NCBI GenBank assembly: GCA_022340465.1
Contig: JAJDNW010000010.1
Span: 1 to 33,366 of the forward strand
Direction of reading: 5' to 3'
DNA from: Deltaproteobacteria bacterium
GTDB lineage: Bacteria; Desulfobacterota; Desulfobacteria; Desulfobacterales; B30-G6
Length of the DNA stretch: 33,366 bases
The notes under the pieces are model-generated. The model was not told where the DNA came from. It saw only the letters and a list, made by a program, of their open reading frames with translations, and made no database searches. The position numbers and the translations under genes are program-made. This document shows positions 1 to 33,366 of this stretch, in pieces; position 1 is the first letter of the stretch, and every line of letters starts with the position of its first letter.

Positions 1-81
1 CCTATTGTTTCTTTACGTACAGCCAAATTTAAATTCGAATTCCCCGCTTCTTGCAGCGCGGTATGAATTTTGGTTTTTCGC

Positions 82-101
82 ATAGGAGCGACGTAGTCGC
101 G
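82..101. repeat. REP-like short palindrome
   Basis: A short motif with the form TAGGAGCGAC-GTA-GTCGCG gives a 5-bp stem (GCGAC/GTCGC, 88-100). Its layout resembles the REP palindromes (TAGGAGCG...CGCG) known from pseudomonads. Only one copy is visible here, so the repeat status rests on resemblance. Confidence 0.35.
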
Positions 102-107
102 TTTCAT

Positions 108-149
108 AAAAGACCGGGCGCCCTCCATCCGGAGGGCGCCCGGTCTTTT
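108..149. terminator. Bidirectional intrinsic terminator
   Basis: A perfect 19-bp GC-rich stem (108-126 with 131-149) encloses the loop ATCC. It is flanked by A and T runs so that either strand ends in a U tract. It lies just beyond the stop codon of the minus-strand cupin regulator and would end that transcript. It could equally stop transcription entering from the left edge. Confidence 0.93.
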
Positions 150-153
150 ATTT

Positions 154-792
154 TTATTGGCTGTAGAGCACCGCCAGAATGGTGGCTTCGCCCTTCTTGG
201 CCTGTATCAGGTGCGGTGTGGTGGAAAGGTAGTAAACACTGTCGCCGGGTTCCAGATCGAAGGCATCGGTGCCGATCTTAAGGTTGACCACCCCCTGGAG
301 GACGTGGATGAACTCCTCGCCCGCGTGCACGGACATCTCTTCGTCCGGGTTTTCCTTGAGTTCCACGATCAGTGCCTCCATGTGGCGTCCCTTGACGTCG
401 GGCGCAAGGCTCATGTAGGTGTAGACCTCCTGGCTGCCTTTTTTGGCGGTTGAGCGGCTGATTTTTACCTTTTCGTTCTTGCGGGTGACCGAGTAAAGCC
501 GGTCCCCCTGGCCCGAAACGATTCTGCCGAAGGCGCTGTCCAGGGCCTTGGACAGTTTTATGGAGGTCCCCAACTGGGGCTGGGCCCCGCCCTTTTCGAT
601 GGCCTCGAGAAAATCCACGTCGAACCCGGTCATTTTGGAAAGTTCCTCCAGGGAAAGCCCTTTTTCCTGCCTCAAAACGCTGATCCGATCGCCGACGCTT
701 TCGACAGGGGTGTCGCCGGCCATGGAAATTTCACCGGTCAGGTCTTCAAAGTAATCCACGTTGATAGGCGGTTTGCGGTCGTTTTGTCCCAT
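154..792 (-). CDS. XRE-family transcriptional regulator with C-terminal cupin domain
   Basis: This 212-residue protein has an N-terminal helix-turn-helix (about residues 30-90, with the pattern RISVLRQEKGLSLEELSKMTG) and a C-terminal double-stranded beta-helix cupin (about 135-208, with the HAGEEFIHVLQG and EPGDSVYY motifs). This HTH-cupin arrangement is typical of cytoplasmic regulators that sense a small ligand in the cupin barrel. In anaerobes they often sit beside acyl-CoA or amino-acid genes. The ATG at 792 is chosen over the upstream TTG (798) because a GAGGAG box lies about 10 bases ahead of it. It follows the acyl-CoA dehydrogenase on the same strand with an 89-base gap, so co-transcription and local control are likely. 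The ligand cannot be read from sequence. Confidence 0.9.
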   Translation of the reverse strand: MGQNDRKPPINVDYFEDLTGEISMAGDTPVESVGDRISVLRQEKGLSLEELSKMTGFDVDFLEAIEKGGAQPQLGTSIKLSKALDSAFGRIVSGQGDRLYSVTRKNEKVKISRSTAKKGSQEVYTYMSLAPDVKGRHMEALIVELKENPDEEMSVHAGEEFIHVLQGVVNLKIGTDAFDLEPGDSVYYLSTTPHLIQAKKGEATILAVLYSQ

Positions 793-881
793 TTTCAAAT
801 CTCCTCACAGGCTTGGTGGTCCGATGATGATCGATTGTTGTGTTCTGCTTGCCTTTGCCGGTGGCAAAAAAATGTCTGCCG

Positions 882-2039
882 CTACAGGCACCTAGCCCCG
901 ATGTGCCGCGATATCACGATGCGCTGTACCTCCGAGGTGCCCTCGCCGATGTCCAGCAGTTTCTGGTCTCTGTAGAAGCGTTCCACGTCGTACTCGCGCA
1001 TGAGTCCGTATCCGCCGTGGATTTGAACGGCGTGGTTGGCACAGCGGTACATCAGCTCGGAACAGTAGAGTTTGGCCATGGCGGCTTCTTTGGAAAAAGC
1101 CATGTCGTTGTCGCGCAGCCAGCAGGCCTTGTACAAAAGGAGCCGGGCGCATTCCAGTTCAACGGCCATGTCGGCCAACTTGAAAGCATTGGCCTGAAAG
1201 TTGGCTATGGGGCGTCCGAACTGCTCCCTCTCGTTGCTGTACTTCAGCGCCAGGTCGAAACACCCCTGGGCGCCTCCCAGGCCCATGGCGCCGATGGAGA
1301 GGCGGCCGCCGTCGAGGGTCTGCATCATCTGGTGAAAGCCGTGACCCCGGGTGCCCAGAAGGTTTTTCCTGGGAACCCGGCAGTCTTCGAAAAACAGCTC
1401 GCTGGTGTTGGACGCCCGCCACATCATCTTGTCGTGCATCACGCGGGCGGTATATCCCGGCGTGCCTGTTTCCACCAGGATGCAGGACAACTCGGGTTTG
1501 CCGTCTTCGCGGGTTCCGGTTTTGCACAGCACCGTCACCCCGGCCGAAATGTCGGTGGAGGCATTGGTGATGAAAATCTTGCTGCCGTTGATGACCCACT
1601 CGTCGCCGTCCAGGACGGCGGTGGTGCTCGAGTTGGCCGCATCGGAGCCCGCGTTGGGTTCGGTCAGGCCGAAACCCCACAGGGTTTCCCCGCGGCAGAG
1701 TTTGGGCAGGTACTTTTTTTTCTGTTCCTCGCTGCCGAAATAGTAAAGCGGGCCGATGCCCAGTGAGTTCCCCGCCGCGACCGTGGCGGCATGGGAGCCG
1801 TCCACCCGGGCGATCTCCTCGGTGGCGATGATGTAGGACACGTAGTCCATCCCCTGTCCGCCGTAGGCTTCGGACACGAAAATGCCGAAGAGGCCCAGTT
1901 CGGCCATTTTTTGCATGGTGTCGTAGGAAAAGGTTTCCTGCTTGTCGAGTTCGCAGGCGACCGGTTTGATTTCGTTTTCGGCAAAGCCCCTCACCGAGTC
2001 TCTCAGGATTTCTTCGTCAGTTGAAAGCGTGAACTCCAT
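882..2039 (-). CDS. Acyl-CoA dehydrogenase
   Basis: This FAD enzyme of fatty-acid or short-chain acyl-CoA beta-oxidation introduces the alpha-beta double bond and passes electrons to ETF. It is 385 residues long, the normal size for the short/medium-chain family. Family signatures are present: GLTEPNAGSDAANSST (about 130-145), the WVINGSKIFITNA strand, and the C-terminal IGEGTSEVQR segment, whose Glu366 aligns with the catalytic base of medium-chain enzymes. The GGYGLMREYDVERFYRD helix precedes it. Substrate chain length cannot be assigned. No ETF or thiolase gene is adjacent; the downstream partner is the cupin regulator. Confidence 0.95.
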   Translation of the reverse strand: MEFTLSTDEEILRDSVRGFAENEIKPVACELDKQETFSYDTMQKMAELGLFGIFVSEAYGGQGMDYVSYIIATEEIARVDGSHAATVAAGNSLGIGPLYYFGSEEQKKKYLPKLCRGETLWGFGLTEPNAGSDAANSSTTAVLDGDEWVINGSKIFITNASTDISAGVTVLCKTGTREDGKPELSCILVETGTPGYTARVMHDKMMWRASNTSELFFEDCRVPRKNLLGTRGHGFHQMMQTLDGGRLSIGAMGLGGAQGCFDLALKYSNEREQFGRPIANFQANAFKLADMAVELECARLLLYKACWLRDNDMAFSKEAAMAKLYCSELMYRCANHAVQIHGGYGLMREYDVERFYRDQKLLDIGEGTSEVQRIVISRHIGARCL

Positions 2040-2270
2040 GGCGGCTCCTTATATGATGGCGGTTATCACACGGTTAGCGGTTTGGTCGTTTCGTATGGGC
2101 CCGTTCTTACGGTACGTCGATCTATTTCGAAATAATTTTATCCCAAACCTGATTCGACTTAGGTCAACGTTGCAACGCCGGGGTTTATGCCAACCATGTC
2201 ATATGCATAAATGGAAATGAAGCGGTTGTCAATGACGCTCAGCACTGCGCCGGGTTCAGGCCGGGGCTTT

Positions 2271-4454
2271 TCAGGGCTGTTGACACAAGCGGTGCTTCAA
2301 ATGCGTGTAGCGTTTCTTGACCTTGTCGTTGCCGACCCCCATGCCCATGGCCCTGCGGGTACCGATGAGCACCACCAGGCTTTTCCCCCGGGTGACGGCG
2401 GTGTAGATCAGGTTGCGCTGCAGCAGCAGGTAGTGCTGGGTGAGAACGGGCATCACCACGGCGGGGTATTCGGAACCCTGCGACTTGTGCACCGAAATGG
2501 CGTAGGCCAGGACGATTTCGTCCAGTTCGGAAAAATCGTAGGGGATCGCCACGCCGTCGAAGGCGATTACCGCCTGCTGATCCACCGGATAGATGGCGGC
2601 GATCCTGCCGATGTCGCCGTTGAAGACCATTTTGTCATAGTTGTTCTTGATCTGCATCACCTTGTCACCGATGCGAAAGGTGACGTTGCCGCGGCTGAGG
2701 CCCATGCTTTCCGGCGTCAGAGCGCTCTGCAGGGTGTGGTTCAGGTTGACCGCCCCCACAACGCCTTTGTGCATGGGCGTCAGCACCTGGATATCCTCCA
2801 AAGGGTCCAGGCCGAAACGCCGGGGAATGCGTTTAGACACCATTTCCAGAATCAAGGCCAGGACTCGGTTCGGGTCTTCCTGTTCGATAAAGTAAAAATC
2901 GCTGTGCCGGTCGTCGTCCCCGGGGGGGGAGAGGCAGGGGACCACGCCGTTGTTGATGGCGTGGGCGTTCGTGATGATTTTGCTTTCCCGGGCCTGCCGG
3001 AAAATTTCGGACAGGGTGATCACCGGGAATGCTTTCGCCCCGATAATGTCGTTGAGCACATTTCCGGCGCCCACTGAGGGCAGTTGGTTGACGTCGCCCA
3101 CCAGGATCAGCGCCGCGTGATCGGGCACCGCCTTGAGCAGGTGATGCATGAGGATGGTGTCGATCATGGAGGCTTCATCGATGATCAAGAGGTCGCAGGC
3201 CAGCGGGTTGTTTTCGTTTTTCTGAAAACCGCCGTTCTGCATACTGAATTCCAGCAGGCGATGGATGGTTTTGGCCGGGTGCCCGGAGGTTTCCTGCATG
3301 CGCTTGGCTGCGCGGCCGGTGGGGGCTGCCAGCAGGGTCTCGACGCCGCACCTGGCAACGATTTTCAACAGGGCGTTGATGATGGTGGTTTTGCCGGTGC
3401 CGGGGCCGCCGGTGACGACCATGACCTTGGCCGTGAGCGCGAGGCCGACGGCCCTGGCCTGACTGCGGGCCAGGCGTATGGACAGCTTTTTTTGCACCCA
3501 CGCCAATGCTTTCCCGGCATCGACCGGTTTGACGGCCCGGGGGACGCGCATCAGCCGGTCGAGTTTTTCGGCGATCCGGGTTTCGCACAGATGGTATTTG
3601 GCCAGATACACGGCCTTGTTGCGGCGCGGCCGGTTTCCTTTGGTTTGGAGCAGGTCTTCGACGACGATTTTTTCAAACGACGCCAGCACGCCCAGGGCGT
3701 GGACAAGGACGTCACGGTCGACTTTCAGCATATCGCCGCACCGCCGGACCAGCTTTTCATAGGGGTAGTAGACATGCCCCTCGTCGGCGAGTTTGTGCAG
3801 CACATAGAGGATGCCGGCTTCGGCTCTCTGGGGTGAATCCTTGGGAAAACCCATTTTTTCGGCGATGCCGTCGGCGATGACAAAGCCGATGCCGAAGATG
3901 TCCATGGCCAGGCGGAAGGGATTCTCCCTGACCACGCTGATGGAGCGGTCGCCGTAGTGTTTGAAAATTTTAGTGGCGTAGCCGGAGCTGACCCCGTGGG
4001 ACTGCAGGAAGAGCATGACGTCACGAATTTCCTTCTGATCCTGCCAGGCCTTGCGAATCATGGCGATACGCTTTTTGCCGATGCCGTCGACGCCGGCAAG
4101 CCTTTCGGCCTGGTGTTCGATGACGTCGAGGGTGTCCTTGCCGAACTTTCTTACGATGCGGTCGGCCATTTTGGGTCCCAGCCCCTTGATGAGTCCGGAT
4201 CCCAGATATTTCCGGATACCATAGACCGTGGCCGGCACGGTGGTTTTGTAGCTCGTGACTTTGAACTGTTCGCCGTAGGAGGGGTGACGGGTCCACTCCC
4301 CGGTCATTTTCAGGATTTCACCGGGGGTCGGGGAGATCATGCTGCCCACAACGGTTACCAGGTCACGCTGGCCAAACACCTTGACCCTGGCAACGGTGTA
4401 GCCCGTTTCCTCACTGGTGTAGGTGATTCTTTCAATCTGGCCGGTTAGGTCCAT
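2271..4454 (-). CDS. recD2: RecD2-type ATP-dependent DNA helicase
   Basis: A 727-residue superfamily 1B 5'-3' helicase of the RecD2/TraA type, found in bacteria as a stand-alone protein rather than as a RecBCD subunit. An N-terminal OB-like region is followed by helix-hairpin-helix repeats (GSGLIKGLGPKMADRIV and GVDGIGKKRIAMI, about 85-135). The motor then shows Walker A GGPGTGKTT (about 347-355), the DEAS box (about 425), GDVNQLPSVGAGN, and the C-terminal UvrD-like motif ISVHKSQGSEYPAVV. All motor motifs look intact and length is normal. It starts at ATG with only a weak ribosome site. It is probably a single-gene unit in DNA repair or recombination. Confidence 0.95.
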   Translation of the reverse strand: MDLTGQIERITYTSEETGYTVARVKVFGQRDLVTVVGSMISPTPGEILKMTGEWTRHPSYGEQFKVTSYKTTVPATVYGIRKYLGSGLIKGLGPKMADRIVRKFGKDTLDVIEHQAERLAGVDGIGKKRIAMIRKAWQDQKEIRDVMLFLQSHGVSSGYATKIFKHYGDRSISVVRENPFRLAMDIFGIGFVIADGIAEKMGFPKDSPQRAEAGILYVLHKLADEGHVYYPYEKLVRRCGDMLKVDRDVLVHALGVLASFEKIVVEDLLQTKGNRPRRNKAVYLAKYHLCETRIAEKLDRLMRVPRAVKPVDAGKALAWVQKKLSIRLARSQARAVGLALTAKVMVVTGGPGTGKTTIINALLKIVARCGVETLLAAPTGRAAKRMQETSGHPAKTIHRLLEFSMQNGGFQKNENNPLACDLLIIDEASMIDTILMHHLLKAVPDHAALILVGDVNQLPSVGAGNVLNDIIGAKAFPVITLSEIFRQARESKIITNAHAINNGVVPCLSPPGDDDRHSDFYFIEQEDPNRVLALILEMVSKRIPRRFGLDPLEDIQVLTPMHKGVVGAVNLNHTLQSALTPESMGLSRGNVTFRIGDKVMQIKNNYDKMVFNGDIGRIAAIYPVDQQAVIAFDGVAIPYDFSELDEIVLAYAISVHKSQGSEYPAVVMPVLTQHYLLLQRNLIYTAVTRGKSLVVLIGTRRAMGMGVGNDKVKKRYTHLKHRLCQQP

Positions 4455-4462
4455 AGTAATGC

Positions 4463-4594
4463 GTTTTACGTTTTAGGTGTTAGCTCTTATGCGGCTTACA
4501 GGGCTTGGCTTCAAATGGCCGGCAGGCACCCGGGTATGCTGTCGGCCGCTTGTTTCAAATTGACACTTACCACTTAAAACATAAAACCTAAAAC
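4463..4594. repeat. Facing blocks of 7-bp degenerate tandem repeats
   Basis: Three heptads (GTTTTAC, GTTTTAG, GTGTTAG; 4463-4483) occur about 90 bases before three heptads of the complementary type (TTAAAAC, ATAAAAC, CTAAAAC; 4574-4594). The two blocks are therefore inverted and could pair through GTTTTAG/CTAAAAC. They sit in the divergent spacer between recD2 and the deacetylase gene. Confidence 0.6.
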
Positions 4595-4625
4595 GGCTAT
4601 TGTGTCAACATATAGTGTTTTTTTA

Positions 4626-4655
4626 TTGACAATTGCCCCATATATTGAGCATTAT
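4626..4655 (+). promoter_or_regulatory. Sigma-70-like promoter for the deacetylase gene
   Basis: TTGACA (4626-4631) is followed after 18 bases by CATTAT (4650-4655). Transcription would begin near 4662, which argues for the ATG at 4708 and against the upstream in-frame starts at 4633 and 4654. Confidence 0.5.
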
Positions 4656-4707
4656 GGGATGCAATCAGGGAAATAAATTTAGACGCGGCATCAAAAGACC
4701 CACGCAC

Positions 4708-5505
4708 ATGAACCGCAGAAGTTTCATTTGGAAAGGTTTGCTGGCCCTGGGTGGATTTTTATCCGGTTACGGTGGATTGGGCTCGGTGCCGGCCGGGGCT
4801 GCTTCCCTCACCGGGCGTTGCACCGGAGGGCGGAACCGCCGGTCGCGCATGGCCCTGATCATCGACGACATCGGCCAAAGCCGTGCCCGCGCCCGCCAAT
4901 TTCTCGATCTCGACGTTGTGCTGACCTTCTCCATTCTGCCGCATCTGCCCTATTCGGACCAACTGGCCCGCGAAATGCACGGGATCGGATACGAGGTCAT
5001 GCTCCATCAGCCCATGGAACCCTACAGCGCTGCCTGCGACCCCGGACCCGGGGCTCTGTTTGTCGGTGACGGCAGCCGGCGGATAGCGCGGGTCATGGAA
5101 GGGAACATTCGCACGCTGCCACAAGCGGTCGGTGTCAACAATCACATGGGATCGCGGTTTACGGAAAGCGCTGAAGATATAGGCGCCGCACTGAAGATCG
5201 TCAAAAAGAACGGGCTGTTTTTCGTGGACAGCTGCACCACGAATCACTCCAAAGCGCGCGCCATGGCCAGATCCTTCGATATCCCCGCCCTGTCCCGGCG
5301 CGTTTTCCTGGACAACGTCCGGGAGGAGTCGGCAGTGCTGCGGGAACTGTACCGGGTCAAACGGCACGCTCTCCGCAAGGGGCGGGTCGTCGCTATCGGT
5401 CACCCCTTTCCCGAAACCGCCCGGGCTATCCGGCGTTTTGCCATGGATGCCGACAACACCGATATCCGGCTGGTGAGTGTTTCGGGCCTGATGCAATCCC
5501 CCTGA
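4708..5505 (+). CDS. Divergent polysaccharide deacetylase family protein (YibQ-type)
   Basis: This member of the divergent polysaccharide deacetylase (DUF610/YibQ) family has about 265 residues. The N-terminus NRRSFIWKG followed by a hydrophobic stretch and a small-residue A-x-A region fits a twin-arginine signal peptide, so export to the periplasm is predicted. The NodB-like barrel starts at ALIIDDIG, with conserved pieces MLHQPMEP, GVNNHMGSRFT and AIGHPFPET carrying the Asp/His residues usual in the family. The ATG at 4708 is preferred because it places the Tat motif at the N-terminus and lies downstream of the predicted promoter. Its substrate is unknown. It converges with the DsbA-like gene. 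Confidence 0.88.
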   Translation: MNRRSFIWKGLLALGGFLSGYGGLGSVPAGAASLTGRCTGGRNRRSRMALIIDDIGQSRARARQFLDLDVVLTFSILPHLPYSDQLAREMHGIGYEVMLHQPMEPYSAACDPGPGALFVGDGSRRIARVMEGNIRTLPQAVGVNNHMGSRFTESAEDIGAALKIVKKNGLFFVDSCTTNHSKARAMARSFDIPALSRRVFLDNVREESAVLRELYRVKRHALRKGRVVAIGHPFPETARAIRRFAMDADNTDIRLVSVSGLMQSP

Positions 5506-5536
5506 CATCGAGCCGCCGCCGTGGGCGCTGTCCGGC

Positions 5537-5559
5537 GCACCGGCTTACCTCACCGGTGC
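5537..5559. terminator. Hairpin between convergent genes (possible terminator)
   Basis: A 7-bp perfect stem (GCACCGG/CCGGTGC) with a 9-base loop lies between the convergent ends of the deacetylase and DsbA-like genes. There is no U tract, so a terminator function is uncertain. Confidence 0.35.
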
Positions 5560-5570
5560 AACGCCGAGGC

Positions 5571-6431
5571 CTATTGGTGGGCCTTGCGAATTTCGGCTTC
5601 GATCATCTGCTGAAGACTCTGCATGCCGCGGTTTTTCACCCGCTTGCCATTTAAAAAAACGGTCGGTGTGCCGCGCACGTCCGCGGTTCGGCCGTTGTTT
5701 AGATCCCTGGAAATCAACGCGGCGATTTCCGGCGATTTTCTGTCGGCTTCGAATTTAATAAGGTCCAGGTTGAGTTCCGTGGCGATTTCCTTCAGTTTTT
5801 CTTCATTCAGAGATCTGAAGTTTTTAAAAAGCAAGGCATGGAATTCCGGGAATTTACCCTGCTTGTCGGCGGCCAGGGCCGCGGTGGCGGCTTGCCTGGA
5901 GAACTTGTGGCTCGACAGGGGAAACATTTTAACGACCACCCTGACATTATCGGGATATTTTTCCAGCAACTGCCGGAATAGCGCTTCGAGTCGCGCGCAG
6001 TAAGGTCACTGGTAGTCGTCGAACACTGCAAGCGTAACCGGTGCATCCGGATTGCCTATGACGGGGGAACCCTCAGTGGATATCTCGCTGACCAGGTCGA
6101 TGCGAACCATTTTGACCCGTTGATCGTCTTTGCTGCTCAGAATCAGGAGATCCAGATCCTCGGCGAATGTCAGGCTGTCGAAATGGCTCCCCACTGTAAT
6201 CCGGTTGACCGGTTCGTTTCCCATGTTGGAATAGACCAGTACTTGGCCGGGGGTGAGAATGAACATCAGTTTGCCGTCCGGCGATGTATCCACATCCAAC
6301 GGCGGCTGTTGGAGATCGAACTGTTTCAGGGTCGTCGCTTCGATGTCGAGGGCTGCGGCGTGACCATTGGCCGTCAACAGCAACGCCGTCATTATGATCA
6401 GACAGAAGCATGGAGCGGTTTTGAATTTCAA
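5571..6431 (-). CDS. Exported DsbA-like thioredoxin-fold protein, predicted selenoprotein (UPYC active site, in-frame UGA)
   Basis: Two open segments in one frame are separated only by a UGA at 6008-6006. Read as selenocysteine, they give a 286-residue protein with Sec142. The start is TTG at 6431, 8 bases after a perfect AGGAGG, and gives a clear signal peptide (residues 1-26). Residues about 30-115 resemble a beta-propeller-like strand segment. The thioredoxin_4/DsbA domain follows, with GNPDAPVTLAVFDDYQ-U-PYC, a helical insert and the cis-proline loop GTPTVFLNG. UGA sits exactly where the nucleophilic Cys of CxxC belongs, and Cys145 is the resolving residue. A stem-loop directly after the UGA fits a bacterial SECIS. 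A nonsense mutation is the alternative, but both halves are well preserved. Confidence 0.88.
5969..6001 (-). promoter_or_regulatory. Candidate bacterial SECIS element for the UPYC gene
   Basis: Reading on the minus strand, ACTGC (6001-5997) pairs with GCAGT (5973-5969). GCGC (5996-5993) stacks directly on it and pairs with GCGC (5984-5981), leaving a 7-base bulge on one side. The apical loop is 8 bases and starts with G, about 14 bases after the UGA. This is close to the known bacterial SECIS layout, though the G is slightly nearer the UGA than the usual 16-37 bases. Confidence 0.55.
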
Positions 6432-6556
6432 CGTATTTTCCTCCTGATTCGCGGTTAAAAGATAGCGGAGAAATCGCGTTTCACATTTCCTGCACAACAG
6501 GGAACGTTTTTATATGATAGAGGGCTGATGGGTCAAACACAAATTGTTCCATGCTT

Positions 6557-6574
6557 GATAATCTGGTGATTATC
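6557..6574. promoter_or_regulatory. Perfect inverted repeat upstream of the methyltransferase gene
   Basis: GATAATC and GATTATC form a perfect 7-bp inverted repeat around TGGT. It lies in the AT-rich divergent spacer between the DsbA-like gene and the methyltransferase. It may be an operator for either gene; no binding protein can be named. Confidence 0.35.
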
Positions 6575-6717
6575 TATTAATATCTGCGATGCCCTTAGGC
6601 GTTTTGGCAATTGGCATATAGTGTTTGTCAGAATAGCGTTCCGTGTGCCAATCCAATGTTGAAACGGAACATATGTATGACAAATGCATATAGATGCTTA
6701 ATTCAGGGACTGAACTC

Positions 6718-7458
6718 ATGGGTTACGTGTTCGACTTCAACGATGCGGTGGCTTACGACCGGTGGGTAAACAATCCCCGCACCCACAAAACAGCGCGGCT
6801 GGAAAACCGGCTGATGACGGACATGCTGAAACCGATCAAGGGGGAAACCCTCCTGGATATCGGTTGCGGCACCGGTGCGAGTCTGCACCCCTTTCTCGAG
6901 CTCGGTTTGTCCGTGACGGGCATCGACCCCTCGCCGTACATGCTGGATGTTTCGGCGCGTAATTACGGCGATCGGGTGGACCTTTACCGGGGGATCGCCG
7001 AGGACCTGCCTTTCGAAGACAACTCTTTCAATCACGCCAGCCTGGTGACCACCCTGGAATTCGTAGACGATCCCCTCAAAGCCCTCGAAGAGGCGTGCCG
7101 GGTGGCGAAAGACAGGATCTTTGTGGGGGTGCTGAACCGCTACGCTTTCAAAGGGGTCCAGCGGCGCCTGCAGGGCATTTTCAGTCACACCATATACAAC
7201 CGTGCCAGATTTTTCAGCGTTTGGGAAGTCAAGCAAATGTTCCGGGACCTGTTGGGGCGTGACATCCCCGTGTCATGGAGAACGGTAAGTCAACTTCCGG
7301 CCACAACCGGTGAGGCGGCCATGAAATTCGAGACTTCCGGCATTGTTCAACGGTTTCCATTCGGGGCTTTTGCAGGCATTGTCGTGACCCTGGTTCCCAG
7401 ATTCAAAACCAGGCCCCTGATCGTCCGCCACCATGCCAAATCCGGTGCGGCGACGTGA
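6718..7458 (+). CDS. Class I SAM-dependent methyltransferase
   Basis: This UbiE-like Rossmann-fold methyltransferase has 246 residues from the ATG at 6718, which follows an AGGGA box; an earlier in-frame start at 6694 lacks one. The SAM-binding glycine motif LLDIGCGTGASLHP (about 46-59) is intact. Downstream are the acidic GIDPS loop and the post-II motif AEDLPFEDNSF. The C-terminal part, with a conserved-looking helical cap, would set the substrate, which cannot be inferred. The next gene (a radical SAM enzyme) starts 83 bases downstream on the same strand, so joint expression is possible. Confidence 0.87.
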   Translation: MGYVFDFNDAVAYDRWVNNPRTHKTARLENRLMTDMLKPIKGETLLDIGCGTGASLHPFLELGLSVTGIDPSPYMLDVSARNYGDRVDLYRGIAEDLPFEDNSFNHASLVTTLEFVDDPLKALEEACRVAKDRIFVGVLNRYAFKGVQRRLQGIFSHTIYNRARFFSVWEVKQMFRDLLGRDIPVSWRTVSQLPATTGEAAMKFETSGIVQRFPFGAFAGIVVTLVPRFKTRPLIVRHHAKSGAAT

Positions 7459-7541
7459 TTCGATCTGATCCTCGGAGCCGGGTCAGAGGTATTTGGTTGA
7501 ACCGGTAACAGCAATGGGTCAACTCTATCGGGAGAATAAGA

Positions 7542-8555
7542 ATGGAAGCCTATCTGTACGAAAAAATGGCTGAAGACCGCGTGCGCTGCAGCCTCTGCAG
7601 CCACCGCTGCATTGTCAAGCCGGGTGAATGCGGCCTGTGTCATGTGCGCGAAAACCGCGACGGGGTCCTGCACACAAAGGTTTACGGCAGGCTGATTGCC
7701 CGGCATGTGGATCCCATCGAGAAAAAGCCTCTGTATCATCTTTATCCCGGCAGCCAGTCTTACTCCGTGGCCACGGTTGGGTGCAATTTCCGATGCCGGT
7801 TCTGCCAGAACGCGGACATCGCCCAGATGCCTTATGAACAGGACGGCCGCATTCTGGGTGAAACCGTGACGCCCGATGCGGTTGTCCGGGCGGCACTGGC
7901 GGCAAACTGCCGGACGATCGCCTACACCTATACCGAACCCACCGTTTTTTTCGAATTTGCCTATGAAACCGCAAAACTGGCGCATGACAAGGGCCTTGCA
8001 AACGTATTCGTGAGCAACGGCTACATGACGGCCGAAGCCCTGGAGATGATCGGCCCCTATCTTACCGCGGCCAATGTCGATCTGAAGTCATTCGATGACC
8101 GTTTTTACAAGACCTACTGCGGCGCAAGGCTCCAACCGGTCCTGGACACCCTGGTGCGGATGAAGTCATCGGGCATCCTGGTGGAAGTCACCACGCTGAT
8201 TATTCCGGGGCTGAACGACCAAAGGCGTGAGTTGGCATCCCTGGCGGGATTCATCGCGGAGTCGATGGGTCCGGAAACGCCCTGGCACATCAGTCGTTTT
8301 CATCCCACCTACAAGCTTACCGACCGCCCCCCGACACCGGTCGATACGCTGTTGAAAGCGCGGGAAATCGGAATGGCCGCCGGGTTGAAATATGTCTACA
8401 CCGGCAATGTGCCCGGAGAGGCCTATGAGAGCACCTTCTGCCCCCAATGCGGCCAACGCATTATCGAACGCTGGGGGTTCAGCGTCCGGGATTATGCCAT
8501 CGACCATGGCCGGTGCAAATTTTGCGGGGCGGCGATAGACGGGCTGGGGATCTAG
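7542..8555 (+). CDS. amrS: AmmeMemoRadiSam system radical SAM enzyme (AmrS-like)
   Basis: A 337-residue radical SAM protein of the AmrS/PFL-activase-like family. The N-terminus carries a cysteine cluster (CSLCSHRC...CGLC, about 12-32), then YHLYPGSQSYSVATVGCNFRCRFCQN, in which Cys81, Cys85 and Cys88 would hold the 4Fe-4S cluster that cleaves SAM. The C-terminus has two more CxxC pairs (CPQC and CKFC) that may bind zinc or another cluster. In other genomes this enzyme is encoded with AmmeMemo-type partners; none is in this window. Its reaction is not established. It starts at ATG after a weak GGGAGAA site. Confidence 0.9.
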   Translation: MEAYLYEKMAEDRVRCSLCSHRCIVKPGECGLCHVRENRDGVLHTKVYGRLIARHVDPIEKKPLYHLYPGSQSYSVATVGCNFRCRFCQNADIAQMPYEQDGRILGETVTPDAVVRAALAANCRTIAYTYTEPTVFFEFAYETAKLAHDKGLANVFVSNGYMTAEALEMIGPYLTAANVDLKSFDDRFYKTYCGARLQPVLDTLVRMKSSGILVEVTTLIIPGLNDQRRELASLAGFIAESMGPETPWHISRFHPTYKLTDRPPTPVDTLLKAREIGMAAGLKYVYTGNVPGEAYESTFCPQCGQRIIERWGFSVRDYAIDHGRCKFCGAAIDGLGI

Positions 8556-8646
8556 CCTTCCCGCTGCTTCATATTGAAATGTCCGGAAGCATGGATCGCA
8601 AAATCGATGCTTGTCAAAACGCCCCGAATATTGAAAAATACGGTCC

Positions 8647-9498
8647 ATGAGCCATACGAAGACGCTAGTTGAGGCTGCCGACGAGCCGCTGGTCAGCGTG
8701 ATCATTCCCACCTACAACCGGGGGTGGATCCTGCGGGAGGCCGTTGAATCGGTCCTGGCCCAGGATTATGGGGCGTTGGAACTGATCGTAGTGAATGACG
8801 GGTCCACGGACGACACCGCCGTGATCCTCGAGACCTATGAAGGCATTGTCGTCGTGCATCAGGCCCGCCGGGGCGTCAGCGCCGCGCGCAACAGGGGGGT
8901 TGAGCGGGCCAGGGGCCAACTGATCGCCTTCCTCGATTCCGACGACCTGTGGCTGCCTGAAAAGCTGTCGGTCCAAACGGCCTTTTTCCGTGATCATCCG
9001 GAGACCGAGGTCTGCCAGACCCAGGAGACATGGATCCGCAACGGTCGTCGCGTCAATGCCGGCAAGCGCCATCAAAAGCCATCGGGCATGTTCTTTGCGC
9101 GCTCGCTGGAACTGTGCCTGGTGAGCCCGTCGGCCGTTATGCTGAAAAAGGGATTTTTCCGGCGCATGGGCGGGTTTGACGAGGGTCTGCCCGCCTGCGA
9201 AGACTACGACCTCTGGCTGCGCATCAACGCGCGCCACCCGATCCACCTCATCGACCGCCCCTTGGTCGTCAAAAGGGGCGGGCATGCCGACCAGCTTTCC
9301 GCGGAGCGGGGACTCGATAAATACCGGATCGCATCCATCTGCAAAATCGTCGACAGCGGCATCCTCGATGCTGAACAGAAAACGGCGGCCCTCCGCGTCC
9401 TCGCACAAAAGTGCAGGGTCTATGCAGACGGTTGCCGCAAACGCGGGCGCCTGGAGGAGGCCGCCCACTACCGTGATCTGGCCGTTAGCTATTCATAG
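8647..9498 (+). CDS. Family 2 (GT-A) glycosyltransferase
   Basis: A 283-residue inverting glycosyltransferase of the GT2 type, acting on the cytoplasmic side in surface-polysaccharide or glycan assembly. The N-terminal nucleotide-binding fold shows VSVIIPTYNRGWILREAVESV, NDGSTDDT and GVSAARNRG. The metal/UDP-binding FLDSDD motif is near residue 97, and the later ACEDYDLWLR acceptor/base motif near 184. The C-terminal 70 residues are helical. There is no membrane anchor. It is alone among unrelated genes, so donor and acceptor are unknown. Confidence 0.92.
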   Translation: MSHTKTLVEAADEPLVSVIIPTYNRGWILREAVESVLAQDYGALELIVVNDGSTDDTAVILETYEGIVVVHQARRGVSAARNRGVERARGQLIAFLDSDDLWLPEKLSVQTAFFRDHPETEVCQTQETWIRNGRRVNAGKRHQKPSGMFFARSLELCLVSPSAVMLKKGFFRRMGGFDEGLPACEDYDLWLRINARHPIHLIDRPLVVKRGGHADQLSAERGLDKYRIASICKIVDSGILDAEQKTAALRVLAQKCRVYADGCRKRGRLEEAAHYRDLAVSYS

Positions 9499-9943
9499 GG
9501 TCAGCTGGTTCGTTGGGTTAGTGAGTTCATTGGGTTAGCGAAAAACTCAATGAGCAAAACAACCGAAGGGCAGGGGCGTTTTAGCCTATTAAACCTGCTG
9601 CGAATCGAAATCGCTATCGAAATCGAAACGACCCAATTCCAGTCCCGATTTCGATTTGAATGGCGCCGTTCGATAGGACGCTGCCCAGTGGCTTATCACC
9701 TGCCTGCCCCCCCCACGCCCCCCCCGGAACCATCGTTTTCCGTCCCCATCTCTTAACCCCACCGACATTTCAGTAATAATTGGTAAATTATAGTTATTTA
9801 TAGAAGTATTTATTTGAATCTATGTTATTCTCATTGACATAGCGATTGTAGTCAATCATATATAATTCATGCTAACATTCCTAAATCATAGTAAATCACT
9901 TGCAAATTCATCTATACAAACAGCAAGATATAAATAACTAAAA
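9499..9943. other. Long spacer with repeats, C tracts and an AT-rich promoter region
   Basis: No convincing gene. It holds two 17-bp tandem copies of GTTCRTTGGGTTAGYGA (9508-9541), a GAAATCG-rich stretch (9602-9630) and two C8 tracts separated by ACG (9707-9725). From about 9760 a very AT-rich segment leads into the porin gene. Confidence 0.7.
9834..9866 (+). promoter_or_regulatory. Candidate promoter with overlapping inverted repeat for the porin gene
   Basis: TTGACA (9834-9839) precedes overlapping -10-like sequences CATATA (9857), TATATA (9859) and TATAAT (9861), at spacings of 17, 19 and 21. TTGAC at 9834 is also one arm of a TTGAC-N12-GTCAA inverted repeat (9834-9855), a possible operator covering the -35. 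Confidence 0.45.
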
Positions 9944-11293
9944 ATGATAAATAATTACAATAGTGTCGTCGAGCCGCAGCAATCCTCCCGTTTTTCTACC
10001 GCGACACCGTATTTCCGGGTCATTTTGCTTCTGTCGATCGCCCTCGTGGCGCTGCCGGCAACCGGTTGGGCGGAGCGCATCTTCTTTGCCGGGTACAAGG
10101 GCGGCTTTTACATTCGTTCGGAAGAGGAGGGGGGCATGGAGCTGCGCCTTGGCGGCGCCCTGCAGAGCGACTACCGCTGGTATGCCGAACAGGAAAGGGC
10201 GGACAACGGCTTCGACATCCGTCGCGCCCGCCTGCGATTCCGCGGACAGCTGACCCAATACCTGCGGTTCAAGATGGAATACGAGTTTCAGGGCAATGAA
10301 ACCGACAACCTGGTGGACGCCTGGGTGGAGGCCGTTTTCGGCCGGCCGTCCCTGCGCTTCGGCCAGACCAAGGAGCCCTTCAGCCTGGAGTGGCAGACCC
10401 TTGACAAGGGGCTCTATTTTGCCGAAAGGTCCATGGGCTACTACCTGGGGCCCAAGCGGGACCTGGGCGTCATGCTGCACGGTTCGGTGTTCGACGAGGT
10501 TTTCACCTATGCCGGCGGCCTCTTCAACGGAGATGGCGACGATGGTTCCGTGTCCGGCCCGGAGGAAGACGTGCCCGAGGCGGCCGGCCGGCTGGTGTTC
10601 AGCCCCTTCCGGCGATCGTCCCTGAGCTGGCTCAACCAGTTCCAGGTGGGCGCTTCGGCCACCTATGCCCAGATCGATCCCATCAATGTCAATCTTTCCG
10701 TTAAGAGCACGGGCATGGTGGGGAGCCTGCGAACGCTTTATCTGTTGACCCACAACACGAAATACGGGGTGATCCAGGACGTGGGGGACCGCAAGCGCAT
10801 GGGCCTGGAAGCGGCCTGGGCTCTGGGTCCCCTGATTTTTCAGGGGGAGTACGTGCGCCTGTTGTACACGGACCTGGAGGCCAGCGGTGAAAATCCCGAG
10901 GACGCCTCCTTGTTGACCTGGTATGCCAGCGCCATGTGGTGTCTGACCGGCGAGCGGCCGCTGTTGTCCGGCGGCCGGGTCAAGCCCATCTACCCCTTGC
11001 GGTTTTTCAATCCGGCCGAGGGCACCTGGGGGGCGCTGTGCCTGGCGGCCCGCTACGAACACTTCTCCGGCGACCCGGACTGGATCAACCCGGACTCGTA
11101 CGTGTCGGTGGAAGAAGCCGACGCATACAGCCTGGCCCTGAACTGGGTGCTTTACCCCATGGCCCGGATCGTACTGGATTTTAGCCACACCGATTTTTCG
11201 GACCCCATCCGCTCGCGGGTCCTGACGACCGGATCGGTCGAATATATCGACGAGGAGAATGTCGTAACCCTGAGATTCAGCATCGATTTTTGA
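9944..11293 (+). CDS. OprO/OprP-like outer-membrane porin
   Basis: A 449-residue beta-barrel protein with a signal peptide (hydrophobic core at about 26-38, cleavage near GWA-E at 44). The mature start LRLGGALQSDYRWYA and the run IRRARLRFRGQLTQYLRFKMEYEF are typical of phosphate-selective porin O/P family members. The chain alternates aromatic beta strands and ends in Phe, the usual outer-membrane insertion signal. The family forms anion-preferring trimeric pores, but specificity here is not readable. Its ATG lacks a good ribosome site after a strongly AT-rich leader. The diheme gene begins 10 bases downstream with a strong ribosome site, so the two are very probably one operon. Confidence 0.9.
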   Translation: MINNYNSVVEPQQSSRFSTATPYFRVILLLSIALVALPATGWAERIFFAGYKGGFYIRSEEEGGMELRLGGALQSDYRWYAEQERADNGFDIRRARLRFRGQLTQYLRFKMEYEFQGNETDNLVDAWVEAVFGRPSLRFGQTKEPFSLEWQTLDKGLYFAERSMGYYLGPKRDLGVMLHGSVFDEVFTYAGGLFNGDGDDGSVSGPEEDVPEAAGRLVFSPFRRSSLSWLNQFQVGASATYAQIDPINVNLSVKSTGMVGSLRTLYLLTHNTKYGVIQDVGDRKRMGLEAAWALGPLIFQGEYVRLLYTDLEASGENPEDASLLTWYASAMWCLTGERPLLSGGRVKPIYPLRFFNPAEGTWGALCLAARYEHFSGDPDWINPDSYVSVEEADAYSLALNWVLYPMARIVLDFSHTDFSDPIRSRVLTTGSVEYIDEENVVTLRFSIDF

Positions 11294-11303
11294 GGAGGGA
11301 AAG

Positions 11304-13058
11304 ATGAAAAGGAACGTAATGATTTTTGGCTTGTTGTTGGTGATTTGCGTGTGCTGGGGGGTGGAGGCTTTTGCCGCCTACCACCATGAAGGGGAAAGCG
11401 ACAGCGATAATTTTCTGACCGCCTATCCGTCCAAGCTGGGCACCAAGCTGGACAGCTGCAACCTGTGTCACAAGGGCGGCGAGTATGTGAACGAAAAGGA
11501 CAAACTCGTTTATGGCGGCTCCTGCCAGTACTGCCACGGGACCTACGGATATGATGGCCACGGTGACATCGAAGCGACCCTGAACGCCTACGGCGTGGCT
11601 TACAAGGTGTCTTACGGGGTTAACGGCAGAAACGCCACTGCCGTAAAAGCCATCAATACCGCTGACAGCGACGAAGACGGCTACACCAACGCCGCTGAGA
11701 TCGCGGCCAACACCTATCCCGGCAATGCCGATGACTATCCCGGCTTGACGCAGGCTCCCTACCGGATCTACACCATGGGGCAGCTCGAGGCCCTGGGCGC
11801 GCACACCCAGTTCATGCTTATGAACACCTCCCGGTCCGGAGACTTTTACGCCGAGTACACGGGCGTGCCCATGAGAACCCTGCTGGACGATGCCGGCATT
11901 CTGGAAGGAGCCACCGGGATCTGGGTGTATGCACCGGACGGCTGGGGGCAGACCCATCCCCTGGATTATGTGGAAGACGTGGAATACTACCATGTATACG
12001 GCAACATGCCCGGGGAATCCTACCAGTATCCCCCGGCCACCTACTACTGGGATGAAATGGCGGACATCGCCTTGAACCCCGACAGCGGCTGGTGCGACTA
12101 CAGCGCGCCTTCCTGCACCGGGCGGTCCCCCGGATCCAGCATTGCCGTCTCCGGTGGGTTGAAAGCGATCCTGGCCTACAAGCGTGAAGGGGCCTACATG
12201 GATGCCGGGGTGCTGAACGATGAGAACAGCCTGGACGGCGAAGGGCCCTTTCGGGTGGTGGTGCCCCAGAAGGATCCCAACGCTCCGGACCAGTCCAGCA
12301 AATCGGGCGATCAGGACGTCAAATGGCCCTATGTAGAAGCATGGGATCACAATGCCGGCTCCTGTTCCCGTTCGGCCACCATCATCAAGGTGGAGCCGCT
12401 GCCTGAGGGAATGACCGACATCGACATCTACGAAGCGGGGTGGGCCTATGTGGACCAGAAAAAGATCATCGTGTACGGCGCCATCGACGGCACGGATTCC
12501 AACGGCAACGGCATTCTGGACAGCGAGGAGGGGACCGATGCCACCAAGGACTTCGACGGTGACGGCACGCCCGACTACCAGGACAGCGACACCGCCTCGG
12601 TGCGTCATCCCAACGGCGTGGAGAATGTGCTGCTGCACACGTCGGACGGCAACCTGGCCGCCGTGTCCTGCGTGGCGGACGACGACCCCTCGGTACCCCA
12701 GACCGGCAAACCGGATCAAACGTTTCCCTATGGCCTCAACAAGTTTCAGATCACGGATTTGACCCCCGGGGCTACGGTCACGTTGCAGATCCAGTTTCCG
12801 GCGGCCGTGCCGACCACGGCCAAGTACTACAAGGTCAATGCCCTGGGGACGTGGATCGAGGTGCCTTTCGGCAGCAATGACGGGGATGCCCTCATCAGTC
12901 TGACCCTGACCGACGGCGACGCGGCGACCGACGGCGATAACGCGGCCGACGGCACCATCACGGATCCGGGAGGCATCGCCACGCTGTCGACGAGCGATAG
13001 TTCAGAAAGCAGCTCATCGTCGGACGACAACTTCTGCTTTATCTCCAGCATGTTCTAA
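11304..13058 (+). CDS. Secreted GEGP motif-containing diheme protein with choice-of-anchor U C-terminus
   Basis: A 584-residue exported protein (signal peptide 1-24) with two c-type heme sites, CNLCH (52-56) and CQYCH (74-78). Next is an EF-like calcium loop (DSDEDGYTNAAE). The central region (about 150-390), with YTGVPMRTLLDDAG and WVYAPDGW, resembles the Moco-binding sulfite-oxidase-type domain and contains the DGEGPFR motif of the GEGP diheme family. A second Asp/Gly calcium-binding stretch follows, then a choice-of-anchor U module (LTPGATVTLQIQFP...). The tail is Ser-rich and ends in NFCFISSMF, a likely anchoring or sorting signal. A redox role in the periplasm or at the surface is inferred. 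The ATG follows GAGGAGGG. Confidence 0.85.
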   Translation: MKRNVMIFGLLLVICVCWGVEAFAAYHHEGESDSDNFLTAYPSKLGTKLDSCNLCHKGGEYVNEKDKLVYGGSCQYCHGTYGYDGHGDIEATLNAYGVAYKVSYGVNGRNATAVKAINTADSDEDGYTNAAEIAANTYPGNADDYPGLTQAPYRIYTMGQLEALGAHTQFMLMNTSRSGDFYAEYTGVPMRTLLDDAGILEGATGIWVYAPDGWGQTHPLDYVEDVEYYHVYGNMPGESYQYPPATYYWDEMADIALNPDSGWCDYSAPSCTGRSPGSSIAVSGGLKAILAYKREGAYMDAGVLNDENSLDGEGPFRVVVPQKDPNAPDQSSKSGDQDVKWPYVEAWDHNAGSCSRSATIIKVEPLPEGMTDIDIYEAGWAYVDQKKIIVYGAIDGTDSNGNGILDSEEGTDATKDFDGDGTPDYQDSDTASVRHPNGVENVLLHTSDGNLAAVSCVADDDPSVPQTGKPDQTFPYGLNKFQITDLTPGATVTLQIQFPAAVPTTAKYYKVNALGTWIEVPFGSNDGDALISLTLTDGDAATDGDNAADGTITDPGGIATLSTSDSSESSSSSDDNFCFISSMF

Positions 13059-13067
13059 AGTAGAGCT

Positions 13068-13186
13068 TGAACCGAGATAGCGAGCGCATTCCCTGCAGCT
13101 TGCTGCAGGGTAAGCGAGCGAATCATAATTGATAGAATTCCTTACGGTGACGATTCCCCTTAAGCTTGCTGCGGGGAATCGTCAAT
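13068..13186 (+). repeat. 119-nt intergenic repeat, copy 1
   Basis: This block matches the reverse complement of 18238-18356 with about 7 mismatches in 119 bases and no gaps. It contains a perfect hairpin (CCCTGCAGC-TT-GCTGCAGGG, 13091-13110) and a second GC-ended palindromic stretch around AAGCTT. It begins 9 bases after the diheme gene stop and may serve as its terminator. It looks like a dispersed REP/BIME-type element. Confidence 0.9.
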
Positions 13187-13216
13187 TCCTCCGTCTTTGG
13201 GCGGGGGAAATTCAGA

Positions 13217-14233
13217 CTATATCCACTTGACCCGGTCGGGACGGTAGCAAACGGTGATCGTCTCGCCCGGGTAGATGCTTTTCCGGGTGTGTCGGCCCCT
13301 GTCCGGCTCGGCGGCCAGGCGCAGGGTGAAAGGGTGGCCGCCGACGATGATGGTGGCGAACACCCGGCCGGTCCTTTTTTCCAGGCTGAGACGTGAAACC
13401 GTGCCGTGGAGGAGATGACAATTTTTTCCTGCGCTGACTGCCGGCAACAGGTCGATGACGGCGGCCGCGTCCGGGGCGGGCGGCGGCGGGGCGACCAGCT
13501 GTTGCCCGTCGGCCAGAACCTTGCCCCACTGTCCCGTTTCCAAATGCCGCCAGGGGCCGAAAATGACGCTTTCGCGGCCGGTTCCGAAGATGCGGCCCTT
13601 GAACAGGTGCAGCACTTCGTCGCAAATCTCTAGCAGCCACTGCCAGTCATGGCTGGCGATGATCAGGGTGGTGTCCGATTCCTGCCGGGCCTTCAGGGCC
13701 GCCTCCTTGATGAGCTGGGCGCTGGCGGCATCCACGCTGGCGGTCGGTTCGTCCAGCAGAAGGACTTCGGGTTCCAGCGCCAATCTTGCGGCCAGGGCGA
13801 CGCGCTGTGTTTCACCACCCGAAAGCGCATACCACGGTCGCCTGAGCATCTCTTTCCCGTCCAGCCCCACCATGGCCAGCACCCGGTTGGCCGTTTCGAC
13901 CGCCGAACCGCCGTTGCCTCTTAATTTCAGACCGTAGGCCACATTCCTGAAAACGCTGCGCTTCATCAGAAAAGGCTCCTGTGGCAGCAGGGTGATGCGA
14001 AACCTGGCAGCGCGGGAAAACGGCTCGACCCGGCGGCCGCGGAACCGGATGTCGCCCCGGGTCGGTTTTTCGATCAGGCCCAGCATTTTCAGAAGCGTGC
14101 TCTTCCCGCTGCCGTTCGGCCCGATGAGCCCAACGATGGATGCCGCTTGGATGGCGAGACGGTCGATGGCGAGAACGGTTTTGCCGCCGTAGGCGTGTTT
14201 CAAGGCGTCGATTTCGAAAATAGGGGCGGCCAC
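13217..14233 (-). CDS. tupC: Tungstate ABC transporter ATP-binding protein
   Basis: The ATPase of a tungstate importer, 338 residues. Walker A is GPNGSGKST (about 38-46), the ABC signature LSGGETQRVALAARLALEP (about 140), Walker B VLLLDEPTASVD and the switch His in IIASHDW. An extra C-terminal part of about 110 residues, including VSRLSLEKRTGRVFATI, looks like a TOBE-type oxyanion-sensing domain. The start is GTG at 14233, one base after the tupB stop, with GGAGG 7 bases upstream inside tupB. It would couple ATP hydrolysis to TupB. Molybdate specificity is the alternative. Confidence 0.9.
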   Translation of the reverse strand: MAAPIFEIDALKHAYGGKTVLAIDRLAIQAASIVGLIGPNGSGKSTLLKMLGLIEKPTRGDIRFRGRRVEPFSRAARFRITLLPQEPFLMKRSVFRNVAYGLKLRGNGGSAVETANRVLAMVGLDGKEMLRRPWYALSGGETQRVALAARLALEPEVLLLDEPTASVDAASAQLIKEAALKARQESDTTLIIASHDWQWLLEICDEVLHLFKGRIFGTGRESVIFGPWRHLETGQWGKVLADGQQLVAPPPPAPDAAAVIDLLPAVSAGKNCHLLHGTVSRLSLEKRTGRVFATIIVGGHPFTLRLAAEPDRGRHTRKSIYPGETITVCYRPDRVKWI

Positions 14234-14234
14234 G

Positions 14235-14924
14235 TCAATACCTCCGCCGCAAAAATGACACGGAGATGTTGACCAGAAAGGCGATCGCCAGGAGAACCAG
14301 GCCCAGGGCGACGCCCATGCCGAATTGGCCCTTGTTGGTCTCCAAGGCGATGGCGGTGGTGATGGTGCGCGTGTGCCACTTGATGTTGCCGCCGACCATC
14401 ATGGAAATGCCCACTTCGGTCATCACCCTGCCATAAGCGGCGATCCCTCCGGCCAGCAGGCCATGGCGGGCCTCCCACAGGCTGGTCAGGAAGAGCTGCC
14501 GCCGGCCGGCGCCCATGGAGACGATGGCCGTGCGCAGTTTACGGTCCATGCTTTCCACGGCCGTGGCACTCAGGCCGATGACGATGGGCAGGGCCAGGAT
14601 GGTTTGGCCGATGGCGATGCCCGGCAGGCTGAACAACAACCTAAAATTTCCGAGTGGTCCCCGGTTGGTCAGAAAGGCGTAGACGATGAGGCCGATGAAG
14701 ACGGTGGGCAGGGCCATCAGGGTGTCGACGACGGTCCGGATCGATTTTTTCCCCCTAAAGTCGAAATACCCCAGGCAGAAACCAAGGGGAATGCCCGCGA
14801 CCAGGCTGCAGCCGATGGAGTAGCTCGAAACGGCCACCGTCACCCGGATGGCTGAATAGGTCTCCGCATCGCCCCCCAGCAGCAGGCGTACGGCCTGTAT
14901 GAATCCGTCTATGATAAATTGCAT
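14235..14924 (-). CDS. tupB: Tungstate ABC transporter permease
   Basis: Inner-membrane permease with about five or six hydrophobic helices. The EAA-type cytoplasmic loop is recognisable at LWEARHGLLAGGIAAYGRVMTEVG. The ATG at 14924 gives 229 residues, the usual TupB length; the open frame extends to 15014, but that extension is polar and lacks family character. Tup systems import tungstate for tungstopterin enzymes such as aldehyde:ferredoxin oxidoreductases and formate dehydrogenases. It is followed immediately by tupC and preceded by a 260-base spacer after tupA. Confidence 0.9.
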   Translation of the reverse strand: MQFIIDGFIQAVRLLLGGDAETYSAIRVTVAVSSYSIGCSLVAGIPLGFCLGYFDFRGKKSIRTVVDTLMALPTVFIGLIVYAFLTNRGPLGNFRLLFSLPGIAIGQTILALPIVIGLSATAVESMDRKLRTAIVSMGAGRRQLFLTSLWEARHGLLAGGIAAYGRVMTEVGISMMVGGNIKWHTRTITTAIALETNKGQFGMGVALGLVLLAIAFLVNISVSFLRRRY

Positions 14925-15018
14925 GACACGGTAACCTAAATTGAGCCATTTTCGGGTTTGCCGCAGATGCAAGGAAAATGTTATCCCGCTATAGTGGCCT
15001 ATGCGCGATGACATTTGA

Positions 15019-15034
15019 CACCGCAGGTGCGGTG
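15019..15034. other. Small GC-rich hairpin in the tupA-tupB spacer
   Basis: CACCGCA-GG-TGCGGTG forms a perfect 7-bp stem with a 2-base loop. It lies between the longer inverted repeat and tupB and may add to RNA processing or stability control. Confidence 0.4.
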
Positions 15035-15053
15035 AGCCCGGAAATCCCGGAGG

Positions 15054-15129
15054 GTTTCAAATTTTAGAATTCAAATAGATTTAATCCATTGAAAATGTTT
15101 TTATTTTGTCCATTCTTAAAATTTGAAAC
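15054..15129. promoter_or_regulatory. Long near-perfect inverted repeat between tupA and tupB
   Basis: GTTTCAAATTTTAGAAT (15054-15070) is complementary to 15112-15129 except for one extra base, with a 41-base AT-rich spacer. In the tupA transcript it would form a long AU-rich stem soon after the tupA stop. This is a plausible mRNA stabiliser or partial terminator that keeps the binding protein in excess over the membrane parts. Confidence 0.6.
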
Positions 15130-15149
15130 GCTCAACTTAGCTGTAAGTC

Positions 15150-15174
15150 TTGGTGCCCGGTCGTTGGTGCCCGG
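15150..15174. repeat. Two direct copies of an 11-bp unit
   Basis: TTGGTGCCCGG occurs at 15150-15160 and 15164-15174, a period of 14 bases, just beyond the tupA stop codon. Function unknown. Confidence 0.6.
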
Positions 15175-15184
15175 CCCCTAAGAA

Positions 15185-16009
15185 TTATTTGGCGTTGGGG
15201 GTAAACAGAGGTTTGCCCAACAGTTTGAAATCCTTGATCAGCTTCTGGGCCTCGGCCCCGGCAACCCAGTCGATGAATTTTTTGGCCAGGTCGTATTTTG
15301 CCTGTGAGCAATGCGCCGTGTCGATGGCGATCACACTGTACTGGTTCAGCAGGACGGCGTCGCCTTCCACCAGAATCTTTAGGGGGGGCTTGCCGTTCAT
15401 GTTGGCTTCGTACTTGATGTAGGTGCCCCGGTCGGTCATGGTGTAGCCGTTGCGCTCGGCCGCGATGTTGATGGTGGCCAGCATGCCCTGTCCGGTCTGC
15501 ACATACCATTTTTCCTTTTCCGGAACCGGCAGCCCGGCGGCTTTCCAGAGGGCTATCTCCTTTTTGTTGGTCCCCGAGTTGTCGCCCCGGCTGATAAAGG
15601 GCGCTTGATCGGCCTTGATTTTCTTTAGGGCATCCGCAATGGGCCTGCCTTTGATGCCGGCTTTGTCCGCGGCCGGACCGATGATGACGAAGTCGTTGTA
15701 CATGATCTCCGTACGATCGGTGCCGAAGCCGGCGTCGACGAATTTCTTTTCGGCCGGCGGCGCATGGACCATCAGGATGTCCACGTCGCAGTTTTCACCG
15801 AGCTTGAGGGCTTTGCCGGTGCCGGTGGCGGTCCACTTGACCTCGATGCCGGTGGCGTCCTTGAATTTCGGCATCAGGTAATCCAAAAGGCCCGTGTTGT
15901 CCGTGCTGGTGGTGGTGGCCATCACCAGGGTGTCGGCTGCGAAGACGCCCGCCGGGGCCACACAAAGCATTATGATCAGTAAAATCGAGACGATTCGTGC
16001 TGGCTGCAT
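15185..16009 (-). CDS. tupA: Tungstate ABC transporter substrate-binding protein
   Basis: A 274-residue periplasmic binding protein with a signal peptide ending around VFA-AD (residue 24). The mature start has the TTTSTDNTGLLDYLMPKFK motif of TupA-type tungstate receptors, where the TTTS segment binds the oxyanion. Later motifs are VDILMVHAPPAEKKFVDAG, the FISRGDNSGTNKKE loop and YVQTGQGM, all family features. The ATG follows AAAAGGAGTGCGAC, a good ribosome site. It is transcribed ahead of tupB and tupC and divergently from mtnA. The tungstate-over-molybdate call rests on the family motif. Confidence 0.93.
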   Translation of the reverse strand: MQPARIVSILLIIMLCVAPAGVFAADTLVMATTTSTDNTGLLDYLMPKFKDATGIEVKWTATGTGKALKLGENCDVDILMVHAPPAEKKFVDAGFGTDRTEIMYNDFVIIGPAADKAGIKGRPIADALKKIKADQAPFISRGDNSGTNKKEIALWKAAGLPVPEKEKWYVQTGQGMLATINIAAERNGYTMTDRGTYIKYEANMNGKPPLKILVEGDAVLLNQYSVIAIDTAHCSQAKYDLAKKFIDWVAGAEAQKLIKDFKLLGKPLFTPNAK

Positions 16010-16405
16010 GTCGCACTCCTTTTCTGGTTTGGTGAAATCGGTTTGTCGTCAACCTGTACTCAGACCTATTGCCATTGGTTGATCTTGTCAATCTTTTTTA
16101 GACTAAAACGATATGGTTAAAGACAGTGACCGGGAATAACAAAAAATTACCGTACAAACCAACCGACCGACGCCTGAGGATCACCGGCCCGGGACAGGCG
16201 TCCCGGCAGCCGACTCTCGGAATGAATGGGGGATGCACGTTTCCCTGTCAATGGAAAAAATCTTTGTGATCTTTGTGCCTTTGTGGTTAAGATCATGGCG
16301 TTTTTCGATCTATTGAAATTCTGATCCTTTGGGGTGGAACCAGTGCCGGGTCTTACGGGCCCGGGTATCTACAATGATCTGGGCATAACGTGCCGAGGAG
16401 GGACG
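16010..16405. other. Divergent spacer between tupA and mtnA
   Basis: No gene is seen. It contains an inverted repeat with 8-bp arms (GACGCCTG 16169-16176 and CAGGCGTC 16195-16202) and a short tandem block with three CTTTGTG units at 16262, 16271 and 16279. I looked for a Moco/tungsten-cofactor riboswitch upstream of tupA and did not find a convincing one. An mtnA-frame extension to 16334 exists but lacks family sequence. Confidence 0.6.
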
Positions 16406-17530
16406 ATGAAGGTTGACGGCAAACAGATGCGGCCGATCTGGCTGGGCCAGGACGGCCAGACGGTACAAGTGATCGACCAGCGGCAATTGCCCCACGACTT
16501 GGTGGTTCTGGATCTGACCGCGGTGGACGATGTCATCATGGCCATTAAGGAGATGGTCGTGCGGGGAGCGCCGTTGATCGGCGTCACGGCGGCATACGGC
16601 GTTCTGGTGGCGGCGCTCGATGCAGCGCCCCGGTCCGACGCCGCCGCATTTTTTTTTCAGGAGTGCGAGCGCATCAAGGCCGCCAGACCGACGGCCATCA
16701 ACCTCATCTGGGGGGTCGAGCGTACGGTTGCCGCCGTCCGGGACGCTTGCGGCGATGAGCTCGAGATCGACGCGAAAACCATCGCCGCCGCCCGGTCGGA
16801 GGCCGGGCGCATCGCCGAGGAGGAGGCCGAGAATTGCCGCATGATCGGTGAGCACGGTGTGGCCGTCGTGGAAGGGATCGCCCGGCAGAAGGGGGGACGC
16901 ACCGTCAACATTCTCACCCACTGCAACGCCGGCTGGTTGGCCTGCGTCGAATACGGGACGGCAACCGCCCCCATGTATGCGGCATTTGACAGGGGAGTGG
17001 ACATCCACGTCTGGGTGGACGAGACCCGGCCCCTGAACCAGGGGGCCCGGTTGACGGCCTGGGAATTGGGCAGGCACGGGATCGACCACACGATCATCAC
17101 CGACAATGCTGGCGGGCATTTGATGCAGCACGGCATGGTGGACCTGGTGATCGTGGGCACGGACCGCACGACCCACACGGGTGATGTGGCCAACAAAATC
17201 GGCACCTATCTCAAGGCGCTGGCCGCCCGCGACAACCAGGTCCCGTTTTATGTCGCCCTGCCGTCGAGCACCTTCGACTGGCGTCTCAACAACGGGATAA
17301 AGGATATACCCATCGAGGAAAGGAATCCCGACGAGGTGCGCTATGTTCAGGGACTGGTCAACGGCACCATCGGCAGGGTGATGATCGCTCCCGAAGAAAG
17401 CCGGGCCGCCAACTATGCCTTCGATGTAACCCCGGCCCGCCTGGTGACCGGATTCATCACCGAAAGGGGGGTCTGCGAAGCCGGCGAAGAAGCCATCCAC
17501 GCCCTTTTTCCCGAAAAGCCCGTTGCCTGA
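16406..17530 (+). CDS. mtnA: S-methyl-5-thioribose-1-phosphate isomerase
   Basis: This cytoplasmic enzyme of methionine salvage isomerises methylthioribose-1-phosphate to the ribulose form. From the ATG at 16406 (preceded by GAGGAGGG) it has 374 residues, the family norm. Recognisable are VRGAPLIGVTAAYG, the catalytic-Cys motif THCNAGWLA (Cys173), DETRPLNQGARLTAWEL, TDNAGGHLM and DRTTHTGDVANKIGTY with the catalytic Asp. No other salvage gene is nearby. In many anaerobes MtnA works in alternative DHAP-shunt-type salvage, so the pathway here is open. Confidence 0.95.
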   Translation: MKVDGKQMRPIWLGQDGQTVQVIDQRQLPHDLVVLDLTAVDDVIMAIKEMVVRGAPLIGVTAAYGVLVAALDAAPRSDAAAFFFQECERIKAARPTAINLIWGVERTVAAVRDACGDELEIDAKTIAAARSEAGRIAEEEAENCRMIGEHGVAVVEGIARQKGGRTVNILTHCNAGWLACVEYGTATAPMYAAFDRGVDIHVWVDETRPLNQGARLTAWELGRHGIDHTIITDNAGGHLMQHGMVDLVIVGTDRTTHTGDVANKIGTYLKALAARDNQVPFYVALPSSTFDWRLNNGIKDIPIEERNPDEVRYVQGLVNGTIGRVMIAPEESRAANYAFDVTPARLVTGFITERGVCEAGEEAIHALFPEKPVA

Positions 17531-17626
17531 CCCCAAGCCGATTCAGGGCCGGAACGGGATTTCCCCGCGGCGGGGGGCTCTACCCTTGATATGGGTGATA
17601 GGCGCGTGGATTTATGACAACCGCTA

Positions 17627-17655
17627 TTGACATCCCCAAACGAATGGCCTTTATT
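17627..17655 (+). promoter_or_regulatory. Candidate promoter for the ahbB-like gene
   Basis: TTGACA (17627-17632), a 17-base spacer and TTTATT (17650-17655). Transcription would start at about 17662, right at the ATG at 17663, implying a leaderless or near-leaderless mRNA. No ribosome site is visible before that ATG. Confidence 0.4.
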
Positions 17656-17662
17656 GTCCCTC

Positions 17663-18130
17663 ATGCTGACAGACTTGGAAAAAAAAGTGGTTGCCGCTGT
17701 CCAGGGCGACCTGCCGGTCACTGCGGAACCCTATCGTGATATAGCCGACGATCTGGGGGTTTCCGAGGACACGCTGCTGAAAACCCTGAAAAGCCTCAGG
17801 GACAGGGGTATCATGCGGCGTTTCGGCGCTACGCTGCGTCATCAGAAATCCGGATTCAAGGCCAATGCCATGGTGGCCTGGCAGGTGGAAGCGGCGCGCA
17901 CCGACGAGGTCGGAGAGGTATTTGCCGCTTTCGGGGAAGTTTCCCACTGTTATCAAAGGAGCCCGGCCGAAGACTGGCCTTATAACCTGTATACCATGGT
18001 GCATGCTGTCGATGAGGACGAGTGCCGCGCGACAGCGGCGCGCATGGCCGAAAAGGCGGCGGTGCCGGTGTACACGCTGCTGTTCAGCCGCCAGGAGCTG
18101 AAAAAGACATCCATGCAATATTTCGTATAA
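17663..18130 (+). CDS. ahbB: Siroheme decarboxylase subunit (AhbB-like, Lrp/AsnC fold)
   Basis: A 155-residue protein of the Lrp/AsnC fold that in sulfate reducers decarboxylates siroheme to didecarboxysiroheme, an early step of the alternative heme pathway. An N-terminal winged helix (about 1-55) is followed by the RAM-like domain. This carries family hallmarks rather than plain regulator sequence: RRFGATLRHQKSGFKANAMVAWQV, VSHCYQRSPAEDWPYNLYTM and the C-terminus FSRQELKKTSMQYF. The ATG at 17663 matches the usual N-terminus; an upstream TTG at 17627 overlaps a -35-like box. AhbA and AhbB are homologous, so the subunit letter is less sure than the function. No partner subunit is in the window. 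Confidence 0.85.
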   Translation: MLTDLEKKVVAAVQGDLPVTAEPYRDIADDLGVSEDTLLKTLKSLRDRGIMRRFGATLRHQKSGFKANAMVAWQVEAARTDEVGEVFAAFGEVSHCYQRSPAEDWPYNLYTMVHAVDEDECRATAARMAEKAAVPVYTLLFSRQELKKTSMQYFV

Positions 18131-18181
18131 CACCGCGGGCCGCACCGAGCGTTTTAAGCGATGGGTGCGGCCCGCGGTGTT
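18129..18181. terminator. Strong hairpin terminator after the ahbB-like gene
   Basis: Perfect 18-bp arms (18129-18146 and 18164-18181) start inside the stop codon of the siroheme decarboxylase gene and enclose a 17-base loop. An AT-rich tail follows. It should end the transcript. Confidence 0.88.
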
Positions 18182-18446
18182 ATTATTCCCCGGCAATCGT
18201 TTTGCCTTATTTTGGGTTATAGACCCGAAAAAAAATTATTGAACACTCCCCGCAGCAAGCTTAAGGGGAATCTTCACCGTAAGGGATTCTATCAATTATG
18301 ATTCACTCGCTGACCCTGCAGCAAGCTGCAGGGAATGCGCTCGCTATCTCGGTTCACAATAGAAACGCCGCAAAGCCAATGATGCCGATCGAATCGAAAA
18401 AACCTCGACCAGGTACAAATGCGTTACAAGCTGAGACCTGTTTCTA
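18182..18446. other. Spacer between the ahbB-like and radical SAM genes
   Basis: Together with the terminator this is a 316-base gene-free stretch. It contains the small palindrome GGGTTATAGACCC (18214-18226), an A-rich run, and repeat copy 2. No ORF or RNA gene is supported. Confidence 0.6.
18238..18356 (-). repeat. 119-nt intergenic repeat, copy 2 (inverted relative to copy 1)
   Basis: Reverse-complement partner of 13068-13186 (about 112 of 119 positions identical, no gaps). The same CCCTGCAGC/GCTGCAGGG hairpin lies at 18314-18333. With copy 1 it brackets tupC, tupB, tupA, mtnA and the ahbB-like gene. Confidence 0.9.
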
Positions 18447-19814
18447 ATGAATTCAGCGAATCTCATGCAACGCTCAAGAAAGCCCAGGGTATTGTTGATC
18501 AACCCCTGGATTCACGATTTTGCCGCCTATGACTTCTGGGCCAAACCATTGGGCCTGCTGCAGCTGGCCGGCATTCTTCGAAGCCACGGTGTTTCCGTGG
18601 ACTACATCGACTGCCTGGACCGCTTTCACCCCCGGTCACGCCCCGTAAACCCGCTGGCCCGCCATGGGCGCGGCCCCTATCTCAAAACGCCTATTCCCAA
18701 ACCGGCGGGCTTGGAAGATGTTCCCAGAACCTACTCCCGCTACGGCATCAGGAAAAGCTGGTTCCGGGAATCGGTGTTGGCAGTGGAGAAACCGGATCTG
18801 GTCATGGTCACCTCTTTGATGACCTACTGGTATCCGGGTGTCCGGGAGACCATCGCGGAGCTGAAGACCATGCTGCCCGATGTGCCGGTCGTGCTCGGGG
18901 GCGTGTATGCCTCCCTGTGCCGTGAACACGCCGAACGGCATTCCGGTGCGGACCGGGTCGTCGCCGGTTTGGGCGAACAACACGTGCTCGCACTGGTGCA
19001 GGCGTTTACTGGATTTGCCATGGCGCCGCGGTTCGATCCGCAACAATTGGCTTCCTACCCCTATCCGGCCCTCGATCTGCAGCGCCGCGTGACGTACGCA
19101 CCTCTGATGACGTCGCGGGGGTGCCCCTTTGAATGCGCCTACTGCGCTTCCCGCTATTTGAATCCGGGGCGGATGGAGCGGGAACCGGAACTCGTGATCC
19201 GGGAGATCGATTACTGGCATCGCCGCTACGGTGTGGTCGACTTTGCCTTTTACGACGATGCCCTGCTCGTGAATGCCCGGAATCACATCCTGCCGGTCCT
19301 GGAAGGGGTGCTTCGCAGGAGGCTCAGTGTGCGGTTTCACACCCCCAACGCCCTGCATGTTCGTGAAGTGAAGCAGGCGACGGCCGCCCTCATGTTCGCA
19401 GCCGGTTTCGAGACCATTCGGCTGGGACTGGAAACCGCCGCCTTCGCGCATCGCGGCGCCCTGGATGCCAAGGTGACGGCGTCTGAATTCGAACGCGCTG
19501 TGGATGTGTTACAACGCGCCGGGTTCAAAAGGAGGCAGGTGGGCGCCTATCTTCTGTTCGGGCTGCCCGGGCAGACCATTGCCGACATTGAAGCCTCCAT
19601 CCGCATCGTCAAAAATAGCGGCATCACGCCGGTGATCGCCCACTACACCCCCATTCCCCACACGGCCCTCTGGCCGCAGGCGGTGGCCGCGTCCCGCTAT
19701 GATTTGGAGAAGGATCCCGTTTTCTCCAACAATGCGATCATGCCCTGCAGCCAAGAGCCTTTCTCATGGGAGATCGTCAGCCGGCTGAAACGCCTGGCCG
19801 GCGATCATTCCTGA
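18447..19814 (+). CDS. B12-binding domain radical SAM protein
   Basis: A 455-residue protein with an N-terminal cobalamin-binding-like Rossmann domain (about 13-200: PRVLLINPW, PLGLLQLAGILRSHG, VVLGGVYAS) and a radical SAM barrel. The cluster motif is SRGCPFECAYCAS (Cys226, Cys230, Cys233), followed by FAFYDDALLVN, GFETIRLGLETAA and the YLLFGLPGQT strand. The classical B12 histidine motif is not evident, as in many relatives. Enzymes of this type modify lipids, hopanoids, tetrapyrroles or peptides, and no substrate can be named. The gene stands alone between repeat copy 2 and a repeat-rich spacer. Confidence 0.88.
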   Translation: MNSANLMQRSRKPRVLLINPWIHDFAAYDFWAKPLGLLQLAGILRSHGVSVDYIDCLDRFHPRSRPVNPLARHGRGPYLKTPIPKPAGLEDVPRTYSRYGIRKSWFRESVLAVEKPDLVMVTSLMTYWYPGVRETIAELKTMLPDVPVVLGGVYASLCREHAERHSGADRVVAGLGEQHVLALVQAFTGFAMAPRFDPQQLASYPYPALDLQRRVTYAPLMTSRGCPFECAYCASRYLNPGRMEREPELVIREIDYWHRRYGVVDFAFYDDALLVNARNHILPVLEGVLRRRLSVRFHTPNALHVREVKQATAALMFAAGFETIRLGLETAAFAHRGALDAKVTASEFERAVDVLQRAGFKRRQVGAYLLFGLPGQTIADIEASIRIVKNSGITPVIAHYTPIPHTALWPQAVAASRYDLEKDPVFSNNAIMPCSQEPFSWEIVSRLKRLAGDHS

Positions 19815-19920
19815 TCCCCTGTTCTACGTTGCCACCATTCAACGTCGAATGTGGTTTATTGGCTTACTGTATTCAGTTTTTCTGGGCAATCGGTCAAGAG
19901 CACATAAAGAGCGGGTCGAT

Positions 19921-19997
19921 GTTCAGTGTTCGATGTTGGACGTTCACCTTAGGCTTCTGGGCTCTGACATCTGATCTCCGACCTCTGACTTCTGGTT
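19921..19997. repeat. Two adjoining 7-bp degenerate tandem repeat arrays
   Basis: Four heptads of the form GTTNNNN (GTTCAGT, GTTCGAT, GTTGGAC, GTTCACC; 19921-19948) are followed, after 7 bases, by six of the form TCYGNNN (TCTGGGC, TCTGACA, TCTGATC, TCCGACC, TCTGACT, TCTGGTT; 19956-19997). The 7-bp period is kept while the sequence changes. Confidence 0.7.
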
Positions 19998-20021
19998 TTA
20001 CCCTGACGCACAGGTCGTCTT

Positions 20022-20053
20022 GCTTGACAGTCCGTCAAGCGATTCGATAAGAT
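20022..20053 (+). promoter_or_regulatory. Promoter with overlapping perfect operator-like palindrome
   Basis: TTGACA (20024-20029), 18 bases, then TAAGAT (20048-20053). GCTTGAC-N5-GTCAAGC (20022-20040) is a perfect 7-bp inverted repeat that covers the -35. A repressor bound here would block transcription of the operon starting at 20178. Confidence 0.5.
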
Positions 20054-20177
20054 ACAGGGAGCGGCAACGGGTTCCACAGGGTTGCAACCCGAATCTGCAC
20101 GCCGCCGCCCGAACGTGTCCGCTCTTACCTGTCAATACCGATCTGTTTAGCATGGCCGTTGTGCGGAAAGGACAACC

Positions 20178-22175
20178 ATGAAGAGGACCGGACTGGCGCA
20201 CATTCTCTGCGCGGTTGATTTTTCGCAATTCTCATCGTTGGTTACGGCCTGGGGCATCTTATTCGCCCGGCGTTTCGATGCCCGTCTGACCGTCATGCAC
20301 ACGGTCTATTCCCCGGGCGACCCCATTTACGCTTCCGCTGAATTCGAACGGGGCGGCGAACAAGGCCGCCGGCTTGCCGAAGCCCGTGAAAAGCTGGCGA
20401 CCCTGATGCAGGGGTGTCCGGTCGACTGGGAGCCTTTGGTCGTGCCCGGCGACCCGGTGATAAAGGCGGCGGATGAAGCCAGGCGCCTGAAGGTCGACCT
20501 GGTGATTGCGGCAAGCCACGGCGTTTCGGCTTTCAAACGGCTGTTTATCGGTACCGTCGTCGAAAGAATGGCCCGCCGGGTGGCATGCCCGTTGCTGGTG
20601 CTGAGAAGTCTGCCACCGGAAGCCGGGAGTGACCGTATTGCCCGGCCGCCACTGGTGGAAAGGATCATGGCCGCCTGTGACCTTTTGGAATCCTCCGACA
20701 GTGCCGTGGGGCTGGCAGCCTTCCTGGCGCGGGCTTTCGATGCGGAGCTGCATCTGGCACACGTCATGGAGTCAGCGATCAACGAAGCCCTCGTGGACAG
20801 CACGGCCGGCCACTACGCCGACGTTCAGCAAACCCTGGCCGAGAAAACGGATATCAGGCTCAGGGAATGCATTCCTCGGGATGTCGCGGAAGAACTCAGG
20901 ATCCGTACGCTTCTGGAACAGGGAGCCCCGGGTGACCGGCTGCTGGTTGCTGCGGGAAAGACGGCGCCGGACATGCTCGTCATCGGTGTCCGGTATCACC
21001 ATGCCCTGGGAAAGCTGCTGATAGGTTCGACCACGGAAAAAATGTTGCGCCGGGCGCCGTGTCCGGTGCTGGCGGTGCCGGGCGCCGTTGTCGAAAAAAC
21101 GGGCAAAGCGTTTTCGGAAACCCTCAAAACCACCGGAATCGTCAGGGATCCCGTCTACATGGATCATGAAACCGCCCCGGGGCACCCCGAACAACCGGGC
21201 CGCCTCGCGGCCGTTTACGACGTACTGGACGACGGCCGGCTGGGCGATCATCTTGTCGTCGTTCCTCCACGCCGGGCGGAAGCCGAAGAGATCCTGGCGG
21301 TTCACTCCCGTGAATACCTGCAGCAGGTGGCCGCCAGCCGGCATCATGCCAGGGCCGCCCTGGCTCCGGATACGCCCGTGTCGAGGGGATCTTACCGGGC
21401 GGCGCTTTACGCCGCCGGCGGTTTGCTGGCGTTGATCGAGCGGGTGGTCGCGGGTGAGCTGAAAAACGGGTTTGCCCTGGTAAGGCCGCCCGGTCACCAT
21501 GCCGAACGCAATCGTGCCATGGGGTACTGCCTTTTCAACAACGTCGCCGTCGGTGCCGCTTATGCCCGCAATCTGTCAGGCATCGAGCGCATCCTGATCG
21601 TGGACTGGGATGTCCATCACGGCAACGGCACGCAGCATATCTTCGAAATCGACCCCACGGTGCTCTTCTTTTCAATACACCAATATCCCCATTTCCCCGG
21701 CTCCGGTTTCTTTACCGAGGTCGGCATGGGGGCAGGGGAGGGTTATACCGTCAACATTCCCCTTGCCGGAGGATACGGTTCGGGGGATTACGCAGAGCTG
21801 TTCGATCGGGTGCTGCGGCCGCTGGCTTACGAGTTCAAGCCGGACCTGATACTGGTTTCGGCCGGCTTCGACGTTCATTCTTCCGACCCGCTGGGAGGAA
21901 TGCGGGTGGACAGCGAGGGGATTGCCGTCATGACCCGGATTCTGATGGAAATTGCAGAAGAAACCTGCCGGGGGCGGCTGGTGTTTACCCTGGAAGGCGG
22001 TTACGATCTCGAGGCCATGGCCGGCGGCGTCAAAGCCGTTTTGCGTGAACTGACGGGACTTTCTGTTACAAACATCGCGAATTTCAGGAAAGAAACGGTT
22101 AAGCAAAAGCGGATAGCCACCGCTATTCAGCATCTGAAACAGGTGCACGGAAACTTCTGGCAGTGCATGCAGTGA
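20178..22175 (+). CDS. Fusion protein: two universal stress (UspA) domains plus histone deacetylase-like domain
   Basis: A 665-residue three-domain protein. UspA-1 (about 5-142) starts HILCAVDFSQFS and ends SHGVSAFKRLFIGTVVERM...CPLLVL. UspA-2 (about 155-300) ends IGVRYHHALGKLLIGSTTEKMLR. The C-terminal zinc deacetylase of the AcuC/acetylpolyamine amidohydrolase type (about 318-640) retains RPPGHHA, DWDVHHGNGT, the zinc Asp in SAGFDVHSSDPLGG and EGGYD, so catalysis is expected. It could remove acetyl groups from protein lysines or polyamines under Usp/ATP control, which is inference. The ATG follows GGAAAGGA. A small cysteine-rich gene begins 35 bases downstream. Confidence 0.93.
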   Translation: MKRTGLAHILCAVDFSQFSSLVTAWGILFARRFDARLTVMHTVYSPGDPIYASAEFERGGEQGRRLAEAREKLATLMQGCPVDWEPLVVPGDPVIKAADEARRLKVDLVIAASHGVSAFKRLFIGTVVERMARRVACPLLVLRSLPPEAGSDRIARPPLVERIMAACDLLESSDSAVGLAAFLARAFDAELHLAHVMESAINEALVDSTAGHYADVQQTLAEKTDIRLRECIPRDVAEELRIRTLLEQGAPGDRLLVAAGKTAPDMLVIGVRYHHALGKLLIGSTTEKMLRRAPCPVLAVPGAVVEKTGKAFSETLKTTGIVRDPVYMDHETAPGHPEQPGRLAAVYDVLDDGRLGDHLVVVPPRRAEAEEILAVHSREYLQQVAASRHHARAALAPDTPVSRGSYRAALYAAGGLLALIERVVAGELKNGFALVRPPGHHAERNRAMGYCLFNNVAVGAAYARNLSGIERILIVDWDVHHGNGTQHIFEIDPTVLFFSIHQYPHFPGSGFFTEVGMGAGEGYTVNIPLAGGYGSGDYAELFDRVLRPLAYEFKPDLILVSAGFDVHSSDPLGGMRVDSEGIAVMTRILMEIAEETCRGRLVFTLEGGYDLEAMAGGVKAVLRELTGLSVTNIANFRKETVKQKRIATAIQHLKQVHGNFWQCMQ

Positions 22176-22210
22176 ATCCCGACTTTGAAACGATTGCAGA
22201 GGAGTTCTTT

Positions 22211-22579
22211 ATGGACAAGGTTCGCATCATGGAGGCTTCGGTAAAAAAATGGCAACGCATCATCGACGGCAAGGGGAGCGACGGCGGTGTGCTGGATTGT
22301 CCGCCCTGCAGAATTTACTACGTCCTCGTCTGCTTTGGCTGCCCCATAGCAGAGTACACCGGGAAAAAATTCTGAAAGGACAGTCCTTATGTTGCCTGGT
22401 ACTGGCATCAAAACAATGTCCACGGTAAAATTCGCAAGAAGGTCTACTGCCCCGAATGCAGGCGGCTGGCAAAGGATATGCAGAATTTCATGATCGAAAT
22501 CCGCGACCACCTGATGCAGGAAAACGCCCGAAAAAAATCCGGATCGGCGGCAATGGACAAGAACGGGGAAACGGCATGA
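22211..22579 (+). CDS. Small cysteine-rich protein with in-frame UGA at codon 55, candidate new selenoprotein
   Basis: Two open segments in the same frame meet at UGA 22373-22375. Read through, they give 122 residues: CPPC (30-33), CFGCPI (41-46), EYTGKKF then U55, KDSPYVAWYWHQ, and CPEC (80-83), with a charged helical tail. I recall proteins with a C-x-x-C, C-x-G-C-P, TG-xxx-C-xx-(S/T)PY pattern in which Cys occupies the U55 position. No function is known to me; zinc or metal binding is likely. The ATG at 22211 follows AGAGGAG at 6 bases. A stem-loop after the UGA fits SECIS rules. A nonsense mutation is the alternative, but 67 further sense codons and a preserved CPEC argue against it. Confidence 0.75.
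22376..22407 (+). promoter_or_regulatory. Candidate bacterial SECIS region after UGA of the CPPC protein gene
   Basis: TGCC (22393-22396) pairs with GGCA (22404-22407) around the 7-base loop TGGTACT, which has G in its second position 23 bases after the UGA. This matches the published spacing and loop rules for bacterial SECIS. Directly after the UGA is also a perfect AAGGA/TCCTT hairpin (22376-22388), an alternative or lower structure. Confidence 0.5.
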
Positions 22580-22592
22580 GGGTAAAGACGCG

Positions 22593-24197
22593 ATGCAACT
22601 TCTTTTTTTCACGGCTGTCTTCACATCGATAGCGGAAATCGCAACCTTCTGCTCGGTGGGATTCATGCTTTGCCGGGGATGGAATACCACCTTTGCGGAA
22701 GCGGTTTCCTATGCCGTCGTTACGACCCTGATGCTGCTTTCACTGCTTTTTCAAATGGCTATGGTGAGCGGGTTGCACGGTCTTCTCACCGTGGTGGAAA
22801 TCGTTCTGCTGGCCGTGTCCGCAGGTTTCCTCTGGAGACGCCGTTCTCAATTCGGAAGGGAGTCAGCAGCCTTCTTCACGTTTTGGAAGGCAAATCCTCT
22901 GGCCGTGTCCGCAATCGCCTTGGGGCTGGTTTATATGGTCGCCCTGGCGTTGAGCATCCCCCCGGACGCGGCCGGCTGTAAACAGCTCAACCAGATCGTT
23001 TACTTGCGGGACAACGGTATTTGGGCCGCGCCGGCCGCATCGCACGGCATGCCGGCCTTTTTCCCGTTCAACCACGCCGCCCTGGCTTACATGTTCCTCC
23101 GGTTTGACACCGATGTGGGCGTCAACCTGTTCGGCTTGATGGCCTACGTCTCCATTGCCGGCAGCACCTATGCTCTGGCCCGGCGCTATGCCTGGCCGCC
23201 CACCGCACTGACCGTCTCCCTGATTGTACTCAGCATGCCGCGGATGGTGTATCAGGCGACGACGCCGGGAGGCGAGATCGTTCCGGTGGCCGTCGGGCTT
23301 TTTTGCCTGTTGGCGGTGTACCGGATCGTGGAAAGATTGAACATCAATGAACTGCTTCTACTAGTGGTGGGAATCGCATTTGCCGTTTCAGGTGAAAAAG
23401 CGGAGTTGATCTTTCCGACGCTGGTGTTGGTGCTTGCCTGGGTGCTGCTTGTTCGACGGCACGGCAGTGTCACCCTGCTGTCGCTGGTATCGGGCCACAA
23501 GGCCAGGACCCTGGCCGCCATCCTGCCTCTGCTGTTGTTTTCCCAGGTGTGGCTGGTGGCGATCAATGTCGCTCACGGGAATGATTGGCTCGGAAGTCAG
23601 GCGGCGTTCGGCCCGTTTTACAACCAGGATGGTTTGCAGGGCGCCCTGGCCAATGCTGTCCGCTATACACTGGAATCCATACACCTGACACTGCCGGCGG
23701 AACTTTTTTGCAGCAGGGTGTTGGGGTTCAGCCCGATTGAATTGCTGCAATGGCTTTACGGCCTTTTACCAGGCTATCTTGACGGTACGGCCGGAGCGAC
23801 GGAACCGTTTGCCATCACATGGGCGCCCGGCGGTTCCCAGTCATGGTTCGGTCCCTTCGGGTTTTTACTCATTTTTCCGGCGATGGTGTACGCCATTTTG
23901 AGGGGGCCGCGCAGGCTGAAAGCTGTCGCCGTAGCCTTGACCGGCTACTGTTACCTCGTTAGCCTCGTGTATGCGTGGTCGCCGGGAAACGCCCGCCTTT
24001 TTTCCCTTTTTTTCGGCTGCGCCGGTTTCAGCACCGCCTTCCTTCTCCCACCCTGGCGCTTATCGCTCAGGGGCAAACGGGTGCTCCAAATCATGTGCAT
24101 CATCCTGTTCTTTTATGCCCTGACATGCAACACCGCCAGGCCTCTGTTCCGCATGGGCACACCCGCGGCTAATACAGGTTTTCGCCTTTTCGAATAA
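22593..24197 (+). CDS. Polytopic membrane protein, possibly glycosyltransferase C-like
   Basis: A 534-residue protein with ten or more hydrophobic helices spread over its whole length and a larger extra-membrane loop at about 125-155 containing LRDNGIWAAPAASHGMPAFFPFNHAALAYMF. The layout (acidic/polar first loop, then many helices, with a second polar region at about 320-420) recalls lipid-linked-sugar glycosyltransferases of the GT-C fold. No diagnostic motif lets me name a family. The ATG lies 13 bases after the cysteine-rich gene, so it is probably translated from the same mRNA. Its 3' end overlaps the convergent aminotransferase by 29 bases. Confidence 0.75.
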   Translation: MQLLFFTAVFTSIAEIATFCSVGFMLCRGWNTTFAEAVSYAVVTTLMLLSLLFQMAMVSGLHGLLTVVEIVLLAVSAGFLWRRRSQFGRESAAFFTFWKANPLAVSAIALGLVYMVALALSIPPDAAGCKQLNQIVYLRDNGIWAAPAASHGMPAFFPFNHAALAYMFLRFDTDVGVNLFGLMAYVSIAGSTYALARRYAWPPTALTVSLIVLSMPRMVYQATTPGGEIVPVAVGLFCLLAVYRIVERLNINELLLLVVGIAFAVSGEKAELIFPTLVLVLAWVLLVRRHGSVTLLSLVSGHKARTLAAILPLLLFSQVWLVAINVAHGNDWLGSQAAFGPFYNQDGLQGALANAVRYTLESIHLTLPAELFCSRVLGFSPIELLQWLYGLLPGYLDGTAGATEPFAITWAPGGSQSWFGPFGFLLIFPAMVYAILRGPRRLKAVAVALTGYCYLVSLVYAWSPGNARLFSLFFGCAGFSTAFLLPPWRLSLRGKRVLQIMCIILFFYALTCNTARPLFRMGTPAANTGFRLFE

Positions 24198-25467
24198 ACC
24201 GTGAAAATCCCCTTGCATCGTTGCCGGCAGCCGCGAGACGCCGGACGCCCTCTTTGAGGCTTTCGATATCGGAGGCGATGGAAAGTCTGAGAAAATGCAG
24301 GTTTTCGGTGCCGATGGCGCCGAACGACCGTCTGTCCATGACGGCTACGTGGTGGTCGTAAAGGGCGAACATCTGAAACAATGTGGACGGCGAGGTCAAG
24401 CAGCGGGTCTCTTCGGGAAGGTCCTGCATGGCCTCGAACACACCCAGGCGCCGGCACAATCCTGCTATGTTCGGAAAAAGATAAAAAGCGCCGCCGGGCG
24501 TCTGGCATCGGACACCCTCTATGTCGTTGAGCATGCGGACGATGACGTCGCGCCTTTTTTGAAAGGTAGACGCCATGTGCGCCATCCAGGGGCCGGAGGC
24601 CGGGTCCGTCAGAGCCACCGTGCCACCGGCCTGATTGTAGGGAGGCACGCAGCTGAAATAGTTGATGTTCATGTTTTTGAAGGCATCCGCCTCTTCGATG
24701 GTGGGCATGACGGCATAACCGATACGGCCTCCGGTCCAGGCAAAAGACTTGGAAAGTCCGCTGCTGACAATGGTCCGTTCCGCCATGCCGGGCACCGACG
24801 CGATGGAGTGGTGCTTCCTGCCGTCAAACAGGATGTTCTCATATATTTCATCGGAATAGACGCGGACGTGCGGACGGCACTTATCCATAATGACGTCGGC
24901 CATCGATTCGAGCTGCTTTTTTTCGGCCACGCCGCCGGTAGGGTTGGACGGAAAATTGAGAATGATCAGCTTGGTTTTCGGGGTGATCAATTTTTCCAAC
25001 TGTTCGGCGGATATGGTGAAATTACGTTCTTCTTCGAGATGCAGCGGAACGGGCACCGCTCCGATGTAGCGGATAAAAGATTCGTAGATGGGAAAACCGG
25101 GGCTGGGGTAGATGATTTCGTCCCCCGGGTTGCAGTAGATCTGCTGGGCAAAACCGATGGAGGGTTTGCCCCCCGGGAAGATGCAGACATGCTCGGGGGT
25201 GACCTCCAGTCCCCGCGTTTCGTTGATCTGTCCGGCAACGGCTTCGCGGAACGGCAAAATGCCTTTGGGGTCGCAGTAGTGGGAATTGTCTTCCCTGATG
25301 TTGCGGATGACTGCGTTCTTGACCCATTCGGGGGCGCTGAAATCCGGCTCCCCGAGATTCAGTTTTATCACCGGCGACCCCGAAGCCTCCAATTTGGCAA
25401 TGTGGGGGCCGATTTTGAAGGCGTTTTCGGTGCCGATCAACCGATTCCTGTCTGCATATAGGGACAT
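24169..25467 (-). CDS. PLP-dependent class I/II aminotransferase
   Basis: A 432-residue fold-type I aminotransferase. Substrate-binding LNLGEPDFSAPEWV is near residue 45, the PLP motifs YPSPGFPIYESF and LNFPSNPTGGV follow, then YSDEIYENILFD, the Schiff-base lysine in SSGLSKSFAWTGGRIGY, and the carboxylate-binding arginine in FLRLSIAS. The ATG at 25467 is chosen because it begins MSLYADRN with a GGGAGAA box inside the end of ppdK; the open frame runs 29 codons further upstream inside ppdK. Only one base separates it from the ppdK stop. A pyruvate-linked amino acid such as alanine is the contextual guess for its substrate, with aspartate as the alternative. Confidence 0.9.
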   Translation of the reverse strand: MSLYADRNRLIGTENAFKIGPHIAKLEASGSPVIKLNLGEPDFSAPEWVKNAVIRNIREDNSHYCDPKGILPFREAVAGQINETRGLEVTPEHVCIFPGGKPSIGFAQQIYCNPGDEIIYPSPGFPIYESFIRYIGAVPVPLHLEEERNFTISAEQLEKLITPKTKLIILNFPSNPTGGVAEKKQLESMADVIMDKCRPHVRVYSDEIYENILFDGRKHHSIASVPGMAERTIVSSGLSKSFAWTGGRIGYAVMPTIEEADAFKNMNINYFSCVPPYNQAGGTVALTDPASGPWMAHMASTFQKRRDVIVRMLNDIEGVRCQTPGGAFYLFPNIAGLCRRLGVFEAMQDLPEETRCLTSPSTLFQMFALYDHHVAVMDRRSFGAIGTENLHFLRLSIASDIESLKEGVRRLAAAGNDARGFSRFIRKGENLY

Positions 25468-25468
25468 G

Positions 25469-28207
25469 TTATAATTCTCCCGAGTTTTCGGCAAGTGCCG
25501 CCTGGGCAGCCGCCAGCCTGGCAATGGGTACCCGGAAGGGGGAACACGAAACATAGGTCAAGCCCAGATCATGGCAAAGCTTTATGGATCGCGGTTCACC
25601 GCCATGTTCACCGCAGATGCCGCACTCAAGGTCCGGATTCACGCTGCGCCCTTTGGTGACAGCTATTTTCATCAGTTCCCCCACACCGTCTTCATCAATG
25701 GTGGCAAAGGGATTGTCCGGCAGAATGCCTTTTTCCATGTATTCGAACATGAAGCTGGATTCCGCGTCATCCCTGGAAATACCATACGTTGTCTGGGTCA
25801 GGTCGTTGGTGCCGAAGGAAATGAATGCGGCGAACTCCGCAATCTTATCCGCCGTGAAGGCCGCCCTGGGAATTTCGATCATGGTTCCGAATTTATAATC
25901 GATTTCCATTTTTTCTTTCAGCATGACGCGGAGCGCCTCTTCTTCCAGAACCGAACGCTGGAGCTTGAGCTCGTTGACGTGGCTGGTGAGAGGAATCATG
26001 ATTTCAGGGTGCACCGCCACACCGTCTTTGGCAACCTGGCAGGCGGCTTCGAAAATCGCACGGACTTGCATGCTGGTCAGCTCGGGGATGTGAATTCCCA
26101 GGCGAACGCCTCTCATCCCCAGCATGGGATTTTCTTCCCGGATGCTTTCGACGCGTTTCAGTATACTTTCCTTTTGTTTGACCTGGTCGAGCAATGCATC
26201 TATTTCCTGCAGGTTGCCGGCATGCTGCAGGCGTATTTTGAGGTCGGAGAGCTCGCGCATGAGGACCATGTTGCTGGGCAGAAATTCATGCAGCGGCGGG
26301 TCGAGCAGACGGATGATGACCGGCAGCCCGTCCATGGCACGGAAAAGCCCCGTGAAATCCTCCCTCTGGAACGGGAGCAGGGCATCAAGGGCTTCCTGCC
26401 TTTCGATCGGCAGGTCCGTCATGATCATTTTCTGCACGAAGGGAAGTCTTTCCGGTTCGAAAAACATGTGCTCCGACCGGCAAAGGCCGATTCCTTCGGC
26501 CCCGTAATCACGCGCCCTGATGGCATCGGCGGGGTAGTCGGCGTTGGCCCAGACCCCCAGCCGGCGGTATTCATCCGCCCACTTCAGCAGTTTGTCCAGC
26601 CAGGGGTCCTTGATGTCGGGAACGGTGGTGTCGAGCTGACCGATGTAAATTTCTCCCACGGTGCCGTCGATGGAGAGCCAGTCTCCCTCTTTGATAACGG
26701 TGTCGCCCAGTTCGATCTGCCGCTTGGCCATGTCGATCTTCAGGCCTGAAACGCCGACGACGGCCGGCTTGCCGAATTGGCGCGCCACCAGTGCCGCGTG
26801 GCTGGTACGCCCCCCCCGACTGGTGATAATGCCCTGGGCGGCCAGCATGCCGTGGACGTCATCGGGTCTGGTTTCCGGGCGCACCATGATGACCTGTTTG
26901 TTTTCCTCTTTGGACCATGTTTCGGCCAGGTCCGCATCCAGGGCCACCACACCGATGGCGGCGCCCGGGGACACATTCAGCCCTGTCGCAAAGAGGTTGC
27001 CCATTTCCTTGGCGACATCGACCGCTTCGATGCTGAACTGGGGATGGAGAAAGAAGTCGACTTGTGCCGGGGTCACCCGCATGAGCGCTTCCTCTTTTGA
27101 AATCAGTCCCTCTCCGACCATGTCGACGGCGATGCGTACGGCCGCCCGGGCCGTGCGTTTGCCGTCGCGGGTCTGCAGCATCCACAGCTTTTTCTTTTCA
27201 ATGGTGAATTCGACATCCTGCATCTCCCGGTAGTGCTTTTCAAGGCGCTCGGCGATTTCCTCGAACTCCCTGTAGGCGGTGGGCATCTCGTCACGGAGCT
27301 GCGAGATGTCTTTGGTCATACGGATGCCGGCAACCACGTCTTCGCCCTGGGCATTGGTCAAAAAGTCCCCCTCGATGAACTTTTCACCCGTGGAGCCGTT
27401 GCGGGTCATGGCGACCCCGGTGGCGCTGTCGTCACCCATGTTGCCGAAAACCATGGTGACGATGTTGACGGCCGTGCCTAAGTCGTGGGGGATGCCGGCG
27501 GCGTTGCGGTAATCGACCGCACGCTTGCCGTTCCAGCTCTTGAAAACGGCTTCGGTGGCCAGCATCATCTGCTCATAGGGGTCCATGGGGAAATCACGGC
27601 TGGCGTGACGCCGGAAGACCGATTTGAACTGACGGGTGATGTCGATCCAGTCCGCCGCCTCGAGATCGGTATCCACTTCCACCCCGGCTTTTTCGCGGGC
27701 GGCGGTGATGACCTCTTCAAAGATGTCGTCCGGCAGGCCCATGACAACCGTGCCGAACATCTGGATCAGGCGCCTGTATGCATCGAACACGAACCGCTCA
27801 TCCCCGGTCAGTTTGACCATGCCGTCGGCGGTCTCGTCGTTGAGGCCGATATTGAGGACGGTGTCCATCATACCGGGCATGGAAAACTTTGCCCCGGACC
27901 GGCAGGATACCAGCAGGGGGTTTTCGGTGGAGCCGAAGGATTTGCCGGTTTCCTCCTCGATGAGTCGCAGGGCTTTGATTTCCTGCTCCCAGATCTCTTC
28001 GGAAAAAACGCTCTTTGAGGCTAAATACGCGTTGCAGGCTTCTGTGGTCACGGTAAACCCCGGGGGGACCGGAGCGCCGATACGCACCATTTCGGCCAGG
28101 TTTGCGCCTTTGCCTCCCAGCAGACCGCGGACATTTTCCCAGTCGTTTCCCATGTGTTCTTCAGCCAGGTCCAGTTCATTGAAATGGTAAACCCATTTTT
28201 TCGTCAT
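25469..28207 (-). CDS. ppdK: Pyruvate, phosphate dikinase
   Basis: This cytoplasmic enzyme interconverts pyruvate, ATP and phosphate with PEP, AMP and pyrophosphate. Its 912 residues match the full-length family. The N-terminal ATP-grasp domain starts KWVYHFNE and includes LLGGKGANLAEM, then SCRSGAKFSMPGMMDTVLN. The phospho-carrier histidine lies in GGRTSHAALVARQFGKPAVVG (about 470). The PEP/pyruvate barrel has GLCRSEHMFFEPERL, GIHIPELTSMQ, SFGTNDLTQTTYG and the closing catalytic Cys segment CGICGEHGGEP. The ATG follows a GAGGT box. It is the first gene of a two-gene unit with the aminotransferase and would supply PEP for gluconeogenesis. Confidence 0.97.
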   Translation of the reverse strand: MTKKWVYHFNELDLAEEHMGNDWENVRGLLGGKGANLAEMVRIGAPVPPGFTVTTEACNAYLASKSVFSEEIWEQEIKALRLIEEETGKSFGSTENPLLVSCRSGAKFSMPGMMDTVLNIGLNDETADGMVKLTGDERFVFDAYRRLIQMFGTVVMGLPDDIFEEVITAAREKAGVEVDTDLEAADWIDITRQFKSVFRRHASRDFPMDPYEQMMLATEAVFKSWNGKRAVDYRNAAGIPHDLGTAVNIVTMVFGNMGDDSATGVAMTRNGSTGEKFIEGDFLTNAQGEDVVAGIRMTKDISQLRDEMPTAYREFEEIAERLEKHYREMQDVEFTIEKKKLWMLQTRDGKRTARAAVRIAVDMVGEGLISKEEALMRVTPAQVDFFLHPQFSIEAVDVAKEMGNLFATGLNVSPGAAIGVVALDADLAETWSKEENKQVIMVRPETRPDDVHGMLAAQGIITSRGGRTSHAALVARQFGKPAVVGVSGLKIDMAKRQIELGDTVIKEGDWLSIDGTVGEIYIGQLDTTVPDIKDPWLDKLLKWADEYRRLGVWANADYPADAIRARDYGAEGIGLCRSEHMFFEPERLPFVQKMIMTDLPIERQEALDALLPFQREDFTGLFRAMDGLPVIIRLLDPPLHEFLPSNMVLMRELSDLKIRLQHAGNLQEIDALLDQVKQKESILKRVESIREENPMLGMRGVRLGIHIPELTSMQVRAIFEAACQVAKDGVAVHPEIMIPLTSHVNELKLQRSVLEEEALRVMLKEKMEIDYKFGTMIEIPRAAFTADKIAEFAAFISFGTNDLTQTTYGISRDDAESSFMFEYMEKGILPDNPFATIDEDGVGELMKIAVTKGRSVNPDLECGICGEHGGEPRSIKLCHDLGLTYVSCSPFRVPIARLAAAQAALAENSGEL

Positions 28208-28428
28208 GACGGCACCTCAAATAAAATTGCAAGCTGGTATCACAGTGGCCTGCGATACGTTTTCACACCCCGTTGACCACACCGTACACGACATATAACA
28301 AATAGGGTGCGCGGCTACAATATTTTTGCTATTGTTGCGCCACGCTCATCATTTCAACGTTGCAAGGATGCAAGCATTTGACTGTTTTGGTGAATATTTG
28401 ATCGTTTTCAGCAAAGAGGTTGAACCCC

Positions 28429-28755
28429 ATGGCCGTGGAAAATGACATTGTCCTGATATACCTGGAAGACAACCCCCTTGTGTTTGCGCGCATAGAGAGC
28501 ATTCTGCCGGATTCGAAACCGGACTGGTACCACGTGACCCTGCTCATGCTGCAGATTCCCCTGCAGGTGACCACCTGGATCTTGAGGGACGTCTACATCA
28601 ACGGCGACACCTTTACCATGAATGGAAAAAAGATGCGCCTGGAGAAGGTGCGCGCGCCGGAGTCGCCAAAGCCGGCGGCAGACAAGGAGGATGCGGCTAA
28701 AGACAAGCCGGACAGGGGAACCGTCATTTCATTCAGGGATTTCAAAAAGGAATGA
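28429..28755 (+). CDS. Small conserved-looking protein of unknown function
   Basis: A 108-residue soluble protein. A compact N-terminal beta-rich part (about 1-70), with IVLIYLEDNPLVFARIESI, DSKPDWYHVTLLML and TTWILRDVYINGDTFTMNG, is followed by a Lys/Ala/Pro-rich linker and a terminal ISFRDFKKE. The fold looks like a small barrel that could bind RNA or protein, but no family name is certain. The ATG at 28429 follows AAGAGG at 9 bases. The DUF1848 gene begins 34 bases after its stop, so they are probably co-transcribed, divergently from ppdK. Confidence 0.8.
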   Translation: MAVENDIVLIYLEDNPLVFARIESILPDSKPDWYHVTLLMLQIPLQVTTWILRDVYINGDTFTMNGKKMRLEKVRAPESPKPAADKEDAAKDKPDRGTVISFRDFKKE

Positions 28756-28789
28756 GGGGATTCATCGGTGACGAAGGGATGGGTGTGCG

Positions 28790-29653
28790 TTGAAAACTGT
28801 CATTTCCGCTTCGCGGAGGACCGATATCCCGGCATTCTACATGCCCTGGTTCATGGACAGGCTGCAAAGGGGCTGTTTTGAAGTGGTCAACCCCTACAAC
28901 CGGCGTTCGAGACGGGTGCCCGCGTCGCCGGATGCCGTGCACAGCATCGTGTTCTGGTCCAAGAACTTCGGCCCGTTTATCGACGGAAATTACAACCGGC
29001 TTCTGCAGGATGCCGGCTATAATCTTTTTTTCAACTTTACGGTAAATTCAGAGGACCCCCTTCTGGAACCGCAGGTCCCGCCGCTCCGGCAGCGGCTCAA
29101 ACAGCTGACGGCATTACAAAAGGGTGGTAACCCGAGGGGGGTCACCTGGCGCTTCGATCCCCTGGTGTTCTATTCCAAAGAAGATGGCGAGGTGCGGGAT
29201 AATTTAAACGATTTCGAGATGATCGCGGCGGCGGCTTCCGATGCGGGCATCGAGCGGTGCATCACCAGCTTCATGGATTTCTACCCCAAGATCGGCAGAA
29301 GGATCAAATCGATGGGAGGGTTTGCGTTCCTGGACCCGCCGGTTGAGAAGAAAATTGAAATTCTCGGTCGCATGCAGGCCACGCTTTCATCGAAAGGGAT
29401 CGTTCTCACGACCTGCTGCGAAAATGCCCTTTTGGAGGTACTTCCGGCGGATCTTGAGGTGAACGCCGGCGCGTGCGTGCCCAATGACCTGCTGGCGGAG
29501 TTGTATGGACCGGGGGTCTCGCTGCAGCGGGACAGGGGGCAGCGGGTCAAGGCGGGGTGCGGCTGCAAGGTGTCGGTGGACGTCGGCTCCTATGCGGAGC
29601 ACCCGTGTTATCACAGGTGTTTGTACTGCTACGCCCGTCCCGCGGTGTCATGA
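28790..29653 (+). CDS. DUF1848 domain-containing protein
   Basis: A 287-residue member of the DUF1848 family, recognised by ISASRRTDIPAFY at the N-terminus, FWSKNFGPF, WRFDPLVF and the C-terminal cysteine cluster CYHRCLYCYA (Cys273, Cys277, Cys280). That cluster has the spacing of a radical SAM 4Fe-4S site but lies at the C-terminus, a known oddity of this family. Other cysteines (TTCCENALL and AGCGCKV) may bind a second cluster. The biochemical role is not established. The start is TTG at 28790, since no ATG or GTG fits the family N-terminus. Confidence 0.88.
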   Translation: MKTVISASRRTDIPAFYMPWFMDRLQRGCFEVVNPYNRRSRRVPASPDAVHSIVFWSKNFGPFIDGNYNRLLQDAGYNLFFNFTVNSEDPLLEPQVPPLRQRLKQLTALQKGGNPRGVTWRFDPLVFYSKEDGEVRDNLNDFEMIAAAASDAGIERCITSFMDFYPKIGRRIKSMGGFAFLDPPVEKKIEILGRMQATLSSKGIVLTTCCENALLEVLPADLEVNAGACVPNDLLAELYGPGVSLQRDRGQRVKAGCGCKVSVDVGSYAEHPCYHRCLYCYARPAVS

Positions 29654-29680
29654 TACGGGTAAATTATTTGTGGTGTTAAA

Positions 29681-29712
29681 AGGATTCGAGGATTTCAGGG
29701 TTCGAGGGTTCG
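29681..29712. repeat. Four 8-bp tandem repeats
   Basis: AGGATTCG, AGGATTTC, AGGGTTCG, AGGGTTCG lie head to tail just downstream of the DUF1848 gene. Function unknown. Confidence 0.7.
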
Positions 29713-29748
29713 GGTGAAATAGAAATGGGCTCATTGCTGACAGGTCAT

Positions 29749-29782
29749 AGCTCATGGCACGCTATCGGCTATGAGCTTTTTT
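29749..29782 (+). terminator. Intrinsic terminator
   Basis: A 10-bp stem (AGCTCATGGC with GCTATGAGCT, one G-U pair), a 9-base loop and six T residues. It ends the transcript of the small protein and DUF1848 genes. Confidence 0.88.
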
Positions 29783-29816
29783 CCACTCGACCCCCCGGCC
29801 CCTGGATCTCACAAAC

Positions 29817-29834
29817 CTTCGGCTTTAGCCGAAG
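29817..29834. other. Perfect small hairpin upstream of the dus gene
   Basis: CTTCGGCT-TT-AGCCGAAG forms a perfect 8-bp stem about 90 bases before the likely dus start. No U tract follows, so it may be a leader structure or a remnant. Confidence 0.45.
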
Positions 29835-29924
29835 ACGCTTGGTTTGGCTTCTGATAAGATCTTCGTGCCTTGGTGGCTGGCATCGATAGGAATCGAAGGC
29901 GTTTGGATATCATTGAATGAACCC

Positions 29925-30899
29925 GTGAAAATAGGGAACGTCACCCTGACCGACATGACCGTGCTTGCGCCCATGGCGGGGATCACCAATCTGCCCATGC
30001 GCCTCATGGCCAAGGAAGAGGGGTGCGCGCTGGTGTGCTCGGAGATGATCAGTTCATATGGATTGGTCTACAGGTCGCGAAAAACCCAGAAAATCATGGA
30101 CAGCCATGTCAGGGAAAAGCCGCTTTCCGTGCAGATATTCGGTGCGGAGCCCGATGTCATGGCAGAAGCCGCGCGCATGGTCGAAGCTGCGGGTGCCGAC
30201 ATTCTGGACATCAATTTCGGTTGTTCGGTGAGAAAAATATTAAAATCGGGATCGGGTGCGGCGTTGATGCGGACTCCTCAAAAAGCCAGAGCCGTCATCG
30301 AAGCCGTCAGGCGGTCGATTCGCATCCCGCTGACCATAAAGATCCGTACAGGGTGGGAGCGCTCGGGCGAACAGGCCCATGCGATCGTCAGGATCGCGGA
30401 AGACAGCGGGGTGGATGCCGTTGCCGTGCATCCCAGGCTGGCAAGCCAGGGGTTCGGCGGCGAGGCGGATTGGTCCCTGATAAGGGAGATCAAGGCAAAG
30501 AGCCGTATACCGGTGATCGGCAACGGGGACATCGGCAAGGCCGAAGATGCCCTCAGAATGAAGCAGGAGACCGACTGCGATCTCGTTATGATCGGCAGGG
30601 GCGCTGTCGGTTATCCCTGGATATTTTCAGAGGTGGCCTGCTTGTCGAAGGGGGAGCCGCTTCGGAAGGTGACTGACGGCATGCGCATCGACATGATGAA
30701 GCGGTATCTGAAAGCGTCGGTGGCTTATCTCGGCGAAACGCATGCCTGCTACATGCTGCGCAGCCGCCTGGGCTGGTTTACCAAAGGTATGCCGCACAGC
30801 AGCAGCTTCCGTGAAGCGATCAAGCACATCTCCACCCAGACAGAAGCGCTGGAAATCATCCAAAACTACAAACGCCATACAGGGGGAAAACAGAAATGA
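29925..30899 (+). CDS. dusB: tRNA-dihydrouridine synthase (DusB-like)
   Basis: This flavoenzyme reduces uridine to dihydrouridine in tRNA D-loops. The TIM barrel begins VKIGNVTLTDMTVLAPMAGITNLPMR; the catalytic Cys lies in DILDINFGCSVRKI, and FMN/phosphate-binding segments are KIRTGWERSG, AVAVHPRLASQGF, IPVIGNGDI and VMIGRGAVGYPWIF. GTG at 29925 gives 324 residues, matching the family. A TTG at 29913 would add four residues, and the frame remains open to 29844, but that part reads like spacer sequence. Its TGA overlaps the ATG of the next gene (ATGA), so the two are translationally coupled. Confidence 0.93.
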   Translation: MKIGNVTLTDMTVLAPMAGITNLPMRLMAKEEGCALVCSEMISSYGLVYRSRKTQKIMDSHVREKPLSVQIFGAEPDVMAEAARMVEAAGADILDINFGCSVRKILKSGSGAALMRTPQKARAVIEAVRRSIRIPLTIKIRTGWERSGEQAHAIVRIAEDSGVDAVAVHPRLASQGFGGEADWSLIREIKAKSRIPVIGNGDIGKAEDALRMKQETDCDLVMIGRGAVGYPWIFSEVACLSKGEPLRKVTDGMRIDMMKRYLKASVAYLGETHACYMLRSRLGWFTKGMPHSSSFREAIKHISTQTEALEIIQNYKRHTGGKQK

Positions 30900-31165
30900 A
30901 CTGGTTGGCACTAGGCATCTTTTTTTCGATATTCTACATCCTCTATTCCCTGCAGCAGATGAAGATCGCTCTGAAAGATAACGGGTACGATGTCGATCTG
31001 CTTTCCAACCCCATGGAAGACCACAACAATTTTAAGGCCCTGATCGAGAAGGAGGAAGATCCCGGGAAGCGCGCCAAATATCAGAGTGTGCTGAACGGGT
31101 TGTACGTGGCCCTTGTCGGCATCGGCTTTATTCTGGCCTACATGTTTTTCGGGCAGGGGAAGTGA
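30896..31165 (+). CDS. Small membrane protein with two transmembrane helices
   Basis: An 89-residue protein with a hydrophobic helix at each end (about 2-20 and 66-84) and a charged middle segment (KDNGYDVDLL...EKEEDPGKRAKYQS). I do not recognise a family. The ATG overlaps the dus stop codon by ATGA, so it is made together with the synthase. A hairpin topology with the charged loop on one side of the inner membrane is likely. Confidence 0.78.
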   Translation: MNWLALGIFFSIFYILYSLQQMKIALKDNGYDVDLLSNPMEDHNNFKALIEKEEDPGKRAKYQSVLNGLYVALVGIGFILAYMFFGQGK

Positions 31166-31289
31166 CGACCGGATATTTGCCGTTTCGGTATCGGTCGTAC
31201 CGTCACGATGGTCACCGCATGGCTATTGCAGCATGGATAACAAGAAGCCTGCCCGGCGCCCCAAAACCGGCCACAAAGAGCGATAAGCA

Positions 31290-31303
31290 CACCTAATTAG
31301 GTG
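31290..31303. promoter_or_regulatory. 14-bp perfect palindrome upstream of the ketosynthase gene
   Basis: CACCTAATTAGGTG is a perfect palindrome about 80 bases before the ketosynthase start. It has the form of a dimeric-regulator operator. No regulator gene is adjacent. Confidence 0.4.
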
Positions 31304-31385
31304 CAGAAGAGCAATGTTATCGTTGTTATTGGTTATAGGTCCGAAAGAATGAAAGGAATCGAATGTTAAAGGAGGATCCTAACTG

Positions 31386-32969
31386 GTGAAACGTATCGGT
31401 ATTTTTGGTTGGGGGGTCGTAGCTCCTAAGTCACCCAATATAGAAGTTTTTGAACGAAATCTATCGCAAACCACTTCATGGTTGGAACCGCACCGGGGTT
31501 TCGGGCCATCCAATTTTTTAGTGGGACGTCCAGAATTCGACTTTTCTGTTTACAAATCATGGTTGGACGAGCGATTCGGCCCACGAAAATATTCTCAACT
31601 AGATGAAAAAATGGGTAACATGGTTAAATATGCCATTGGTGCCTTTATTCAGTCTCTCAATCAGAATCCAGGTGTGGAAAAACTGCTGCAGGACCTTGGA
31701 ACAAAGGCGCATGTCTATGTCGGGACCGGGACTGGCGATTTTCCGCTGCAATACGACCGGGTAGTGGTTTACTACAAAGCTCAAAAGCGTTGGAATCGGT
31801 TTTGGTGCCGGGAGGATAAAAACAAGGAACTTGCCGCCTACCAGCGGGCATCCGCTGACGAGAAGCAGCGTATACGGAACCAGTTGAATTCACCGCCAGA
31901 TCCTTCAGAAATGGATTCAAAAAATGAAATCTATGAGGATGCTCAGGAATCCTGGTATGCTTTCTGGATTCAGCGATCGGATGGATTGAAACGGTATCTT
32001 GAGGAATTGAGAGAGATCGAAGCGGAAGGGCTGACAGGGGACATCGATATTGGTAAAATGCATCTGATCCGAAGAAAGACGGGTGCCAGGCGAAAACTCA
32101 ATGCGAAATACGGTTGTCCCATCGAACCGTGGAATGCGGTAGATCCAACATTACTTTGGAACATACCCAACATACCGGCAGCTCAGATTTCGATGATTGG
32201 TAAGATTACCGGGGCGACGTTTGCACCGGTAGCCGCCTGTTCAGGATTTGGGACCGCTTTGAAAGTTGCCATGAATGCCATTCAGCTTGGGCAGGCGAAA
32301 GCAGCGGTTATCGGGACGACCGACCCCGAGCCCCATCCCTTATCCGTAGGAACGTTTTACGGTGCCCGGGTGTTGTCCCATGACGGACAGGTATCAAAAC
32401 CTTTTTCGGGTATGCGCGGCACACACATCTCAGGTGGCGCCTGTATTTGGATTGTTGCTGATGCCGACTATCTGATGAAAAAAGGTTTTAAACCAATTGG
32501 ACTCGAAATTCTGAGCGTTTCACTGACCTCCGATGCCGATCACATAATAACCCCGTCGCAAAAAGGGCCGGCTGAAGCAATTCATGCGGCGCTTGACAGT
32601 GCCGGCATCCAAGCGGACGATGTGGCTACGTGGGATATGCATGCAACCGCAACACCCGGGGATTGGATGGAGTTTCAGAACGTCATTGAAATCTTTCCGG
32701 AGACCACGCGGTTTACAGCAAGAAAAGGAACCTTCGGACACGGCATGTCCGTCTGCGGTGGCTGGGAACTGACTGCTCAGCACCTGGGCTTTTCAAAGGG
32801 TAAATTGTTGCCGATCAATTTTGATGAAAATGAATTGCATGACAACATCCGTCCCTATCATCATTGTCTGGTGAGTGATGAACAGGAGGTTAAGAAAAGT
32901 GATATCGCAGGAAAAATCAACATGGGGATTGGTGGAATCAATGCATGTGTGATTTGTAAAAGATGGTAG
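31386..32969 (+). CDS. Atypical stand-alone beta-ketoacyl synthase
   Basis: A 527-residue thiolase-fold condensing enzyme. All three residues of a decarboxylating ketosynthase can be placed: Cys285 in APVAACSGFGTALKVA, His419 in DMHATATPGDWMEF and His452 in KGTFGHGMSVCGGWEL. Cys-His and His-His spacings (134 and 33) match normal KS enzymes. The N-terminal part before the Cys is about 120 residues longer than usual because of a charged, Trp-rich insert (about 135-250). The GTG start follows AAAGGAGG at about 10 bases. No acyl carrier protein, acyltransferase or reductase is alongside. Codon use is more AT-rich than in the rest of the window, suggesting later acquisition. Confidence 0.85.
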   Translation: MKRIGIFGWGVVAPKSPNIEVFERNLSQTTSWLEPHRGFGPSNFLVGRPEFDFSVYKSWLDERFGPRKYSQLDEKMGNMVKYAIGAFIQSLNQNPGVEKLLQDLGTKAHVYVGTGTGDFPLQYDRVVVYYKAQKRWNRFWCREDKNKELAAYQRASADEKQRIRNQLNSPPDPSEMDSKNEIYEDAQESWYAFWIQRSDGLKRYLEELREIEAEGLTGDIDIGKMHLIRRKTGARRKLNAKYGCPIEPWNAVDPTLLWNIPNIPAAQISMIGKITGATFAPVAACSGFGTALKVAMNAIQLGQAKAAVIGTTDPEPHPLSVGTFYGARVLSHDGQVSKPFSGMRGTHISGGACIWIVADADYLMKKGFKPIGLEILSVSLTSDADHIITPSQKGPAEAIHAALDSAGIQADDVATWDMHATATPGDWMEFQNVIEIFPETTRFTARKGTFGHGMSVCGGWELTAQHLGFSKGKLLPINFDENELHDNIRPYHHCLVSDEQEVKKSDIAGKINMGIGGINACVICKRW

Positions 32970-33028
32970 CGCAAGAAGTTAAACTGATCTTGGACGAAAT
33001 TAAAAAATTAAAAGGGACAGGTACTTAA
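32963..33028 (+). pseudogene. Probable truncated start of a gene coupled to the ketosynthase
   Basis: An ATG overlapping the ketosynthase stop (ATGGTAG) opens a 21-codon frame, MVAQEVKLILDEIKKLKG, ending TGT-stop. The first 17-18 residues look like a charged helix. The last codons coincide with GGGACAGGTACTTAA, a sequence I associate with the edge of REP-type transposase elements. This reads as the beginning of the next gene cut off by an insertion, but a chance short frame cannot be excluded. Confidence 0.4.
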
Positions 33029-33208
33029 CGCTTTTTCAATAATATCCGCTCTAAAAAGAGCTTTCCAGCCTTCATGTGCGTCAAACCCGGCAAGATAATC
33101 GCCGGAAACATAGTGATGGGCGGATGCTTCAAGGTGGGATTTTATCGTGCGGGCGCACGCCGGCCCTTTAAACCGGCTGAAAACACTGTAATAGCGGAGG
33201 TTGTCTCT
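33008..33208 (-). other. Open 66-codon stretch directly after the transposase stop
   Basis: In the same minus-strand frame as the transposase, 66 sense codons follow its TGA before a TAA at 33008-33010. The encoded segment (for example HHYVSGDYLAGFDAHEGWKALF) is protein-like but unrecognised. It may be a remnant of another gene, or chance. I see no reason to read the TGA through. Confidence 0.3.
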
Positions 33209-33366
33209 TCAGATCAATTCCGAAAGCCGTTTCAGGGAGTAGATCCCCGAAAGACCCTGGATCGGTTTGGGTACTTTCTCGTTTTTCGACTGAAAATGAT
33301 GCTTGAACTGCTGGTAGTGTCTGGTGACGAACTCCCTGGATCCGATGATGCCCGAGTCCGTGAAAT
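33209..33366 (-). CDS. REP-associated tyrosine (Y1, IS200-like) transposase, C-terminal part, cut by window edge
   Basis: Only the last 51 or so residues are inside the window. The segment DSGIIGSREFVTRHYQQFK, followed by KVPKPIQGLSGIYSLKRLSE, matches the C-terminus typical of REP-associated transposases, which move REP-type palindromes. The stop is TGA at 33211-33209. The catalytic Tyr and HUH motif would lie beyond the right edge. Confidence 0.75.
   Translation of the reverse strand, partial: FTDSGIIGSREFVTRHYQQFKHHFQSKNEKVPKPIQGLSGIYSLKRLSELI

Follow-up and report, generated by a model that had tools for sequence, protein, structure and literature searches.

A candidate selenoprotein with an in-frame TGA in a family of small cysteine-rich proteins

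Does the TGA at 22373-22375 of this DNA end a short gene, or does it encode selenocysteine (Sec)? The whole stretch of DNA that was analyzed, 33,366 nucleotides in length, is referred to here as the window. On its plus strand, positions 22211-22579 can be read as one frame of 122 residues in which this TGA, at residue 55, is the single internal stop codon. A sequence-only reading had proposed the frame as a new selenoprotein. The present analysis supports the proposal, and none of the three findings named beforehand as contrary to it (a genome lacking selA, selB, selC, and selD; homologs without Cys at position 55; close strains with a normal codon here and decay elsewhere) was obtained. From the comparisons described below, we infer the insertion of Sec and the biochemical role of the protein, and we consider that 22211-22579 probably encodes a true selenoprotein.

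The candidate gene and its cysteine-containing relatives

The candidate gene is preceded by a ribosome-binding-site-like GAGGAG (22199-22204, plus strand), with the ATG 6 bases further on. The product reads MDKVRIMEASVKKW...CPPC...CFGCPI...TGKKFUKDSPY...CPEC..., in which CPPC occupies residues 30-33, CFGCP residues 41-45, the proposed Sec residue 55, SPYVAW residues 58-63, and CPEC residues 80-83. The frame ends with a terminal TGA at 22577-22579. When re-read from the sequence, the frame, its coordinates, and the motifs on either side of the UGA were as originally described. Homologous coding sequence is present on both sides of the in-frame UGA, as is the case for bacterial selenoprotein genes, and no further internal stop or frameshift is seen. 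The source genome is a draft of 4.39 Mb in 162 contigs and is 95% complete.

Relatives were collected from samples of genomes. Two sets of same-order genomes, first 146 and then 389, were searched with the protein, and matches were found in 28 and 58 genomes, respectively, with the window's own genome counted. A profile search of 389 genomes drawn from the class gave matches in 59 genomes, one of them new, and a draw of 395 genomes from the phylum gave matches in four, of which G758 was new, with a distant relative (e-value 1.4 × 10−11). These draws are samples, and the order comprises more genomes than the 389 searched. The same-order relatives that were read number 58 (43 full length, 1 partial, and 14 additional), and every one of them has Cys at the column of the TGA. 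TGA flags on other matches of the order and class draws are terminal stops, according to their sequences. Cys at this site in relatives had been stated in the sequence-only reading, and this proved right in all 58 same-order relatives and, by eye, in the distant one.

The Cys-form orthologs from the same order show 58-74% identity to the window protein and differ from it in having Cys instead of the TGA at residue 55. They constitute an unnamed family, for which no fitting Pfam or NCBIfam model was found. Its members are small (about 110-130 residues) and Cys-rich, and nearly all of those found here belong to a single bacterial order. Seven Cys/Sec positions (30, 33, 41, 44, 55, 80, and 83) and two His positions (66 and 71) are invariant when the 43 full-length relatives are compared. 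A selA gene scored above the cut-off in all 33 Cys-form genomes tested among the 58. The distant relative in G758, from the same phylum, retains CPLC...CPI...C.ATPY.DW...CPECLRLA and matches the family profile with the e-value given above; it differs in having insertions, and its genome has no selA match. This locus (L122), with C.ATPY and CPECLRLA, points to a wider Cys-rich family. The placement of the window sequence by FastTree was set aside, with the support of 0.167 at the last node.

A Sec form in at least one other species is the usual support for a new selenoprotein, though not a strictly defining one. It was found neither in a pattern scan of genome contigs from 84,980 species, a collection that may omit the window's own genome and those very near to it, nor, beside the window, among the matches from the three draws (order, 58; class, 59; phylum, 4). 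Three of the nine new selenoprotein families in Table 3 of PMC12013277 lack a Sec form conserved in another species. The scan pattern matches the window in its TGA form and 54 of the 58 relatives in its TGN form, which makes the scan sensitive, not complete; L053, L127, L129, and L131 are missed because they have AY in place of PY. In a stricter version of the pattern, the TGN form matched all 28 family loci of the first draw, and the TGA form matched the window. Searches of phages and viral contigs with the window protein, and of plasmids with the protein of a relative, gave no match. Two congeners (G001 and G002) and a member of the same family of organisms (G003) have no match to the candidate protein at an e-value of 0.001 or lower, nor to the downstream membrane protein, which indicates that the cluster is patchy. 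No close strain in which the codon is normal and the gene decays elsewhere was found among them; this is a thin test, since all three lack a match.

Downstream from the UGA, 17 of the 19 columns conserved at 90% or more in the 43 full-length relatives are kept in the window, with D57 for G and M102 for K as the two departures. All 10 invariant columns past the UGA (Y60, W63, H66, H71, C80, C83, A87, M90, M94, and I97) are kept. Judged from this alignment, the coherence of the protein past the UGA is more than chance. In comparison with nine chosen relatives, dN past the UGA is 0.23-0.34. The dS value past the UGA was computable in one of the nine (1.2), the others being saturated or undefined, and that ahead of the UGA was computable in five of the nine (1.6-2.3). 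Synonymous sites are thus close to saturation or past it, unlike the protein, and no firm dN/dS ratio is claimed because dS is saturated or undefined in most comparisons. The terminal branch of the window sequence is 0.34 past the UGA, the third longest of 44, and 0.11 ahead of it, the eighth of 44. The long branch past the UGA could reflect SECIS-driven change or some relaxed selection.

Selenocysteine decoding and the hairpin after the TGA

The genome encodes the machinery for Sec, since selA (592.6 bits), selB (374.5 bits), tRNA-Sec (selC; 75.4 bits), and selD (385.9 bits) were all detected above their curated cut-offs. The selD gene (G000 C13 29872-30798, L123) is itself a selenoprotein gene, with a TGA at the UASK motif.

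A second replacement of Cys by UGA, previously noticed 16 kb away from the candidate, is real. On the minus strand, the stop-to-stop frame 5574-6509 encodes a DsbA-like thioredoxin-fold protein (PF13462 and PF01323), with the TGA at 6006-6008 in the motif DYQUPYC. Some match to this protein, in many cases a weak one, was found in 15 of 20 genomes searched, its own genome counted. Nine relatives were displayed: the TGA is at the same place in six (G001, G002, G003, G005, G010, and G011) and Cys forms are present in three (G017, G016, and G009), and in two further loci, L069 and L073, the motif was not matched. The TGA common to six of the nine displayed relatives indicates that the lineage does use Sec, and Sec decoding in the lineage is well supported. 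The protein belongs to DsbA-like form 1 (PF01323, UxxC), already a listed selenoprotein family in Table 1 of PMC13188914. It is similar to the candidate in having TGA for Cys in the same genome, and differs from it in the thioredoxin fold, the UxxC motif, and the unrelated sequence. A conforming hairpin follows the TGA of the DsbA-like genes, with the loop AGUU in the window and AGUU or AGGU in the relatives. The UPYC gene is a useful control within the window. In 8 other TGA read-through frames, a subset of those in the window, no Pfam domain extends across a TGA.

Folding under the constraints in section 5 of PMC13188914 revealed a SECIS-like hairpin at 22378-22421 on the plus strand, just downstream from the candidate TGA. 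It has a five-pair outer stem (22378-22382/22417-22421), an upper stem of two pairs (22390-22391/22409-22410) plus four pairs (22393-22396/22404-22407), and a 7-nt apical loop, UGGUACU, at 22397-22403. The distance from the UGA to the loop is 21 nt, and G is found at loop positions 2 and 3. The first of them, G22398, is 23 bases past the UGA, exactly where a stem-loop with G in the second loop position had been reported from the sequence alone. The loop fits N1-G-[G/U]-N-N2, in which U and A could pair. The hairpin agrees with all four published bacterial SECIS criteria of PMC13188914, where the legend of Fig. 2 gives the bSECIS constraints as a loop of 3-9 nt, an upper stem of 4-16 bp, a G in the first two loop positions, a distance of 16-37 nt from the UGA, and an energy of −7.5 kcal/mol or lower. 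Its constrained score was −9.9 in our own scan, used as a stand-in for bSECISearch.

The 49-nt fold has an energy of −13.9 kcal/mol (z = −1.96), and 11 of 200 dinucleotide shuffles fold as well. Among 400 synonymous recodings, 40 score as well as the native hairpin and 133 pass −7.5; because so many recodings reach this threshold, the fit to the SECIS criteria is weak evidence. The recoding test is in turn weak, with little power, because the better-supported SECIS of the DsbA-like gene also fails it (114 of 400). When the same stretch was scored in the 43 Cys relatives, one scored better and eight passed −7.5, which places the window second of 44 by model energy. The minimum free energy (MFE) of the 57 nt past the codon gives no separation, with −13.9 for the Sec form versus −4.5 to −18.1 for the 43 Cys forms. 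Unlike the DsbA-like genes, the MFE fold of SelD shows no loop at the model's distance that has a G in either of its first two positions, and the SECIS matching is thus shown to be loose. Rfam yielded nothing at gathering scores. The hairpin is compatible with a SECIS; it is not statistically outstanding, and it is not proof. Within 22391-22407, the apical loop UGGUACU and the hairpin's 3′ arm are coded by a common WYWH stretch, often UGGUACUGGCAC in the Cys forms; a switch from Cys to Sec may have needed few base changes.

Family identity and gene neighborhood

In Pfam and NCBIfam, every match listed for the window protein falls below the curated cut-off, and other Cys-rich families (PF21276, PxxKW, lxa_BCAM0308, and others) were rejected for this protein on that ground. 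For the other 16 family members, the best e-values are 0.00034 in Pfam (PF21276) and 0.14 in NCBIfam, the window's own apart. Matches in PHROGs are weak (best e-value 0.016), and the profile search against PDB gave one weak match, ribosomal L40e, with the e-value 0.68. A single-sequence structure model was set aside (mean pLDDT 44).

The sequence-only reading knew of no listing of this protein type as a selenoprotein. This held against NCBIfam 20.0 and against Table 1 of PMC13188914, a 2026 catalog of 119 selenoprotein families and subfamilies, in which nothing fits on comparison by name and motif only. No report of the candidate protein as a selenoprotein was found in open-license PMC literature; the supplementary tables of PMC8318568 and PMC12013277 carry further putative selenoproteins and may already list it. 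The hypothetical proteins DF, DG, and DW and the dual CXXC motif small protein (NF049942, NF049953, and NF041197) are comparable as selenoproteins of no known function, and DF, DG, and DW are recorded from Desulfosarcina and Desulfosediminicola (PMC12013277; Table 1 of PMC13188914). None of these three models is among the NCBIfam matches of the window protein (limit e-value 10) or of the 17 family members (limit e-value 1); the presence of the model in the NCBIfam library used was confirmed for DF alone. DF (NF049942) was rejected, since its cut-off is 70 bits and the only match in the genome, at C56 and not at the candidate gene, reaches 22.6 bits. DG (GUxG), DW (GxU), and NF041197 (RxU) were rejected as well, their listed Sec motifs being a misfit to KFUKDS; no motif is listed for DF. 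The candidate is most likely a so far unlisted selenoprotein, whose family was seen with Sec in a single genome and elsewhere only with Cys.

The neighborhoods of 16 of the 58 relatives were compared with that of the window. The upstream neighbor (20178-22175, plus strand) is a fusion that joins a universal stress protein (Usp) part (PF00582) and a histone-deacetylase-family domain (PF00850), with counterparts in 15 of the 16 relatives. Both parts are thus present in 16 of the 17 neighborhoods and absent in L108; they are encoded by separate genes in 12 and fused in 4, the window included. The downstream neighbor (22593-24197, plus strand), whose ATG follows the stop of the candidate gene after a gap of 13 bases, is a membrane protein with 11 hydrophobic segments in a simple hydropathy scan and no Pfam match, and it is present in all 17 neighborhoods. 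Both flanking genes in the window are open frames of normal length, and the gene order of the family is kept. No description of a cluster of Usp, histone-deacetylase-like, small Cys-rich, and membrane protein genes was found in open-license PMC literature. Elsewhere in the window, 17627-18130 encodes NirDL-like HTH and AsnC-like ligand-binding domains of the siroheme-decarboxylase type, in frame with an IF-2B-family gene just upstream.

Alternative explanations, possible role, and significance

A one-base sequencing or assembly error could have turned TGT or TGC into TGA, in which case this would be an ordinary Cys form. In favor of an error are the draft state of the genome (162 contigs), the Cys present in each of the 58 same-order relatives read, and the failure of the 84,980-species scan and of the order, class, and phylum draws to reveal another Sec form. 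The codon itself speaks against it. Among one-base routes to any stop, given as means over the 43 relatives and unweighted by mutation type, TGA at this Cys takes 1.0 of 48.9 and TGA at any Cys takes 7.1 of 48.9, so that a random error or nonsense change is an unlikely way to arrive at exactly this TGA. In addition, this genome has Sec decoding, and a hairpin that conforms to the SECIS criteria lies downstream from the TGA; an error is regarded as improbable.

The same low codon-route odds weigh on a recent nonsense mutation, in which the gene would be starting to decay without Sec insertion. Such decay would suit a cluster that is dispensable, as suggested by G001, G002, and G003, which lack both the candidate gene and its downstream neighbor, and it would also suit the long branch past the UGA. 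However, the gene has no additional stop or frameshift, all the invariant columns past the UGA are kept, and both neighbors are open frames of normal length; decay is accordingly very improbable. It is hardly credible that the UGA is a true stop and that the 54-residue N-terminal product is the functional protein, because the 43 relatives show an invariant C-terminal half that includes H66, H71, and CPEC and is still conserved in the window, even though two complete Cys pairs (CPPC and CFGC) lie within the first 54 residues. Sec at residue 55 is the preferred reading.

With Sec at this position, the ribosome would reach the UGA at 22373-22375, SelB bound to the hairpin at 22378-22421 would deliver Sec-tRNA, Sec would be inserted at residue 55, and translation would continue to the TGA at 22577-22579. 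According to PMC13188914, most uncharacterized selenoproteins probably serve redox functions, and in line with this view, residue 55 is taken to be either a working thiol or a metal ligand of a special kind. It may be a thiol(ate), redox-active or metal-binding, for which selenium is an advantage. The CPPC, CxGC, and CPEC pairs, together with H66 and H71, look like zinc or Fe-S ligands, and the weak zinc-finger and zinc-ribbon matches of the window protein, all below the cut-off, would fit a metal-binding protein. A more specific and rather unlikely proposal is that Sec acts as a ligand to a metal, or as a redox switch beside metal-binding Cys pairs, in a small zinc-ribbon-like protein functionally tied to the Usp/histone-deacetylase-like and membrane proteins. 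Such a protein would stand outside the thioredoxin-fold and redox-enzyme types that form most known selenoproteins.

If the candidate is a true selenoprotein, the known bacterial selenoproteins would gain one family. Gene callers that treat UGA as a stop cut such a gene short, and the Sec form would thereby be missed by ordinary annotation. The apparent switch from Cys to Sec took place among Cys relatives that themselves own the Sec machinery, as indicated by selA in all 33 Cys-form genomes tested among the 58, and the switch is therefore open to study. If the Sec is real, it would mark residue 55, invariant in an otherwise uncharacterized family, as chemically critical, and this residue would offer a direct handle on the function of the conserved cluster of Usp/histone-deacetylase-like, small Cys-rich, and membrane proteins.
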